Of a stretch of 64,000 nt of DNA, positions 1 to 64,000 are shown in pieces. The DNA comes from Prevotella sp. (lineage in GTDB: Bacteria; Bacteroidota; Bacteroidia; Bacteroidales; Bacteroidaceae). Positions within the stretch are counted from its first letter, which is position 1, and every line of letters starts with the position of its first letter. The notes under the pieces are model-generated. The model saw only the letters and a list, made by a program, of their open reading frames with translations. It ran no database searches and was not told the DNA's origin. Made by a program: the position numbers and the translations under genes. The stretch is taken from contig JAFYZT010000040.1 in the NCBI GenBank assembly GCA_017548605.1, forward strand, positions 310,001 through 374,000. Reading direction: 5' to 3'.

Positions 1-1592
1 TCACTATTGGTGACATTGAATACAGAACCATTTGAACCTGCTGAAGAGTCTGCAGCCTTAATGTTCAGGCAAGCCCAACCCTTAAGAGTACTGCCATCAA
101 TGGTCATGTTAACAGGATTGAAAGTTGTAATGGCATAACCCTTATCCGCATTTGGTACTACAATAATATTACTATTCGTAATATTGACTGTGGTGGTGGC
201 TGACTGGTTACCGCCAATAGTCAACGGCTGAAGATAACCAGTATATGAACTTTCTGCCGTTGTCACAGTAGCGTTCTCAAGGGTCAAAGAATTCAATTTT
301 CCACGCGTATCAATACAACGTCCATTGACGTTACCAACATTCTTCACCGTGATGTCTTTGAAAGTTACATCAATGTTACTGGAAGCACCCTGTACACCGA
401 TTCCTCGTCCTTTAACGGTCAAGGTCAGTCCATCACCATCAACGGTTATGCCTTCTTTCACCCAGAGGTTGAAGCGAGAGTCTCCGCTATACATAGCAGA
501 TGTGGCATCCACATCTTTGAGTAGTGTTACCGTCTCGCCATCTTGAGCGGCATCGAAAGCTGTCTGGAGATTGTCATATTTAACATCGCCTATTTTTGCG
601 ACATATGTGCCTTCTTTTACCGTGAATGTGCCATCTCCATTAGCGGAAGAAATGAATCCCTCGGATAGGAAGTCATCAACTGGCTGAGAGAAAGTTGTAC
701 CACTGGCTATAGACAAAGTAGCAGGACCCGTATTGGACACCGCACCCTTGTAAGTACCACTGTTTATTTTCACAGAGGCTTTGGATACATTACCCAATTG
801 AATAACGTCTGTTGCCGTAAGATTATTATTGGTAAGGGTAATGTTGGCATTATCTGAACCTTCTCCAAAATTGCTCTTCACACGAATAGCATAACCACCA
901 TCTTTTGATGACGGGAAGGAACAATTGGAAATGGCATAATTACCACCACCACCATTGACACCGATAAAGCTGCCACTACTATTGGCTGTACAGCCATCAA
1001 ATGTAGCGTTTGTTGTACCTGTCAACTGTGCCAAACTGTGCAAGTTCGTACCCGTGCAGTTGCTTATCGTTAAACCTTTCACGTTTGCACTAGACTCAGA
1101 TTTAAAGCCCACCACATCAAAAGAACTTGACGTACTTGTAAATGTGCAATTTGATATAGTGATGTTGTGTCCATCACTTAGTCTGTTAGCGGTATAAGGT
1201 GATGGTAACGTTTTAGGATTCGGCACCGCAATAAACGCGTCTTTTCCTGAAACGAAATCAGACTGACTACCAGAAAACTTGATGTTTTTGATAATCAAAA
1301 CGTCCGAGCCATAATTTCCAACACCATCTATCAAAATTTGTCCAGTGATGGTCTTGTTTTCACCATCAATTGTTAAGTTAAGACCTGATTTTTGTCTGAC
1401 AATTGTGTTGGCGGTAATGTCAGACAATAGGCTGACAGTAATATCACCTGTCATCCCATTGTAGGCCGCATCAACGGCCTCTTGCAGCGTCGCATATTCC
1501 GTGGTGCCAACTTTGGCCACGTTTTGTGCGGACGCTGCGCCTACCACTATGGATAATAGGGATAGGCATAATAGTCGTATCCAATGTTTCAT
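1..1592 (-). CDS. Secreted beta-helix-like surface protein, 3' end beyond window
   Basis: The frame is open from an ATG at 1592 to the left edge (about 530 codons), so the C-terminus is missing. It starts with a signal peptide (MKHWIRLLCLSLLS, cleavage near SAQ). Two copies of a module of the form AKxGxxxYxxLQxAxDAA-G-T-V-LLxD follow, at about residues 25-60 and 325-360. The segments between them are rich in N, T, S and G with short repeated beta strands (ITISNCTF-like, NITLTNNN-like), typical of right-handed parallel beta-helix surface proteins. Proteins with this module are common in Bacteroidetes and Firmicutes and are usually cell-surface or secreted; no catalytic residues can be assigned. 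It is transcribed leftwards from the promoter at 1734-1765. Function unknown; adhesin or glycan-binding are only guesses. Confidence 0.8.
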   Translation of the reverse strand, partial: MKHWIRLLCLSLLSIVVGAASAQNVAKVGTTEYATLQEAVDAAYNGMTGDITVSLLSDITANTIVRQKSGLNLTIDGENKTITGQILIDGVGNYGSDVLIIKNIKFSGSQSDFVSGKDAFIAVPNPKTLPSPYTANRLSDGHNITISNCTFTSTSSSFDVVGFKSESSANVKGLTISNCTGTNLHSLAQLTGTTNATFDGCTANSSGSFIGVNGGGGNYAISNCSFPSSKDGGYAIRVKSNFGEGSDNANITLTNNNLTATDVIQLGNVSKASVKINSGTYKGAVSNTGPATLSIASGTTFSQPVDDFLSEGFISSANGDGTFTVKEGTYVAKIGDVKYDNLQTAFDAAQDGETVTLLKDVDATSAMYSGDSRFNLWVKEGITVDGDGLTLTVKGRGIGVQGASSNIDVTFKDITVKNVGNVNGRCIDTRGKLNSLTLENATVTTAESSYTGYLQPLTIGGNQSATTTVNITNSNIIVVPNADKGYAITTFNPVNMTIDGSTLKGWACLNIKAADSSAGSNGSVFNVTNS

Positions 1593-1733
1593 GTTAGTAG
1601 AATTTTAGTTTATAATTATTTTCTATTTCGTTTCAGTATTGGTTGCGCGGGAGACGCAGATTCAACAGTAAAAATACAATATTTAGCCATGCCCTACCCC
1701 CCTTGGGTGCACGAGCACGGTATTTGTTTTTTG

Positions 1734-1765
1734 CAAATTTAATGAGTTTTATGCTATTAAACAAA
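1734..1765 (-). promoter_or_regulatory. Bacteroidetes-type promoter for the beta-helix protein
   Basis: On the minus strand TTTG (1765-1762) precedes TAAATTTG (1741-1734) with a 20-bp spacer, matching the -33/-7 consensus of the Bacteroidetes primary sigma factor. The ATG lies about 140 bp downstream, leaving a long leader. Confidence 0.6.
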
Positions 1766-1889
1766 TTTTAGCAAAAGATATTTGCATTTTGTTGCTTTTT
1801 TGGAAACAAAAAGGGAAAAATAGGGTGAATTTGGATGCGAAAATGGCTGATAATCAGGGATTATTGTATGTAGTACACTAAAAACGGAT

Positions 1890-2025
1890 ACCCACCCTTG
1901 CCCTCCCGAAGGGAGAATAAAAACCCACCCCAACCCTCCCAAAAGGAGGGGAAAAGGAAACCCACCCCATCCCTCCCAAAGGGAGGGAGTAGGATACCCA
2001 CCCTTGCCCTCCCGAAGGGAGGGGG
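1890..2025. repeat. Four tandem CCCACCC + CCCTCCC/GGGAGGG palindromic elements
   Basis: The gap 1593-2108 (516 bp) has no credible gene. Within it four successive units of about 35 bp each begin CCCACCC and continue into a hairpin whose arms are CCCTCCC and GGGAGGG with a 2-4 bp loop (gaa, aaa or aaaa). Units differ by small substitutions and by the purine-rich linker (agtaggat, ggaaaaggaaa). The same element recurs near 3715, 8093, 15299, 26245, 26411, 33475 and 48659, and in frame inside valS. Confidence 0.85.
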
Positions 2026-2030
2026 AAGGA

Positions 2031-2107
2031 TAAGAAAATTATAAGATTTAAAGATTATAAGATTAAAGAAAGAAATAGTAATGAGTTACGAGTGATGAGT
2101 GAGGGAG
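2031..2107. repeat. Degenerate AT-rich (agattataagatt) and gagttac/gagtgat arrays
   Basis: Units of the form agatta-aagatt-ataagatt (2031-2070) are followed by gagttac-gagtgat-gagtgag (2082-2104), which runs to the 3' end of the glutamine synthetase gene. Both families recur elsewhere in the window: the first at 12028 and 26028, the second at 8175, 11010, 16325, 36533 and 45216. Confidence 0.75.
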
Positions 2108-2108
2108 A

Positions 2109-3611
2109 TTAGCCGCAGTGGAAATAGAGGCGTACGAGACGGTTGAGGTCATCAAGGCGGTTGGTCTCGTTAGGACTGTTGGCGATGTCGGTGCGGAGGG
2201 TGCGGTCGTCGAAGGCGCGGAGGGAACGGATGATACCATCAATCATGGCGGGGCTGAAGACTCCATATTCCTCGTAGACCTTGCGCTGCTGCTCGAGACA
2301 ATCGGCAGAGGCCACGCAGCTGTCGGGTAACTGGGCCAGTTGAGCGAGACGGTCGGCATTGGCCTGGTCGTGGATATTGACATTGACATACGTCCGTTCG
2401 GCCACATCGAGGGCGTCGGCCATCTCGAACCCATGGCGGCAGGCAACACAGAGTCCGGCGATGAGTTGGTAGACATCGGCCGAGCCGTCGGGGGAACGCA
2501 TCTCGACAGTCTGTTTCATCGACGTGTCGTGGTGTTCGGAACGCTCGAGGGGGTTGGCTTTGCTGCACATGTCCGCCTGAGCTGTCCATCCCAACGGAAC
2601 GCGCACGAGGACGGAACGGTTGCGATCGCCCCAGCACACGTTGGTGGGTGCCTCCTGATGGGGCACGAGACGGAAATATGACATGGGGTTCTTGTTGCCG
2701 AAAGCGGTGATGCTCGGCGCCAAATCCATCATGCCGGCAATCATACGCCGTGCATCATCGGAGAGCTGTCCATCGTGGAGCATCAGGTTACGTCCGTCTT
2801 TCATCAGGCGCATGTGGATATGCAGGCCCGAACCCGCCTTTCCCGTGGTGATTTTCGGGGCAAAGGTGACATTGAGGTTCATCTGGAAAGCGAGGTTGCG
2901 GATGACCCATTTGGCGATGGTGAGTTGGTCGGCCGCCCGCTCCGCCTCCACGGGAAGGAACTCTATCTCATTCTGTTCATAGACCATGCCGTCCTGGACG
3001 AAGTTGCCCACCTCGGAATGGCCGTATTTGATGTTTCCACCCGCCTGAGCAATGTATTTCATGCACTTGGTGCGAAACTCGTTAGCCTTGGCATAGGGTG
3101 CCGACTCATGGTAGCCATGCTGGTCGATGGCTGGGAAGCGCCCCTCGTCGGGGAAGATGACATAATACTCCAGTTCTCCCATAGCATGGAACTCCATGCC
3201 CGTGACCTTGCGGAAGGCACGGCACGCCTTGGCCAACGTCTGCTCGGGCGCACTCTCGAGGGCATTGCCGTCCTTGTCGAAGAATGAACAGAGCATGCAG
3301 AGCGTGGGTATCTCGGCAAAGGGATCGACAAAAGCCGTGCTGTAACGCGGAATAACATAGAGGTCGCTACTGTCGGCCTGGACGAAGGTGAAGAGGCTGG
3401 AGCCGTCGACACGCTCACCGCAAGTGAGTATGGTCTCAAGATACGCCATGTTGGTGACGACGAAATTGAGGGTTTTCAGTTTGCCGTCGCCGCCAGGATA
3501 CATGAAATTGACCATGCGTATCTCGTGCTCACGGGCATAGTGGATGATGTCGGCGCGGGTGAATTCGGCCGAAGGCTTTTGGAGGAACGCCACCAAGGGG
3601 TTAGCGTTCAT
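2109..3611 (-). CDS. glnA: Glutamine synthetase, catalytic type
   Basis: Cytoplasmic ATP-dependent ligase making glutamine from glutamate and ammonium. It has the complete GS signature set: metal-ligand strand GELEYY (E146, E148), a QNEIEF strand near 210, the GSGLHIH loop (H264), the NRSVLVRVP nucleotide/glutamate segment near 335 and a EMRSPDGSADVY segment near 390. The 500-aa length fits the Bacteroidetes GlnA group and not the roughly 730-aa GlnN (type III) group. I start at the ATG at 3611 (MNANPLVAF); an upstream GTG at 3632 would add seven residues. The promoter side (3612-3786) is filled with repeats and I see no clear TAnnTTTG there. A single gene, not linked to amt or glnB. Confidence 0.93.
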   Translation of the reverse strand: MNANPLVAFLQKPSAEFTRADIIHYAREHEIRMVNFMYPGGDGKLKTLNFVVTNMAYLETILTCGERVDGSSLFTFVQADSSDLYVIPRYSTAFVDPFAEIPTLCMLCSFFDKDGNALESAPEQTLAKACRAFRKVTGMEFHAMGELEYYVIFPDEGRFPAIDQHGYHESAPYAKANEFRTKCMKYIAQAGGNIKYGHSEVGNFVQDGMVYEQNEIEFLPVEAERAADQLTIAKWVIRNLAFQMNLNVTFAPKITTGKAGSGLHIHMRLMKDGRNLMLHDGQLSDDARRMIAGMMDLAPSITAFGNKNPMSYFRLVPHQEAPTNVCWGDRNRSVLVRVPLGWTAQADMCSKANPLERSEHHDTSMKQTVEMRSPDGSADVYQLIAGLCVACRHGFEMADALDVAERTYVNVNIHDQANADRLAQLAQLPDSCVASADCLEQQRKVYEEYGVFSPAMIDGIIRSLRAFDDRTLRTDIANSPNETNRLDDLNRLVRLYFHCG

Positions 3612-3640
3612 GATAAGTTCTTTGTTGTACACGATATAAG

Positions 3641-3782
3641 GGTAAAAAGGTAAAAGGGTAAAAGGGTAAAAAGGTAAAAAGGTAAAAGAGTAAAAAGGTA
3701 AAAGAGTAAATCAGCAAACCACCCCAAACCCCTCCTTAGAAAAGGAGGGGAAAGGATGGGGTTTCCCTCCTCAGGAGGGAAC
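3641..3782. repeat. ggtaaaaggg array followed by CCCCTCC palindromes
   Basis: About 65 bp of ggtaaaagggtaaaa-type units (3641-3710) is followed by an ACCACCCC element with hairpin arms CCCCTCCTT and AAGGAGGGG (3718-3755) and a second small inverted repeat, CCCTCCTCAGGAGGG (3765-3779). The block fills the whole gap between the GH94 stop and the glnA start. Confidence 0.8.
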
Positions 3783-3786
3783 GGGA

Positions 3787-6285
3787 TTACAATGTTACTT
3801 CGACGGTGTGGGTGCCGGGGGTGAAGGGGACGACAGTGCCGTCGATGGGTTTTCCGTCGAGGGTGATGGACTTCACGCCCTTGCTGACGCCATTGGGATT
3901 GGAGACGTGGATGGTGTATTCCGCACCACGGAAGCGGCGGTTCACCGTGTATTCCTTTGCCGTGGAGGGCAGGCAGGGATCGATGAGGATACCATCGTAG
4001 TCGGGCTTGATGCCGAGAATATGCTCAGAGATGGTGTACCACATCCATGCTGCGGTGCCCGTGAGCCATGAGTTCTTGCCCTCGCCCGGACGGAAAGCGT
4101 CTTTGCCCGCTACCATTTGGCAGTTGACGTAAGGCTCCACCTTATGCAGTGTCTGGTATTTCTCCTCTACATAGGAGGGAAGAATCTTGCGGTAGTGGTT
4201 CCACGCATCGTCGCCGCGTCCCGCAACCGTCTCGCCGATGATAACCCACGGGTTGTTGTGGCAGAAGATGCCCGCGTTCTCCTTGTATCCCTCGGGATAG
4301 GAGGATATCTCGCCCATCTCGACATGATAGACGGTATATGCCGGATTGTTGAGCACGATGCCATGTTCACACTCCAGTCGTTCCTTCACGCTGTCGAGTG
4401 CCTTGCCGACGAGTCCTTCTTCAAGACCAATGCCCGCCATGGTACACCAACCCTGGCTCTCGATGAAGATTTTTCCTTCCTCGTTCTCGTCGGAGCCAAT
4501 CTTATTACCGAAGAAATCGTAGGCGCGGAGGTACCACTCGCCATCCCAACCGTCGCGTTTCACCGCCTCGACCATCTCCTGGACATGTTTCTCGGCACGC
4601 TCCGCCTCGGCAAGGTATTTCGTGGAACAATCGGATTTCTCGGCCAGCTTGCGGCAGAGCGCCACATAGTCGTTGCCCGTGACCACGAAGAGACCGGCTA
4701 TCATGAGCGACTCCGCCTTGGAGCCCTCGCTCTTGTTTTCCGTCGTCTGGAAACTCTCGTTAGGATCCCAGGAGAAGCAGTTGAGGTTGAGGCAGTCGTT
4801 CCAGTCGGCACGTCCGATGAGCGGCAGCTTATGCGGTCCGAGGTTTTTCACCACATGGTCGAACGACACGCGGAGGTGTTCGAAGAGCGTCACCTCAGAG
4901 CCCGGCTGGTTGTCAAAAGGCACCATCTCGTCGAGGATGGAGAAATCGCCCGTCTCCTTGATATATGCCACGGTACCGAAGATGAGCCAGCAGGGGTCGT
5001 CGTTGAATCCGCCGCCGATGTCGTTATTGCCGCGTTTGGTGAGCGGCTGGTACTGGTGGTAGCATCCACCGTCGGGGAACTGTGTGGAGGCGATGTCGAT
5101 GATACGCTGGCGTGCACGTTCGGGAATCTGATGGACGAAGCCCACAAGGTCCTGGTTGGAATCGCGGAAGCCCATGCCACGGCCGATACCGCTCTCGAAG
5201 AACGATGCGGAGCGCGACATGCAGAAGGTGACCATGCACTGGTATTGGTTCCAGATGTTGACCATACGGTCGAGTTTATCATTATCCGTACGTACCTTAT
5301 ATATATTAAGGAGCTTGTCCCAATAGTCGTTGAGCTCGGCAAAGGCTTTCTCCACTTTTTCGACCGTGTCGAACTGCGCCATCATGGCGAGGGCTTTTTC
5401 CTTATTGAGTATCAAGGGGTGAGAGGTGAGGGGTGAGGGGTGAGAGGATTGAACGAACTTCTTCTCCTGTTCGTTCTCGACGTAGCCGAGCAGGAAGATA
5501 AAGTCGCGCGACTCGCCGGGTTTGAGTTCCACCTCGATGTAATGCGATGCGATGGGACTCCAACCGTGGGCATGGCTGTTGCGCGGTTTGCCCTCGACCA
5601 CCGCGTCGGGATTAGCAAACTCGTTGTAGAGGCCGATGAACGTCTCACGGTCGGTGTCGAAGCCCTGAATGGGTGTGTTGACCGAATAGAACGCGAAGTG
5701 GTTACGGCGCTCGCGGTATTCCGTCTTGTGGTAGATGACCGAGCCTTCTATTTCCACCTCACCCGTGGAGAAGTTACGTTGGAAGTTTTCCATGTCGGTG
5801 GCCGCATTCCAGAGGCACCATTCCTGGAAGGAGAACAACTTGAGCGATTTCTTTTTGTCGGACAGGTTGGTGAGCGTGAGCCGTTGCACCTCGCCCCATG
5901 TGCCCAGGGGCACGAAGAAGAGCACGGAGGCCTCCACCCCACCCTTTCGTCCGGTGATGCGGGTGTAGTTCATGCCGTGGCGGCACTCGTAGAAGTCGAG
6001 CGGTGTCTTGCAGGGTTTCCATCCCGGGTTCCAGATGGTGCCATTGTCGTTGATGTAGAAATAGCGTCCGCCATTGTCCATGGGCACCCCGTTGTAGCGG
6101 TAGCGGGTGATGCGCCGGAACTTAGCATCTTTGTAGAAGGAATAGCCTCCTGCCGTGTTGGAGATGAGCGAGAAGAAATCTTCGTTGCCTAAGTAGTTGA
6201 TCCACGGCCACGGAGTTTGCGGGTCGGTGATGACATACTCGCGATGTTCATCGTCGAAATGTCCATAACGTTTGTTTTCCATCAT
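3787..6285 (-). CDS. Cellobiose phosphorylase (GH94)
   Basis: Inverting phosphorolysis of cellobiose to glucose 1-phosphate and glucose in the cytoplasm; no signal peptide is present. It begins [17 protein letters not shown] and carries the family hallmarks [41 protein letters not shown] and [14 protein letters not shown]. The catalytic aspartate lies in the DWND motif (residues 494-497). As I recall, it closely follows the 822-residue Cellulomonas-type enzyme, with a cellobiose rather than chitobiose phosphorylase signature. At residues 279-291 there is an extra Ser/Pro/His-rich stretch ([12 protein letters not shown]) encoded by ggggtgagag repeats that recur in intergenic DNA. Tandem start codons (MM) make 6282 an alternative. 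A minus-strand TATATTTG lies at 6363-6356. No cellodextrin transporter is adjacent. Confidence 0.93.
5413..5451 (-). repeat. In-frame ggggtgagag-family insertion in the GH94 gene
   Basis: On the plus strand the DNA reads as consecutive ggggtgaga/ggtgagggg units. It matches the intergenic array at 21303-21404 and encodes about 13 residues that break an otherwise conserved stretch between the [10 protein letters not shown] and [10 protein letters not shown] segments. Confidence 0.75.
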
Positions 6286-6441
6286 GCGTAATATTTTTTA
6301 GGTGTTTATGAATTTCATGGGGAGGTATCATCGCGATTGTTATCGGATTCCGCTGCAAATATACGAAAAAATAGTGAAAGGCGTAAGGGAAAGGGGAAAA
6401 GTTTCCTTCTTCTTTAGTTTCTTCACTTTGGTGCAAAAGAA

Positions 6442-6474
6442 AACCCGGCTCAGGATTTCTCCATTACCGGGCTA
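6442..6474 (-). terminator. Probable terminator after tRNA-Phe
   Basis: On the minus strand, arms AGCCCGG and CCGGGTT (one G-T pair) flank a loop of about 17 nt and are followed by TTTTCTTTTG. It lies 14 bp past the tRNA 3' end. Confidence 0.55.
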
Positions 6475-6487
6475 ATGAAAGGAGGAG

Positions 6488-6560
6488 TGGTACCTCCAGG
6501 AATCGAACCGGGGACACACGGATTTTCAGTCCGATGCTCTACCAACTGAGCTAAGGCACC
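6488..6560 (-). tRNA. tRNA-Phe (GAA)
   Basis: A 73-nt cloverleaf read on the minus strand: acceptor GGTGCCT pairs with AGGTACC (one G-U), D-arm GCTCAGTTGGTAGAGC, anticodon loop CTGAAAA giving GAA, T-arm with GGTTCGATTCC, discriminator A. The 3' CCA is not encoded (CTC follows), so it must be added by CCA transferase. There is a T-T mismatch at the 27-43 position. The gene has its own promoter at 6583-6612. Confidence 0.95.
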
Positions 6561-6582
6561 CTTTCTTTCTTAATTGCGGGTG

Positions 6583-6612
6583 CAAAGGTAATGATATTTT
6601 TCCTTTCTCCAA
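6583..6612 (-). promoter_or_regulatory. Promoter of tRNA-Phe
   Basis: On the minus strand TTGG (6612-6609) precedes TACCTTTG (6590-6583) with an 18-bp spacer. The tRNA 5' end is 22 bp downstream, consistent with a short leader. Confidence 0.6.
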
Positions 6613-6664
6613 CTATCCTGAGGGAAAAAACTATTTGAGTTAACATTTATTAACAATGTTCGCG

Positions 6665-7963
6665 TCACAAACTGTAGAAGGTGGTGAAGGCCTTGACGCA
6701 GAAGAGGTGGTCGTTGACGCTACCTGTTTCGCGGCAGCTGTGCATGGCAAGGATGGCATTACCCATATCGACGCCACGGAGAGGTATCGACGAAGCAAGG
6801 ATGTTGCCGAGCGTGCTTCCTCCCGCCACATCGCTGTGGTTGACGAAACGTTGACATGGTACGCCCGCCTTGCGGCAAATCTCTGCGAATACCGCTGCCG
6901 AAGCAGCATCGGACGCATATTTCTGTGCCGCATTGAACTTGATGACCGGTCCGCCGCCCAGCACAGGATGGTTGGTGGGGTCATATTTCTCGCTGTAGTT
7001 CGGGTGCCAAGCATGCGCATTGTCAGCAGACACCATAAATGCCCGTTCCACCGACTGCGCGAAGGCCTCCGTGGAGCCCGACTGCGCCAAAGCAATGCGT
7101 TGAAGCATCATGGAGAGGAAAGGACTGGCCGCCCCCTGTTTGGTCTGCGAGCCCGTCTCCTCGTTGTCGAAGATGGCAAGCACCTTTGTCGTGTCGGACT
7201 TTTTGGATTTAATCAACGCCTCCAGTCCAGCATAACACATGGACAGGTCGTCGAGTCGCCCGGATGAGATGAACTCATCGTGTACGCCGAAGGTACATGC
7301 CGGAGAAGCATCCGCCAGGTAGATGTCGAAGTCGAGGATATCATCGGCCTTGACAGGCAGTTGGCGGTTCAGTTCGTCAAGGATGACATTCATGAGCATG
7401 TTGCCCTTCTCCAGTTCGCTGTTGATGATGCCCAGGATGGGCAGCATGTCCTTCTGCTTGCTCAGGCACACCCCCTCGTTCACCTGTCTGTTGAAATGAA
7501 TGGCCAGGTTATTGATTTGGAGTAGTGGTCGTTGGACATGGATGAGCAGTGTTTGCGGTTCCATGGGGTTTTCGGTGCGGATGATGACCCTTCCTGCGAT
7601 GGTCAGGGGTCGGTCGAACCATGTCGACATGATGGGTCCGCCATACACCTCCGTATTAAGTTTCACGATGCCCCCTTCGCAGAGCATCTCCGCATTAGGT
7701 TTGATGCGGAAGGTGGGCGAGTCACAATGGGCGCAAATCATGTGGAAACCACTGTCTGCCAAGGGTTTCGACCCTATCTCGAAGGCATAGACAGAAGAGT
7801 CGTTTTTAGTAACGAAGAACTTATCGCCTTTTTTCACTTTTCCGAGTTGTTCACGTGGGTCGATGCGGTGAAATCCCGCTTTTTCGAGTTCGGAAACGAT
7901 GTTTTTCACCGCGAGGAAGTTAACGGGTGAGTTGTCAAGAAAATGTAGAAGAGTTTTAATCAT
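6665..7963 (-). CDS. M18-family (aspartyl-type) aminopeptidase
   Basis: A cytoplasmic dinuclear zinc aminopeptidase removing N-terminal acidic residues from peptides. Zinc-ligand and catalytic motifs are in the family order: AHCDSP (H79, D81), SGRLDDL (D238), FDNEETGS (E268, E269), SADNAHAWHPN (D314) and LAMHSCRE (H408). The 432-residue length is normal for M18. The ATG at 7963 gives MIKTLLHFLD, and a minus-strand TATCTTTG lies at 7997-7990, so the leader would be short. Its stop is about 105 bp before the tRNA-Phe gene. Specificity (Asp/Glu versus other residues) cannot be read from the sequence. Confidence 0.92.
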   Translation of the reverse strand: MIKTLLHFLDNSPVNFLAVKNIVSELEKAGFHRIDPREQLGKVKKGDKFFVTKNDSSVYAFEIGSKPLADSGFHMICAHCDSPTFRIKPNAEMLCEGGIVKLNTEVYGGPIMSTWFDRPLTIAGRVIIRTENPMEPQTLLIHVQRPLLQINNLAIHFNRQVNEGVCLSKQKDMLPILGIINSELEKGNMLMNVILDELNRQLPVKADDILDFDIYLADASPACTFGVHDEFISSGRLDDLSMCYAGLEALIKSKKSDTTKVLAIFDNEETGSQTKQGAASPFLSMMLQRIALAQSGSTEAFAQSVERAFMVSADNAHAWHPNYSEKYDPTNHPVLGGGPVIKFNAAQKYASDAASAAVFAEICRKAGVPCQRFVNHSDVAGGSTLGNILASSIPLRGVDMGNAILAMHSCRETGSVNDHLFCVKAFTTFYSL

Positions 7964-8036
7964 AGGTTATTATAATGATAATGTTTCTGCAAAGATAGCG
8001 TAAAAAAGGGATTTTACTTACTTTATTATAATAGAA

Positions 8037-8068
8037 TTTGAATAATTCACAGAAAAGCAGTAATTTTG
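8037..8068 (+). promoter_or_regulatory. Promoter of valS
   Basis: TTTG (8037-8040) and TAATTTTG (8061-8068) are separated by 20 bp. The ATG is about 210 bp downstream, so the transcript leader includes the repeat block at 8093-8236. Confidence 0.6.
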
Positions 8069-8092
8069 CGGGCAAAATTTGAAGAGAAGAGG

Positions 8093-8236
8093 AAACCCAC
8101 TCCGGCCCACCAGTACCCACCCCGACCCTCCAGTACCCACCCCGACCCTCCCAAAGGGAGGGGGACGAGAGAAGAGGATGAGTGACGAGTGACAAGTGAC
8201 GAGTGATGAGTGACAAGTTTCGAGTTATGGGTGAAG
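8093..8236. repeat. CCCACCC palindromes plus gagtgac array in the valS leader
   Basis: The gap 7964-8277 holds the two divergent promoters and this block. Three ACCCACCCCGACCCTCC-type units come first, the last with a full CCCTCCC-aaa-GGGAGGG hairpin ending at about 8162. About 60 bp of gagtgac/gagtgat/aagtgac units (8178-8229) follow. The block should be transcribed as part of the valS 5' leader. Confidence 0.8.
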
Positions 8237-8277
8237 AGGGAAAGATTTTTGAATAAATTTGAATAATCATATAAACA

Positions 8278-10996
<2,719 letters not shown>

Positions 10997-11019
<23 letters not shown>

Positions 11020-11062
11020 CAAGTGACAAGTGGCGAGTGATGAGTGATGAGTGACGAGTGAT
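10997..11062 (+). repeat. gagtgac array containing the valS stop codon
   Basis: Units cgaatgacgaaatcc then gagtgac-aagtgac-aagtggc-gagtgat-gagtgat-gagtgac-gagtgat run from the last valS codons to 16 bp before the next ATG. The valS stop (TGA) is inside the first gagtgac unit. Confidence 0.8.
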
Positions 11063-11077
11063 TATTATCTTTAAAAA

Positions 11078-12040
11078 ATGAGGCATAAGACACGAAGGTT
11101 GTTCAAAGCACTGGGTATCTGTCTGGTTGTCATGGTGGTTCTCGCCATTACCGGTGGCAGTGTCTATATGCTTCATTTCTCCCTGGGTGATTCCAGTGGC
11201 AGAGATAGTCTGTTGGCCGAACAACGACTGACAGAGGAATATCCTCATGTGAAAGTCTGGGCAGACAGTCTGCGTCGCACCCATGTCATCCGCGATACCT
11301 TCATGATCGCCAATGATGGTCGCCAGTTGCATGCCCTGTATGCCGCCGCGCCCTCCCCCACCCGTAAGACCGCTTTCGTGATTCACGGCTACACATGCAA
11401 CGCCACATATTACCTTTATATCGGTTATCTCTTTCGCGAGACCCTGGGTATGAATATTTTCATACCCGACCTGCACGCTCATGGTCAGAGTGACGGGCGG
11501 ATGATTCAGATGGGATGGAAAGACGCCGACGACATGTTGGAGTGGTTGCCGTTGTGCAATGACCTTTTCCGCGACAGCTTAGATACAGAGATTGTGGTTC
11601 ACGGCACGTCGATGGGTGGTGCCACCGCCATGAACCTGTCGGGGAAGGAAGACATGGACTATGTGAAGGCATATATTGAAGATAGCGGTTACACCAGTGT
11701 GTGGGATGAGTTCTCGTATGAGTTGAAGGAAAGTTTCGGCATACCCGATGTACCGCTGATGTACACTACCAGTGCTTTATGCAAATTGTTGAACGGCTGG
11801 AGTTTCGGTGAGGCCAACAGTGTGGAGATGGTGAAGCGATGCCAGAAGCCCATGTTGTTCATCCACAGTGACAACGACACCTTCGTTCCGTCGTGGATGG
11901 TTCATCCGCTGTATGAGGCCAAGCCTGAGCCGAAAACACTGTGGGTAGTGCCAAAGAGCGCTCACCATGAAGCCTACCGCGACTATCCCGAAGAATACGC
12001 CAGGCGAGTGAGGGAGTTTTTGGGAAGATTAGAAAATTAA
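11078..12040 (+). CDS. Membrane-anchored alpha/beta hydrolase
   Basis: Predicted serine hydrolase of the alpha/beta-fold superfamily, resembling the YqkD/BAAT-like group. A hydrophobic N-terminal segment (residues about 11-33, ALGICLVVMVVLAITGG) acts as a signal anchor. The fold motifs are AFVIHGYTCNA (oxyanion side), the nucleophile elbow GTSMGGAT (S178), HSDNDTF (D267) and SAHHEAY (H296 or H297). The substrate cannot be told. It lies 58 bp downstream of valS on the same strand, separated by the gagtgac array, and has no separate promoter that I can see, so it may be co-transcribed with valS. Confidence 0.82.
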   Translation: MRHKTRRLFKALGICLVVMVVLAITGGSVYMLHFSLGDSSGRDSLLAEQRLTEEYPHVKVWADSLRRTHVIRDTFMIANDGRQLHALYAAAPSPTRKTAFVIHGYTCNATYYLYIGYLFRETLGMNIFIPDLHAHGQSDGRMIQMGWKDADDMLEWLPLCNDLFRDSLDTEIVVHGTSMGGATAMNLSGKEDMDYVKAYIEDSGYTSVWDEFSYELKESFGIPDVPLMYTTSALCKLLNGWSFGEANSVEMVKRCQKPMLFIHSDNDTFVPSWMVHPLYEAKPEPKTLWVVPKSAHHEAYRDYPEEYARRVREFLGRLEN

Positions 12041-12105
12041 AAGATTAGAAGATTAAAAAATTAAAAAATTATAAGATTAAGAGATTTAAAGATTAAAAGA
12101 TTGAT
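12028..12105. repeat. agattaaaagattataagatt array
   Basis: About 75 bp built from degenerate agatt-aaaa-agatt/aaaaatt units, overlapping the last codons of the hydrolase gene. It is the same family as 2031-2070 and 26028-26064. Confidence 0.7.
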
Positions 12106-12128
12106 TAAGCGGTAGGTTATTGAAAAAA

Positions 12129-12151
12129 AGAGTGGGAATTATTCCCACTCT
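12129..12151 (-). terminator. Terminator of guaA, overlapping its stop codon
   Basis: A perfect 11-bp stem AGAGTGGGAAT / ATTCCCACTCT with a one-base loop, followed on the minus strand by TTTTTTTCA. The guaA stop TAA (12141-12139) is inside the hairpin. It could also stop rightward transcripts from the hydrolase gene. Confidence 0.85.
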
Positions 12152-13860
12152 ATTGTTGATGGCGGTTTGGAGGAAATGTCGTAACAGACGCGGTTAACTC
12201 CTTTTACCTTATTTATTATCTCATTAGATACCTTGGCCATGAAGTCGTAGGGAAGGTGTGCCCAGTCGGCTGTCATGGCATCTGTGCTGGTTACCGCCCT
12301 CAGTGCCACGGGATGTTCATAAGTTCTTTCATCGCCCATGACACCTACGCTACGCACGGTGGAAAGGAGTATGGCTCCCGCCTGCCATATCTGGTCATAA
12401 AGAGAGACCTCAATTGAGTTTGATGGGTTAGAGGAGAGCGGTGAGGACTGCTGGGTTGTTGGCACGCCGGCAGCGAGGACACGTCGGGCCTCTTCGCCAG
12501 ACAGTTTAACCTTATATTCACGTAGTGAACGGATATAGATATCGTCGGCATCCTGAAGGATACGTACCTTTTCCGGCGTGATGTCGCCAAGGATACGCAC
12601 AGCCAGTCCCGGTCCCGGGAATGGGTGGCGTGTGATAAGATGTTCCGGCATTCCCATCTGTCGCCCTACCCTGCGCACCTCATCCTTGAAGAGCCATTTC
12701 AGGGGTTCGCACAGCTGGAGGTGCATCTCTTTTGGAAGTCCACCCACATTATGGTGGCTTTTGATGACTTTTCCCGTGATGTTGAGGCTTTCTATGCGGT
12801 CGGGGTAGATGGTACCCTGAGCCAGCCATCGAGCATCGGTTATTTTCTTTGCTTCCGCGTTGAATACTTCGATGAAGTCGCGTCCGATGATTTTGCGTTT
12901 CTGTTCCGGGTCGCTGACACCCTTGAGATCATTGAAGAACCGTTCGCTGGCATCCACACCGATGACATTCAGTCCCAGTCCCTTATAATCCTCCATGACC
13001 TGAGTGAACTCGTTCTTGCGCAACATGCCATGGTCAACAAAGATACAAGTGAGGTTACTACCTATGGCTTTGTTGAGCAAAACTGCCGCCACCGATGAGT
13101 CGACACCCCCAGAGAGACCCAATATCACCCGGTCGCTACCCAGCTGTTCCTTCAGTTCTGCCACCGTGGTGTCGACGAACGATGCCGCGCTCCAATCCTG
13201 GCGAGAGCCGCAGATATCAACCACGAAGTTTTTCAGCAGCTGAAAACCCTGAATGGTATGGAACACCTCGGGATGGAATTGAACGGCCCAAACTTTGTTG
13301 AGTGTTGAATGTTGAATGTTGACTGTTGAATTGTCGCTTTGCGATGAAGAATTATCCAATTGAGAATGACGGGTATTGAGGGGTGCTTGGGCACTCCAGT
13401 AGGCCGCATATTTCACATCGGCGGTAGAGGCGATACACTCATAACCCAGGGGGATGGCCGTGATAGTATCGCCGTGGCTCATCCACACCTGCGAGTGTTG
13501 CTCAAAGCCGCGGAACAGCAGGTTATTGGTATCCACCGTCTGAAGGTGTGCACGACCATATTCTCGTGAACCGGCTTTTTCCACCTTACCCCCGTTAGTG
13601 TGAGCAATGTACTGTGCCCCATAGCAGATGCCCAGAACAGGAATACGTCCCACAAACTGCGAGAGGTCGACCTTGAACGCCTCAGGGTCGTGAACAGAGA
13701 AGGGTGAACCACTGAGAATGACACCAATGACCGACGGGTCGTCGTTGGGGAATTTATTATAAGGTAATATCTCGCAGAACGTATCAAGTTCGCGTACGCG
13801 CCGTCCAATGAGTTGGGTGGTCTGTGAGCCAAAGTCGAGAATGATGATTTTCTGTTGCAT
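12139..13860 (-). CDS. guaA: GMP synthase (glutamine-hydrolysing) with two in-frame repeat insertions
   Basis: Converts XMP to GMP using glutamine and ATP in purine synthesis. Class I amidotransferase domain: GSQTTQL, nucleophile VLGICYGAQ (C79), FHPEV (H196, E198). ATP-pyrophosphatase domain: LSGGVDSS P-loop (250-256), [11 protein letters not shown], then the dimerisation domain ending PPSTIEWE. I start at 13860 ([13 protein letters not shown]). The protein is 573 residues where about 510-525 is usual. The excess is mainly in residues about 161-188 ([14 protein letters not shown] onward) and about 469-482 ([12 protein letters not shown]). Both are encoded by DNA resembling intergenic repeat families, and both sit in non-catalytic stretches just before conserved segments ([10 protein letters not shown] and [14 protein letters not shown]). 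Confidence 0.95.
12412..12453 (-). repeat. In-frame insertion 2 in guaA (ggttagaggagag type)
   Basis: Plus-strand DNA gggttagaggagagcggtgag resembles the ggggtgagag family at 21303. It encodes [12 protein letters not shown] within the dimerisation domain. Confidence 0.55.
13297..13380 (-). repeat. In-frame insertion 1 in guaA (ttgaatgttgaat + TCGCT/GCGA hairpin)
   Basis: The plus strand reads gttgagtgttgaatgttgaa, then tgactgttgaattgTCGCtttGCGAtgaag. The same arrangement occurs intergenically at 47444-47500 and, inverted, at 39419-39480. It encodes about 28 residues rich in N, S, Q and H. Confidence 0.8.
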
Positions 13861-13936
13861 GTGTTTAATATTTTGGAGCAAGGGGTAATGGGCAGAGGAT
13901 ACCTAATTACCCACCATGAATTATGTTTTTGAATTA

Positions 13937-14674
13937 TTAATTGCTCATTATGAACTGTTCTGCCTGAGTGAGGGAATCGATTTTTCCCACATCGAGGAGA
14001 CGCAGGTCTTGTTGGACAACCGCTTTTATTTTGTGTGTGGCGCAGGTGGAGAGGTAGAAATCGATGATGGGAAATCGTTCCGGCCACTCGTCCATGATGG
14101 GGAAGAGAGATGGTGAGAGCAGGTGAATGCCCGAGAATGCCAGTCGTTGCAGCTGGTTGTTTTCATCCGCCCCCTTCACCCATGGATGAGGTGACCTTAT
14201 CTCTCCTGTCGTCATGTTTTTCCATCCCACCAGCAGCATGTCGTCATTGAAGAGCAGTCGTCTGGATGACGGTCGGTCGCTGACGAGCAGTGTGGCGTCC
14301 GCTCTACTATTATATAAGGTATCAACTTGTGCGTTGCTCAGGATATCCACATTATGGATGAGCACCGGTTCGTTTTCGTCGAATAGCGGTCGCGCCTTTT
14401 TGATGCCTCCGCCAGTTTCCAACAACATTTCCGATTCATCGCTGATGCGTATGTCGAGGTCGGGGTATTCTGTTATGTTGAGGAACTCGATGATTTGGTT
14501 GGCGAAGTGATGCACATTAACGACCAACCTTGTGATGCCGGCCATGCTCATTTTCTGGAGCACATGGCACAAAAGAGGCTGTCCCGCCACTGTGACGAGT
14601 GCTTTTGGCATCGTGTCGGTGAGCGGTCGGAGTCTGGTGCCCAGTCCAGCAGCAAATATCATGGCCTGCTTCAT
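13937..14674 (-). CDS. Sugar-phosphate nucleotidyltransferase (MurU/GMPP-like)
   Basis: A cytoplasmic NDP-sugar pyrophosphorylase-like enzyme. The signature MIFAAGLGTRLRPLTDTMPKAL is at the N-terminus (G-x-G-T-R-x-x-P-x-T with the P-K-A-L lysine). It is followed by a GGGIKKARPLF segment and the metal-binding VHN-D type strand LIHNVDIL. The 245-residue length fits the MurNAc-1-P uridylyltransferase / mannose-1-P guanylyltransferase-like group without a C-terminal beta-helix. I chose the ATG at 14674 (MKQAMIFAAG); the upstream MYFCT start would leave little leader after the TACTTTTG at 14686-14679. The sugar-kinase partner often found beside MurU is not adjacent. The exact sugar is uncertain. 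Confidence 0.85.
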   Translation of the reverse strand: MKQAMIFAAGLGTRLRPLTDTMPKALVTVAGQPLLCHVLQKMSMAGITRLVVNVHHFANQIIEFLNITEYPDLDIRISDESEMLLETGGGIKKARPLFDENEPVLIHNVDILSNAQVDTLYNSRADATLLVSDRPSSRRLLFNDDMLLVGWKNMTTGEIRSPHPWVKGADENNQLQRLAFSGIHLLSPSLFPIMDEWPERFPIIDFYLSTCATHKIKAVVQQDLRLLDVGKIDSLTQAEQFIMSN

Positions 14675-14928
14675 GGTGCAAAAGTACACAATAATCTTGA
14701 GAATGAAGAAGATATTAGGGATTTTTGATGAAATGAGAATTGAAGAGAAAAGTTTGAAGAATATTGGTTAATCATCATTCATCTGTTTTTATCGTACAAT
14801 ATACATTTCACCAATTGTGTGGGCACACAGACTGTATTTTAATATTTATTAACTATTAGAATTTATCTGATAATCAATAAGTTACAAAATTGTTACAAAA
14901 ATCACGAAAAAAAATCATAAAAAAGTGA

Positions 14929-14958
14929 TTGGGGTATAAAAAAAAGTATTTACCTTTG
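14929..14958 (+). promoter_or_regulatory. Strong promoter of the small Ala-rich lipoprotein
   Basis: TTG (14929-14931) and TACCTTTG (14951-14958), spacer 19 bp, in very AT-rich DNA. The gap 14675-15010 (336 bp) otherwise holds the divergent nucleotidyltransferase promoter and a small inverted repeat, TGTG-tggg-CACA, near 14817. Confidence 0.65.
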
Positions 14959-15010
14959 CAGCGTTTTAATAAACAACTGATTGTTTTACAGATTTAAAAA
15001 GCAAAGAAAA

Positions 15011-15235
15011 ATGAAAAAATTGGTATTTATGTTCGTAGCTATGGCTGCTATCTCTTTCGCTTCTTGCGATTCGAAGAAAGCTGGTGAGGCTGTTGAGGCT
15101 GCCGCTGACTCTATCACTGCTGCCGCTGACAGCACTGTTGAGGCTGTGACCGACTCTATCAAAGCTGCCGCTGACAGCGCCGTTGCCACTGTTGACAGTG
15201 CTGCTACCGCTGCTGTTGATAGCCTGAAGAAGTAA
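15011..15235 (+). CDS. Small Ala-rich lipoprotein with seven-residue repeats
   Basis: 74 residues from ATG 15011 (MKKLVFMFVAMAAISFASC). The lipobox SFASC predicts a lipoprotein with Cys19 acylated. The mature part is almost entirely A, D, S, V and T in a seven-residue pattern of the form xAAADSx (AAADSIT, AAADSTV, EAVTDSI, KAAADSA, VATVDSA), ending DSLKK. This suggests one long amphipathic helix or coiled coil in the periplasm. A strong promoter and a strong terminator flank it, so it is a single, probably abundant transcript. I do not recognise a family and give no function; a structural role comparable to Lpp-like proteins is only a guess. Confidence 0.85.
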   Translation: MKKLVFMFVAMAAISFASCDSKKAGEAVEAAADSITAAADSTVEAVTDSIKAAADSAVATVDSAATAAVDSLKK

Positions 15236-15260
15236 TTTACGAACAGTAAATGAGAGAAAT

Positions 15261-15294
15261 GACCGCAGGACGATAGTTCTGCGGTCGATTTTTT
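15261..15294 (+). terminator. Rho-independent terminator
   Basis: Arms GACCGCAG and CTGCGGTC with a 10-nt loop, followed by GATTTTTTAT. It is 25 bp after the small lipoprotein stop. Confidence 0.9.
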
Positions 15295-15298
15295 ATAG

Positions 15299-15368
15299 CC
15301 TCCCCCTGGCCCTCCTGTAGAGGGGGAATTTAAAGCCTCCCCCTACCTCCTCCATTAGAGGGGAATTA
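15299..15368. repeat. CCTCCCCCT palindromic elements
   Basis: Two variant units (CCTCCCCCTGGCCCTCC-tgta-GAGGGGG and CCTCCCCCTACCTCCTCC-atta-GAGGGG) of the palindromic family lie between two terminators, outside any transcript that I can define. Confidence 0.65.
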
Positions 15369-15390
15369 TGAAAGAATGAAAATAAAAAAA

Positions 15391-15416
15391 CCTTCCCTGT
15401 GTGGGGAAGGTTTTTT
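15391..15416. terminator. Bidirectional terminator
   Basis: CCTTCCC-tgtgt-GGGAAGG flanked by AAAAAAA on the left and TTTTTT on the right, so it works in either direction. It ends the leftward export-lipoprotein gene. Confidence 0.85.
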
Positions 15417-15438
15417 GTATCATATGTATTGAAGAATA

Positions 15439-16239
15439 TTAATTTCTGAGGATGTTGACCAGCAGTGATGCCACTGAAGTGACAATACCAATGAACGAGA
15501 ACCAGATGGTGGTAGAAGAACCGATACCTGAGTTTTTCGCCCTCACACTGTTAGGTTCGATATAAAGAATGTCGTTCTGCTGGAGATAGTAATACGGAGA
15601 GTTGATAAGGTTGGCATCGGTGAGGTTCAGACGGTGTACCGATTTCTGACCTGTAGCATCCTCACGGATGAGCATCACATTCTCGCGTTTACCATAGATA
15701 GTGAGGTCGCCAGCACTTGCCAGAGCCTCGGGAATAGACATTTTCTCTGTTGTTACAGGAATAACTTTTGGACTTCCCACCTCACCCCAGATAGTGACAC
15801 GGTAGCTTGACATAGTAACGGTGACCACCGGTTTTTCTGTCTTTGCAAGATATGGAGCTATTTTCTGCTCGATGAGATCCTGACATTCCGTTTTTGTCAG
15901 TCCCACGACATGTAATTTTCCTACTACGGGGAAATTGATATCGCCATTGTTATCGACGAGGTATCCCTGCAATGAACCACCTGTTGATGTAATTGACCCA
16001 TCAGATCCCATGTTTCTCGACACGGTAAGATTGAAAGGTGCGGAAGCCTGTGGATTGGTAGTATGCACAGTAATGTGAAGCATGTCTTTAGGCATGATTC
16101 GTGCGTCAAACAACCCTCTTGATGCTGCGAAGCTGATGGAGTCAGCATTTTGGAAATAAGGTATTTGCTTGCTCGTAGTACAACTGCCGGCGAACAATAT
16201 CATAGCCATGGCTACGATGGGAAAGATAAATTTCTTCAT
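15439..16239 (-). CDS. Polysaccharide export outer-membrane lipoprotein (Wza/BexD-like)
   Basis: 266 residues from ATG 16239 (MKKFIFPIVAMAMILFAGSC), lipoprotein with Cys20 acylated. A Poly_export domain (about residues 40-140, MPKDMLHITVHTT; DINFPVVGKLHVVGLTKTE) is followed by an SLBB-like beta-grasp region (VTIWGEVGSPKVIPVTTEKMSIPEALASAG) and a C-terminal hydrophobic stretch (SFIGIVTSVASLLVNIL). Family members form the outer-membrane channel for capsule or exopolysaccharide export together with a Wzc-like kinase. No such partner or glycosyltransferase lies nearby, so this copy is an orphan. An upstream in-frame start at 16386 only translates the gagtgagg array and is rejected. Confidence 0.88.
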   Translation of the reverse strand: MKKFIFPIVAMAMILFAGSCTTSKQIPYFQNADSISFAASRGLFDARIMPKDMLHITVHTTNPQASAPFNLTVSRNMGSDGSITSTGGSLQGYLVDNNGDINFPVVGKLHVVGLTKTECQDLIEQKIAPYLAKTEKPVVTVTMSSYRVTIWGEVGSPKVIPVTTEKMSIPEALASAGDLTIYGKRENVMLIREDATGQKSVHRLNLTDANLINSPYYYLQQNDILYIEPNSVRAKNSGIGSSTTIWFSFIGIVTSVASLLVNILRN

Positions 16240-16265
16240 GTTGAGCCTATTTTTATAATTTTTTG

Positions 16266-16297
16266 CAAAAGTACTTCTATTTTTTGATACTAGCAAA
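16266..16297 (-). promoter_or_regulatory. Promoter of the export lipoprotein
   Basis: On the minus strand TTTG (16297-16294) precedes TACTTTTG (16273-16266) with a 20-bp spacer. The ATG is 27 bp downstream. Confidence 0.65.
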
Positions 16298-16307
16298 TTT
16301 TTGAAGA

Positions 16308-16375
16308 GTAAAAAGGGAAAAAAGAGTGAGGAGTGAGGAGCGATGAGTGATGAATGAGGAGCGATGAGATGTATA
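16308..16375. repeat. gagtgagg/gcgatgagtgat array
   Basis: gagtaaaaagggaaaaaa is followed by gagtgag-gagtgag-gagcgat-gagtgat-gaatgag-gagcgat-gag. This belongs to the gagtgac family and lies between the two divergent promoters. Confidence 0.75.
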
Positions 16376-16410
16376 ATAGGCTTCACCTCAACGAAAAAAA
16401 AAAGATTTAT

Positions 16411-16441
16411 TTTGTATTGTCTTCGGTTTGCACTATCTTTG
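16411..16441 (+). promoter_or_regulatory. Promoter of the acyl-CoA synthetase gene
   Basis: TTTG (16411-16414) and TATCTTTG (16434-16441), spacer 19 bp; the ATG is 34 bp downstream. Confidence 0.7.
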
Positions 16442-16475
16442 CAAAAGAAAGAACAATCTTAAACCTAAATAGTCT

Positions 16476-18536
16476 ATGATTAACAGACAACTTCTTCAAC
16501 CCGAGAGCATCGTGGTCATCGGTGGTTCCAACAACATACACAAGCCAGGTGGAGCCGTGGTTCGCAACCTTCTTCAAGGCGGTTATAAAGGAACCCTGCG
16601 CATTGTCAACCCCAAAGAAGACGAGGTGCAGGGCATCAAAGTGTTTCACGATGCCAAGGAAATACCGCCCACCGATTTGGCCATTCTGGTGGTAGCCGCC
16701 AAATACTGTCCCGACTACGTGGAGCTCTTAGCCGCGGAGAAAGAAGTGAGAGCATTCATCATTATCTCAGCAGGTTTCGGCGAGGAAACGAAAGCCGGTG
16801 CTGCGCTGGAGCAACGTATCCTCGACACCTGTGAACGTTATGGAGCCGCACTGATTGGGCCCAACTGCATCGGTCTGCTCACCGAGTGGCACCACAGCGT
16901 GTTCACCAAGCCCATCCCCCAGTTAAACCCGCAGGGTGTGGATTTCATCAGCGGCAGCGGTGCCACAGCTGTATTCATTCTGGAAAGTGCCGTCATCAAA
17001 GGGTTGCAATTCCGTTCCGTATGGAGCATCGGCAATGGCAAACAGATAGGCATCGAAGACGTGTTGCAGTATATGGATGAACAATTTGACCCCGAAACCG
17101 ACTCGAAGGTGAAGCTATTGTACATCGAAAATATCGCCAACCCCGATAAATTACTCTTCCATGCCGCCTCGCTCATCCGTAAGGGTTGTCGCATTGCTGC
17201 CATCAAGGCCGGCAGTTCGGAAAGTGGCAGTCGTGCCGCCTCGTCACATACCGGAGCCATCGCGTCGAGTGACTCCGCTGTAGAGGCCCTTTTCCGCAAG
17301 GCCGGCATCGTGAGGTGTTTTTCGCGTGAGGAGCTGACTACCGTAGGATGCATCTTCACCCTCCCTCCATTGACCGGTAAGAACTTTGCCATAGTGACCC
17401 ATGCCGGCGGTCCCGGTGTGATGCTCACCGACGCTCTGTCGAAAGGCGGTTTGCAAGTGCCCCCCATCAGCGGTCCTGAGACCGACGAATTGAAGAGCAA
17501 GCTCTTTGCCGGTGCCTCCGTGGCCAACCCTATTGATATCCTCGCCACCGGCACGCCTGAGCAATTAGGTGTAGCCATAGACTATTGCGAGAACCATTTC
17601 GACAATATCGATGCCATCATGGTCATCTTCGGGACTCCCGGTCTGGTTCAGTTGTACGAGACCTACGACGTGTTGCACAAGAAAATCCTGGAGTGCAAAA
17701 AACCAGTGTTCCCCATTCTCCCATCTTTGCACACAGCTGGTCCTGAGGTGGAAGAGTTCCTGAAGAAAGGACACGTGAATTTCAGCGACGAGGTGACATT
17801 GGCCACCGCCCTGACGCAGGTCATGCGCACGCCAGCACCTGCCTCACCTGAGATAGAGTTGTTCGGTGTAGATGTACCGCGTATACGCGAGATTATCGGC
17901 GGTATCAAGAACAACGGATATATCTCGCCCGAATTGGTTCACGACCTGCTTTCTTGTGCCGGTATCCCCATGGTGCCTGAGATGGTTAGTGCCGACAAAA
18001 ACACCCTGGTGGAGTTTGCCGAGAAAGTAGGTTATCCCGTGGTGGCCAAAGTAGTCGGCCCCGTCCACAAGAGCGACGTTGGTGGCGTTGCCCTAAACAT
18101 CCGTTCCAAGGAACATCTTGCTTTGGAGTTTGACCGTATGATGAAAATCGAAGATGCCACTGCGGTAATGGTACAGAAGATGATCAGTGGCACCGAGTTG
18201 TTCATTGGTGCCAAGTATGAACCCCGTTTCGGCCATGTGGTACTCTGCGGTCTTGGTGGTATCTTTGTTGAAGTTTTGAAAGATGTGTCGAGTGGTTTGG
18301 CACCCCTCTCCTATGCCGAGGCATATTCAATGATTCACTCATTGCGTGGTTACAAGATTATTCAGGGTACGCGCGGTCAGTCCGGCATCAACGAGAAACG
18401 TTATGCCGAGATTATCGTCAGACTGAGCACCTTGTTGCGTTTCGCCACAGAGATTAAGGAGATGGATATCAACCCACTGTTGGCCGACAAGGACAATGTG
18501 GTGGCCGTGGATGCGAGAATACTTATTGAACGATAA
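16476..18536 (+). CDS. ADP-forming acyl-CoA synthetase (acetate-CoA ligase type)
   Basis: Interconverts acyl-CoA + ADP + Pi with the free acid + ATP + CoA, giving substrate-level ATP in fermenters. The alpha and beta parts are fused in one 686-residue chain. It has a CoA-binding Rossmann domain (SIVVIGGSNN), a ligase domain with the phospho-histidine segment ASSHTGAIA (H258), then a C-terminal ATP-grasp domain from about 470 (GYPVVAKVVGPVHKSDVGGV; GLGGIFVEVLKD; MDINPLLAD). The N-terminal half also has GPNCIGLL. It is monocistronic between its own promoter and the terminator at 18562. The preferred acid (acetate, propionate or a branched or aryl acid) cannot be read from the sequence. Confidence 0.9.
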   Translation: MINRQLLQPESIVVIGGSNNIHKPGGAVVRNLLQGGYKGTLRIVNPKEDEVQGIKVFHDAKEIPPTDLAILVVAAKYCPDYVELLAAEKEVRAFIIISAGFGEETKAGAALEQRILDTCERYGAALIGPNCIGLLTEWHHSVFTKPIPQLNPQGVDFISGSGATAVFILESAVIKGLQFRSVWSIGNGKQIGIEDVLQYMDEQFDPETDSKVKLLYIENIANPDKLLFHAASLIRKGCRIAAIKAGSSESGSRAASSHTGAIASSDSAVEALFRKAGIVRCFSREELTTVGCIFTLPPLTGKNFAIVTHAGGPGVMLTDALSKGGLQVPPISGPETDELKSKLFAGASVANPIDILATGTPEQLGVAIDYCENHFDNIDAIMVIFGTPGLVQLYETYDVLHKKILECKKPVFPILPSLHTAGPEVEEFLKKGHVNFSDEVTLATALTQVMRTPAPASPEIELFGVDVPRIREIIGGIKNNGYISPELVHDLLSCAGIPMVPEMVSADKNTLVEFAEKVGYPVVAKVVGPVHKSDVGGVALNIRSKEHLALEFDRMMKIEDATAVMVQKMISGTELFIGAKYEPRFGHVVLCGLGGIFVEVLKDVSSGLAPLSYAEAYSMIHSLRGYKIIQGTRGQSGINEKRYAEIIVRLSTLLRFATEIKEMDINPLLADKDNVVAVDARILIER

Positions 18537-18561
18537 AATGAGAGTTTAACATCCAAATAAA

Positions 18562-18597
18562 TAATGAAGCAGGGGAAGTGACTTTCCCTGCTTCATT
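18562..18597. terminator. Shared bidirectional terminator
   Basis: A 12-bp perfect stem AATGAAGCAGGG / CCCTGCTTCATT with an inner GAAGTGACTTT loop, between convergent genes. The stop codon of the leftward gene (18598-18596) overlaps the stem. Confidence 0.8.
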
Positions 18598-20560
18598 ATT
18601 TATTCAACCATTTCTTTCCTTTGCTGATGACAACTCCCCGATATGAACTGTCAACACGTTGGCCATTGAGGTTATAGAGAATATCTTTATCGTCATCGTC
18701 GTTTTCGGCAATGATGCCTTCTATATCTGTTGACAGGCTGGCGATGGGATAACCATAATGGTTGGACATATTCAATGGTACGACGAAGAATGACTCGTGG
18801 GCTGGACAGATAAACGGTTCTCCTTCAGGACATCCCGGACTGAAAAAGAAGCCAACAGTATTGTTCTTCGTCCGCAGGCGATAAAAGACGAGATTATTAT
18901 CATACGGATCACCATATTCATTCCAATAGGAATCCGTCATGGCCTCTTCATCATATCCTCTCTGATACCAACACCACCAATATCTTATACTTGCATACGC
19001 CTCCTTGAAAGTATAGGTGCCAGGATTGTCCGCTTTTAGCACCACCGCCATACCTTGAGGAATTACCTCACCAGGTTTAAAGATAAACTCCTTTTCAATT
19101 TTAAGCGTATTCTGATCTATACCAAAATGATAGGCACGTATGCCTTGTGGCACGATGAAACCCATTTTACTATAATAGATGGTGGTAAAGAGTAGGTCAG
19201 TAAATGTAACATCCACCGTTTCTGGTTCATCCAGCACGAAAAATACCTCATCGATAAATCCAGCATGACCTTGTGGAAAAGAGATGGTGATTCTATCAGT
19301 CAAGGTCATTCTTTCAAAGCGCAGTTCAAACAATGTGAAACGACCCGATTTGCTCAAGGGTTTTACCGTGGCAATAGAAAAGTCACAATCTCCATACTCT
19401 AAAGTATTATTATTGACGACAGTGACCGTTGAGCCATTTCCGATAAAATTGCCGCACACCTCACCCTCACCCAAAGCATATCCATCGAACGGGCGAGCAT
19501 CTATCCTAACAGTTACGGCATCTGCACTTTGTCCCATTGACTCTGCCCAGAAATACATTTTTCCATTGCCCGTTATATTGATGTGTTTGATGACCAAACT
19601 TCCACCACTGCCAATGATTGCACACTGATTACCCGAATAAACTTTATTAAAACGTGGACTATCACCTTCATAGTATTCGTCATCATAAAGCAGCCATTCC
19701 TTATCAGTCCCCTCAAGAGGTGTCAGGTCAAAAAGGTCTTGCCAAATGCCGTCGTTACCTCCCACCCCGTTGACATTATCAAACGACTCATACCAGTCTA
19801 CGTTATCGGGTATGGGTGCATAGAAAAACTCTTTATATACCACCATGCTCGTCTTGCCATTAGAAACAGCCATCGCCCTGACGACAGTCGACTCGTCGAT
19901 AGTGAAAGGACCTTGGTAGAGCGTACTGTTCTGGTCGGGATCATCAGCACAGTTGGTGTTGTAATAAATCTGCGCTCCTTCGGTAGGACAAGAGATGGAA
20001 ATAGTATTTGTCTGTTTGAACAGTTGGCCTTTCGACGATGAGATAACAGGGTTCATCACCTCCGTTTGCACTTCATGGTATGTTATCGTAAGGGAAGATA
20101 TCCAAACCTGGTTTCCCTGTTCTGCCGTGTGTGAACTCGTATTTGTCATTGACACGTCGCCGGCAATATGGCTGATGATGCCAAAGGGACCTTGGTTGTC
20201 ATATTCATAAGTGCAGTTGGAAAAAGAGGCAGAGGCATTGTCGGTGATATTGACCTTATAGACATAATTAACGACGATATCGTTTACCACTATGTTTTCC
20301 TTTGCCTTGATGGTCATGGCATTTCCCACGTAAAACCTCGCACCCATGGAATAGTATTTTGGAGCTGACTCAGCCCCGTTTGCATAGAACGACAGCTTCA
20401 CACTTTCAAGATTGCTGAGAGCGGATATATCTGACAGGTTTGTACCACTGGCAGCACCGTAGTCTGCAAAACGGATGGTTTCCGTTTTCGTCTGTGCCGA
20501 TACTCCTACGCTTGCCACAATAGATAGTAAGAGCAATGAGTGTTTCAATAGTCTATTCAT
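18596..20560 (-). CDS. Secreted multidomain protein with chitobiase-C-like domain
   Basis: 654 residues from ATG 20560 (MNRLLKHSLLLLSIVASVGVSAQ, signal peptide). Residues about 170-240 (NTISISCPTEGAQIYYNT to VRAMAVSNG) look like a CHB_HEX_C/FN3-type beta-sandwich domain. The middle part (residues about 250-430) contains beta-rich segments similar to carbohydrate-binding jelly rolls, and the C-terminus ends DILYNLNGQRV-x-GVVISKGKKW, a motif found at the ends of many Prevotella/Bacteroides surface proteins. No hydrolase motif is visible. It starts 31 bp after the DUF2461 stop, so the two may share a transcript. Function unknown; I infer a cell-surface or secreted binding protein. Confidence 0.8.
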   Translation of the reverse strand: MNRLLKHSLLLLSIVASVGVSAQTKTETIRFADYGAASGTNLSDISALSNLESVKLSFYANGAESAPKYYSMGARFYVGNAMTIKAKENIVVNDIVVNYVYKVNITDNASASFSNCTYEYDNQGPFGIISHIAGDVSMTNTSSHTAEQGNQVWISSLTITYHEVQTEVMNPVISSSKGQLFKQTNTISISCPTEGAQIYYNTNCADDPDQNSTLYQGPFTIDESTVVRAMAVSNGKTSMVVYKEFFYAPIPDNVDWYESFDNVNGVGGNDGIWQDLFDLTPLEGTDKEWLLYDDEYYEGDSPRFNKVYSGNQCAIIGSGGSLVIKHINITGNGKMYFWAESMGQSADAVTVRIDARPFDGYALGEGEVCGNFIGNGSTVTVVNNNTLEYGDCDFSIATVKPLSKSGRFTLFELRFERMTLTDRITISFPQGHAGFIDEVFFVLDEPETVDVTFTDLLFTTIYYSKMGFIVPQGIRAYHFGIDQNTLKIEKEFIFKPGEVIPQGMAVVLKADNPGTYTFKEAYASIRYWWCWYQRGYDEEAMTDSYWNEYGDPYDNNLVFYRLRTKNNTVGFFFSPGCPEGEPFICPAHESFFVVPLNMSNHYGYPIASLSTDIEGIIAENDDDDKDILYNLNGQRVDSSYRGVVISKGKKWLNK

Positions 20561-20591
20561 AGTCAGGATTTTCAATTCATCAGGGGTGGGC

Positions 20592-21293
20592 TCATTCATA
20601 GTCGTCGATGACGGCGTTGATAAAGTCCATCATCGGCTTGGCAGTTTTGAAAACCTCCGTCATACGTTCCAGACAGTGGGGTTGGGTGAAGAAGTCGTCG
20701 GGGATGGCGGACCACGCACAATAGTCCTTCATGCGCAGGTACAGGATATGTTCATCATCGCGCGGAAATCCAGAAGGAACTGTCTTCAGCATTTCCAATC
20801 CAAATCCCTTTTCATCCTCAAAAGTATGTTCTCCCGGCACACCGAAGGTATCGAGGAAATGTTTATTCCTGACACATTTATTCCACTGCTGGCGATTAGC
20901 CATTATTTCGTTACGCGTAGCCGTGAGTATATTTGTTGGCAACCAATAGCTGCCCGTCGCCAGCAAACAGTGACCCGGTTCGAGATGGAGGTAATATCCC
21001 CCATGCAATGCCTTTTTCCCATGTGCAGCAATATAAGCCCCCAGATGTCGTTTGTACGGCGACTTGTCGGGTGAGAAGCGCGTGTCACGGTAGAAGCGGT
21101 ATGTGGTATCAGCCACTTTCACATGAGCGATGGAATCGTCGAACTGTGCCAAGCGGACAATAACATCAGCAATAAGGCGTTCAAACTCCTCTTTGGCCGC
21201 CATATAGAGTGGTTTGTTTTCGTTAAACCACGGACGGTTATTGTTGCGAGCTACTTGTTGGAGGAAATCGAGTATGAGAGAGGTATTATACAA
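20592..21293 (-). CDS. DUF2461 family protein
   Basis: 233 residues, cytoplasmic. It has the typical DUF2461 pattern: LDFLQQVARNNNRPWFNENK at the N-terminus, YRFYRDTRFSPDKSPYKRHLG near 65-85, GGYYLHLEPG near 100, and an LKTVPSGFPRDDEH-type segment near 170. The family is widespread in Bacteroidetes and has no established biochemical role that I can cite. It sits between araC and the secreted protein on the minus strand. Its upstream gap (21294-21459) is filled with ggggtgagag repeats, and no clear promoter is visible. Confidence 0.88.
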   Translation of the reverse strand: MYNTSLILDFLQQVARNNNRPWFNENKPLYMAAKEEFERLIADVIVRLAQFDDSIAHVKVADTTYRFYRDTRFSPDKSPYKRHLGAYIAAHGKKALHGGYYLHLEPGHCLLATGSYWLPTNILTATRNEIMANRQQWNKCVRNKHFLDTFGVPGEHTFEDEKGFGLEMLKTVPSGFPRDDEHILYLRMKDYCAWSAIPDDFFTQPHCLERMTEVFKTAKPMMDFINAVIDDYE

Positions 21294-21302
21294 GGGTGTG
21301 GG

Positions 21303-21404
21303 GTTTTGAGGGGTGAGAGGGGATTAAGGGGTGAGGGGTAAGGAGTGAGAGGTGAGGGGTGGGGTTTTAAGGGGTGAGAGGTGAGGGGTGAGAAGTGAGA
21401 GAAT
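21303..21404. repeat. ggggtgagaggtgagggg array
   Basis: About 100 bp of degenerate ggggtgagag/gtgaggggt/aaggagtgag units, the longest intergenic copy of the family. The same units are inserted in frame in the GH94 gene at 5413-5451. Confidence 0.8.
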
Positions 21405-21459
21405 AGTCTGTAGAGTTTTTATCTTTAGTCCATTAACTCCTTCAAGTGGATTATCAACA

Positions 21460-22344
21460 TTACACGATGATGCGTGTCTTGTGATAGTTCTCACGGAATT
21501 CTGAGGGAGAGCAGTTCTTTTTCTTTTTGAATATACGGTTGAAGTTACTGAGATTATTGAATCCACAATCGAAGGCTATCTCCGATATGGAGCGTGCCGT
21601 GTCGACAAGCATTCTCGATGCATAACCCAATCGGATATCAATGATATATTCAGAGAGGTTCCTACCTGTATGTAACTTGAAGAACCTGCTGAAAGCACTG
21701 GAACTCATCCCAGCGATGTCGGCAAGTGCGGCCAGTCGTAGTTCGTATTTGTAGTTCTGTGCGATATGGTTTTTCACCTTCAGTATACGTCGGCTGTCAT
21801 CCTCCACCGCTATCTTGGCAAAGCTGGAAGTGGCCAAGGTGCGTGTACCGTGACATTTCGACAGTTCATAAAGTATAGACATAAACTGCTGCACAGCATA
21901 GAACCCATCTTTTACAGAGCTGAGCGAGTCAAGCAAGGGATACACCCTCATGATGGCTTCGAGAGGAAAGACCAATCCTTTCCGTGCCTCGTTCATCATC
22001 TTGCGAATACTGAAAAAGGGGTTCCTGCCAAAGAAACCATCTTCATCCATGTGGAAGTCAAACTGAATGGTTATCTCCCTGATATCGTCGTTGGTACATT
22101 CGTTCTGTTCCCACACATGTTCAAGGTCGGGGGATGTGATAAGCACGAGGTCGTATTCATCGATTACCTCGGCATTATCGCCCACGATGCGTTTTACTCC
22201 CTTAGCATGTTCCACGAAATTAAGTTCCTGCACCACATGGTTGTGTATGGGATAAGTGAACTCTTTCTTTCGTCTGTCGGCGATATAGAGCACATCTTTT
22301 CCATTAAGAGGAGAAATTTCATGTATGATTCTTTTTTCGTCCAT
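21460..22344 (-). CDS. AraC-family transcriptional regulator
   Basis: 294 residues. The N-terminal part is a cupin-like sensor domain (YPIHNHVVQELNFVEH, a sugar- or small-molecule-binding fold). The C-terminal AraC/XylS double helix-turn-helix spans about 190-285: LRLAALADIAGMSSSAFSRFF (first HTH) and SISEIAFDCGFNNLSNFNRIFKK (second HTH), ending CSPSEFREN. It begins 44 bp downstream of the dapA stop and may be co-transcribed with it. The ligand is unknown. Its targets could be local (dapA, DUF2461 or the secreted protein), but nothing in the sequence proves this. Confidence 0.92.
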   Translation of the reverse strand: MDEKRIIHEISPLNGKDVLYIADRRKKEFTYPIHNHVVQELNFVEHAKGVKRIVGDNAEVIDEYDLVLITSPDLEHVWEQNECTNDDIREITIQFDFHMDEDGFFGRNPFFSIRKMMNEARKGLVFPLEAIMRVYPLLDSLSSVKDGFYAVQQFMSILYELSKCHGTRTLATSSFAKIAVEDDSRRILKVKNHIAQNYKYELRLAALADIAGMSSSAFSRFFKLHTGRNLSEYIIDIRLGYASRMLVDTARSISEIAFDCGFNNLSNFNRIFKKKKNCSPSEFRENYHKTRIIV

Positions 22345-22388
22345 GGGGGTTGTAACAGTTGCTTCCTATTAACTTGTCAACTCGTCTA

Positions 22389-23276
22389 CTACAGTTTCAG
22401 TTCTTTCAAGATTTCGCTCATGCGACGGAGAGTAGTGACACGCGTTGGTACAAGCGGCAGGCGGAGCACATTCTCAATAAATCCCATCTCATGGAGCAGA
22501 GCCTTAACACCCGCAGGGTTGCCATCGACGAAGAGGAGGCTGTACAGGTCGATGAATTTATAATGAATCTTTCTTGCCGCCGCAAATTCGTTGTTGAATT
22601 CCAGCCTTATCATACGCGAGAATTCCTTTGGCAGTGCGTTACCGATGACAGATATGACCCCCACAGCACCGCATGCCACCATGGGATAGGTGAGTGCATC
22701 GTCGCCGGAGATGACATCGAAGTCGTCGGGTTTGTTTTTGATGATTTCGTCAACCTGTTCAAGGTTTCCGCTGGCTTCTTTGATGGCTACGATATTCTGG
22801 CAGTCGCGTGCCAGCCTCACGGTTGTTTCCGCTTTCATATTGATACCCGTCCGTCCCGGCACGTTGTAAAGCACTACGGGAAGTTCCGTTGCCGCTGCTA
22901 TGGCCTTGAAGTGCTGGTACAACCCTTCTTGCGACGGTTTATTGTAGAAGGGACATACAGAGAGTATGCCATCGATACCTGCGAGGTCTGTGCTTTTCAG
23001 TTCTTCGACCACCGCCGCCGTGTTGTTTCCTCCGCATCCCATGAGGATAGGCACCCTTCCTCCAGCTCGTTTGACGATAAGTTCTTTAATGGTTTTCTTT
23101 TCCTCCTTATTAAGACAGGGTGTTTCTCCTGTCGTGGCGAGGATGCACAGAAAGTCAGCCCCATTGGATAGTTGGTAGTCGACCAATCGAGTGAGTGCCT
23201 CATAATCCACCGCCCCGTCTTGCGTGAATGGTGTTATGAGGGCGATACCCAGTCCTTTAAATATATTTTGTACCAT
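22389..23276 (-). CDS. dapA: 4-hydroxy-tetrahydrodipicolinate synthase
   Basis: Condenses pyruvate and aspartate semialdehyde in the lysine/meso-diaminopimelate pathway. It is a class I aldolase TIM barrel with the full DHDPS residue set: ATTGETP (T48, T49), YNVPGRTG (Y137, R142) and AIKEASGN (Schiff-base K166). The 295-residue length is normal. The arginine after YNVPG favours DapA over N-acetylneuraminate lyase and other pyruvate aldolases. The start at 23276 (MVQNIFKGLGIALITPF) matches family N-termini, and a minus-strand TAAATTTG lies at 23336-23329, about 50 bp upstream. No other dap gene is nearby. Confidence 0.93.
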   Translation of the reverse strand: MVQNIFKGLGIALITPFTQDGAVDYEALTRLVDYQLSNGADFLCILATTGETPCLNKEEKKTIKELIVKRAGGRVPILMGCGGNNTAAVVEELKSTDLAGIDGILSVCPFYNKPSQEGLYQHFKAIAAATELPVVLYNVPGRTGINMKAETTVRLARDCQNIVAIKEASGNLEQVDEIIKNKPDDFDVISGDDALTYPMVACGAVGVISVIGNALPKEFSRMIRLEFNNEFAAARKIHYKFIDLYSLLFVDGNPAGVKALLHEMGFIENVLRLPLVPTRVTTLRRMSEILKELKL

Positions 23277-23380
23277 GAGAGGGTTTACTTGTTGTCGTTA
23301 AAATTTGCTTTTCCTTTACAATCTGGTGCAAATTTACGGCTTTTTAGCCTATTTTGCACATTATGCACTATTAAAAAAAG

Positions 23381-23445
23381 TTACGAGTGATGAATGTTGA
23401 GGTGTAAGGAGTATGGGAGTATAGGAGTTTGGGAGTTTGGACAAT
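23381..23445. repeat. gagtgat plus ggagtatgggagt arrays in the dapA-truA gap
   Basis: gttacgagtgatgaatgttg is followed by units of the form ggagtatgggagtataggag and tttgggagtttgg. Beyond it (23463-23512) lies an acttaactcctttaacaact-type direct repeat. Confidence 0.65.
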
Positions 23446-23542
23446 AGCATGCGGGGCAATGGCTAAACTACTTAACTCCTTTAACAACTTAACACCTTTA
23501 ATTACATAACTGTTTAGGGTTTAGTGTTGAGTGACGAGATTC

Positions 23543-24304
23543 TCATTCAATAATATCCGGATAGTCTATTCGTTGCAGGAAGAGGGCTTGTGGCGGCATG
23601 CTCTCCCCAGCCTCGGTACGTCGGCGTGAAGCCAAGATATCTGAGAACTGCTCTAAAGTCACCCTACCCCGTCCCACGTCGATGAGGGTGCCAACCACCG
23701 CCCGAACCATATTGCGCAGGAACCGATTGGCAGTAATAGTAAATCGCCAGCGATGATTGTCAATCTGTTCCCACTGAGCTTTTGTAACATAGCAGAGCGT
23801 CGTTTTCACATCCGTCTTTGACTTACAAAACGAGGCAAAGTCATCATTCACAAGTAGCATCGCCGCCGCTTGGTTCATCAGCGAGAAATCAAGGTCAAAA
23901 TGAACGAAACAAGAACGGTCGCCGAGGAACGGGTCTTTTTGTGTGTGAATGAAATAATAATAGGTGCGTGCCATGGCTGAGAAGCGTGCGTGTGCTGTTG
24001 CAGCCACTTTATGTATTCGCTGAATAGCAATATCATAAGGTAAGAGTCGGTTGAGTTTGTAGGCCAGTTGTTCACAACCGCCCAAAGCTTCGACTCTTGT
24101 CGCATCATCATCGAAATGAGCTACCATCATGGCAGCATGGACACCAGCATCAGTACGTCCCGCCCCTGTTACCTCAATATCCGTACGCAAGATGGTAGAC
24201 AGTGCCTCTTGTAGTTTCTGCTGCACCGACATACCGTTAGGTTGTACCTGCCATCCATGGTAACGTGCTCCGTTGAAGCTGAGATAGATGAAATATCTTT
24301 GCAT
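23543..24304 (-). CDS. truA: tRNA pseudouridine(38-40) synthase
   Basis: Isomerises U38-40 in the anticodon arm of many tRNAs. TruA fold: N-terminal YFIYLSFNGARYHGWQ, catalytic GAGRTDAGVHA (D52), a LNRLLPYDIAIQ strand and C-terminal FLRNMVRAVVGTLIDVGRGR. 253 residues, normal. The ATG at 24304 gives MQRYFIYLSF, and a minus-strand TACTTTTG at 24329-24322 leaves a short leader. Upstream is a ggtaaaaagg array. Confidence 0.95.
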   Translation of the reverse strand: MQRYFIYLSFNGARYHGWQVQPNGMSVQQKLQEALSTILRTDIEVTGAGRTDAGVHAAMMVAHFDDDATRVEALGGCEQLAYKLNRLLPYDIAIQRIHKVAATAHARFSAMARTYYYFIHTQKDPFLGDRSCFVHFDLDFSLMNQAAAMLLVNDDFASFCKSKTDVKTTLCYVTKAQWEQIDNHRWRFTITANRFLRNMVRAVVGTLIDVGRGRVTLEQFSDILASRRRTEAGESMPPQALFLQRIDYPDIIE

Positions 24305-24333
24305 GTTTTGTTATTTGGGTACAAAAGTAGTTA

Positions 24334-24402
24334 AAAAGTAAAAAAGTAAAAAGGGAAAAGGGTAAAAAAAGGTAAAAAGGGAAAAGGGTAAAAGAGTAAA
24401 GA
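24334..24402. repeat. ggtaaaaaggg array
   Basis: aaagtaaaaaagtaaaaagg, then gaaaagggtaaaaaaaggta and similar units. It is the same family as 3641-3710, immediately upstream of the truA promoter. Confidence 0.75.
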
Positions 24403-24433
24403 TATGAAGGGAGTGGTTAAAAATATACAAAAA

Positions 24434-24463
24434 GCCGACACCATCCTCTCGGACGATGTCGGC
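24434..24463 (-). terminator. Terminator reading leftward
   Basis: Arms GCCGACA and TGTCGGC (plus a partly paired inner segment) are followed on the minus strand by TTTTTG. It is 370 bp past the TonB-C gene stop and could end either that transcript or the RNA candidate at 24434-24710. Confidence 0.75.
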
Positions 24464-24710
24464 AATTAGAAAAATTACACTCTATTGATTTGTTGAATCT
24501 TTTGCCATCTGTATTTTCAACGAAATAACGTAAATTGTACTTCATCAATACTTTTCAGCATGGACTTCAGTACTGACAACAGATGTAGCATCTAATACCT
24601 ATAACTATTTGGAGAACATTTATGCATTATCAAGCAAATGAGTAATGAATAGCAAACAACTCGCCAGTTGAAAAGAACTTTTTGGAATGTAGTTATTTAT
24701 TGTTGCGTTG
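24434..24710 (-). ncRNA. Candidate structured non-coding RNA
   Basis: The gap 24305-24832 (528 bp) has no credible coding frame. On its minus strand a TATATTTG box (24718-24711), with a TTTG at 24745-24742 (spacer 23 bp, slightly long), precedes about 275 nt that end in the GCCGACA/TGTCGGC terminator. Between them are nested inverted repeats: CATCTGT / ACAGATG (7 bp perfect) enclosing CAGTACT / AGTATTG, and a separate CAACT-ggcg-AGTTG hairpin. This layout (own promoter, structure, terminator, no ORF) suggests a small RNA. It could instead be a long 3' UTR of the TonB-C gene. I could not match it to 6S RNA, tmRNA, SRP or RNase P. Confidence 0.4.
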
Positions 24711-24832
24711 CAAATATACAATACTTTTTATATTTTATCGACAAAACGGATTAATATTTCAACAAATTAACATTTATTAATTTTTCGCACAAGCACCTAT
24801 TCCAGTCCTCCGATGTTCATATGTCGAAAGAT

Positions 24833-25990
24833 CTATTCTTGTGATGAGAGTACGAAACTTATGGGGAGGCTCTGGATGCAGCGGACGGGGCGACCCTGTT
24901 GACGGGCGGGTTTCCAACGGGGCATGGACATGATAAGGCGCACAGCCTCGCGGTCAAGACCCGGTGAAACGGAATGGACGACAGTAGGCGAAGAAACAGA
25001 GCCGTCGGCCTCAACAATGAACTGCACCACGACCCTGCCCTCTATGTCCAACGTGGCGTCTAGCCAGGGATAACGGATATTGGCACGGAGATAACGATAT
25101 ATGTCTTCGGGGGTATCACGGAACGAAGGCAGTTCCTCGGCAACGACATACACCTGTGCGGTATCGGCGAACCAAGGCTGCGGCGTACAAGACACCGCCT
25201 GTCGCTCTGGAATCTCGGCCTTGAGCATATTCTTGGTCTCTTTGTTCAGGAAATGTTGCAGTTCGCCAGAAGGCACAGCACCCAAGCTGTTGTAATCGTC
25301 GTCATCCATGATGATGCCGAGGTCGAAAAAGGCACCGACACGCATGAGGCACATATCACCGAGGTAAAATCCATAATCCTCTTCTCCAAAACTTGATGGT
25401 ATGGCCCCCAGCAACAACATCTGTAACAGCAGATAGTCGTCGCGGTCAGGGGTGTAGGCACTGGTCTTGAGCATATCCTTGGTTTTGAGTACACGGTCGC
25501 TCGCAATGTCATAGGTGATGAGCCGTTGGCTTTCGGTGACCTGCTCCGCCGTATCCTTGGGGATAACACGGTTGACGAGGCGCAGCGATACGTACCGACC
25601 CTCAACATATTCCATCATATTGAGGCTGACCATCTCATAGTAGGTGCGCAGACCAGGCTCGTCGGGCATCTGCGTAAGCGGCTCGCCCTTCGATGTGAGG
25701 TACTGCTCTATTGCGGGGAACACGACTTCCGACTCCCGTCCGAACAGTTCCTTAGTAAGGTAACGCTGCAATGAAGGCATCGCCATGAAATGGAGCGACA
25801 GCGGCCACTCGAGGTCCATCTTGATGAGATGGAGGGTATTGCCTTGACGACGGAGGTACTGCTGTTGGTGGAATAAGATGCGTTGACGCTCCGTCTGGTT
25901 CTTGACGGAATAGATGGATACGAATGTGCTATCCTGCGCGTGGGCAAGAGTGGCGGCAAAGAGGAATAGTAGCGTTATCAGGTTTTTCAT
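24833..25990 (-). CDS. Secreted/periplasmic protein with TonB C-terminal domain
   Basis: 385 residues from ATG 25990 (MKNLITLLFLFAATLAHAQ, signal peptide); the longer start at 26017 is not needed. The C-terminal ~90 residues match the TonB_C fold: IRYPWLDATLDIEGRVVVQFIVEADGSV, SPGLDREAVRLIMSMPRWKPARQQG and a final beta strand. The rest (about 30-280) is mixed alpha/beta with no family that I recognise. There is no N-terminal membrane anchor or Pro-rich linker, so it is not a classical TonB energy transducer; proteins of this layout are common in Bacteroidetes. A minus-strand TATCTTTG at 26022-26015 gives a leader of about 25 nt. Confidence 0.82.
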   Translation of the reverse strand: MKNLITLLFLFAATLAHAQDSTFVSIYSVKNQTERQRILFHQQQYLRRQGNTLHLIKMDLEWPLSLHFMAMPSLQRYLTKELFGRESEVVFPAIEQYLTSKGEPLTQMPDEPGLRTYYEMVSLNMMEYVEGRYVSLRLVNRVIPKDTAEQVTESQRLITYDIASDRVLKTKDMLKTSAYTPDRDDYLLLQMLLLGAIPSSFGEEDYGFYLGDMCLMRVGAFFDLGIIMDDDDYNSLGAVPSGELQHFLNKETKNMLKAEIPERQAVSCTPQPWFADTAQVYVVAEELPSFRDTPEDIYRYLRANIRYPWLDATLDIEGRVVVQFIVEADGSVSSPTVVHSVSPGLDREAVRLIMSMPRWKPARQQGRPVRCIQSLPISFVLSSQE

Positions 25991-26027
25991 TATTACTTTT
26001 TGTATTGTATGGTGCAAAGATAAGGAA

Positions 26028-26117
26028 AATTAAAAAATTAGAAAATTAAAAGATTAAAAAAGGGAAATCTAAATGTAGATTTTCCTAGATATGGTCAAAA
26101 TACGTTCTTGACCATAT
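26028..26117. repeat. AT-rich array plus two inverted repeats
   Basis: agaaaattaaaagattaaaa units (26028-26060) are followed by AAATCTA-aatg-TAGATTT (extendable to 11 bp with one G-T) and by a perfect 10-bp inverted repeat ATATGGTCAA / TTGACCATAT (26089-26117, 9-nt loop). These start a 741-bp gap (26018-26758) without a credible gene. Confidence 0.7.
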
Positions 26118-26143
26118 GGTCCTATTTGACTAAGCTAGTTTGC

Positions 26144-26254
26144 TTTCACAACCACCCCGTTGTGGACTTTCACAACCATCCCGTTGTGGACTTTCACAAC
26201 CACCTCGTTGTGGACTTTCACAACCACCTCGTTGTGGACTTTCACAACCACCCC
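26144..26254. repeat. 24-bp tandem repeat, 4.6 copies, each a CACAAC/GTTGTG hairpin
   Basis: Copies start at 26144, 26168, 26192, 26216 and 26240 (partial). The unit is TTTCACAACCACCCCGTTGT+GGAC, with C/T changes at two positions. Every full unit contains the inverted repeat CACAAC-CACCCC-GTTGTG. The last copy runs straight into a CCCCTCC/GGAGGGG palindromic element, as if the array had been amplified from that element's 5' flank. Confidence 0.9.
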
Positions 26255-26453
26255 GCCCCCTCCTTTAAGGAGGGGTACCTACCCTCCCCAAGCCCCTCCC
26301 GACATCGGGAGGGGATGTAACCGCTCCACCCGTCGCTCATAAATTAAGGTACTGCTCCCTTTTTCTGCCGGTCGCAGTATTGTTTGACGCAACAGAGTTG
26401 CGATTTCTTGACAAACCACCCCTACCCCTCCTTTAGAAAAGGAGGGGAGTAGG
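26245..26453. repeat. Three palindromic elements: CCCCTCC / GGAGGGG
   Basis: ACCACCCC with CCCCTCCTTtaAAGGAGGGG (26248-26274), CCCCTCCCgacatcGGGAGGGG (26285-26307), and ACCACCCC with CCCCTCCTTTAGAAAAGGAGGGG (26416-26446). From 26454 to 26665 I see only AT-rich DNA with no clear feature. Confidence 0.8.
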
Positions 26454-26665
26454 ATGCTTGCTTTGGAAAAAGAGAGAATAAATGCTAGAGTTGGAAAAGG
26501 TAGGAAAATTGCTTACATATCTCAAAAATCGTGATATTTGGGGATTCTTTATAGCAATTTGTGTAAAAAAGTTGGAGGAAAATCACGTGTAAAGGATGGC
26601 TTTTACTGAATAGTGGATGGTTGATAAGAGAAAGAGGGCTTTTCATAAAAAAATAGTCGTTATTC

Positions 26666-26696
26666 TTTGTTTGTCTCTTGCCTTGCATTACCTTTG
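26666..26696 (+). promoter_or_regulatory. Promoter of the 264-aa secreted protein
   Basis: TTTG at 26666-26669 (and again at 26670-26673) and TACCTTTG at 26689-26696, spacer 15-19 bp. The ATG is 62 bp downstream. Confidence 0.65.
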
Positions 26697-26758
26697 CATT
26701 AAGGAAAGGAGGATAAAGGGAAAAGAAAAAAGAAACAACAACAAAAAAAGTATAAGAT

Positions 26759-27553
26759 ATGAAAAAGTTAACACTATTCTGCTTCTGCCTGCTCATGAGC
26801 AGCTGGGCAATGGCCATAGACATGGCTCACCTTCATCAGCTGGGACTGCCCCAAGGGGCTGTGGCTGCCAGCAAGTATTTTGAGGACCTGTTCGCAGAGA
26901 CACCTCATGCCTTCACGGACCAGGACTGCGAGAACAGCACCTTTCCAGGACTTGAAGACCAATACACATTCTTCGTGGAGCGTCTGCCGAAAGCCGCTGA
27001 CGATGATTTCTACCACATCAACCTGTGGATGTATGCATCGTGGAAGGACCAGGTGACGAAGGTACTGAGCCAGGAGGGCCAATACCACGACCTGCTCATC
27101 AAGGGTATCTACTGCATGGTGGACAAGCAGCCGAGATTTCTTGAGCATAAGATTGAGGGGACAGGCCAGACGGTGATGTTACAGGATTTCGGTGAGGCTC
27201 CCGTGGTGATTGTGCAGGCCGAAGAGTTCAACGGTACGATGCATGCCTTGCAGAACACGCTACTTGTCTATCCTTTCACCAAGGAAGTGAAAGAATTGGA
27301 AAACGAGTTGTTCGTGTCTGTCTCACATACGCTCACCAATATGCTCATGGCTGCAGAGATGAACCTGGCGCAGGACTATATCATCACCACGAGCACGGAA
27401 GCACGTTCCGAGGAGGTGCCTCTGAAAGAGAATAACGAGTTTACGTATATTTACAGGCAATTTCTCCTACCCTCACTGCATATCTACAATGCCAAAGGCG
27501 AATTGGTGCAGACCGTCACCCTGCCTCAGGACGAAGTGGATATGGTAAGGTAA
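26759..27553 (+). CDS. Secreted protein of unknown function
   Basis: 264 residues with a signal peptide (MKKLTLFCFCLLMSSWAMA). The mature part begins IDMAHLHQLGLPQGAVAASK and continues in a globular, mixed alpha/beta sequence with no domain that I recognise and no catalytic motif, repeat or membrane segment. It is convergent with the GH36 gene, only 7 bp between stops, with no terminator in the gap. It has its own good promoter. I infer a periplasmic or outer-membrane-associated protein and assign no function. Confidence 0.75.
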   Translation: MKKLTLFCFCLLMSSWAMAIDMAHLHQLGLPQGAVAASKYFEDLFAETPHAFTDQDCENSTFPGLEDQYTFFVERLPKAADDDFYHINLWMYASWKDQVTKVLSQEGQYHDLLIKGIYCMVDKQPRFLEHKIEGTGQTVMLQDFGEAPVVIVQAEEFNGTMHALQNTLLVYPFTKEVKELENELFVSVSHTLTNMLMAAEMNLAQDYIITTSTEARSEEVPLKENNEFTYIYRQFLLPSLHIYNAKGELVQTVTLPQDEVDMVR

Positions 27554-27560
27554 TTAGAGG

Positions 27561-29756
27561 TTATTCTGCTTCGAGGAGGAGTACGCGACTGGACCAATCG
27601 CTTTTCTTGCTCCATTCCACATCATTTCGATAGGGCATCTCAAGCCCACGGCTCATGAGGTATTCACCCGTATAGACCTGTCCCTCGCAATCAAGCGGCT
27701 TCAGGTCAATGCGGTTGAGTTCATGAACTCGGTAAGAACGTGCCGGGTCGAGACCTGCCATTTTTACACGTGGGAGGTGCTCGTTCTGGAACGACTCCGT
27801 CTTCCACCAATAGAACACCGCCTTATCTTTCTGCTCAGTTACATACATCATCGAAGCCAATCCGAGGTGATCGTAAGGCGAGACGAGGCGGTAAATATCT
27901 CCGAACTGCACGATGGGACGTATCTGTTTGTATTCGGCTATGGCATTGCGGCAGAGGTTCTTCTCTTCGTCGGTCATGTTCTTCGGCTGTATCTCCATGC
28001 CCAGTCGTCCACTCATGGCCACATCGATACGGTATTTAAGTGCTGTGGTACGGAACACCGTGTGGTTGGGTGTCGCCGAGATATGGCTTGCCATGGCAAT
28101 GGCCGGGAAGAAATAGGAAGTGCCCCACTGCATATAGATACGTTGGAGCGCGTCGGTGTTGTCACTCACCCAGAACTCATCGAACCACGGCAAAACACCC
28201 CAGTTGACCCTGCCGCCACCACTAGCACAGGCCTGAATGGTGAGGTCGGGATATTTTTCGCGTATGCGTTTGCAAGTAGCCTCGAAACCACGGTGATAGG
28301 CTATGTACAGATGACTTTGATCCGCTGTCGGCAAGTACTGGCTGCCATGGTTAAGTATGGGCATGTTTGCATCCCACTTGATATAGTCGATATCTGGATA
28401 CTGCGTCATCAGTTTGTCGACCACGCCAAAGACGAATTCCTGCACCTTGGGATTGCTCATGTCGAGCACCAACTGTGTGCCACCACGTCCAAGAACCGGG
28501 TCGCGCTGTGGTGCCTTTATAATCCAGTCGGGATGTTGCTCATAAAGTTCACTCACCGAGTTCGTCATTTCCGGCTCTATCCATATACCAAACTTGATGC
28601 CATGTTTTTTCGCATCATGCAACAGTCCGTCGATACCTTCAGGCAGTTTGGTGCGATCGACTTCCCAATCGCCGAGAGACGAGTTATCGGTCTTTCGCGG
28701 ATATTTCACGCCGAACCATCCATCGTCCATAACGAACAACTCACCGCCCATGTCAGCGATATCGCCCATCATCTGGTCCATACCCTCCTGGTTGATGTCG
28801 AAATAGACACCTTCCCAGGAGTTAAGCAGGATTTTACGTTCACGGTCACCGTGCATCATCATGTATTTCCGTCCCCAGCGATGGAAGTTACGCGAAGCCC
28901 CTGAGAGTCCTTCACGACTGAAGGTCAATGCCAGGCGCGGTGTGGCAAATGTCTCGCCCTTCTTGAGGTGGTATTCTGAATTGTCTTCATTGATGCCCGC
29001 AAAGAAATAGTGGTAGTCCGTGTCGTCGGTCTCAATTTTCAGCCGGTAATTGCCGCTATAGCATAATGCGGCACCAATTACATCACCTTGGTTCTCACGT
29101 GCCTTGCCATCGAGCGAGAACATCACCTCAGCATGATCGGTGTGCGAGTTACGCGTGCCATCCTTGTTCTTAATCACTTTCTGGCCCGGCAAGATAGGTT
29201 CTTCGACCAACCGTGTTTCGTTGGCCCATGAGCCATAGAGGTGGGAGAGCCACACGTTACCACGCCTGATAGGCAGCATGCCCGATGCAAATTGCGTCAG
29301 TGAGATGGTAGATTTCTCGTTGTTGGTGATTTCCGTCCAAGTCTCAATCATGTCAACATCATTGTATGCCTTATAGCACAGGTCAACCGTAACAGGATAA
29401 ACCTTATCTTTAAGATGTATGCGCGTGACGGTGCCGCCGCGTTCCGAGGCTGTCGATGTGCCCGTGACCATTAGTTGTGTGCTCATATTGCCATCGGCAT
29501 GGTGCATAGCAAGTGCCGCCTCAGCCGGCGCGTTCATGCCGTATGCCGGATAGGCATCCATACGTCCGTCGGCATGGCGTTGCAGATGGTTGATGTCGGC
29601 AGCCGGCAGTTTGGCCCCGAAGTAGACATATTCGGGTTGACTGCCATTGTCGGCGTTTATCACGAGGGTGATGTTTTTCGTCTGGATGGTTACGGGACCT
29701 GACAGGCAAAGCGTGGCGGTCAGAATTGATACGAGAACGGTGAAATATCGCTTCAT
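27561..29756 (-). CDS. Alpha-galactosidase (GH36)
   Basis: Retaining hydrolase releasing terminal alpha-galactose from galacto-oligosaccharides or galactomannan. 731 residues with signal peptide (MKRYFTVLVSILTATLCLSG). An N-terminal beta-supersandwich is followed by the catalytic barrel. Key motifs are SWEGVYFDIN, VMDDGWFGVK, the nucleophile segment YIKWDANMP (D462), SGGGRVNWGVLPWFDEFWVSDNTDA with acid/base D532, and an AMSGRLGMEIQPKNMT segment. The secretion signal suggests a periplasmic or surface location, as for many Bacteroidetes GH36 enzymes. A minus-strand TACTTTTG at 29795-29788 lies just upstream. No transporter or regulator is adjacent, so it is outside an obvious PUL. Confidence 0.93.
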   Translation of the reverse strand: MKRYFTVLVSILTATLCLSGPVTIQTKNITLVINADNGSQPEYVYFGAKLPAADINHLQRHADGRMDAYPAYGMNAPAEAALAMHHADGNMSTQLMVTGTSTASERGGTVTRIHLKDKVYPVTVDLCYKAYNDVDMIETWTEITNNEKSTISLTQFASGMLPIRRGNVWLSHLYGSWANETRLVEEPILPGQKVIKNKDGTRNSHTDHAEVMFSLDGKARENQGDVIGAALCYSGNYRLKIETDDTDYHYFFAGINEDNSEYHLKKGETFATPRLALTFSREGLSGASRNFHRWGRKYMMMHGDRERKILLNSWEGVYFDINQEGMDQMMGDIADMGGELFVMDDGWFGVKYPRKTDNSSLGDWEVDRTKLPEGIDGLLHDAKKHGIKFGIWIEPEMTNSVSELYEQHPDWIIKAPQRDPVLGRGGTQLVLDMSNPKVQEFVFGVVDKLMTQYPDIDYIKWDANMPILNHGSQYLPTADQSHLYIAYHRGFEATCKRIREKYPDLTIQACASGGGRVNWGVLPWFDEFWVSDNTDALQRIYMQWGTSYFFPAIAMASHISATPNHTVFRTTALKYRIDVAMSGRLGMEIQPKNMTDEEKNLCRNAIAEYKQIRPIVQFGDIYRLVSPYDHLGLASMMYVTEQKDKAVFYWWKTESFQNEHLPRVKMAGLDPARSYRVHELNRIDLKPLDCEGQVYTGEYLMSRGLEMPYRNDVEWSKKSDWSSRVLLLEAE

Positions 29757-29805
29757 AGGTTTTGGGTTATGGGTTATGAGGTTTTTGCAAAAGTACGAAA
29801 AAAAA

Positions 29806-29828
29806 GGTCAACCGAAAAACGGTTGACC
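29806..29828 (-). terminator. Terminator of the FGE-like gene
   Basis: A 9-bp perfect stem GGTCAACCG / CGGTTGACC with a 5-nt loop is followed on the minus strand by eight T residues. It lies only about 10 bp before the GH36 -7 box, insulating it from upstream transcription. Confidence 0.9.
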
Positions 29829-29878
29829 ACCAATTTTTATATAATATCAAAAAAGTATCAATATTGGATAATTATTAG

Positions 29879-29976
29879 GGAGGTGAGAGGAGAAAGGAGA
29901 GAGAAGAGAGGTGAGAAATAAGAGTTTAGAAAAATGCCATGCATGGTAATCATAAATCTCATATCTCAAACATCAA
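29879..29976. repeat. gaggtgagaggag and aaatctcatatctcaaacatc units
   Basis: ggaggtgagaggagaaagga and gagagaagagaggtgagaaa belong to the ggggtgagag family. 29955-29976 contains ctcatatctcaaacatcaaa, related to the gagatttgaggctt family inserted in the gene at 35318-36532. Confidence 0.55.
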
Positions 29977-29979
29977 ACC

Positions 29980-30822
29980 TTAATGTCCTTGTGGGAGATC
30001 CATGGCGAGACGCAGTCCAATATACGCGTTGGAATCGGTGAGCTGTCCATAGGAGCGATGGTAAACGATGGCTTTCTGCTCGTTGTTGATATAGCCGCCG
30101 CCACGGTAGACGAAGAGATAGCCACCGTCGGTGGGTTGCAACTTTGGTTGTTCACCATATTGTGCGAAACCTGTTGAGGTCCATTCCCACACGTTTCCCG
30201 TCATATCGTAGATGCCCAGTTCATTTGGTTTTTTCGTTTTGACGGGATGCGTGTGTCTGGCTGCGCCATGTCCCAGCCATGCCACCTCATCACTATCGTC
30301 TGAACCAGCGTAGAGCGTTCCTTTGGACAGTTGCCCACCACGTGCCGCATATTCCCATTCCGCCTCAGTAGGCATACGGAAAGATAGGTGCGTGAGTTCG
30401 TTGAGCCGTGCGATGAAACGCTGGCATTGACCCCAGTTGACATGTTCCACGGGGTTCTGGTCATTGTCCTTGAAACGCGAGGGGTTATCACCCATGACCG
30501 CCTTCCAAAGAGCCTGTGTCACCTCCGTCTCGCCAATGATGAAATCGGCCACCTCGACCTCATGTGCCGGGGCATCGCTCGGAAAATAGGTGTCATCGGT
30601 GAGGTCGTGTCCCATATCATATGTCCCACCTTTCACCTCTACCATGATAAAGGTGACACCGTTGACGGAGGCGGAATAAAGTTTCGGTCTTTCCTGTTTT
30701 TGCTGCTGTGCCTGTTGCTGAGCCAACTCCTGTGATTCGGGTTGTGTTTCCGCCTGTGGCTGTGCTTGGACAGCCATTGTGAAAACGCAGAGCAATGCGC
30801 AGATTGTCAAGAGTTTTTTCAT
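29980..30822 (-). CDS. FGE/SUMF1-fold protein lacking the catalytic cysteines
   Basis: 280 residues from ATG 30822 (MKKLLTICALLCVFTMAVQAQ, signal peptide), then a Q/E-rich linker (residues 22-50). The formylglycine-generating-enzyme fold follows: MVEVKGGTYDMG, EVEVADFIIGETEVTQALWKAVMG, VEHVNWGQCQRFIARLNE, RMPTEAEWEYAARGG, GIYDMTGNVWEWTS, and a final YRGGGYINNEQ-x-HRSYG-x-IGLRLAM. In true FGE the last strand carries a cysteine pair near the CR-x-x-x-R motif; here that segment reads KAIVYHRSYG with no cysteine. So it is probably a non-catalytic or differently acting member, as in many Bacteroidetes paralogues. The upstream extension to 30999 is rejected. A minus-strand TACCTTTG lies at 30862-30855. 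Confidence 0.88.
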   Translation of the reverse strand: MKKLLTICALLCVFTMAVQAQPQAETQPESQELAQQQAQQQKQERPKLYSASVNGVTFIMVEVKGGTYDMGHDLTDDTYFPSDAPAHEVEVADFIIGETEVTQALWKAVMGDNPSRFKDNDQNPVEHVNWGQCQRFIARLNELTHLSFRMPTEAEWEYAARGGQLSKGTLYAGSDDSDEVAWLGHGAARHTHPVKTKKPNELGIYDMTGNVWEWTSTGFAQYGEQPKLQPTDGGYLFVYRGGGYINNEQKAIVYHRSYGQLTDSNAYIGLRLAMDLPQGH

Positions 30823-30920
30823 TATATCGTTTTGTGTTTGTCTTTTTGAAGGTGCAAAGGTACGACTTTTTTTCGACATAAAGACACAAGGACAATAGTT
30901 TTTGAACTTTATTAGCGTTT

Positions 30921-32849
30921 TTACACTTTCATATTCCGCAGTCGCAGGCTGTTGAGCACAACGCTGAGGCTGGAACAAGCCATGAGTGCACTCGCCCACA
31001 TTGGCGTGAGTTGGAAATTGATGCCGAAGAGGCGTAATGCACCTGCCGCCACGGGGATGGCAAGGACGTTGTAGATAAAGGCCCAGAACAGGTTCTGATG
31101 TATCATCGACACCGTGTGGCGCGAGAGATGGACCGCCTCAGGCAGTCGGCGCAGGTCATCGCCCATGAGTGTGAGCTGCGCCACGTCGATGGCCACGTCA
31201 GCCCCCTTGGCCATGGCGATACCTACATCGGCGAGAGCTATGGCCGCAGAGTCGTTCACCCCGTCGCCCACCATCGCTACGCGGTGACCCTCCTGCTGCA
31301 ACTGCCGCACCAACGCCTCTTTATCGTCGGGCTTCACCCCACTCTGCCAATGAACGATACCTGTGAGCTGTGCCCAGTGAGCCACCGCCTCATCGCGGTC
31401 GCCACTCATCAGGTAAACCTCGATGCCCATGTCTCTTAATCGCTTCATCGCCTCAGCGGCATGAGGTTTGAGAGACTCCCGAACTTCTATCGGCAGACTA
31501 TCGGCCTTGGTGAAATCCACCTGTTGGTTAGGTATGGTGAGCGTGCCCGTCTTATCGATGACCAATGCATCTATATTTCTAATATTTTCTAATGCCGCCG
31601 CATCGCGGACAAGCATGTTTTTCTCAGCCGCCCTGCCGATGCCCACCATGAGGGCTGTCGGTGTGGCCAGGCCCATGGCACAGGGACAAGCAACCACCAT
31701 GACTGTCACCGCTGAGAGGATGGCCTCAGCCAGTCGTTCCGTGCCACCGATGAGAAACCAGAGAAAAAAGGTGAGCACGGCCAGTGCGAGTACCGTGGGT
31801 ACGAAGACAGCCGCCATTCGGTCGGCCACTCGCTGCACGGGAGCCTTACTGTCCTGTGCCTGTCGCACTTGATTAATCATCTGCGCCACCGCCGTCTGTT
31901 CACCCGTGCGCCGCGCCCTCATCAGCAATTTGCCTTGTCGCAGGATAGTGCCAGCGAGAACCTGGTCGGAGCGTCGTTTGGCCACAGGTGACGGTTCACC
32001 CGTGAGCATCGACTCATCAATATACGCCGCATCGGCGGTCATGAAGCTCTCTGCCTGCACCACAGCGCCATCAACGGGTATTTTCTCCCCTGCCCTCACC
32101 TCGAGCATGTCGCCCGGCGTGATGGTAGCTATGGGAACATCGTTTATCTGGTCATCACGCACCAGACGTGCCGTCTTAGGAGCCAGTGACATCAGTCGTC
32201 GCAGACTGCCCGCCGTAGCCCTCCTTGCCCGTTGTTCAAGTACACGTCCGGTAAGTACGAAAGCAATGATCATAACAGTGGCATCAAAATAGGTATGCCA
32301 TGTGCCCACGCCCCACAGACCGTCGCCCCAAAAGGTGTTCACCGCGCTGAAGACGAAGGCGATGGTGGTAGATAATGCCACGAGGGTATCCATGGAGAGC
32401 AAACGGTGACATGCCTGTTTGGCGGCTTTAATATAGAACGAACGGCCACAGACTGTCATGCTCACAAGAGCTAAGACAAGAGAAAGCTGGTTGGCCGCGT
32501 CGCGTCCGCCCACATTAATCCATCCCATGGAGAGCGCCATGACCAATGCCGCCAACACCCATGCGACAAGCATCTGCCGTAACAATTGTCTGTATTCACC
32601 GCGCTCCAGTTCCTCCACCCTATGTTTTTCCTCTATGATGAGGTCGAATCCAATGGCATTGAGTGCCTCCTTCATCCGTTGGGGCATGACGAGGGCTGGA
32701 TCGTAGTCGACCACGGCATGACGTGACGAAAGGCTCACTGTGGCTGATGTAACACCATCAAGAGCACGCAATGTCTTCTCGACATGCGCCTGACACGAGG
32801 AACAGGCCATACCCACCACAGGGAATGTTTGTTTCATTTTCTTTGCCAT
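30921..32849 (-). CDS. P1B-type heavy-metal ATPase (copper type) with a missing N-domain
   Basis: Membrane pump for a soft metal, probably Cu+. 642 residues: an HMA domain with GMACSSC (C16, C19), transmembrane segments, the A-domain TGE loop (MLTGEPSP), the CPC metal site (C388-P-C390), phosphorylation motif DKTGT (D432), GDGVND (528-533), and two final transmembrane helices. Only about 96 residues separate D432 from GDGVND, against about 190-200 in ordinary CopA proteins. The nucleotide-binding domain, including the SEHPL-type HP motif, is absent: DKTGTLTIPNQQVDFTK runs almost at once into ESLKPHAAEAMKRLRDMGI and the MSGDRDEA segment. There is no frameshift. It may be a lineage-specific compact form or an impaired pump. 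A minus-strand TACTTTTG at 32872-32865 is its likely promoter. Confidence 0.9.
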   Translation of the reverse strand: MAKKMKQTFPVVGMACSSCQAHVEKTLRALDGVTSATVSLSSRHAVVDYDPALVMPQRMKEALNAIGFDLIIEEKHRVEELERGEYRQLLRQMLVAWVLAALVMALSMGWINVGGRDAANQLSLVLALVSMTVCGRSFYIKAAKQACHRLLSMDTLVALSTTIAFVFSAVNTFWGDGLWGVGTWHTYFDATVMIIAFVLTGRVLEQRARRATAGSLRRLMSLAPKTARLVRDDQINDVPIATITPGDMLEVRAGEKIPVDGAVVQAESFMTADAAYIDESMLTGEPSPVAKRRSDQVLAGTILRQGKLLMRARRTGEQTAVAQMINQVRQAQDSKAPVQRVADRMAAVFVPTVLALAVLTFFLWFLIGGTERLAEAILSAVTVMVVACPCAMGLATPTALMVGIGRAAEKNMLVRDAAALENIRNIDALVIDKTGTLTIPNQQVDFTKADSLPIEVRESLKPHAAEAMKRLRDMGIEVYLMSGDRDEAVAHWAQLTGIVHWQSGVKPDDKEALVRQLQQEGHRVAMVGDGVNDSAAIALADVGIAMAKGADVAIDVAQLTLMGDDLRRLPEAVHLSRHTVSMIHQNLFWAFIYNVLAIPVAAGALRLFGINFQLTPMWASALMACSSLSVVLNSLRLRNMKV

Positions 32850-32960
32850 TTGTTATCTAACATGCAAAAGTAGCGAAAATTAAGGAAAGTGAAACCCACA
32901 ATTATCGTTTTTATAAAAAAAATAGTACCTTTGCCATGTAATAACAACTACTACCTACTT

Positions 32961-33467
32961 ATGAAAAGACTATTCTTATCAATGATGATGCTCCTGGCTG
33001 CCATAGGCATGGTGAAGGCGCAGGACGAGACTCCTCAACTGGAGTATGTGATGGAACTTAAGGTGAACTGCGAGGGCGCCTATCAAGTAGGCCAGACCTC
33101 CCATGGCAACCGCTTTGTCATCCCCATTGTGGGAGGGACATTCGAGGGTCCTGAGCTGCGCGGTACCATCCTTCCCGGCGGTGCCGACTACCAATTGCAG
33201 GACCAAGCCCACGGCCGCACAGAGATAGAGGCCATCTACAGCATCAAAACCGACGACGGAGTATGTATTCACATCCGTAATAAAGGTCTGATCTGTACTG
33301 GAAAAGCCGACAATGGAGCACCCAACTTCTATTTTCGTACCACGCCCCAGTTCGAGGCACCTCAAGACAGTAAATACGCTTGGCTGAACAACGCCATCTT
33401 CGTATGCCAGCCCAGCATGGGCGGTGGTGGTGGTGCCATCTGTCTGAAGATATGGAAAGTGAAGTAA
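32961..33467 (+). CDS. Secreted DUF3237-family protein
   Basis: 168 residues from ATG 32961 (MKRLFLSMMMLLAAIGMVKAQ, signal peptide); the frame upstream of it is not needed. The mature part matches the DUF3237 (UPF0311) beta-barrel: LEYVMELKVNCEGAYQVG, GNRFVIPIVGGTFEGPELRGTILPGGADYQ, EAIYSIKTDDGVCIHIRNKGL, and an AWLNNAIFV segment. The family has no firmly established function. TACCTTTG (32926-32933) lies 27 bp upstream without a clear -33 box. The next gene, a secreted esterase-like protein, starts 73 bp later, so the two probably form one operon. Confidence 0.88.
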   Translation: MKRLFLSMMMLLAAIGMVKAQDETPQLEYVMELKVNCEGAYQVGQTSHGNRFVIPIVGGTFEGPELRGTILPGGADYQLQDQAHGRTEIEAIYSIKTDDGVCIHIRNKGLICTGKADNGAPNFYFRTTPQFEAPQDSKYAWLNNAIFVCQPSMGGGGGAICLKIWKVK

Positions 33468-33540
33468 TACACACCCTCTGTTCCTCCCCAGAAGGGAGGA
33501 ACGACCGAATAACAAAACAACCTAACGACCCATTAAATAT

Positions 33541-34428
33541 ATGAAAAGACTATTCACGACCTTGGCAGTAGTAGCTATTGCCGGTTTGGCCTTTGGCCAA
33601 AAAACACGTGTTATTGAAGAAGGTGGTTTGGGACAGTACAAAGCCATCATGAAGGAAGAGCCATCGCTTGAAGCACACACGGTGATTGTGCCGCAGGATT
33701 TGTCGCCCTTCGGTCCCGGTCATCGGTTGCCCGTACTGGTATGGGGCAACGGTGCCTGCACCAACTCTCCTTTCGAGCATATCAAATTCCTCAACGAGAT
33801 AGCCTCACATGGTTATATCGTGGTGGCCACGGGTTTTATTCCCATGACTGACGAGTGGTACCGCGGGCCTATGTCGAAGAGTGAGCAGCAGATAGAGTCG
33901 ATTGATTGGGTGATAGCCCAGAACGCCGATGAAAAATCGCCCTATTACAACAAGATTGACACGAAGAATATCTGCGTGGCTGGTATGTCGTGCGGTGGTC
34001 TGCAAACCCTATTCAACTGTGCCGACTCTCGAATCACCCTGCTGATGATTTGCAACAGCGGTCTGTTCAACCAAGAAAATGCGGGCAGTGCCGTGGGTGG
34101 CATGCCTATGCCTCCTAAGGAGAAACTTCAGGAGATTCACACGCCCATCATGTATATGCTCGGCGGTGAGGAAGATATCGCCTACGGCAATGGTATGGAC
34201 GACTTCCATCGCATCAGTCATGTGCCTGCCTGTGCCATCAACTATCCAGTGGGACATGGCGGCACCTACAGTCAGCCTCATGGCGGCGAATTCTCCATAG
34301 CTGCCCTGGCTTGGCTCGACTGGCAGATGAAAGGCGACTTGGATGCTGCCAAGATGTTTTTGGGAGCCAACTGCGGTCTTCTGAAACGCGAAGGGTGGAA
34401 GATTGAGAAGAACGCCCTTTTTGAATGA
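33541..34428 (+). CDS. Secreted alpha/beta hydrolase (esterase/cutinase-like)
   Basis: 295 residues, signal peptide MKRLFTTLAVVAIAGLAFGQ. Alpha/beta-hydrolase motifs: LPVLVWGNGACTNSPFEH (oxyanion side), nucleophile elbow AGMSCGGLQ (S150 in G-x-S-x-G), MYMLGGEEDIAYGN (acid residue region) and a GHGGTYSQPHGGEF histidine region. This resembles the PET hydrolase/dienelactone-hydrolase-like group. Follows the DUF3237 gene; in the 73-bp gap is a weak CCTCCCC-agaa-GGGAGG palindrome (33483-33499). A bidirectional terminator follows. The substrate is unknown; acetyl or feruloyl esters of plant polysaccharide would fit the neighbourhood, but this is inference. Confidence 0.82.
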   Translation: MKRLFTTLAVVAIAGLAFGQKTRVIEEGGLGQYKAIMKEEPSLEAHTVIVPQDLSPFGPGHRLPVLVWGNGACTNSPFEHIKFLNEIASHGYIVVATGFIPMTDEWYRGPMSKSEQQIESIDWVIAQNADEKSPYYNKIDTKNICVAGMSCGGLQTLFNCADSRITLLMICNSGLFNQENAGSAVGGMPMPPKEKLQEIHTPIMYMLGGEEDIAYGNGMDDFHRISHVPACAINYPVGHGGTYSQPHGGEFSIAALAWLDWQMKGDLDAAKMFLGANCGLLKREGWKIEKNALFE

Positions 34429-34458
34429 TTTGGTGATTCGTTTCTTGCAAGGTACATA

Positions 34459-34502
34459 ATTATACGACTCAACCGCTTTGTCGAGAGGTTGAGTCGTATA
34501 AT
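34459..34502. terminator. Bidirectional terminator
   Basis: A 16-bp perfect stem ATTATACGACTCAACC / GGTTGAGTCGTATAAT with a 12-nt loop, then TTTTAG. It separates the convergent esterase and SpoU genes. Confidence 0.85.
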
Positions 34503-34510
34503 TTTAGTAT

Positions 34511-35305
34511 TTAGTGAGCTCGCAAGCTCCAGAATGCTACGGCGGCCGCTGCAGCAACATTGAGCGAGTCAACGCCGTGGGCCATGGGGATGCGTGCCAC
34601 ATAATCGGCTGAGGTGATGGTCTGCTGAGGTAGGCCATCACCTTCCGTTCCCATGATGATGGCCAGACGTGGTTCAGAAACGAGCACAGGGTCATCGACG
34701 GAAACAGAATTCTCAGTCAATGCCATGGCAACGGTACGGAAACCGAATTGATGAAGGGTAGTCGCAGGACCATCGAGCCATGTCCATGGCAAGAGGAAAA
34801 CCGAGCCCATGGACACCCGTATGGCCCGCCGATTGAGCGGGTCGCATGAGTTTGTAGTGATGAGTACCCCATCGATGCCCAATGCCGCTGCCGAGCGAAA
34901 TATCGCCCCTATATTGGTTGTATCGACCACCCCGTCGATAATGACGACACGCCGTGCATCACGACAGACCTCTTCCACGGAGGGCAGAGGCCGTCGACGC
35001 ATGGCACATAGCACCCCACGCGTCAGTGTGTAACCCGTGAGTTGCGCCAGCAGGTCACGGTCACCCGTATATACCGGTATGTCACCGCAGCGCGCAATGA
35101 TGTCGGCTGCATCACCAGTGATATGCTTGCGTTCACAAAGCAGTGCCAAAGGTTCATAGCCAGCATTGAGAGCTACACTAATGACTTTAGGACTCTCGGC
35201 GACAAACAGTCCCTTTTCCGGTTCGAGGCGATTACGCAGCTGCGCCTCTGTGAGTGTGGAAAAGATGTCAACTCCGGGTTGGCTAAGTGATGTTATTTCA
35301 ATCAT
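34511..35305 (-). CDS. SpoU/TrmH-family RNA 2'-O-ribose methyltransferase
   Basis: 264 residues. It has an N-terminal substrate-binding region (LRNRLEPEKGLFVAESPKVI), then a SPOUT-type methyltransferase domain with motif 1 DTTNIGAIFRSAAALG, motif 2 IIMGTEGDGLPQQ and motif 3 IPMAHGVDSLNVAAAAAVAFW, forming the knotted SAM site. It acts on tRNA or rRNA; which nucleoside cannot be told. It starts 12 bp downstream of the FucI/AraA-like gene stop on the same strand, so the two are probably co-transcribed. Confidence 0.9.
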   Translation of the reverse strand: MIEITSLSQPGVDIFSTLTEAQLRNRLEPEKGLFVAESPKVISVALNAGYEPLALLCERKHITGDAADIIARCGDIPVYTGDRDLLAQLTGYTLTRGVLCAMRRRPLPSVEEVCRDARRVVIIDGVVDTTNIGAIFRSAAALGIDGVLITTNSCDPLNRRAIRVSMGSVFLLPWTWLDGPATTLHQFGFRTVAMALTENSVSVDDPVLVSEPRLAIIMGTEGDGLPQQTITSADYVARIPMAHGVDSLNVAAAAAVAFWSLRAH

Positions 35306-35317
35306 ATTATCAGTTGT

Positions 35318-36532
35318 TCATTGTATATACTTCGTGCATAATTGTTCCAGCACGTCCTTGTGATGACCAGGAAGGATGATGTGGTGGTTGCCTATGGGAT
35401 GTGAAAAGAAATAGGAAGTTTGTGAGTGGTCAGCAAGTTGGACGAGCAGCTGGGTACGGCATAGGTCGGGCTTGTCCTGACATTCAATAAGTGAGCCTTC
35501 GGCAATGAATGAGCGCGAGAGGTCGCCGGACAGTTTGAAGATGGTGACTGGTCCTGGTGGCACATAGCCCCTTATGCCCACACCGATGCCCGACTCGAAA
35601 TGTGTATCCAGTTCAAAACGTTCCACCATGTTGAGCGGTATGGTGCAATGTGCAAAGATAATATGTCCCGACACGGTGTTGATGTTTGCAGGATTGGCTT
35701 GGAATCCCATAGTACCCGTTATAACCTGTGCTACTTTCATTGAAAGCATGGCCGGCACATCACCTTCACAGCCCGCCACGATGCCCTCAGCATTAAGCAT
35801 TGCCAAGGCCAGACAACCCGTGTTATGAACAGAAGTGAGTAAGTCAAAACAACGCAGGGTTAAACCCGCGAGGTGGTATTTTTCAACAATGGTTTTCAGG
35901 GCATGATAGATTTGGGCTGCCCCTTTGAGATTTGAGGCTTGAGATTTGTAGTGTGAGATTTGAGGCTTGAGATTGATGGGCAGTGTTTCAGGGGCTCTGT
36001 CGATGGCTGTCAGGAGTTCTTCCATGGGTACATCGACGAGTTCGATATTCAGTTGCTCAAACACTTTCTGTTTATCCGCATGGCTGGCAATGAGCCAGTC
36101 GGAAGGTTGACCGATGATGCCGAGGCGGCAGCCGGACAGAGAGTGGTATGCCTTCTCCACCCTCTCTAAAAGTTGTATACGATGGGTGATATATTGCGAT
36201 GTTCCATGAATGATTTCGCCCTCGCAACCTTTTTGGCGGAGGAAGGATAGAATCTCCATCGATGCGGCCAGAGAGTTACTCTTGCCAGAGGTGAGAAAGT
36301 AGAATGGATGGTGACTGCGCTGGCGCAGTTCATCGAACAGTTGGAGGAAGAGTCCTTCGGTGCCCCCCGTACGAACATAGATGATATTGAGCGGAGATTT
36401 GCCGTAGTCGATGAAATCAGCCCCCTTCCATTCAAAATCAAGATGCAGGCTGTCACGGAACTCATGGGTAGATTTGCTGACGGCTTCCTCGTCGTGCAAT
36501 GCTGACGTGAGAGTATAAATGGCGATGGACAT
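35318..36532 (-). CDS. FucI/AraA-like sugar isomerase-family protein
   Basis: 404 residues from ATG 36532 (MSIAIYTLTSALHDEEAV). The architecture is that of the L-fucose/L-arabinose isomerase superfamily: N-terminal Rossmann-like halves (IIYVRTGGTEG; GCRLGIIGQPSDWLIAS) and a C-terminal part with CLALAMLNAEGIVAGCEGDVPAMLSM and GHIIFAHCTIP. It is shorter than authentic FucI (about 590) and AraA (about 500), and the metal-ligand set is only partly recognisable, so the reaction is uncertain. Residues 187-203 (LKPQISHYKSQASNLKG) are encoded by a 14-bp tandem repeat and look inserted. The longer reading frame to 36670 only translates intergenic gagttac repeats. Confidence 0.8.
   Translation of the reverse strand: MSIAIYTLTSALHDEEAVSKSTHEFRDSLHLDFEWKGADFIDYGKSPLNIIYVRTGGTEGLFLQLFDELRQRSHHPFYFLTSGKSNSLAASMEILSFLRQKGCEGEIIHGTSQYITHRIQLLERVEKAYHSLSGCRLGIIGQPSDWLIASHADKQKVFEQLNIELVDVPMEELLTAIDRAPETLPINLKPQISHYKSQASNLKGAAQIYHALKTIVEKYHLAGLTLRCFDLLTSVHNTGCLALAMLNAEGIVAGCEGDVPAMLSMKVAQVITGTMGFQANPANINTVSGHIIFAHCTIPLNMVERFELDTHFESGIGVGIRGYVPPGPVTIFKLSGDLSRSFIAEGSLIECQDKPDLCRTQLLVQLADHSQTSYFFSHPIGNHHIILPGHHKDVLEQLCTKYIQ
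35927..35974. repeat. 14-bp tandem repeat (3.4 copies) inside the FucI/AraA-like gene
   Basis: Units gagatttgaggctt (35927), gagatttgtagtgt (35941), gagatttgaggctt (35955) and gagatt (35969). The unit length is not a multiple of three, but the total of 48 bp is, so the frame survives. Confidence 0.9.
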
Positions 36533-36588
36533 GATGAGTGATGAATTACGAGTTACGAGTGATGAGTTACGAGTGATGAGTGATGCAA
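36533..36588. repeat. gagttac/gagtgat array
   Basis: gatgagtgatgaattacgag and further gagtgat/gagttac units fill the gap between the FucI/AraA-like start codon and its TATTTTTG box (36593-36586), so they form the transcript leader. Confidence 0.8.
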
Positions 36589-36621
36589 AAATAAGGAAAA
36601 AGTTTGGAATAATCGATGATA

Positions 36622-36653
36622 TTTGGGGATATCCCACTTTTTTTGTACTTTTG
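36622..36653 (+). promoter_or_regulatory. Promoter of the zinc-ribbon gene
   Basis: TTTG (36622-36625) and TACTTTTG (36646-36653), spacer 20 bp; the ATG is 19 bp downstream. Confidence 0.7.
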
Positions 36654-36672
36654 TCCGTGTTCAACACCATTT

Positions 36673-36966
36673 ATGGCTTGGAAAAAGAAATACCGATGTG
36701 AGGCTTGCGGTTACGAGTGTGATTCGTATGAGGGGACAGGACTGTTCCGCCAGCATATCACTGCTGTAAGTTGCGACAACTGCCACACTGTTCAGCAACT
36801 GGTGGTGGGAGGTGTTATTGGAGACTTAGCCCCCTCATTCAACAGCGAGGTAGGTCGTTTGTGTCTTCGGTGCGGCAGTACGTCGATACATATCTGGGAC
36901 AAGCAGACCTGTCCACGTTGTGGCGGACGAATGACGTATACGGGTGAGCGTGAATTCTGGTCATGA
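36673..36966 (+). CDS. Small double zinc-ribbon protein
   Basis: 97 residues from ATG 36673 (MAWKKKYRCEACGYECDSY). Four CxxC knuckles (C9/C12, C34/C37, C64/C67, C80/C83) can form two zinc ribbons, the second being CLRCGSTSIHIWDKQTCPRCGG. No signal peptide, so cytoplasmic. Such small ribbon proteins bind nucleic acid or protein partners; I recognise no specific family. It is monocistronic with a promoter just upstream and a hairpin downstream. Confidence 0.82.
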   Translation: MAWKKKYRCEACGYECDSYEGTGLFRQHITAVSCDNCHTVQQLVVGGVIGDLAPSFNSEVGRLCLRCGSTSIHIWDKQTCPRCGGRMTYTGEREFWS

Positions 36967-37013
36967 AAGAAAGACTAAAAGGAAAAAAGGCATATTATAC
37001 TGGAGATATAAAA

Positions 37014-37037
37014 ATGTCACGTCTCCCGACGTGACAT
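37014..37037. terminator. Perfect hairpin after the zinc-ribbon gene
   Basis: A 10-bp stem ATGTCACGTC / GACGTGACAT with a 4-nt loop, 48 bp after the stop. The T-tract is only good on the minus strand (TTTTATATC), so termination on the plus strand is uncertain. The rest of the gap 36967-37353 is AT-rich and holds the GH43 promoter region. Confidence 0.55.
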
Positions 37038-37202
37038 TCCAAAATTCTAACAAAGCGATATTATACCTATTACTAATACTAATATAAACTAAAATTACGC
37101 ATCATCAATGATAAAATCATTCTAAATATTATTCGACAAATCTGCTGATATTCATTTTTCGATTGCAAAGATAATACATATTGGAATAATAGTCTTTTTT
37201 TC

Positions 37203-37252
37203 TTGTTACAACCAATTTGCAAATTGTAACAAAAGTAAAAATGCTACATTTG
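37203..37252 (+). promoter_or_regulatory. GH43 promoter with a TTGTTACAA/TTGTAACAA inverted repeat
   Basis: TACATTTG at 37245-37252, preceded by TTG at 37224-37226 (spacer 18 bp). The -33 region is inside a perfect 9-bp inverted repeat, TTGTTACAA (37203-37211) and TTGTAACAA (37224-37232). An activator site at this place would fit control by the HTCS encoded at 41236. Confidence 0.5.
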
Positions 37253-37353
37253 AGCAAGGTTTTGGGAACAACCATGAACCTTATTAATATAAAAAACAAT
37301 AAATTTGCAAACAGAAACAACAAATCTTTATTCATATGGTAAAACGTAACAGG

Positions 37354-39399
37354 ATGAGAAAAAACATCATCACCCTCCTTTTGATGGGTCTTTCGCTGCC
37401 CTCTATGGCTCAGAACCCCATCATCCGCGACCAGTTCACCGCCGACCCCACCGCCCGTGTGTTTAACGGCAAGGTGTACCTTTATCCCTCGCATGACATT
37501 ATGCCTCCTGAGGGCCAACGTCAGGACTGGTTTTGTATGGCCGACTATCACGTGTTTTCATCGGCCAACCTGACCGATTGGACTGACCACGGAATGATTG
37601 TCAGTCAGGAAACTGTGCCCTGGGGCAACCCTACAGGTTATTCGATGTGGGCACCCGACTGCGTGTTTAAGAACGGCAAATACTACTTCTATTTCCCCAA
37701 TGCCCCCAAGAGCGGGCGTGGTTTTGCCATCGGCGTGGCCACAGCCGACCGTCCTGAAGGACCATTCACCTGTCTGGCAGAGCCCATCAAGGGTGTTACA
37801 GGCATTGACCCTTGCGTTCTCATCGACGATGATGGCCAAGCTTACATCTACTGGTCAGGCATGGGTATCCGCGGTGCCCGGTTAAAGAGCAACATGACCG
37901 AGCTTGCCGATCCTCTTACGGAGGTACGTATGCCCCGCCGTCCCGATGCCAACGGCAATGCCGGTCCCCAGATGCCCCCGATGATGGTAGGTGGCGAGGA
38001 AATGAAAGGACTGCCCGAAGGATTCAAGGAAGGACCTTTCGCCTTCAAACGTGGTAACTGGTATTACCTCACCTTCCCATGGGTACGTTCAAAGGAAGGA
38101 ACACCCGGTAACGGTACTGAGACTCTGGCCTATGCCATGTCGAAGAGTCCGTTGGGTCCCTGGGACTTCAAAGGAATCATCATGGCCGAGCACGACAATG
38201 GCTGTTGGACCAATCACCACAGTATATTGGAATACAAAGGACAGTGGTACATCTTTTACCATCGCAACTATTTCTCACCCAGTGACGACAAACGTCGTTC
38301 CGCCTGCATCGAAAAAGTGTCGTTCAATGCTGACGGCACCATTCAAGAAGTGAAGGAGACATTACGTGGCGTAGGTATCAACCAAGCCACTGAGAAGATA
38401 GAGATTGACCGCTACAGCGAGGCCAGCGACGGCGTAACGGCAGCATTGATTGACGCCACGCACGTCTTCCGCAGTCTTGCAGCCGCGTTACCTTCAAAAG
38501 GCAGTTGGATACGCTATGCCGACGTAGATTTCAGTTGTCTTACCGAAGGCTACGTGATTGTTAATGCCATGGCCAACGAAAATACCGAGTTCTATCTGCG
38601 CGAGAAGAGTGCCACAGGCAAGGTGATTGCCAAGATACCGATGACCGTGAAGAGCGAGCAAGGCCCGTTCCGTCGAGATATGAGCGGCCAATGGCTCACG
38701 CTGACAGCTCCGTTGGAATATACACCCAGCGGTGTTACCGATGTGGTGGTGACCTGTGAGCAGGCAGGCATGAGCATTAACTGGGTACAGTTTAAGAATC
38801 GTCCGAAGTATTTCTCCCCCGCAAGCGGTGCCTCAAGCACTCCCGATGACAACGGTTTCATCCGCAGATGGATGTTGTTGGAGCCTATCAAGCAAGATAT
38901 CCGCTCGAATATCGTCTTCACTGACACCTGGTTGCGCGATGTATTCTCGAAGACCTATTTCAAGGACCAGTATACTGTAGTGCCCACCAATGGTCAGAAA
39001 GTGACAGTCGACAAGCAGAACCTTGCCTGGCACGCCCTCGAGAGCGAGAACTACAATGTGAAATTGTTCCGCTTTGCTGAGAAATGGGGTGACCAAACCT
39101 ACGGCTCACTGTTCTGGGGCGTAACCATCATTGACTGTCCCGAAGAAATCCGCAATGTTCGCCTGGCAGCCGGCAGCAACGGAGCCTCGATGTGGTGGCT
39201 CAATGGCGAAGAAGTGTTATTGCTCTCGGGTGACCGCCGAATGGTGGTTGACGATGGTATGTCGAACCGTCTGACGCTGAAAAAAGGACGTAATATCCTC
39301 CGCTGCTCTGTGGTCAACGGCCCCGGTCTGAGCGATTTCTGCGTCAGGTTCCTCGACGAGAAAGGCAATCCAGTAAAAAACTTACGAATTACGAATTAG
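37354..39399 (+). CDS. GH43 glycoside hydrolase with CBM6-like and C-terminal domains
   Basis: 681 residues, signal peptide MRKNIITLLLMGLSLPSMAQ; an in-frame ATG at 37336 would add six residues. The five-bladed propeller residues are visible: base D31 in FTADPTA, pKa-modulating D152 in TGIDPCV and acid E226 in FKEGPFAF. A CBM6-type domain follows at about 370-490 (WIRYADVDFS to SINWVQFKN), then a C-terminal beta-rich domain of about 170 residues (NIVFTDTWLRDVFS to FCVRFLDEKG) that I do not recognise. Family activities include alpha-L-arabinofuranosidase and beta-xylosidase. The last residues (LRITN) and the stop are encoded by an acgaattacgaattagg repeat. Followed 88 bp later by a second GH43 gene. 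Confidence 0.9.
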   Translation: MRKNIITLLLMGLSLPSMAQNPIIRDQFTADPTARVFNGKVYLYPSHDIMPPEGQRQDWFCMADYHVFSSANLTDWTDHGMIVSQETVPWGNPTGYSMWAPDCVFKNGKYYFYFPNAPKSGRGFAIGVATADRPEGPFTCLAEPIKGVTGIDPCVLIDDDGQAYIYWSGMGIRGARLKSNMTELADPLTEVRMPRRPDANGNAGPQMPPMMVGGEEMKGLPEGFKEGPFAFKRGNWYYLTFPWVRSKEGTPGNGTETLAYAMSKSPLGPWDFKGIIMAEHDNGCWTNHHSILEYKGQWYIFYHRNYFSPSDDKRRSACIEKVSFNADGTIQEVKETLRGVGINQATEKIEIDRYSEASDGVTAALIDATHVFRSLAAALPSKGSWIRYADVDFSCLTEGYVIVNAMANENTEFYLREKSATGKVIAKIPMTVKSEQGPFRRDMSGQWLTLTAPLEYTPSGVTDVVVTCEQAGMSINWVQFKNRPKYFSPASGASSTPDDNGFIRRWMLLEPIKQDIRSNIVFTDTWLRDVFSKTYFKDQYTVVPTNGQKVTVDKQNLAWHALESENYNVKLFRFAEKWGDQTYGSLFWGVTIIDCPEEIRNVRLAAGSNGASMWWLNGEEVLLLSGDRRMVVDDGMSNRLTLKKGRNILRCSVVNGPGLSDFCVRFLDEKGNPVKNLRITN

Positions 39400-39482
39400 G
39401 AATAACGAATTTGGAATTATTCAATGAACATTCTATATCGCTAGCGATAATTCAACATTCCACGTTCAACATACAACATTTT
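39380..39482. repeat. acgaattacgaatt array and inverted ttgaatgttgaat element
   Basis: cttacgaattacgaattagg onward (39384-39420) includes the GH43 stop codon. Then the inverse complement of the element seen at 13297 and 47444 (ttcaacattccacgttcaac, with the small hairpin TATCGCTAGCGATA at 39436-39449) fills the gap to the next ATG. Confidence 0.75.
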
Positions 39483-39487
39483 AAGAC

Positions 39488-40933
39488 ATGAAGAGAAGAC
39501 ATACTATTTTGGCGGCCTTGAGTATGGTGTTAGCCGCCAATGCCCAGATAGGACAGCCCTACATCCACGACCCCTCAACCATTGCCGAGTGTGACGGCAA
39601 GTATTATACTTTCGGCACCGGCGGCGGTGGTCTGATTTCTGAAGACGGCTGGTCATGGCACAGTGGAGCTGAGCGCCCCGGTGGTGGTGCCGCCCCCGAC
39701 GTATTGAAGATTGGCGACCGTTATCTTGTTATCTACGGAGCTACTGGCGGTGGTCTCGGTGGTGGTCACAACGGCCGTATCCTCACGATGTGGAACAAAA
39801 CCCTCGACCCCAAGTCGCCCGATTTCAAATATACCGATGCTATTGAGGTATGTTCCTCCGACGGTATGGAAGACCAAGATGCCATTGACCCCGGTATGTT
39901 GCTCGACCCCGTGACCGGTCGTCTGTGGGTGAGCTATGGCACCTATTTCGGCACCATCCGCCTTATCGAACTTGACCCTGCAACGGGTGAGCGTGTGAAG
40001 GGCAATGTGGAGAAAGACATCGCCATTGACTGCGAGGCCACCGACCTGATTTACCGTAACGGTTGGTATTACTTGTTAGGCACTCACGGCACCTGCTGCG
40101 ATGGCGTCAATTCCACCTATAACATCGTTGTGGGCCGCTCACGCAGCGTGGAAGGTCCCTATAAAGACAATGTGGACCGTGACATGTTCCATGGTGGTGG
40201 CAGAATGGTTATCGCTGCCGGCGACCGTGTGTGCGGTCCCGGTCATTTCGGCCGTACCATCATCGATGACGGCATAGAGATTATGTCGTGCCATTATGAG
40301 GCCGACTTCGAACAAGGAGGTCGTAGCGTGCTCGGTATCCGTCCTTTGTTATGGAAGAATGACTGGCCTGTGGCCGGTGAGCGTTTCAAGGAAGGAGTAT
40401 ATGCTATCGAATCAGAGCGCCGTGGTTATTCCCTTGAGTTGGCAGTAGACTTCGTAAGAATGGAGCAGCAGCGTCAACGTTTCTGGCAGATGGATCCCAA
40501 CGAGCCTGTCGTGCCTGTAGCCAATCAGACGTTGGACCAAGTCAAAGGCAGTTGGCCGCAAGGAGAGATTGGCGTTCGTTGCGGCGACTATATGTTCCGT
40601 CCGCACCAGTTATGGCACGTCACGCCACGTCCAGATGCCGGCGGCTATCTCGGAGGTCCTCTGTACAGCATTACGATAGAAGGTACCGACCGTGCCCTTA
40701 CTGCAACATCCAACCTTGAACTGACCACACGCAGTTACGACGGTAGCAAGGAACAGCTGTGGCGCATTGAGCAAGCCACCGACGGCACGTTCCGCATCAT
40801 GCCTTATGTCATTCCTGGACAACAGGGCACTAACAGCCGCTATTGTCTCTATTCTGCCGGCGACAGCACGCCCACCTTGGCGGAATGGGATTTCAGTAGT
40901 GACAATTCAAAATGGAATTTCAAGAAAGATTAA
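39488..40933 (+). CDS. GH43 arabinan endo-1,5-alpha-L-arabinosidase-like, with ricin-like C-terminus
   Basis: 481 residues, signal peptide MKRRHTILAALSMVLAANAQ. Propeller catalytic triad: D28 in YIHDPST, D134 in DAIDPGM and E183 in DCEATDL, with the GHFGRTI-x-SCHYE segment typical of endo-arabinanases and their relatives. The C-terminal ~130 residues (from about 340) look like a ricin/beta-trefoil lectin domain (RFWQMDP, HQLWHVTP, EQLWRIEQATDGTFRI, SKWNFKK). Inferred to be a secreted or periplasmic enzyme cutting arabinan or releasing arabino-oligosaccharides. It is the second gene of the GH43 pair and ends at a terminator. Confidence 0.9.
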   Translation: MKRRHTILAALSMVLAANAQIGQPYIHDPSTIAECDGKYYTFGTGGGGLISEDGWSWHSGAERPGGGAAPDVLKIGDRYLVIYGATGGGLGGGHNGRILTMWNKTLDPKSPDFKYTDAIEVCSSDGMEDQDAIDPGMLLDPVTGRLWVSYGTYFGTIRLIELDPATGERVKGNVEKDIAIDCEATDLIYRNGWYYLLGTHGTCCDGVNSTYNIVVGRSRSVEGPYKDNVDRDMFHGGGRMVIAAGDRVCGPGHFGRTIIDDGIEIMSCHYEADFEQGGRSVLGIRPLLWKNDWPVAGERFKEGVYAIESERRGYSLELAVDFVRMEQQRQRFWQMDPNEPVVPVANQTLDQVKGSWPQGEIGVRCGDYMFRPHQLWHVTPRPDAGGYLGGPLYSITIEGTDRALTATSNLELTTRSYDGSKEQLWRIEQATDGTFRIMPYVIPGQQGTNSRYCLYSAGDSTPTLAEWDFSSDNSKWNFKKD

Positions 40934-40947
40934 GACATCTTCACCAA

Positions 40948-40971
40948 CCCCTCCCTCGGGAGGGGTTTTTT
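40948..40971 (+). terminator. Rho-independent terminator
   Basis: CCCCTCCC-tc-GGGAGGGG followed by TTTTTT. The stem resembles the intergenic palindromic family, so a copy of that element may serve as the GH43 terminator here. The rest of 40972-41123 shows nothing recognisable. Confidence 0.85.
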
Positions 40972-41123
40972 ATTATACCAGATTACGAAAAACATCGGAT
41001 TGGACTGCTTATTCTAAATATCTTCAAATTTCACTAATTGCTGACGAAATTCTCCAACAATTCATTCTAAAATTCACTAATTACACCAATTGGCGTAACG
41101 AATCATATTTTTAACATTACATT

Positions 41124-41155
41124 TTTGTCTAAATAAAAAAAAACGTTTAACTTTG
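41124..41155 (+). promoter_or_regulatory. Promoter of the HTCS gene
   Basis: TTTG (41124-41127) and TAACTTTG (41148-41155), spacer 20 bp; leader about 75 nt. Confidence 0.7.
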
Positions 41156-41235
41156 CATAACATTTTAACGGCGATTACAATCACATAGAGATTCTCCATA
41201 TCTCTTATCAGTGATATTTATACCTAAGAAGCACG

Positions 41236-44200
41236 ATGAAGCAGTTATTAATATCTATTGCACTACTATTGTCTTTTTCCGTATGCTCATTCGCGCAGAC
41301 GGGGCGTTTATTTGATGCCAACCAACAATTATCCAGCAGTTTCGTCAATCAGGTATATCTTGACAATGACGGTTACATCTGGGCCGCTACGCGCAATGGC
41401 CTGAACCGTTACGATGGTTATCAGTTTGTTATCCTGAAGAAGGAGAATGAACTGTATAACGAGATGGCCAGCAACTACGTGAACTGTTTTCTGCAAGACA
41501 GGAACGGCTTGATCTATTTAGGCATGTGGGGACATTTGCAGACCTACGACGGTCAGTCGTTCAAAAATGTATCTGTGAAAGCCATCGACCCTAACAATAG
41601 TAGTTGTTTTATCACCTGTTTTCTTGAGCGCAAGAACGGCGAGGTGTGGGCTGGCACGTCGGGTGCTGGAGTTCTTAAGATAGACGACCGTGAGCACGCC
41701 CACCAAGTGAGCAATTCCCTTAAGAACATCCACACAGTAAATGACATGGCCGAAGACAAGTTAGGTCATCTGTGGATTGTGACTCGGGATAACGGTCTGT
41801 TAGAATACGACGGTCGTCAAGCCATCTCCTATTTTACCGAAGCCCCTTTACGCACGTCATTGCACCGTGTGTGCGTGTCTCCTTCGGGACAAGTATATGT
41901 AGGCACCACCAATGATGGTCTATATGTTCGCAAGGGCCAACAGTTCAAACATATTGACAACACAGGCAGTAAGCCTATATCCGCCCTATATTTCAACCGC
42001 CGTGGCGAATTGATGATTGGTTACGATGGTGGAGGCTTAGGCATCTATGACCCCAAGAGCGGCCAACTTGTGGACAACCCCTATTACAGCACAGACATCG
42101 ACCTGTCGGCCACAAAGATTTATTCCATCACTGAAGACCGCATTGGCAACATCTGGTTTGGTTTGTTGCAGAAAGGCTTGTACATGCAGCCTGGTACCCC
42201 TCCCGGTTTCGGCTATATGGGTTACAAGTTGGGTGACCGCAACAAGATTGGCTCCGCGTGTGTCATCAGCACCCTCATTGACAGTCATGGCCGAATCTGG
42301 ATAGGCACCGACAAAGATGGTCTCTATTGTTGTTCACAGGACCAACAGCTCATTAAGCACTACAAAGACGGTTTTCCCGAGTCGGTCTTAACAATAGCAG
42401 AAGACCGTAACGGGCATATTTGGATTGGTTCCTATAACCAAGGCGGCGGATGGATAGACCCCTCTACCACCGCCTATCACCCCTACCCTTTCACGCAGGA
42501 AAACCTGAGCATTTTCGACATCTGCATTGATGCCACCAACCGTGTATGGATGGGCACCCATCGTTTTGGATTGCTGATGTTAGACCAAAGCACCAACCAA
42601 ATTACCTCCTACACAAAAAAAGAAAATGCTGAGAAGGACAGGAAGGTAAACAGCATCACCAACGACTATATTTCGCAGATTTCCATCTCTCCCGACGGTC
42701 ACCGCCTATACGCTGCCACCACAATGGGTCTTTGCTGTTTGGATATTTCAACAGGCAGTTGGACCAGTTTCTTCGGCCAGAATAGTCCAAACTACGGCAC
42801 TCCCGTGCGTATAGCCCGGGAATATAGCGGCAAGTTATGGGTTGGTACCAATGACGGTCTGTACGTCTACGACCCATCTTCAAAACAACTGAAGCTCTAC
42901 AGTGAGGAAAAAGGTCTTTCCGACAATGGTATTGCCTCCATAGAGCAAGACCGACAAGGCCGATTGTGGATAGGTACCGACCATGGTTTGCGTTGCCATG
43001 ACCCCAAGACAAAGGAAACCCATAACTATTTCATTGACAACGGTTTACAATCGAACGAATTTTCCGACGGTGCTTCCACCGTTTCTCCCCAAGGCATCAT
43101 GCTCTTTGGCGGTGTGGGTGGTATCACCTGGTTCACTCCAGGAAACATCACCGATAGCAAATGGGATGCCACGGTAGAGTTGAGTCGTTTCTGCATCAAC
43201 GGTCAGCCTGTAAACAGGAACACACTCTCCGGTAGTTACCACATCACCGATACTACCATCATTGCGAGCACCCGTTTCGACCTTAGCTACCACGACAACT
43301 CATTTACCATCCAGCTATCGACTCTTACTTATGATAACCCCGAGCATATCACCTATCTTTATAGCATCAACAACGAGCCCTACCTGCGACTGCAGCCCGG
43401 TGCCAACGAATTGATGTTCACTCACCTGTCGCCTGGCACCTATCGTTTCCGGGTCAAAGCCGAACGCAATGGTATTGAGACTCCCGAGCGAGAGTTTACC
43501 GTGGTGATACACAGTCCATGGTATCGCAGTACTTTGGCTTACCTTTTCTATCTGCTCGCCATAGGTCTGGCTATCTGGCAATACCTTCGTTTACGCAACC
43601 GTAAGGAGCAAGACCGACTGCGCATGCAGGAGCATATCCACGCCGAAGAGATGAGTGATGCGAAGTTGCGTTTCTTTATGAATATCAGCCATGAGATACG
43701 CACGCCTATGACGCTAATCATCACTCCCCTGCTCTCACTTATCAAACAAGAGAAAAATGCCCAAAAGAAGAGCGTATTGCAGACCATCAAACGTAACGGT
43801 GAGCGTATTCTCCATCTCATCAACCAGATGATGGACCTCAGGAAGATAGACCAAGGTCAGATGGTGATGCATATGTCGAAGACCGACCTTATCCCCTTCA
43901 TCAACGAGTTGTACAGTCTGTTTGAACTTCAGGCAAAGAATAAGGGCATTCATCTGTCATTGGAATGCGACAGTGACAGTCTTCCCATCTGGATAGACCG
44001 TCAGAATTTTGACAAGGTAGTGATGAATATTCTTTCAAACGCCTTCAAGTTCACGCCTACAGGCGGCAATATCGCTATCCGCGTTACTCACGACGAGAAA
44101 GAAGCACGCATCGCCATCAGTGATGACGGAGAGAAGATACCTGAAAACCAATTGTCGAAGATTTTCGAGCGATTCTACCAGACAGACTCCACTATCAACG

Positions 44201-45222
44201 GACAACAACCCGGCACCGGCATCGGCCTCGACTTGGCAAAGTCACTTGTCGAGTTACACCATGGTACCATCAGTGCCCATAATTTGGACGAGGGCTGCGA
44301 GTTCATAGTCACTCTTCCCATAGGCGACGGACATCTGAAAGCTGAAGAGAAGAGTCAAGACATGACGGTATCCGAACCCATCAGCCAAGAAGAAATAGTT
44401 TCCGTGGAAGAAGAAACGGAAGAAAGCGCCATTCCCGAGAACAAAAGCCATGACCACTTTGTACTGGTCATTGCCGAAGATGATGACGAGATACGCACCC
44501 TGCTCGGTCAAGAATTAGGACAGGACTATGACGTTAAGTCATGCACCAATGGCCGTGAGGCATTGTTAGAGACGTTGCGCAGCAAGCCTGACTTGGTTAT
44601 CAGCGACGTGATGATGCCTGAGATGGACGGCACCACGCTCTGTTCGAAAATAAAGTCTAATCCAGACACGAGTCATACACCCGTCATCCTCCTCACCGCC
44701 AAGAATCTCGATGAAGACAAGTTGACGGGTTTGGAGACCGGAGCCGATGCCTACATCGTGAAGCCCTTCAATATGGACATCCTTCGTCGCACCATCATCA
44801 ATATCATCAGTAGTCATCGTCTGCTGCGGTTGAAATATGAGCGAAATGACATGTTGGAGGACAAAGTGGACAACATTGATATCAAGTCACCTGATGAGAA
44901 ACTGTTAGAGCGTGTGATGAACACTATCAACAAACATATATCCGACTCCGACCTCAATGTTGAGATGATAGCCGAGGAGGTAGGCATCAGCCGTGTACAC
45001 CTGCATCGCAAAATGAAGGAACTTACTGGACAGACCCCACACGACTTCATCCGCAACATCCGCTTAAAACGAGCCGCCAACCTATTGGTGAACCAGGGGA
45101 TGAACGTTACCGAGGTAATGTATGCCTGCGGTTTCTCCAACACCGCCTCGTTCTCTACCCTCTTCAAGAAATTCTACGGTCTGTCACCTCGTGATTACAT
45201 GAAAGAACACGGGAAGGAGTGA
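41236..45222 (+). CDS. Hybrid two-component sensor/regulator (HTCS), arabinan-type locus
   Basis: 1328 residues joining a complete two-component pathway in one protein. It has a signal peptide (MKQLLISIALLLSFSVCSFA), periplasmic two-bladed beta-propeller sensor repeats (WAATRNGLNRYDG, WIGTDKDGLY, WIGTDHGLRC), a Y_Y_Y domain (about 690-760), one transmembrane helix (TLAYLFYLLAIGLAIWQYL, about 765), HisKA with NISHEIRTPM (H819), HATPase, a receiver domain (D1124 in SDVMMPEMDG) and a C-terminal AraC HTH (about 1225-1325). HTCS proteins bind an oligosaccharide in the periplasm and activate neighbouring PUL genes. Lying directly after two GH43 genes, it probably responds to arabino-oligosaccharides. 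The last codon and stop (GAG TGA) lie in a gagtgac repeat. Confidence 0.93.
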   Translation: MKQLLISIALLLSFSVCSFAQTGRLFDANQQLSSSFVNQVYLDNDGYIWAATRNGLNRYDGYQFVILKKENELYNEMASNYVNCFLQDRNGLIYLGMWGHLQTYDGQSFKNVSVKAIDPNNSSCFITCFLERKNGEVWAGTSGAGVLKIDDREHAHQVSNSLKNIHTVNDMAEDKLGHLWIVTRDNGLLEYDGRQAISYFTEAPLRTSLHRVCVSPSGQVYVGTTNDGLYVRKGQQFKHIDNTGSKPISALYFNRRGELMIGYDGGGLGIYDPKSGQLVDNPYYSTDIDLSATKIYSITEDRIGNIWFGLLQKGLYMQPGTPPGFGYMGYKLGDRNKIGSACVISTLIDSHGRIWIGTDKDGLYCCSQDQQLIKHYKDGFPESVLTIAEDRNGHIWIGSYNQGGGWIDPSTTAYHPYPFTQENLSIFDICIDATNRVWMGTHRFGLLMLDQSTNQITSYTKKENAEKDRKVNSITNDYISQISISPDGHRLYAATTMGLCCLDISTGSWTSFFGQNSPNYGTPVRIAREYSGKLWVGTNDGLYVYDPSSKQLKLYSEEKGLSDNGIASIEQDRQGRLWIGTDHGLRCHDPKTKETHNYFIDNGLQSNEFSDGASTVSPQGIMLFGGVGGITWFTPGNITDSKWDATVELSRFCINGQPVNRNTLSGSYHITDTTIIASTRFDLSYHDNSFTIQLSTLTYDNPEHITYLYSINNEPYLRLQPGANELMFTHLSPGTYRFRVKAERNGIETPEREFTVVIHSPWYRSTLAYLFYLLAIGLAIWQYLRLRNRKEQDRLRMQEHIHAEEMSDAKLRFFMNISHEIRTPMTLIITPLLSLIKQEKNAQKKSVLQTIKRNGERILHLINQMMDLRKIDQGQMVMHMSKTDLIPFINELYSLFELQAKNKGIHLSLECDSDSLPIWIDRQNFDKVVMNILSNAFKFTPTGGNIAIRVTHDEKEARIAISDDGEKIPENQLSKIFERFYQTDSTINGQQPGTGIGLDLAKSLVELHHGTISAHNLDEGCEFIVTLPIGDGHLKAEEKSQDMTVSEPISQEEIVSVEEETEESAIPENKSHDHFVLVIAEDDDEIRTLLGQELGQDYDVKSCTNGREALLETLRSKPDLVISDVMMPEMDGTTLCSKIKSNPDTSHTPVILLTAKNLDEDKLTGLETGADAYIVKPFNMDILRRTIINIISSHRLLRLKYERNDMLEDKVDNIDIKSPDEKLLERVMNTINKHISDSDLNVEMIAEEVGISRVHLHRKMKELTGQTPHDFIRNIRLKRAANLLVNQGMNVTEVMYACGFSNTASFSTLFKKFYGLSPRDYMKEHGKE

Positions 45223-45277
45223 CAAGTGACAAGTTATGAGTGACGAGTTATGAGTTATGAGTGAGGAGTGACGAGGT
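45216..45277 (+). repeat. gagtgac/gagttat array containing the HTCS stop
   Basis: gagtgac-aagtgac-aagttat-gagtgac-gagttat-gagttat-gagtgag-gagtgac-gag, beginning with the final GAG codon and TGA stop of the HTCS gene. It opens like the array at the valS stop. Confidence 0.85.
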
Positions 45278-45303
45278 ATTTTGTAAAAATGGAGAAAAAA
45301 GTA

Positions 45304-45333
45304 TTGTACTGTCGATATTTTTCGCTATATTTG
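45304..45333 (+). promoter_or_regulatory. Promoter of the YARHG gene
   Basis: TTG (45304-45306) and TATATTTG (45326-45333), spacer 19 bp; the ATG is 41 bp downstream. Confidence 0.6.
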
Positions 45334-45374
45334 CAAAAACTCTATCAACTAATTCTTAACAAAACACTAGAAAC

Positions 45375-45794
45375 ATGAAAAAGACATTGAAGAATTGGGG
45401 CACCCGTTTAGCCCTCGTATTGTTCTTCGCGTGTGGCATGAGCATGATTGCCGATGCGCAAGTTCCCTCCATCCCCCGCAGGCAGTCGACCTACCGTGCC
45501 AAGCCCAAGCGCACACAAACCAGAACATCGCGTAATACGGTATGGGGTACCCAGTACGACTGGCTTTCAACCCGTTACTGCACCTATTCCGATATCCGTA
45601 ATTTGGACCGTGGCCAAGTACGCGTACTGAAGAATTCCATCTATGCCCGTCATGGCCGTCGTTTCCGCGATGCCAACCTCCGCCGTTATTTCCAGTCTCA
45701 GCGTTGGTATAACCCCTGGCGCAGCGAAGTACCTTCAAGCGAGTTTAACAGATATGAGAGCTATAACATCTCCTTCCTATTGAGGTACGAATAG
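45375..45794 (+). CDS. Secreted YARHG-domain protein
   Basis: 139 residues. Signal peptide (MKKTLKNWGTRLALVLFFACGMSMIADAQ), then a very basic linker (IPRRQSTYRAKPKRTQTRTS) and a YARHG domain at about 60-139 with the eponymous NSIYARHGRRF motif and YFQSQRWYNPW. The domain is extracellular or periplasmic in many bacteria and its ligand is not established. The net positive charge suggests contact with an anionic surface polymer, which is inference. Own promoter, and a terminator shared with the symporter gene. Confidence 0.88.
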   Translation: MKKTLKNWGTRLALVLFFACGMSMIADAQVPSIPRRQSTYRAKPKRTQTRTSRNTVWGTQYDWLSTRYCTYSDIRNLDRGQVRVLKNSIYARHGRRFRDANLRRYFQSQRWYNPWRSEVPSSEFNRYESYNISFLLRYE

Positions 45795-45828
45795 AGAAGA
45801 AAGGGGTAAGGGGCAAGGGGCAAGGAGC

Positions 45829-45870
45829 AAGGGGCAAGAGATATGCCAGTTGGGTATTCTCTTGCCCCTT
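45829..45870. terminator. Bidirectional terminator preceded by ggggcaagg repeats
   Basis: A 14-bp stem AAGGGGCAAGAGAT / ATTCTCTTGCCCCTT (one bulge) between convergent genes. The left arm is the last copy of an aaggggcaagg tandem array (45800-45840), so repeat DNA forms one arm of the terminator. Confidence 0.7.
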
Positions 45871-45896
45871 ATTTCTTATTTCTTACTTCTTACCTC

Positions 45897-47429
45897 TTAC
45901 TTCTTACTGCTATAGCATCTGAAGATGTCGTCAACCACCGTTGACGGCATCTTCGGCGTTAAGAGGCTGACAATCCAGGTGACAGGGAATCCACCAATCA
46001 TGGCTATAGCACCACAGTTGATGGGGTTGATGGGATTGCCCAACAGCATGTTGACCACGGTAAGTCCTACGCCCCACACGAAACAAGCCCATACCGCAGC
46101 CGTCGTCACGCCACGCCAATAAAGGCCGAGCATGAATGGAGCGAGGAAGGCACCTGCCAATGCACCCCACGATATACCCATGAGTTGTGCAATAAATGTG
46201 GGTGGGTTAAGTGCGATAAGCAATGAAATGACAATAAAGAAGACGATGAGCACGCGCATGACCACCACCTTGCGATGTTCCACCTTTTCCGACACCTCGT
46301 CGTCGATGCTTCCTTCCTGCACTTCGCCCGGCAGTGCCTTTTTGTCGCGGTAGATGAGGTCGAGCGTCATCGTCGAGGATGATGTAAGCACCAGTGATGC
46401 CAGTGTGGACATCGAAGCCGAGAGAACAAGCAACACCACCAGCGCAATGATAAAGTCGGGCAGTGTTACCAACATAGACGGCACGATAGCGTCGAAGTCA
46501 AGTTTTCCCGAGGGAAGCACCGGGGGCATTCCGAAGAGCCGTCCGAATCCTCCAAGGAAATAGCATCCACCAGCCACCACTAGGGCGAAAACGGTAGAGA
46601 TAATCGTTCCTCTTTTGATAGCCTTCTCGTCAGTGATGGAATAGAATTTCCCCACCATCTGCGGCAGTCCCCATGTGCCCAGCGAAGTAAGAACTACCAC
46701 GCCCAAGAGATTCCAAGGGTCGGGTCCAAAGAGCGAAGCAAAGCCGCCATTGGCAGCAGCATCATTGTCGGCCGGCAACTGTGACAATTTGCCGACAGCC
46801 GCTGACAATCCACCCTGAGTGTTGAGTACTGCAGCGATGACCGTTACTATACCGAAGAGCATGATAATACCCTGGATAAAATCGTTCATGGCCGTTGCCT
46901 TATACCCTCCGAGGATAACATAAACCGCTGTGAAAGCCGCCATGAAGATGACACAATATTGATAGTCGATACCAAAGCCCATCTCAAAAAGCGTCGATAT
47001 ACCCTTGTAAACACCCGCTGTATAAGGAATGAGGAAGACGAAGGCAATGACGCTTGCCGTGACACGCAGTCCTTGGCTCTGATAGCGTGTGCCGAAGAAA
47101 TCAGGCATTGTACGGCTCTCTATGTGCTGCGTCATCAGTTTTGTCCGTTTTCCAAGCACCAACCAGGCCAACAGCGAACCTATGACCGCATTGCCGATGC
47201 CGATCCATGCCGAACTAAGACCGTATTTCCAACCGAACTGTCCTGCATAGCCCACAAAGACCACCGCCGAGAAATATGACGTACCAAAGGCAAATGCTGT
47301 AAGCCAGGGTCCTACAGTGCGACCACCGAGAACGAACCCATCTACTGAACGTGCTTGTTTGCGGGAATAGAGTCCCACAAAAACCATCAAACCAATAAAA
47401 ATGATGGTAAGAAAAATTTTGATAAACAT
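45897..47429 (-). CDS. Sodium/solute symporter (SSS family)
   Basis: Inner-membrane secondary transporter of 510 residues with about 13 hydrophobic helices, first MFIKIFLTIIFIGLMVFVGLY. SSS motifs: SVDGFVLGGRTVGPWLTAFAFGTSYFSAVVFVGYAG near the N-terminus (the unwound TM1 and Na+-site region) and a GGYKATAMNDFIQGIIM segment near 180. The substrate cannot be told; PutP-like amino-acid, sugar and organic-acid carriers share these features. It is downstream of the porin gene on the same strand (110-bp gap filled with a ttgaatgttgaat repeat), so porin and symporter may form an uptake pair across the two membranes. Confidence 0.9.
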   Translation of the reverse strand: MFIKIFLTIIFIGLMVFVGLYSRKQARSVDGFVLGGRTVGPWLTAFAFGTSYFSAVVFVGYAGQFGWKYGLSSAWIGIGNAVIGSLLAWLVLGKRTKLMTQHIESRTMPDFFGTRYQSQGLRVTASVIAFVFLIPYTAGVYKGISTLFEMGFGIDYQYCVIFMAAFTAVYVILGGYKATAMNDFIQGIIMLFGIVTVIAAVLNTQGGLSAAVGKLSQLPADNDAAANGGFASLFGPDPWNLLGVVVLTSLGTWGLPQMVGKFYSITDEKAIKRGTIISTVFALVVAGGCYFLGGFGRLFGMPPVLPSGKLDFDAIVPSMLVTLPDFIIALVVLLVLSASMSTLASLVLTSSSTMTLDLIYRDKKALPGEVQEGSIDDEVSEKVEHRKVVVMRVLIVFFIVISLLIALNPPTFIAQLMGISWGALAGAFLAPFMLGLYWRGVTTAAVWACFVWGVGLTVVNMLLGNPINPINCGAIAMIGGFPVTWIVSLLTPKMPSTVVDDIFRCYSSKK

Positions 47430-47443
47430 TATTTGAGTGTTGT

Positions 47444-47502
47444 TTTTTGATTTTTGAATGTTGAATGGTCGCTGCGCGATGAAGATTTTTGAATGTTGAG
47501 TG
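47444..47502. repeat. ttgaatgttgaat element with TCGCT/GCGA hairpin
   Basis: ttgaatgttgaatggTCGCtgcGCGAtgaag, then tttttgaatgttgagtggtt. It shares its order and hairpin with the guaA insertion at 13297-13380. Confidence 0.8.
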
Positions 47503-47538
47503 GTTTAATTCATTGGTTGTTTAATCCATTCATCTTTC

Positions 47539-48636
47539 TCAGAATGCCACTTGGAGTTGTGCCTGCAACCAATTGTAATCATCTTGGAAATGGCTGAGAA
47601 CCCGTGTATACTGCAATTGTGCGCGACACTTCTTGAAGAACCAGTATTGCAAGCCTGCCGTGAGTTGTGTCTGGTAATAGTCCATATCCGGGTTTCGGTT
47701 GAAATAGTCAGCAGAGGCAATGATATCAACCCCCTTGCCAATGGGCACACAACCCGTCACATATCCACCATTACTGTTCACATCGCCATCTTTGCCCCAC
47801 ATATATTCACCACGTATGCTGATGCCACCCGTGGTGGATGCTGCACCCGCCGTGGTGGGCATTTTCCATTCTGCGCCCACACTCAGTCGGTCACGCGTGT
47901 AATCATCCCCTTCGGCCACCGAAGGGTTCCAGGCTGCCGTTCCCACGGCATGTCCTTTGCCTTTCTGTCCTGAGGCGACAATGCGGAGACCACTAATGGG
48001 TCTTACATCTATTTTGGCAATGAGGTCTTTGTTGTTGTTGCCATCACGTCTGTTGATACCCTGTCCGTTCATCACCGCCAATTCATACAGCAAGCGGTCA
48101 TTGAACAACGAGCCATACACCATCAATCCCATGTCACGGCCATAATTGACCCCATTGAGCGGGTCAGGTCCCTCGCCGGCGAGAAAGAGTGTTGCTTGCG
48201 AATATACATCAATCAGTTCAAGCATTGTTGGCGACAGCGGGTTCTCCATAGAGAAACTGTGCTTGAACTGTCCTAGTCGTACAGAAAGCGAATTATCGTT
48301 GGAAAATCTATAATCCATATAATATTCCTGCACTACACTTGAGAAATCGTGCATAAAGAGAAACGACCATCTGTCAGTGATACGTGCCTTGGCCCAAAAA
48401 AGGGTGCGTTTGAGGTTGAAGTCGTTTGTTTGCTTGCCATTAGCATCGTTCCAAGCATAGCCGCCCTGTGCATAACCGTGGAGTTCGATGCGGTCGGAAA
48501 GCTCCTTCAACCAATTGATACTGTCTTTCGATTGTTGCCCCATGGCAGCCACGCTGCTCATGACAGCCATGGCTACCGCCAATGTCACGTTTTTTACCCG
48601 TTGTCTGTGAAACGGGTGAGTAGGATTACCATTCAT
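47539..48636 (-). CDS. Outer-membrane porin (phosphate-selective porin O/P-like)
   Basis: 365 residues, signal peptide ending near AAMGQQ, then a beta-barrel of alternating hydrophobic strands: RIELHGYAQGGYAWND, FNLKRTLFWAKARITDRW, YYMDYRFSNDNSLSVRLGQFKHSFSMENP, GLQYWFFKKCRAQLQYTRV. The last residue is a C-terminal phenylalanine (LQVAF), required for barrel insertion. The RLGQFK and ENP-type segment is usual in the porin O/P family. Substrate selectivity is unknown. A minus-strand TATCTTTG (48732-48725) is upstream; the symporter gene follows. Confidence 0.85.
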   Translation of the reverse strand: MNGNPTHPFHRQRVKNVTLAVAMAVMSSVAAMGQQSKDSINWLKELSDRIELHGYAQGGYAWNDANGKQTNDFNLKRTLFWAKARITDRWSFLFMHDFSSVVQEYYMDYRFSNDNSLSVRLGQFKHSFSMENPLSPTMLELIDVYSQATLFLAGEGPDPLNGVNYGRDMGLMVYGSLFNDRLLYELAVMNGQGINRRDGNNNKDLIAKIDVRPISGLRIVASGQKGKGHAVGTAAWNPSVAEGDDYTRDRLSVGAEWKMPTTAGAASTTGGISIRGEYMWGKDGDVNSNGGYVTGCVPIGKGVDIIASADYFNRNPDMDYYQTQLTAGLQYWFFKKCRAQLQYTRVLSHFQDDYNWLQAQLQVAF

Positions 48637-48658
48637 AAGAATTATTTAAAATCAAATT

Positions 48659-48695
48659 AGCCCCCCCGAGGTCCCTCCCAGGGAGGGTGTGGAGG
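48659..48695. repeat. CCCTCCCAGGGAGGG palindrome
   Basis: GCCCCCCCGAGGTCCCTCCCAGGGAGGG, an overlapping-arm variant of the palindromic family, in the porin leader. The gap 48637-48980 (344 bp) otherwise holds the divergent porin and caspase-gene promoters. Confidence 0.7.
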
Positions 48696-48922
48696 AAAAA
48701 TCTTCTCACCTTTTTTTGAGAGTGCAAAGATAAGCACAAAATATCAAAACTGCGCATTTCAATGTGCTTTTCTTTCATTTTATCGTAAATAGGGCTTATT
48801 TTGTGACATTAAGAAAAAATAGTACGGTAGTTTTGGAAGTTTTTTCACCACAACGCTCTTATTGATTTTTCTTTTGTCATTGTATTTCTGAAAATAATGA
48901 TGCTAATAAAAAAGAAGAAACA

Positions 48923-48953
48923 TTGCAATTATCAGGAATTAGCACTAACTTTG
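48923..48953 (+). promoter_or_regulatory. Promoter of the caspase-like gene
   Basis: TTG (48923-48925) and TAACTTTG (48946-48953), spacer 20 bp; the ATG is 27 bp downstream. Confidence 0.65.
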
Positions 48954-48980
48954 TAGGTTCAAAATACAAACAAAATCCAT

Positions 48981-50309
48981 ATGATCAAGAAATACAGTCT
49001 TTCATTGTTGCTTTTGCTACTTGGCATGGTGGCCCAAGCACAGACATTTTATGAGATGTCGTTCAATATGCCCAACGATGATGAAACCTTTTTGGGATTG
49101 ATTATCTACACTGATGAGAGCGACTGCAAAATGCGGTTGGTAAGTGCCCGTTCCATCGCAGAAAATACCGTTTACGAGGCCAATTACACTTGTCAGATTG
49201 AAAATAAAAAAGACGCCGAGGACATAGGCGTGATGTACTATACCCCTACGGAGGAAGGGATGCCCACCCTTATATGGTACTGGCAGAAGAACGACCTCTC
49301 TGACTTATCCGACACTCCTTATATCGCCTTTGACCTTGATGACAGCGAATCATGGTTTGCCGCCACCTCGTTTGAAGAAGTGAGTCTCGCCAATATGGAT
49401 GAGGAATATGTCAGCCAATTCTATAGTGCCAACGAGCCAGAATACCAGTTGTTAATGGGAGCTGCCGATGTTATCAGGTCACAAGCGTCGACACCTTTGA
49501 CAATCGGCGGTTACGACTCCCCTTATGGAGATACTGACTCCCCCACCCCAACAGACCAAGCACCGGCTTTCCACCTCATCATTGCTGCCAACACTATGGT
49601 GAGCGACATTGGTCCCGCCTGTCAAATAGATTTCAACAATGTGAGGAGTGAATTTGCCGGTGTAGCCAAATGTCTGGGCATGCGGCTTGACGAGGCTCTC
49701 GTGGTCGGTAACAACTACAGCAAAGATGCTTTGTTCGCAGCCATGGACAATCTCCATCCTGGGAGCGATGATGTGGTGATGTTTGTCTATACCGGCCATG
49801 GATTCCGTTTCAAGGACCAGCCGGATGCTTATCCCAATATGGACCTCACCAGCACCGCCTATGAAGATCCCACGGAGAGCTATGCCTCATTAAGTGATGT
49901 ATTCAAAACTATTACGAGTAAAGGAGCCCGATTGAACATTGTATTGAGTGATTGCTGCAACAGCGAAGTGAATATCACGCAGCCCATCATCAGCAGCAAT
50001 TCCCTGTTCTCGCGTTCGAACACAAGTTTTGACCGTAACAAGGTTCAGCAACTCTTTCTTCGGTCTCAAGGCAATATCATAGCCACAGCTGCCAGTCCCG
50101 GTGAGGTGGCTTGGTGTGGCAGCAACGGCGGGTTCTTCTTGCTAAGTGTAATAGAAAGTCTGCGCAATCAGATCAGCGTGATGCGCAATACGCCCCCCTC
50201 TTGGGAAGCTCTGATTAAGAACGCCATCGATGCCGCCGCCAAAAAGTCGGAGAGCAGTGAAGGCTGTAAGAAACAAAACGGGGTGAAATACGTAGAGATA
50301 AAGAGATGA
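48981..50309 (+). CDS. Secreted caspase-like cysteine peptidase (C14 family)
   Basis: 442 residues, signal peptide MIKKYSLSLLLLLLGMVAQAQ. Residues 22-190 form a domain that I do not recognise, ending in a D/S/P/T-rich linker. The caspase p20-like domain spans about 195-430: LIIAANTMVSDIG, the catalytic-histidine strand VVMFVYTGHGFR (H273), and NIVLSDCCNS with the catalytic cysteine (C326, preceded by C325), then a GNIIATAASPGEVAW strand. Bacterial members (orthocaspase or metacaspase-like) cleave after Arg/Lys or Asp; specificity cannot be told. A secreted caspase with an own N-terminal domain may act on the cell's own exported proteins or on foreign ones. Own promoter and terminator, no partner genes. 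Confidence 0.85.
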   Translation: MIKKYSLSLLLLLLGMVAQAQTFYEMSFNMPNDDETFLGLIIYTDESDCKMRLVSARSIAENTVYEANYTCQIENKKDAEDIGVMYYTPTEEGMPTLIWYWQKNDLSDLSDTPYIAFDLDDSESWFAATSFEEVSLANMDEEYVSQFYSANEPEYQLLMGAADVIRSQASTPLTIGGYDSPYGDTDSPTPTDQAPAFHLIIAANTMVSDIGPACQIDFNNVRSEFAGVAKCLGMRLDEALVVGNNYSKDALFAAMDNLHPGSDDVVMFVYTGHGFRFKDQPDAYPNMDLTSTAYEDPTESYASLSDVFKTITSKGARLNIVLSDCCNSEVNITQPIISSNSLFSRSNTSFDRNKVQQLFLRSQGNIIATAASPGEVAWCGSNGGFFLLSVIESLRNQISVMRNTPPSWEALIKNAIDAAAKKSESSEGCKKQNGVKYVEIKR

Positions 50310-50350
50310 AAACCTTCAAGGGAATTAGTTTCCTTTGACGGCAGCATAAG

Positions 50351-50378
50351 AAAGGGGCGACTTCACAGTCGCCCCTTT
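50351..50378. terminator. Bidirectional terminator
   Basis: AAAGGGGCGACT-tcac-AGTCGCCCCTTTT, between the caspase-like gene and the convergent susD gene. Confidence 0.9.
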
Positions 50379-50486
50379 TCCTTAAGATCATTAACCTAAA
50401 AAACACTAATTCCTATATACTGTATGTATACTGAAAAAAAGTTTATGTTCATTATCAAACAATGATACCTGAGTGAGTTCTTCGCA

Positions 50487-52439
50487 TTAGTCCCTATAAC
50501 CAGGGTTCTGGTATGCCTTTTTCTCAGCATCATCCATTTCCATTCCTTCGAGTTGTCCTTGTGGGATAGGACGGAGATAATGCTCCGGTTTGATGGTACG
50601 TTGGAAAGACTCCAGATTCTTGTCAGTGTATCCACTACCTGCAATGCGGTATTGTCCGGCACGATCAGCCCAGGTCTGGGTACGCACGAGGTCGAACCAA
50701 CGGTATCCCTCACCCCAGAACTCACGGCTGCGCTCATCGAGAATATAGTCGATAGTGATGGTGGACGGTGTGGCTGCTACCATAGCCGCACTATTATCAA
50801 CAGTAGCCTCCAGTTTTACATTATCGTTCTGGTTGAACGTCATCTTACCTGCGCGAGCGCGTAGTACATTCACCAAATCGCGTGCTTCACTGTTCTTACC
50901 GAGTTTCACGGCAGCCTCAGCGGCGATAAGATAGAACTCAGAGAACTTGGCAATGTTGAACGGTCTCGGGCTACCACCGTTCACTTTGCTACCCAAGCCA
51001 CCATTGTTGTCAGTGCGGTAGATACCCAATTTCCAGTTGATGGGGAATTTCTTACGACTGATGTGGTTGACAGCTACGACGAAGTCAGAACGACCCTGTG
51101 TCTCGCCAAAGCCTAATTTACCGTCGGCACCTGTGTAATTAATACTTCCATCCATATACTCTGGTACCCAGCTGAAGTATACAGAGTCAGGAAGAACCTG
51201 CATACCATTGGCACCAATCACATAAGGCACATTACTTCCCGTCTTATGCCAGTTGGTATGGTAGCGCAGTGTGAAGGTTGCGTCATAGCGCGAGTCTATG
51301 GACTTGACGGCATCTTCCCACACACCACCTTCTATGAAATTGTCGGCAATGGGAGCCATACGTGTCCAAGGACGTCCGAGAGCCTGCACAGCCTCACGCT
51401 GCACGGGATTGATGGAAGAACCATCCGGGGCTTTAGCAATCATCTCAGTGTAGTTCCATGTTTCCATCCAGTAGGCAAAGTTTTCAGGAGATCCACCGCT
51501 ACCCCATCCATAGCCTGTTCCTCCGTTACCATATTTCTCATTCTCATCATGGTCGGCATAGAGCATGATTTCGGCATTTCGGTCGTTTGTTGCCACATTC
51601 ACGTCGTAGAACGTATCTTGCAGTTTATATGGTTTGGGGTTGTCGATGGCCGTTTTGGCCACTTGATAAGCCTGTTGGAAGTACCAGGTAGCATCGTGTC
51701 CGTCGAGGTCCTGACGAGCACACTCCGGATAAGTCGGTATGTTCTTTGGATTCTCCAGCCACCATCCAAACGTCAGGTAAGCCTTGGAGAGGAAGAGCCG
51801 TGCGAGGTTCTTCGTTGCAGTACCCGTAAGACGAGGTTCATCAGGCAGGTTGTTCACAGCGTAGTTGAGGTCACTGAAGATAGCTTGATACACCTCGGGC
51901 ACGGTGTTACGCACCGATGTACGAACGGTAGAAGTATTGAACTTCAATGGTCCAGCGCCAAGGTCGAGTGGCACTCCACCAAATGTCTGTACGAGCAGGA
52001 AGTAGTCGAATGCACGGAAGAAGTAAGCCTCAGCGAGCATCGATTCGCTCATGCCAGCAGCAGAACCATTTTCGATAATACCGCTTGCTGTATTGATATT
52101 GGAGAACGCCGTTCCCCAAAGCAGGTCAGAGCGACTGGAAGAAGCCGTAAGGTTTCCTACCCCTGAGAGGTCAGCGTCCTTGAAATTGCCGTCGGCCGAT
52201 TGTGCCCAGGTATACTCATCGGTACCCGTCTCACAAATGTTCAGCCAGTATCCGTTTCCATAGAAATAGCGCAGGTGCGCATAGAGTGAAGTCAAACCTC
52301 CCTCGATACCCATTTCAGTATTGAAGAACGAGGGGTCGAGATTGCTGCGCGGTTGTTCGTCGAGTATATCTGAGCACGAAGCCAACATACCTCCGAGGAG
52401 ACACACAGCACCTATTTTCTTGAATATGTTCGTTTTCAT
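50487..52439 (-). CDS. SusD/RagB-family outer-membrane lipoprotein
   Basis: 650-residue glycan-binding lipoprotein. Lipobox GMLASCSD gives acylated C22, and the N-terminus continues DILDEQPRSNLDPSFFNTEM, the usual SusD start. The tetratricopeptide-like superhelix segments include EAYFFRAFDYFLLVQTFGGVPL and LFLSKAYLTFGWW, and the C-terminus has EFYLIAAEAAVKLGKNSEARDLVNVLRARAG and IDYILDERSREFWGEGYRWFDLVR, hallmark motifs of the family. It caps the SusC pore and captures oligosaccharides. It is 74 bp downstream of susC in the same operon. The GH115 neighbour suggests a glucuronoxylan ligand (inference). Confidence 0.95.
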   Translation of the reverse strand: MKTNIFKKIGAVCLLGGMLASCSDILDEQPRSNLDPSFFNTEMGIEGGLTSLYAHLRYFYGNGYWLNICETGTDEYTWAQSADGNFKDADLSGVGNLTASSSRSDLLWGTAFSNINTASGIIENGSAAGMSESMLAEAYFFRAFDYFLLVQTFGGVPLDLGAGPLKFNTSTVRTSVRNTVPEVYQAIFSDLNYAVNNLPDEPRLTGTATKNLARLFLSKAYLTFGWWLENPKNIPTYPECARQDLDGHDATWYFQQAYQVAKTAIDNPKPYKLQDTFYDVNVATNDRNAEIMLYADHDENEKYGNGGTGYGWGSGGSPENFAYWMETWNYTEMIAKAPDGSSINPVQREAVQALGRPWTRMAPIADNFIEGGVWEDAVKSIDSRYDATFTLRYHTNWHKTGSNVPYVIGANGMQVLPDSVYFSWVPEYMDGSINYTGADGKLGFGETQGRSDFVVAVNHISRKKFPINWKLGIYRTDNNGGLGSKVNGGSPRPFNIAKFSEFYLIAAEAAVKLGKNSEARDLVNVLRARAGKMTFNQNDNVKLEATVDNSAAMVAATPSTITIDYILDERSREFWGEGYRWFDLVRTQTWADRAGQYRIAGSGYTDKNLESFQRTIKPEHYLRPIPQGQLEGMEMDDAEKKAYQNPGYRD

Positions 52440-52513
52440 GATTAATTCAATGCTAAATGATTTATTCTGTATCCAAACTGTCCTAATTATGTATTCAAAA
52501 ATATCAATTGAAA

Positions 52514-55500
52514 TTAGAACGTGATGTTGACACCGAAGAGGAAGTTACGCGTAGCCGGCGTGTTGTAACCCACTATTGGCATACGGTGTGTGCGGTATTC
52601 TCCATATGCCACAGCCGTGTTCTCTGTAGCCCATGAGTTGGTTTCGGGATCGAGTCCGCTCTCATTGTTAAATGGCGAGAAGAGCACGAAGGGATTCTGT
52701 ATAGTAGCATAGAGGCGCAAACGGCTGATACCGAGGTCACGCACGCCCTTGAGGTGCTCGAAGTTGTATCCGAGAGTAATCGTGCGGATTTTCAAGTAAC
52801 CAGCATTGAAGTAGCCGAGCGTACTGCCATATTTGGGGTTGTCTCCACTCTGAATGCCACCCGGTTTCGGATATTTGGCACCCGTATTGTCTTCCGTCCA
52901 GTAGTCCACATCGAGCTGTCCACGACGTCCCGTCAGCATGTTGAGATAGCCGTTGGATGAGTGGATGGCCGAGATGAGCTTGCCACCAATTTGGAAGGCA
53001 CCAATCATGGTGAAATCGAAGTGCTTGTAGGATACCGTGGTATTAAAACCACCGAGCAGATCCGGTTCCATATCCATGACACGACGGTCGTCGGGACCGA
53101 TGGCGCGTGTCGGCTTGCCATTAGCATCGAGCACGTCGTCGTTGTATTTCACTTTGATCATTCCGAGGTTGCCACCTGGCTCAAGTATATCGAAGTTGGT
53201 GATGGGGTTACCACTCTCATCCGTACCTACCTGATACACGTCTTCCGCGTTCCAGAGGCCGTCGTACTCATAGTCGTAGATGACATCGATGGGATGACCC
53301 ACGAACCAGCGATTGGCCTCGTCTTTTTCCTTGCCCGATGCCAGGGCGGTCAGTTTGTTGCGGTTGGCATAGAGGTTGATGCCCGCATCCCAATTCCATC
53401 CGTTTTTATTGTCGATGATAGTACCATTGAGGGTAAATTCCCATCCCTTGTTCTCGGTTTTACCAATGTTACCCGTAAAGCTGCTCACGCCAGACGTTGA
53501 AGGCAACGACAGATTGAGCAGGATGTCGTTAGTCTTCTGGATATAGTATTCAAAGGTACCGGAGAGACGTCCGTGGAAGAGGGAGAAGTCAACACCGAAG
53601 TTCCATGTCTTGGAGTATTCCCATCCAAGTTCCGGATTTGGCAAAGCGGTGACATAATAACCCGGTTGGTAGCTACTGCCGAAGTTATAGTTACGTGTCG
53701 AAAGAGTACCCATAGTGGAATACGGGCTGATGCTCTGATTAGAAGTTTCACCGTAGCCGATGCGTAGTTTCAGGTTGTCAAGCCATGTGAGGTCTTGCAT
53801 GAACTCCTCGCGAGAGATGTTCCAACCCAGACTGACAGCAGGATAGGTATGCCACTGGTGTCCTTTTGCCAATCGAGAAGAAGCATCGGCGCGGACAGCC
53901 ACGGAAGCCATATATTTATTGTCGTATGAATACATCACACGGCCCATCCAGGAAATCAGTCCACTCTGCCAGTAGTTGAAGTTTTCGAGTTTTGACTCAC
54001 CTGCGGCTTGGTCAAGAGCATAATACTGCATGAAGTCGCCAGGAATGTCCTGGGCACTTGCACCTATTCTTTCATAGGTGGTTTGTTCTGCCGAATACAT
54101 ACCCACGACATTGAGATTGTGCTTTTCAGCAAACGTTCGGTCATAGGTAACAATATTCTCCACCGCCCAGTTGCGTGTTTGGTCATCCCAAACGCCACCA
54201 CCATTGACAGCTTTGGCATCTTTGTTGTTCACACCCGTACCGGTAAAGTTGCCATTTTTGGATGAACGGAAGTTCAGACCGATATTGATGCGGTAACTAA
54301 GTCCCTCGACCCATGGACATTTCACCTCGCCAAAGAGCGTATTGTAAGTACCTATACCCTTGTTTTCGTTGAGCCACACATCTTCGAGGCTTTCCACCAA
54401 GTCACGAGTAATTACCGTCTGATCGTCGGCGGGAAGAGAAATATAGCGTTTCAGATTTCCATTCTCATCATAGGGGGAAGCTATTGGGGTCATCGCGAGG
54501 ACATTATACATGCCACTCACGCCCTGAGTAAGGCGGTAACTGTTATTGGTTGACAGACCGAAGTGGAAATATTTACCAACGAACTGGTCGAAGTTACCAC
54601 GGACGCTCACACGGTCATATGCCTGTGTAGGCACCACAGCTTCGTCGTGGTAGTAACCAGCACCGAAACTATAGCTACCTCCATTGGTACCGCCCGAAAT
54701 GGTAACATCGTGATTATGGCTAATGCCCGTCTTATAATACAGGTCTTGCCAATCGGTGTCTGTGTCGTCGCTCTCAGCAAGGGAATTCTGGTATAGTCCT
54801 GCATACTTACGGAACTTAGCATAAGTCGGTCCGTCCATCATCGGGTATTTCTTGAACACCGTCTTGAAGCTGACGTATCCGTTGTAGCTCACCTTGGCCG
54901 GAGCGCCCTGATAGCCCTTATTGGTGGTGATGATAATCACACCGTTGGCACCACGGGAGCCATAGATAGCGGTAGCCGACGCGTCCTTAAGAATATCCAT
55001 CGATTTGATGTCGGCAGGGTTGATGTCGGAGAGTACGCCCATGAACGGTATTCCGTCGAGCACGATGAGCGGGTCATTGCTGGCACTCAGTGAGCGCTGA
55101 CCACGGATACGAATCTGCATTTCCGCACCAGGTTGTGACGAGGTCTGTGTCATGAGCACACCAGCTACACGACCTTGCAGGGCCTGTGCCGCGTTGGTAG
55201 CCGCCACCTGATTCAGTTTCTCACCGCCGATATTGGCCACGGAACCCGTTACCGCCTCGCGCCGTTGTGTACCGTAACCGATGACCACCACCTCGTTGAG
55301 GTTATGTCCCTCTTCCTCGAGGATGATACTGAGGCTGGAGCTGGCTCCCACCACCACTTCCTGTGACACATACCCCACATAGGATACGACGAGCGTTGCT
55401 CCTTGGGGAGCATCCAGTTCGAAACGTCCATCGAGGTCAGTAAGTGCCCCGTTGGAAGTGCCTTTCACTTGAACAGTAGCACCGATGAGCGGTCCTTGGG

Positions 55501-55651
55501 AGTCGCCCACGTAGCCTGTTACTTTTTTGCTCTGTTGCACGGCCTCTACTGATTGCGAGTCAGCGGTAGCCATAGCATTCTGTGGGATGGCGAGCAATCC
55601 GAAGAGCGAGCACAATCCCACACATAGAGATTTTCCAAAGTTCACATGCAT
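52514..55651 (-). CDS. SusC/RagA-family TonB-dependent glycan transporter
   Basis: 1045-residue outer-membrane receptor importing oligosaccharides with energy from TonB. Signal peptide (MHVNFGKSLCVGLCSLFGLLAIPQNAMA), carboxypeptidase-regulatory-like domain (VTGYVGDSQGPLIGATVQVKG to LVVSYVGYVSQ), TonB-box region near NEVVVIGYGTQRRE, plug domain with DPLIVLDGIPFMG and DASATAIYGSRGANGVIIITT, then a 22-strand barrel ending FLFGVNITF. Paired with SusD immediately downstream. A minus-strand TACCTTTG at 55805-55798 is the likely -7 box without a clear -33 box, as expected for an activator-dependent promoter. Confidence 0.96.
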   Translation of the reverse strand: MHVNFGKSLCVGLCSLFGLLAIPQNAMATADSQSVEAVQQSKKVTGYVGDSQGPLIGATVQVKGTSNGALTDLDGRFELDAPQGATLVVSYVGYVSQEVVVGASSSLSIILEEEGHNLNEVVVIGYGTQRREAVTGSVANIGGEKLNQVAATNAAQALQGRVAGVLMTQTSSQPGAEMQIRIRGQRSLSASNDPLIVLDGIPFMGVLSDINPADIKSMDILKDASATAIYGSRGANGVIIITTNKGYQGAPAKVSYNGYVSFKTVFKKYPMMDGPTYAKFRKYAGLYQNSLAESDDTDTDWQDLYYKTGISHNHDVTISGGTNGGSYSFGAGYYHDEAVVPTQAYDRVSVRGNFDQFVGKYFHFGLSTNNSYRLTQGVSGMYNVLAMTPIASPYDENGNLKRYISLPADDQTVITRDLVESLEDVWLNENKGIGTYNTLFGEVKCPWVEGLSYRINIGLNFRSSKNGNFTGTGVNNKDAKAVNGGGVWDDQTRNWAVENIVTYDRTFAEKHNLNVVGMYSAEQTTYERIGASAQDIPGDFMQYYALDQAAGESKLENFNYWQSGLISWMGRVMYSYDNKYMASVAVRADASSRLAKGHQWHTYPAVSLGWNISREEFMQDLTWLDNLKLRIGYGETSNQSISPYSTMGTLSTRNYNFGSSYQPGYYVTALPNPELGWEYSKTWNFGVDFSLFHGRLSGTFEYYIQKTNDILLNLSLPSTSGVSSFTGNIGKTENKGWEFTLNGTIIDNKNGWNWDAGINLYANRNKLTALASGKEKDEANRWFVGHPIDVIYDYEYDGLWNAEDVYQVGTDESGNPITNFDILEPGGNLGMIKVKYNDDVLDANGKPTRAIGPDDRRVMDMEPDLLGGFNTTVSYKHFDFTMIGAFQIGGKLISAIHSSNGYLNMLTGRRGQLDVDYWTEDNTGAKYPKPGGIQSGDNPKYGSTLGYFNAGYLKIRTITLGYNFEHLKGVRDLGISRLRLYATIQNPFVLFSPFNNESGLDPETNSWATENTAVAYGEYRTHRMPIVGYNTPATRNFLFGVNITF

Positions 55652-55797
55652 AGCATTCTTTTTTTAAGTTGGTAATATATATAAATTAGGTTATGTAATA
55701 TTTTTGGATTTTCAGATTTGTCTATTTTTTGTTGTTTATTTTTTCATTTTGTGCGTTCATGCATGCAGAAGAGTGGCCTTTGTTTCTATAGACGACA

Positions 55798-55869
55798 CAA
55801 AGGTAAATATAATTAAAATTCATTCCATTAACGATTGTTCCAAGGGTTTTAAAATTTGTTTCAGACAAA
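55798..55869 (-). promoter_or_regulatory. Probable HTCS-activated promoter of susCD
   Basis: TACCTTTG at 55805-55798 on the minus strand, with no TTTG at the normal distance. About 50 bp further upstream is the inverted repeat TTTGT-ttcag-ACAAA (55855-55869), a possible activator site. The leader would be about 140 nt. The gap 55652-56018 contains this region and the HTCS terminator hairpin. Confidence 0.4.
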
Positions 55870-55955
55870 AAAAACGTGTTATTTCCCAGAGATATGTAGG
55901 CTCAAGTGGCAATTATAAGAAGATAAAGGAAGGTAAAAGAAGATAGAGGAAGATA

Positions 55956-55988
55956 AATAACGTAATTACAAATCGCAATTACGTTATT
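55956..55988 (-). terminator. Terminator hairpin between HTCS and susC
   Basis: A 12-bp perfect stem AATAACGTAATT / AATTACGTTATT with a 9-nt loop, 31 bp past the HTCS stop. It is followed on the minus strand by TATCTTCC, a poor T-tract, so it may be attenuating rather than a full stop. Confidence 0.6.
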
Positions 55989-56018
55989 TCTGTGCCATGA
56001 TATTTCGTTATGATGAGA

Positions 56019-59000
56019 TTACTGTTTCTTTTCTTTATCGGCGAATTCTGTGGGAGTCATTCCATAATAACGTTTGAAGACGGTAGAGAAATAGGTCTGG
56101 TTGTTGAAACCTACGGAATAAGCCACCTGTGAGATGTTGATTTTTCCCTCGCGGATAAGACGAACCGCTTGTTCCAGTCTGAGGTTACGAATGAACTCCC
56201 CGGTAGAGATTCCTGTCATTTCCTTCATCTTACGGTGCAATTGAGTTCGCGAGAGTCCCACTTCATCTGTCAGTTTATCAACATTGAAATCCGGGTCAGA
56301 GAGGTTTTCGTTAATCGACTTCATTATACGCTCCATGAGCACATCGTTATTGCCCTTGACGACAACGTTCTCCACCTTATCCTCCTGTTTCTGCGCCCCT
56401 GTAAACTTACCGCGAAGGCGTCGCACATTGTCAACGAGGTTATCGATGAGGATATGCAGTTCCTCCATATTAAATGGTTTGGCCAGATAAGCATCAGCCC
56501 CTTTCCTCAAGCCCTCCATGCGGTCGCTCACCTCCGCCTTCGACGTGAGTAGGATTACCGGAATGTCGCTAATATTGGTATTGCTCTTGAGTTGTTTGAG
56601 GAATGTCAGTCCATCCATCTCCGGCATCATAACATCACAGATGACTAAGTCGTACTCGTTGTTGGTGAGCAGCATCTTCAATGCCTCGCGCCCATTCGAA
56701 GCCGCTTCGACACGATACCAGTCAGCCAATTCGTTCTGAATGTAATGAACCACCTCTATGTCGTCATCGACAACAAGCAGTCGCAAGTTTCTCGATGCCT
56801 GTCGTTTGCCGCCAAGTCTTCTTTCCGCCGCATTTTTCGCTATCTCCTCAGGTTTCAGGTGTGCCTTTCCCATAGGTATAGTCACCTCAAGGCAAGCACC
56901 ACGCTGACCATCTGTACGGTTATACGCTTTTATCTGTCCTCCATGCATGAGCACGATGCTTCGACTGAGATTCAGCCCGATGCCCGTTCCCTCGATATGG
57001 AAATCACTGGCATTATTGCCTTGGTAGAAACGTTCGAAAAGCCGTTCCGTCTTCTCATCTTTAAATCCTATGCCACTGTCGACTACACGGAGCGTCGCCT
57101 CTTTGTCATTATGTGAGAGCATCACCTTTACCTCTCCCCCGTCGAACGTGTACTTGAAGGCGTTTGACAATAGGTTGCTCACCACTTTATCAAACTGTAT
57201 GCGGTCGACCCATACCATCAGCCGTTCATCATCGTGTTCAAACGGGAAATGGATGTTTCTCTGTTGGGCATTGAAATGGAAGAGAGAACAGATGCCTTGT
57301 ATGAATCCCACCAGGTCGGTCTCCGTGCAGTGCAGGTGCATCTGGTTCTTATCTATTTTCCTTTCATCGAGTATTTGGTTCACCAAGAGCATCAGCCGGC
57401 TGGCATTACGGTCGATGGTTTCAATGTCGGCGCGGCTCTCAGCATCAGTAACTCTGCTTTTGAGTTTGTTGAGCGGTCCCATGATGAGTGTCAGCGGCGA
57501 CCGTATGTCGTGAGTGGCATTGATGAGGAAGCGCATTTTTTCTTCGTCGAGGTCAGCCTTCCGTTTGCGTTCCCTATAATAGAAGGCGAATGCAGCGAGA
57601 GCGATGGCCGCCAAAGCATATAGGAGGTATGCCCATGTGGTGGCATACCAAGGAGCCTTGACCACCACCGTGACTTTTTTTATCGAGTCTGTGTAGATAC
57701 CATTGCTTGCCGCCCGCACCTCGATGATGTATTTCCCAGGTTTCATGCGCGAGAACGATATACCGTTGGACCCGTTTTCCATCGGTCGCCACTGGCTGCC
57801 GTTGACTCTATATTCATAGGTGATGTTGTCGGCATCGCGAAAGGTAAGCATGGAAAACTCCATGGCGAATGAGTTCTGGTCATAAGGGATGACGAATTCA
57901 TCGGCAAAGCATCCTACAGGTTTTCCGTCAATGGTGAAATTGGTGAGGTACACTTCGCCCGTGAGTTTTTCTCGGTTTCCGATTACCTCGTCGGGATAAA
58001 ACGCCACTAAGCCCTCATTGCTACCATAACAGATACGGTCATCGTCGGCGTGCACCAAGGCACCGAGCGTAAATTCCCTCGTTTCCAAGCCATTACCTGA
58101 GTTATGAAGGATGAATCGTTTTTCTTGGTGGTCGTATTGCCAAATGCCATTGGCGGAACTGAACCACAGGTCGCCATTTCTTGATGCCACAATTGAATAG
58201 ACGGGTTTGTTCTCAATCTCTTTGGAGTCAGGCGCGAGAACCACTTTGTTCTGTTTGCGCTGATACTGGTACAAACCATTATCCGTACCAATGAGAATGT
58301 TACCCTCATGTTCGCATAGCGCAAAGCACTGTATTCCCTTCAGCTGCACGTCCCATCCAAACACCTTGAAGTTGCCATCGGCGGGATTCATCACACTCAC
58401 GCCATCTACCGTGGCTATCCACAGCAGTCCGTGGCTGTCGAGCAGCAGCGCTTTTATCCAATCGTTGCACAGTACCCCTTTCTGTTTAGCATCATTATAC
58501 ATGGAGTACTGCCGTGTCTCGCCCGTAGCCGTATTGTACACACACAATCCCTTACCATAGTTGCAGATATAGAGTATGCCGTCGCCATCGTCGGTCATTA
58601 AGTTGATTCCCCATCCATCGACTTTCAATTTGGACGTGCTGGCACCTGTGTTGGGGTCGTAGCTGTAGAGCACGTTCTCACTCCCCACCCAATAATGTCC
58701 TTGCTTGTCGCGGTATATGCAGTTGGCCCCAGCCGGTGAATGGAGTGCAGGCGTAATTTTTCCATTTCTGTCGAAATTATAGATGCCGCTTTTCTGCACA
58801 GTACACCAGATACTGCCATCACTGCCTGATGCCACACTCGACACGCCACTGCCCAACACGTAATTCTGGTTGGCAAATTTCCATGTGGAGAAAGCATCCT
58901 TTCTCTTGTTCATTTCGAAGAGTCCCTTCTTATAGCAGCTTACCCAAAGGTTCTGGTCCTTGTCTTCGAAGAGGTGGTTGACATTGGTTGTGGTGATGTC

Positions 59001-59900
59001 GTATTTCCCATTGACATTCTTTACCTGTTGTATCCGCTTGTCACCAGCGGCGATGAGAAACAGTCCGCGTCCAGAAGTGCCCAAATAGATGTTTCCCGCA
59101 TGGTCGACAAGGGCGCAACGTATCGATACTTCACCATCGAGCGACGACATATCGTAGCCAGCGTCTGAGAGTTGAGCTGTAGCATAGTCGTAACGCAGGA
59201 TGCCATACATGCACACCGCAAGAAATCCTCTGGAGTCGGGCTTTAGGAAACTGACCACTGGTCCGTACTTCGACACGTAGTTTTTGGTGGCCGTGGGCTG
59301 CAACGCATTGACCTTGATTTTCGTAATGGTGTCGGTCTGGTACCCTCGCCACAGGTTATGCTGTTCATCCTCGAACAATATACCCATGAAATCGTTGGTT
59401 TTCCTTCTGGAGAACTGTGTTTCATGGGTAATCACATCCTTCCCCTTGCGTAGAGCGAACATGCCAAAGCCAGCCGTGGTAATGAGTACATTCCCTTCCG
59501 AATCCTCCATCATGAACTCCACACGTGGAGTCAGTCCTTCTGGGAAGGGATAGCGCACGAAACAGTTACGTTCATAATCGAAGCGGCTGACACCCGTTGA
59601 TGAGCCTATCCACAGACGATGCTGGCTATCGACGAGCAACCGTGTAATGTTGTTGTCCTGCACCGTTGTGGAATCATTACGGTCGGTAAAGTAATGGGTG
59701 AAGCGATAGCCATCAAAACGGTTCAGTCCATAAAGTGTGGCCACCCAGATATAGCCATAATGGTCTTGGGTGATATTGTCAATCATGCTACTCGAAAGTT
59801 TGTCAGCAGTATAAAACACGCCGTTGTCTGCTCTTGTCTGTAAGAAGGACAAGCAACAAACAACAAGAGTGAAAACACATGACAACAATCTCTTTTGCAT
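56019..59900 (-). CDS. Hybrid two-component sensor/regulator (HTCS), xylan-type locus
   Basis: 1293 residues: signal peptide (MQKRLLSCVFTLVVCCLSFLQTRA), propeller sensor repeats (WVATLYGLNRFDGYRF, WIGSSTGVSRFDY, WIATVDGVSVMNP), Y_Y_Y domain (about 660-740), a transmembrane helix (TTWAYLLYALAAIALAAFAF), HisKA with NATHDIRSPLT (H797), HATPase (GTGIGLNLSRSIV), receiver (D1089 in CDVMMPEMDG) and AraC HTH at about 1195-1285. The histidine motif reads THDIRSP in place of the more usual SHEIRTP. It starts 33 bp after the GH115 stop, so the sensor appears co-transcribed with the enzyme and lies upstream of susCD. Xylo- or glucuronoxylo-oligosaccharides are its likely signal (inference). Confidence 0.94.
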   Translation of the reverse strand: MQKRLLSCVFTLVVCCLSFLQTRADNGVFYTADKLSSSMIDNITQDHYGYIWVATLYGLNRFDGYRFTHYFTDRNDSTTVQDNNITRLLVDSQHRLWIGSSTGVSRFDYERNCFVRYPFPEGLTPRVEFMMEDSEGNVLITTAGFGMFALRKGKDVITHETQFSRRKTNDFMGILFEDEQHNLWRGYQTDTITKIKVNALQPTATKNYVSKYGPVVSFLKPDSRGFLAVCMYGILRYDYATAQLSDAGYDMSSLDGEVSIRCALVDHAGNIYLGTSGRGLFLIAAGDKRIQQVKNVNGKYDITTTNVNHLFEDKDQNLWVSCYKKGLFEMNKRKDAFSTWKFANQNYVLGSGVSSVASGSDGSIWCTVQKSGIYNFDRNGKITPALHSPAGANCIYRDKQGHYWVGSENVLYSYDPNTGASTSKLKVDGWGINLMTDDGDGILYICNYGKGLCVYNTATGETRQYSMYNDAKQKGVLCNDWIKALLLDSHGLLWIATVDGVSVMNPADGNFKVFGWDVQLKGIQCFALCEHEGNILIGTDNGLYQYQRKQNKVVLAPDSKEIENKPVYSIVASRNGDLWFSSANGIWQYDHQEKRFILHNSGNGLETREFTLGALVHADDDRICYGSNEGLVAFYPDEVIGNREKLTGEVYLTNFTIDGKPVGCFADEFVIPYDQNSFAMEFSMLTFRDADNITYEYRVNGSQWRPMENGSNGISFSRMKPGKYIIEVRAASNGIYTDSIKKVTVVVKAPWYATTWAYLLYALAAIALAAFAFYYRERKRKADLDEEKMRFLINATHDIRSPLTLIMGPLNKLKSRVTDAESRADIETIDRNASRLMLLVNQILDERKIDKNQMHLHCTETDLVGFIQGICSLFHFNAQQRNIHFPFEHDDERLMVWVDRIQFDKVVSNLLSNAFKYTFDGGEVKVMLSHNDKEATLRVVDSGIGFKDEKTERLFERFYQGNNASDFHIEGTGIGLNLSRSIVLMHGGQIKAYNRTDGQRGACLEVTIPMGKAHLKPEEIAKNAAERRLGGKRQASRNLRLLVVDDDIEVVHYIQNELADWYRVEAASNGREALKMLLTNNEYDLVICDVMMPEMDGLTFLKQLKSNTNISDIPVILLTSKAEVSDRMEGLRKGADAYLAKPFNMEELHILIDNLVDNVRRLRGKFTGAQKQEDKVENVVVKGNNDVLMERIMKSINENLSDPDFNVDKLTDEVGLSRTQLHRKMKEMTGISTGEFIRNLRLEQAVRLIREGKINISQVAYSVGFNNQTYFSTVFKRYYGMTPTEFADKEKKQ

Positions 59901-59933
59901 AGGATTATCAGTTTAGGTTTGAGATATCCGTCA

Positions 59934-62357
59934 TTAACGAACGCTTCTTGACGACTCCTTCCCGTGGAGGTAGGAACGTTGGTAACCGCCACAGTCAATG
60001 ACGATTTTCTCAAAGACTATAGCCGGGTCGAGCGGTTCAATACGCAGGGTATGGGAACCCGCCGGAGCTGCGATGGGCACTGTTTTCTCCACCACCCTCC
60101 GAGCCACTGTTGGATAATACACGGAATAAATATTCTGGGGATTTTCGTTCAAGTTTTCGTTGAAGTTGACGACTTGCTGCTGTTGGTCGTCGAGCGTCAC
60201 ACGGTAGCGTAATCCCCCTTGGTTGAGGAAGTCGAGCGTCGATTTCACAACTACCACCACACTCTTGATATCAGAGGATGTGTTGAATCGATAAGTCAGT
60301 GCTGCACCTGTTACGCTTTGCGTATAAGGTCGTAGGGTGATACCGCTGAGCGTGCGTCCCATGAACGGAATAATGGTCCACTGCGCGTTGGCGGCATCTG
60401 TCTTGCTGAAATAATGTTCCGCCTCGATGGCCACCATACCATTTGCTTCAGTGAAGATATTGTTGCCCTCTGCAGGAGCATCGAGTCGTTTCACACGGGG
60501 CATGATGTCATGTGGTCCAAAGTCATCATTCCAAGATCTGTAACCGATATGTTTCTGTGTCATCATACCGTTCCACTTGCCGTTGGCGAAATCGTAATTG
60601 TATGCCGCACAAAGCAGAGAATCGCGTCGGAACGCCTCCTCCACCCTATCCGCCCACAGATTGGCGTCGGGGTTGCCCTCGTCATAGCATTTCAGGTTCA
60701 TGGCCTGAGCATAGTACATACGGTAGATGTTGGCCATGGCCTGTATGGGAAAGAGTATGATTTGCTGATAGGCATCATGGTATTCCGGTTTGAGCGTGGC
60801 GAACTGACGTAGTGCCTCCATCTCCAATCGGTCGTAGTCGGCCACCACCTGCTCCCACTCACCTGAGGCGAGGTTGTAGGTACGGTGGTCGAGCATTTCC
60901 GCTGTTATGCGTCCGTTGTATTTACAGCATAAGTTGAGCAGCCGTGCCGCTTCGTCGGCCTGGTCGTTGCCGAATGCAGCCTGACAAAACGCTAACGTAT
61001 GGTCGGGGATGGTCTCCTCGCCCTTCCATGCCATATCCATGAACAGTTGTATAGGATATTCCATGGGTTTAAGGTCACCCACGTTGAGTACCCAGAGTCG
61101 GTCGATGCCGTACTCGAGCGAGAGTGTCAGTTGCTCCCACATGTTCTGTATGGGTGTCACGTTAAGCCACTTGCTATTTCGTGGTGCCCCCACGTAATCA
61201 ACATGATAGTAAAGTCCCCATCCACCAGGACGTTTTCGTTCCTTGGCAGTGGGTACACGGCGCACATTGCCCCAATTGTCGTCACAGAGCAGCATGATTA
61301 CGTCATCGGGGACACGCATCCCCTTGTCGTAGTAGTCAAGCACTTCTTTATATAACGCCCACACCTGCGGTGTTTCCTTTGCCGGGCGACCAGTAACCTC
61401 TTTGATGATACGGCGTTGGTTGTTCACGATATCAAGCAATAGTTTGGTATCAGCATCTTCACTCATCGCCTCATCGCCATCTCCCCTCATGCCGATGGTC
61501 ACAATATCCTCGGTGTTCTTGATGCGTTCTATGCCCTCACGGAAAAAACGGTCGAGCACTTCTTTGTTAGTGCTGTAGTTCCACGCACCGTATTCGCGGC
61601 GATGGCGCGCCCACTCTTGATGGTTGCGGGCCATCGGCTCGTGGTGTGAGGTACCAATGATGACCCCCATCTCATCTGCTGTCGGTGAGTTGAGCGGGTC
61701 GTCGGCATAGAACGCCCATCCCCACATGGCCGGCCAAAGGAAGTTGCCTTTGAGGCGGAGGATGAGTTCAAACACTTTCTCATAAAAATCATGACCACCA
61801 TAGTTCGTGCCAAAAGTGTTCTTCACCCATGAAGTGAGGCATGGAGCCTCATCATTGAGGAACAATCCGCGATAGCGTACCGCTGGTTCACCATCTGTAT
61901 AGGAGCCGTTGACGAGGAACACCCTGTCGTGTTTCTCCACTGGCACGTCTGCCCAATAGTACCATGGCGACACACCCATCTGCCGTGACAATTCATAGAT
62001 TCCATAGATAGCGCCCCTCTTGTCACTGCCCGTTATGCTGACTCGACGGTTTTGAATGTCGATGATGTATTTCTCACGGGCCTTCATCTTGGGGTCGATG
62101 GCGATGACGATTTGCGCATCATCGCGTTGCCCTGTAATGGCCGTCTGTGCCCCACACACTTTGTTGATGTCGGTACAGAGGTCTTTTGCGGCGCGTTGCA
62201 CCCCTTTGTCAGCCGTGTCGACAAAGACGGCTACCCGTCCCCCTTCGTTGAGGCACCATCCCTGGTTGTTGAAATTGACAAATGGTTCAGCGGCCTGCGC
62301 CTCGACTGCGAAGCCAGCAATAAGAAGAGCGATCAGAAGATGGAACGTTTTTTTCAT
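59934..62357 (-). CDS. GH115 xylan alpha-1,2-glucuronidase
   Basis: 807 residues with signal peptide (MKKTFHLLIALLIAGFAVEAQA). GH115 members remove (4-O-methyl-)glucuronic acid from both internal and terminal xylose residues of glucuronoxylan. Visible family segments: RGAIYGIYELSRQMGVSPWYYWADVP, RYRGLFLNDEAPCLTSW, LRLKGNFLWPAMWGWAF, GTSHHEPMARNHQEW, DIVTIGMRGDGDEAM, LLCDDNWGNVRRVP and GWGLYYHVDYVGAPRNSKW. A C-terminal carbohydrate-binding-like beta-sandwich (about 640-800, AIEAEHYFSKTDAANAQWTIIP) completes it. It leads the GH115-HTCS transcript. A TATTTTTG box lies just upstream of the start near 62386. Confidence 0.95.
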   Translation of the reverse strand: MKKTFHLLIALLIAGFAVEAQAAEPFVNFNNQGWCLNEGGRVAVFVDTADKGVQRAAKDLCTDINKVCGAQTAITGQRDDAQIVIAIDPKMKAREKYIIDIQNRRVSITGSDKRGAIYGIYELSRQMGVSPWYYWADVPVEKHDRVFLVNGSYTDGEPAVRYRGLFLNDEAPCLTSWVKNTFGTNYGGHDFYEKVFELILRLKGNFLWPAMWGWAFYADDPLNSPTADEMGVIIGTSHHEPMARNHQEWARHRREYGAWNYSTNKEVLDRFFREGIERIKNTEDIVTIGMRGDGDEAMSEDADTKLLLDIVNNQRRIIKEVTGRPAKETPQVWALYKEVLDYYDKGMRVPDDVIMLLCDDNWGNVRRVPTAKERKRPGGWGLYYHVDYVGAPRNSKWLNVTPIQNMWEQLTLSLEYGIDRLWVLNVGDLKPMEYPIQLFMDMAWKGEETIPDHTLAFCQAAFGNDQADEAARLLNLCCKYNGRITAEMLDHRTYNLASGEWEQVVADYDRLEMEALRQFATLKPEYHDAYQQIILFPIQAMANIYRMYYAQAMNLKCYDEGNPDANLWADRVEEAFRRDSLLCAAYNYDFANGKWNGMMTQKHIGYRSWNDDFGPHDIMPRVKRLDAPAEGNNIFTEANGMVAIEAEHYFSKTDAANAQWTIIPFMGRTLSGITLRPYTQSVTGAALTYRFNTSSDIKSVVVVVKSTLDFLNQGGLRYRVTLDDQQQQVVNFNENLNENPQNIYSVYYPTVARRVVEKTVPIAAPAGSHTLRIEPLDPAIVFEKIVIDCGGYQRSYLHGKESSRSVR

Positions 62358-62531
62358 GACTCCATGCGGTTAGTTTCCGCAAAAATAGCGTTTTTTGACG
62401 TTGTCACAAAAAAAACGTTCCACAAATATTATATATGAAACAAATTCAAAAGTAAAAAGAAAGGAAATTTCGAGTTTGAAAATTTATTTGGGCGTTTTTA
62501 TAAAGGAGTTTGGAGTGAAAATATGAGTCTT

Positions 62532-63191
62532 TTAGTTTGGAAGGTTATATTCACCCACCTTGCCGAAACCTTTTACCCAATAGCTGACTGTCGAGTGGTC
62601 GGGCAGCGGTTGATGGTTAGCATCATATACACGTCGTTCAACTATCAAAGTGGGCATGGCAGGGTACGTCTGATTGTTTTGGACACAATCTCTGATGGTA
62701 TGCGTTACTGTCATCTCCCATATCTGCATCACACGACCAAAACGTTCCATCTCATAGGTCCAACTGGCAGACTCATTCATCGGTGGCATTTTAAGCAGCA
62801 CGAGGTTATACATTAAGCTACCTCTTGTGGGACGAAGACCACCCGTCGACAATCCAGCATCTTCATACCAAACAGTGGCCATGATGGTAGAATCGGTGAT
62901 TTGAAGTTGATAGGTTCGTTCCAGGGCAACAAAACCGTCGCCCACTCCCTCCATGGGGTAGAAACTTTCTTTGAGCCGAGGACCGCGTGATGTGGTGTCG
63001 ATACGCGCCTCCACCTGCATTGTCGGCGAAGTGTTCTCTGTTGGACAGATGTAATAGACATGGGGACCTTTCCCTTGGTAGAAATAGTCGGCCACGCACT
63101 CTTGAGCAAACGTTGACACGCACCCGACCATTGCCAGGCAAGCAACAAGAGCCGTCCTTTTAACATCAAAATGATTTATTCGTAATGTCAT
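62532..63191 (-). CDS. Secreted protein of unknown function
   Basis: 219 residues with a signal peptide (VKRTALVACLAMVGCVSTFAQ). The mature part is beta-rich with no recognised domain: ECVADYFYQGKGPHVYYIC, YPMEGVGDGFVALERTYQLQITDSTIMATVWYEDAG, WTYEMERFGRVMQIWEMTVTHTI. Cysteines at the N-terminus of the mature protein (C32, C49) and one in RDCVQNN could form disulphides. It lies upstream of GH115 on the same strand with a 174-bp gap, so it may belong to the xylan locus, but nothing links it functionally. Another start would be at the internal methionine (MVGC), which would remove the signal peptide and is unlikely. Confidence 0.72.
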   Translation of the reverse strand: MTLRINHFDVKRTALVACLAMVGCVSTFAQECVADYFYQGKGPHVYYICPTENTSPTMQVEARIDTTSRGPRLKESFYPMEGVGDGFVALERTYQLQITDSTIMATVWYEDAGLSTGGLRPTRGSLMYNLVLLKMPPMNESASWTYEMERFGRVMQIWEMTVTHTIRDCVQNNQTYPAMPTLIVERRVYDANHQPLPDHSTVSYWVKGFGKVGEYNLPN

Positions 63192-63308
63192 AGTTCAGAA
63201 GTATTGATTATCCGCACAAAAATAGTATTTTTTCCTTACATACCAAATGTTTTCCGCAAAAAAGGGAAGAACGTTGAAGAATAAAGTACGAAAGTCTAGT
63301 ATTTTTTG

Positions 63309-63316
63309 TATATTTG
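63309..63316 (+). promoter_or_regulatory. -7 box of the acetyltransferase gene
   Basis: TATATTTG, 36 bp before the ATG; no clear TTTG at -33. The divergent gene has a TATTTTTG on the opposite strand near 63217-63224. Confidence 0.45.
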
Positions 63317-63352
63317 CAACAGCTATTATTTTCTTTTGCACACTGATAGAAT

Positions 63353-63949
63353 ATGACCACAAGAGAAGAACTGGAGCGTAATCCTGCTCTACAGGAAGAG
63401 TTGCGCCGTATGATGAACGGTGAACATTATGACGCGCACACGTCGGAGATGCGGGCATGGCGCGGCGAGACGAAGAAACTGCTGCGCCGGCTGAACATCA
63501 CCGAATACCATGAAGAGACGATGGCTGCCATCACGCGCGAGTTGTTACCCAACAGTGCTGCCGACGTGTTTGTGGAACCTCCCTTCTACTGCGACTATGG
63601 CAATTTAATCTATGCTGAGGAAGGCGTGTTCATCAATTTCGGCTGTACCATCCTCGATGGTGGCGGTGTGTATATAGGCCGTAAGACGCTTATTGCCCCT
63701 GGCGTGCATATCTTCACCGCTGAGCATCCCATTGAAGCCGCCGAGCGCGACCAATGGGAGATGTGCCGCCCAGTGCACATTGGCGAGCGTTGTTGGATTG
63801 GGGGCGACGTGACTATCTGTCCCGGCGTTACCATTGGTGACCGCTGCGTTATTGGTGCCGGCTCGGTGGTCATCCGTGACATTCCCGACGACAGCGTAGC
63901 TGTGGGCAATCCGTGCCGGGTTATTAAGAAGGTGAATGGAACGAAGTAG
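63353..63949 (+). CDS. Sugar O-acetyltransferase (LacA/Maa/NodL-type hexapeptide transferase)
   Basis: 198 residues, cytoplasmic. The N-terminal helical region (SEMRAWRGETKKLLRRLN) is followed by a left-handed parallel beta-helix of hexapeptide repeats (VFINFGCTILDGGGVYIGRKTLIAPGV, WIGGDVTICPGVTIGDRCVIGAGSVVIRDIPDDSVAVGNPCRVI). The catalytic histidine is H125 in IFTAEHP. Family members transfer acetyl from acetyl-CoA to the 6-hydroxyl of maltose, galactosides or other sugars. The true acceptor is unknown. The ATG at 63353 (MTTREELERNPAL) is the best start. The last 50 bp of the window (63950-64000) show nothing. Confidence 0.92.
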   Translation: MTTREELERNPALQEELRRMMNGEHYDAHTSEMRAWRGETKKLLRRLNITEYHEETMAAITRELLPNSAADVFVEPPFYCDYGNLIYAEEGVFINFGCTILDGGGVYIGRKTLIAPGVHIFTAEHPIEAAERDQWEMCRPVHIGERCWIGGDVTICPGVTIGDRCVIGAGSVVIRDIPDDSVAVGNPCRVIKKVNGTK

Positions 63950-64000
63950 AAAGCGGTTTGTTTCCTATAACGAAGTAGACAGAAATCGGCCAAAGACTCA

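Follow-up and report, generated by a model that had tools for sequence, protein, structure and literature searches.

Why should the GMP synthase of a Prevotella be longer than that of its relatives, with extra residues encoded by DNA that resembles repeats lying between genes? The question is raised by guaA on contig JAFYZT010000040.1 of the Prevotella sp. assembly GCA_017548605.1, of which 64,000 nucleotides (positions 310,001 to 374,000, hereafter the window) were analysed. A sequence-only reading had proposed that two in-frame segments of this gene, here called blocks 1 and 2, are made of intergenic repeat DNA. Very probably, dispersed non-coding elements have come to be translated inside GuaA, where they are tolerated in loops if they lie in the sense direction, are free of stop codons and keep the frame; that the inserts are translated would follow from the intact reading frames.

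The guaA gene and its two blocks

As had been claimed, the gene encodes a protein of 573 aa, in which the Pfam domains GATase, NAD_synthase and GMP_synt_C were matched (Table 1). Counted from the residues KIIIL, the protein has 570 aa versus 531-533 aa in insert-free relatives, so that the net excess is about 38 aa and not the 50 or so first estimated; about 29 aa of it fall at block 1 and about 9 aa at block 2. An account of the extra length as a conserved domain is ruled out for block 1, the segment not being conserved across the family, and a separate segment of about 22 aa, N-terminal to block 2 and outside both blocks as first drawn, is common to 82 of the 96 relatives examined. Splicing or translational bypass of the inserts is not favoured, because they are stop-free and frame-keeping.

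Against the structure 1gpm, which we take to be the E. coli GMP synthetase, the protein aligns in three pieces (residues 3-152, 188-448 and 485-573 with structure residues 8-166, 173-437 and 438-525). Block 1 lies in the first break in the alignment, at which the 1gpm chain has six residues, a few residues ahead of the conserved QFHPEV motif; the second break, at which the 1gpm chain has no residues, is shared by block 2 and the segment of about 22 aa. Placed by alignment to solved structures, both blocks would lie in surface loops. The motifs GICYG, QFHPEV and SGGVDSS, presumably the catalytic ones, are invariant across an alignment of 44 GuaA sequences.

Table 1. Features of the window discussed in the text (positions within the 64,000-nt stretch)
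Feature	Position	Strand	Remarks
guaA	12139..13860	-	GMP synthase, 573 aa; intact reading frame; Pfam match
Block 1 (site 1)	13297..13392	-	repeat-derived in-frame insert, GuaA residues 157-188
Heptamer array within block 1	13296..13331	-	unit TGTTGAA on the + strand, sense ATTCAAC-type, 5.1 copies
Hairpin core	13334..13354	+	TCGCTTTGCGATGAAGAATTA, common to dispersed copies
Block 2 (site 2)	12415..12456	-	residues 469-482, probably a decayed repeat insert
Intergenic element copy	47435..47487	-	heptamer end at 5 nt from an ATG (minus-strand ORF)
Intergenic element copy	39429..39480	+	heptamer end at 7 nt from an ATG (plus-strand ORF)
Heptamer tract in a GH94 gene	5407..5455	-	CTCACCC-type, in frame, residues about 276-292, between two GH94 domains (gene 3790-6285, minus strand)

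Read in the coding orientation, block 1 holds the hairpin TCGC-AAA-GCGA as its core and, after it, heptamers of the ATTCAAC type; the anatomy of the element is heptamers, hairpin core, heptamers. At least 57 matches to it were found in its own genome (G000) at E<=1, guaA included, some of which are adjoining pieces of one array; here, as in all the repeat searches of this and related genomes, the counts are of pieces and not of copies, because palindromes match both strands. The intergenic copies that had been noticed near 47444 and 39419 are real, and the core pattern, allowing up to three mismatches, has two matches in the window versus 0.14 expected. When block 1 was aligned locally to the intergenic part of a sample (524 kb) of the own genome, its best score was 66, while 60 dinucleotide shuffles gave a mean of 27.1 and a maximum of 34, and the similarity first seen by inspection is thereby upheld. 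The element is matched in at least 39 of 200 same-genus genomes at E<=1e-4, with the lowest E-values outside its own genome, among the matches listed, in G142 and G182, and with weaker matches spanning the core in G080, G082 and G043 among others. An Rfam search of window positions 12000-14000 gave nothing at the gathering score and two matches up to E=1, both outside the blocks. The conclusion that block 1 is a copy, inserted in frame, of a non-coding repeat family dispersed in this Prevotella genome is thus supported.

For block 2 the resemblance to repeat DNA is slight. Its likeness to the sequence at 21303-21404, which had been noted at the outset, is marginal, as its best intergenic score of 33 barely passes the maximum of 32 reached in 60 shuffles, and among 27 windows taken elsewhere in guaA one does no worse. 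It is counted as an insertion because of the alignment: most relatives are shorter at this position, where they have GVPxxMxDGEIEVS, and a clear heptamer-plus-hairpin element, read as ..LDNSSSRSDNSTFNTQHST.. or ..LDNSSLQSDNST.., stands at the same site in G142 (locus L025, match C15:11522-11583) and G182 (L004), the closest relatives by GuaA identity among the matches listed. Two further loci (L064 and L069) have CCCTGCC-type heptamers there. To judge by these alignments block 2 is probably a decayed repeat insert. The insertion reading accordingly holds for block 1, which is absent from many relatives, is bounded by flanks that align and has a repeat match far above shuffles, and is likely for block 2.

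The window holds tandem repeats of other kinds as well. Period-8 arrays, a second tandem-repeat class, occur at 3638-3710, 12025-12102 and 24329-24400 (AAGGGTAA, AAGATTAA and AGTAAAAA), the one at 12025-12102 overlapping the end of an ORF that converges on guaA. A 24-nt repeat, CTTTCACAACCACCCCGTTGTGGA, of inverted-repeat character by eye, is present in 4.7 copies at 26143-26255, a direct repeat of 45 nt (a multiple of three) in 2.1 copies at 15090-15185, and an inverted pair of heptamer-like arrays separated by 16 nt at 45795-45904.

Three variable loops and the repeats of their host genomes

A search for GuaA in 200 genomes, many of the compared ones being metagenome-assembled genomes (MAGs), returned some match in 188, several of them weak (best E 1e-9 to 1e-3) and not guaA. 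Of 110 guaA loci, 109 were read, L118 being left out by a strict start pattern, and 100 were distinct by DNA, although these sequences are not strictly distinct species. Across the genus GuaA has three loops that vary between species, and several of the inserts in them are members of families of repeats that are dispersed in the host genome; readings at site 1 include LTPNPSPKGEG..RGVGGEAP, SPLGEGRGEAP, KVQSSKFKVQSSKG and TQLSTLNSQLSTG. The expectation that the insertions would be confined to one strain or a few close relatives was borne out only in that the flanks align, since in many relatives these loops are long as well and hold other repeats.

On a tree of 96 sequences built without the three loops (L066, L067, L100 and L110 being left out), site 1 is long in 55 and short in 41, which takes at least 16 changes of state; site 3 is long in 12 and needs at least nine changes, and site 2 is long in 11, in one case by a single residue, and needs at least six. 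A family-wide draw of 29 loci, three of them from the same genus, has a short site 1 in 27 and a longer one in L278 and L306, and a longer site 3 in L278, L283, L284 and L303, the last with the repeat-like TPPLSEGAGG. Among the named records GuaA is of base length in Segatella copri (L099, L101), Leyella stercorea (L120) and Prevotella pectinovora (L116).

The long segments at site 1 (57 of the 100 sequences) have a lag-7 identity of 0.364 versus 0.259 in shuffled sequence (z 16), and those of at least 8 aa at site 2 (five of 76 captured) 0.641 versus 0.336 (z 12), both with kinship among species not removed and with a few of the site-1 strings, such as those of L026 and L140, including conserved residues upstream. 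No lag-7 excess is present in the inserts at site 3 (12 of 99 captured; z 1.2), and the rest of guaA has a lag-7 identity of 0.239 (40 of the 100 sequences, three shuffles).

Where the inserts were traced to repeats, their families are dispersed in the host genome, yet they are not private to it. The insert of G138 has at least 47 matches in G138, at least 13 in G178 and one in G119, and none in G188, G142 or G000 among the matches listed. That of G178 has at least 12 in G178, including its best other matches (96-98%), at least 44 in G138 that are mostly less alike, at least seven in G188 and at least two in G000, with none in G119 or G142 among those listed. The palindrome of G119 matches at least 23 pieces in G119, full-length copies being 80-82% identical, and at least 20 pieces in G178, nine in G000 and seven in G138, with none in G188 or G142 among the matches listed; it is the ends of the palindrome that match in G178, G000 and G138. 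These families are therefore common to some genomes and missing from others. When 12 copies from four genomes were aligned, they pointed to a similar core around TTCTTCGC..GCGAAGCG, with members from G000 and G188 fitting less well, and to heptamers that differ by genome. The heptamer units read in the whole analysis include ATTCAAC, AAAGTTC and CTCACCC among others.

Two cases preserve the traces of an event. The guaA of G138 contains an identical stretch of 66 nt at sites 1 and 3, and site 1 of G178 (L006) has exactly 30 nt more than in the two relatives L009 and L074, set between intact AAAGTTC heptamers and comprising, by eye, two small hairpins. Both speak for copying rather than slippage.

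Other proteins, open frames and start codons

Repeat inserts are not limited to guaA, as other proteins carry them too. In the own genome ComEC has two inserts, the first of which is read in another frame than block 1 of GuaA, and both are missing from 27 other orthologs in an alignment of 28 of the 30 loci returned, although the orthologs are distant (roughly 37-60% identical). A protein that we read as PurF, for which Pfam gives a glutamine amidotransferase domain, has a longer loop ahead of MGHLRYST in seven of 30 aligned sequences, the own genome included; the own-genome loop matches the palindrome family, a repeat origin in the other six is judged by eye, and three further sequences (L245-L247) have a different long version. 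Insert matches were found inside single Pfam domains, which in the own genome are Competence and LPG_synthase_C, in G138 PPDK_N and in G178 SpoU_methylase. Separately, six proteins among 11 repeat-sharing candidates of the own genome were scanned with Pfam, two of them having no match. The own genome also has a period-7 tract inside a GH3_C domain.

A broader count was made in the 524-kb sample of the own genome, which has 398 called ORFs and is non-random, as it holds the window together with stretches partly picked around element matches (L160, L162). It contains 44 period-7 tracts, of which 34 lie between genes and the other 10 within called ORFs. Six of these 10 lie at ORF N-termini, may be untranslated leaders and were left out of the insert count, and the four interior tracts are in GH94 (Table 1), GuaA, a ketoacyl-synthase-like ORF and GH3; five codon-order shuffles gave 0, 0, 1, 0 and 0 ORFs with such a tract. 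DNA that recurs in two or more further intergenic places makes up 11.5% of the intergenic bases of the sample versus 0.2% of the genic ones. As side observations, repeats lie in open frames of an FAD-oxidase/CCG protein (L192), a GH2 beta-galactosidase (L188) and a PPDK_N protein (L170) of G138, and repeat-type peptides, THPLPLPKGGEKG and THPNPPKGRG, occur in the own genome in a ResB/cytochrome c assembly protein (L160, 16431-18707) and a peptidase-S9-like protein (L203, 9794-11140).

Orientation appears to govern which copies can survive in a gene. Among own-genome copies of at least 45 nt (40 of 50), sense frames are open in 84 of 120 cases and antisense frames in two of 120; therefore a copy in sense orientation is able to pass if its length is divisible by three, while an antisense copy almost never can. 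By simple arithmetic, moreover, a 7-nt unit gives one and the same 7-residue repeat whatever the frame.

The same polarity is seen with respect to start codons. In a set of 50 distinct own-genome copies, largely chosen by element match and including some adjoining pieces of one array, the heptamer end lies between -6 and +25 nt of an ATG in 24 and the hairpin end in four, with two copies in both classes (ORFs of at least 100 codons, starts called mechanically). The resulting split of 22 versus 2 (sign test about 4e-5, some copies being neighbouring pieces) is unlikely without an orientation preference of the element toward start codons. The 30 nt preceding the 24 element-linked ATGs have a mean minimum free energy of -0.01 kcal/mol, compared with -0.81 for 187 ORF starts (first ATG) and -4.11 for 3449 internal ATGs. 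According to the part of PMC3155529 that bears on the matter, Prevotella bryantii has no functional Shine-Dalgarno interaction, structure close to the start is inhibitory and a hairpin some 20 nt upstream is tolerated. The layout of the element fits these traits, and whether it acts in translation is about evenly balanced.

Origin of the inserts and relation to known elements

In the explanation that we prefer, the unit joins a short hairpin core to a series of degenerate 7-nt repeats, and it would spread by ectopic copying. The likeliest route, though we would give it slightly less than an even chance, may be recombination or template switching between heptamer arrays; recombination of this kind would account for the case of G178, and the first arrival of an element in a gene would need another route. 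Most copies observed lie between genes, and about half of those examined end at a start codon; there the heptamers, poor in G, are predicted to leave the ribosome-entry region unstructured. Intragenic copies would survive if they are in sense orientation, have a length divisible by three and sit in a loop that tolerates them. In this genus GuaA would offer three such loops, struck repeatedly by the repeat families of the respective genomes.

The strongest competitor, which we regard as possible but doubtful, is active transposition, in which a transposase with its own choice of target would move elements resembling MITEs or REPs. The dispersed copies are numerous, and a MITE- or REP-like look is shared by the hairpin cores and by the AGCCTCACCCCC..GGGGGTGAGGCT family with its long terminal inverted repeats. 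However, inspection of the G178 junction by eye gave at most one possible base of target-site duplication, the heptamer flanks around a similar core differ between species, and no match to a Y1 transposase was obtained in G000 (92% complete), G138, G178, G119, G182 or G093, some of these genomes being incomplete. Such a match is present in three of the eight other genomes (G142, G188 and G154); with no Y1_Tnp match in G000, mobilisation by RAYTs is not supported.

It is quite improbable that the inserts were selected for a function of the protein, for example as a regulatory or binding loop in GuaA. The repeated variation of the same loops in GuaA and PurF, both purine enzymes, would suit such a role, but the sequence and length of the inserts differ by species, the short site-1 loop is common, the frame of the element is not the same in GuaA and ComEC, and proteins as different as ComEC, GH94, GH3 and the SpoU methylase also have inserts. 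Local slippage is more improbable still; on that account, short units duplicated in tandem would have built up the loops de novo, and the likeness to intergenic repeats would come from the same process acting there. Heptamer runs expand easily, and some inserts consist of heptamers only (L018, L137); against this, non-repetitive hairpin cores were copied too, with copies 95-98% identical elsewhere in the same genome (G138, G178), the same 66 nt stands at two sites of one guaA, and long inverted-repeat elements were inserted whole (L008, L022, L109). An assembly artefact or pseudogene is hardly credible: many source genomes are MAGs, but independent genomes contradict an artefact, with long site-1 loops in the non-MAG-labelled Prevotella sp. 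tc2-28 (L140, repeat-like by eye) and P2-180 (L078, identical in DNA to L014 and not clearly repeat-like), and against a pseudogene full GuaA without internal stops is found among the matches listed and many motif positions are invariant in the 44 sequences.

Translated intragenic repeats are already known as a kind. The Rickettsia palindromic elements, as PMC10969869 describes them, are short repeats that sit in frame in a wide range of unrelated genes and yield an extra peptide on translation, and in Prevotella too a dispersed repeat lies in frame in unrelated protein genes (GuaA, ComEC, PurF, GH94, GH3 and others), a likeness of functional kind. Unlike these, the Prevotella unit is a heptamer array plus a hairpin, its intergenic copies favour start codons and the same loop receives different repeats in different species. 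Intragenic GTAG/CGTC REPs are likewise hairpin repeats inside ORFs in several species, and different REPs stand at about the same recB site in two Xanthomonas species; as far as the relevant part of PMC3733652 goes, however, REPs lie near the 3' ends of ORFs, whereas the Prevotella element is adjacent to ATGs and has heptamer flanks. By eye, terminal GTAG or CGTC is absent from the 30-nt core of G178 (TTTGCAGAGC..CCGAGCGC), the one core inspected.

The TAACTGA heptamers of Beggiatoaceae, Cyanobacteria and some Bacteroidetes are, as PMC4679880 describes them, forward 7-nt direct repeats a few nucleotides upstream of starts, occasionally inside ORFs, with one set near the end of purC. The forward placement just upstream of starts is shared by the Prevotella element (24 of 50 copies, versus four of 50 at the other end), but forward TAACTGA contains stops in all frames, while the ATG-directed strand in Prevotella is mostly open and enters the interior of enzymes; the Prevotella elements also have a hairpin core and other heptamers, TAACTGA not being among the units read. 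The BrickBuilt MITE of Porphyromonas gingivalis, a species that also belongs to the Bacteroidetes, likewise has tandem repeats within a dispersed element, and differs, on the portion of PMC4596501 that treats it, in its 23-nt unit, its 19 copies and its always intergenic position. Long inverted repeats are present in the L008 family. For the heptamer-hairpin form, the repeated insertion into the same loops and the preference for start codons, we found no description from Prevotella in the open-access literature.

A bolder reading, which at present seems rather unlikely, is that the heptamer-hairpin elements are a portable ribosome-entry leader of bacteria that do without Shine-Dalgarno pairing and are at the same time preadapted to become protein. 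Their spread would be favoured as landing ahead of an ATG supplies an unstructured initiation region, they would be preadapted because they give a 7-residue repeat independent of frame and have a mostly open sense strand, and they would continually feed new loops into essential enzymes.

For the biology of the genus, one practical caution is that a loop out of the ordinary in a Prevotella protein may be a repeat, and the findings point to a class of elements adjacent to start codons in a major genus of rumen and gut. The conversion of non-coding DNA into protein is usually inferred long afterwards. Here, within one genus, cases recur at the same enzyme loops, the donor repeats are still present and at least one set of species represents the states before and after; it therefore becomes possible to measure how new protein segments arise, how they are tolerated and what becomes of them.
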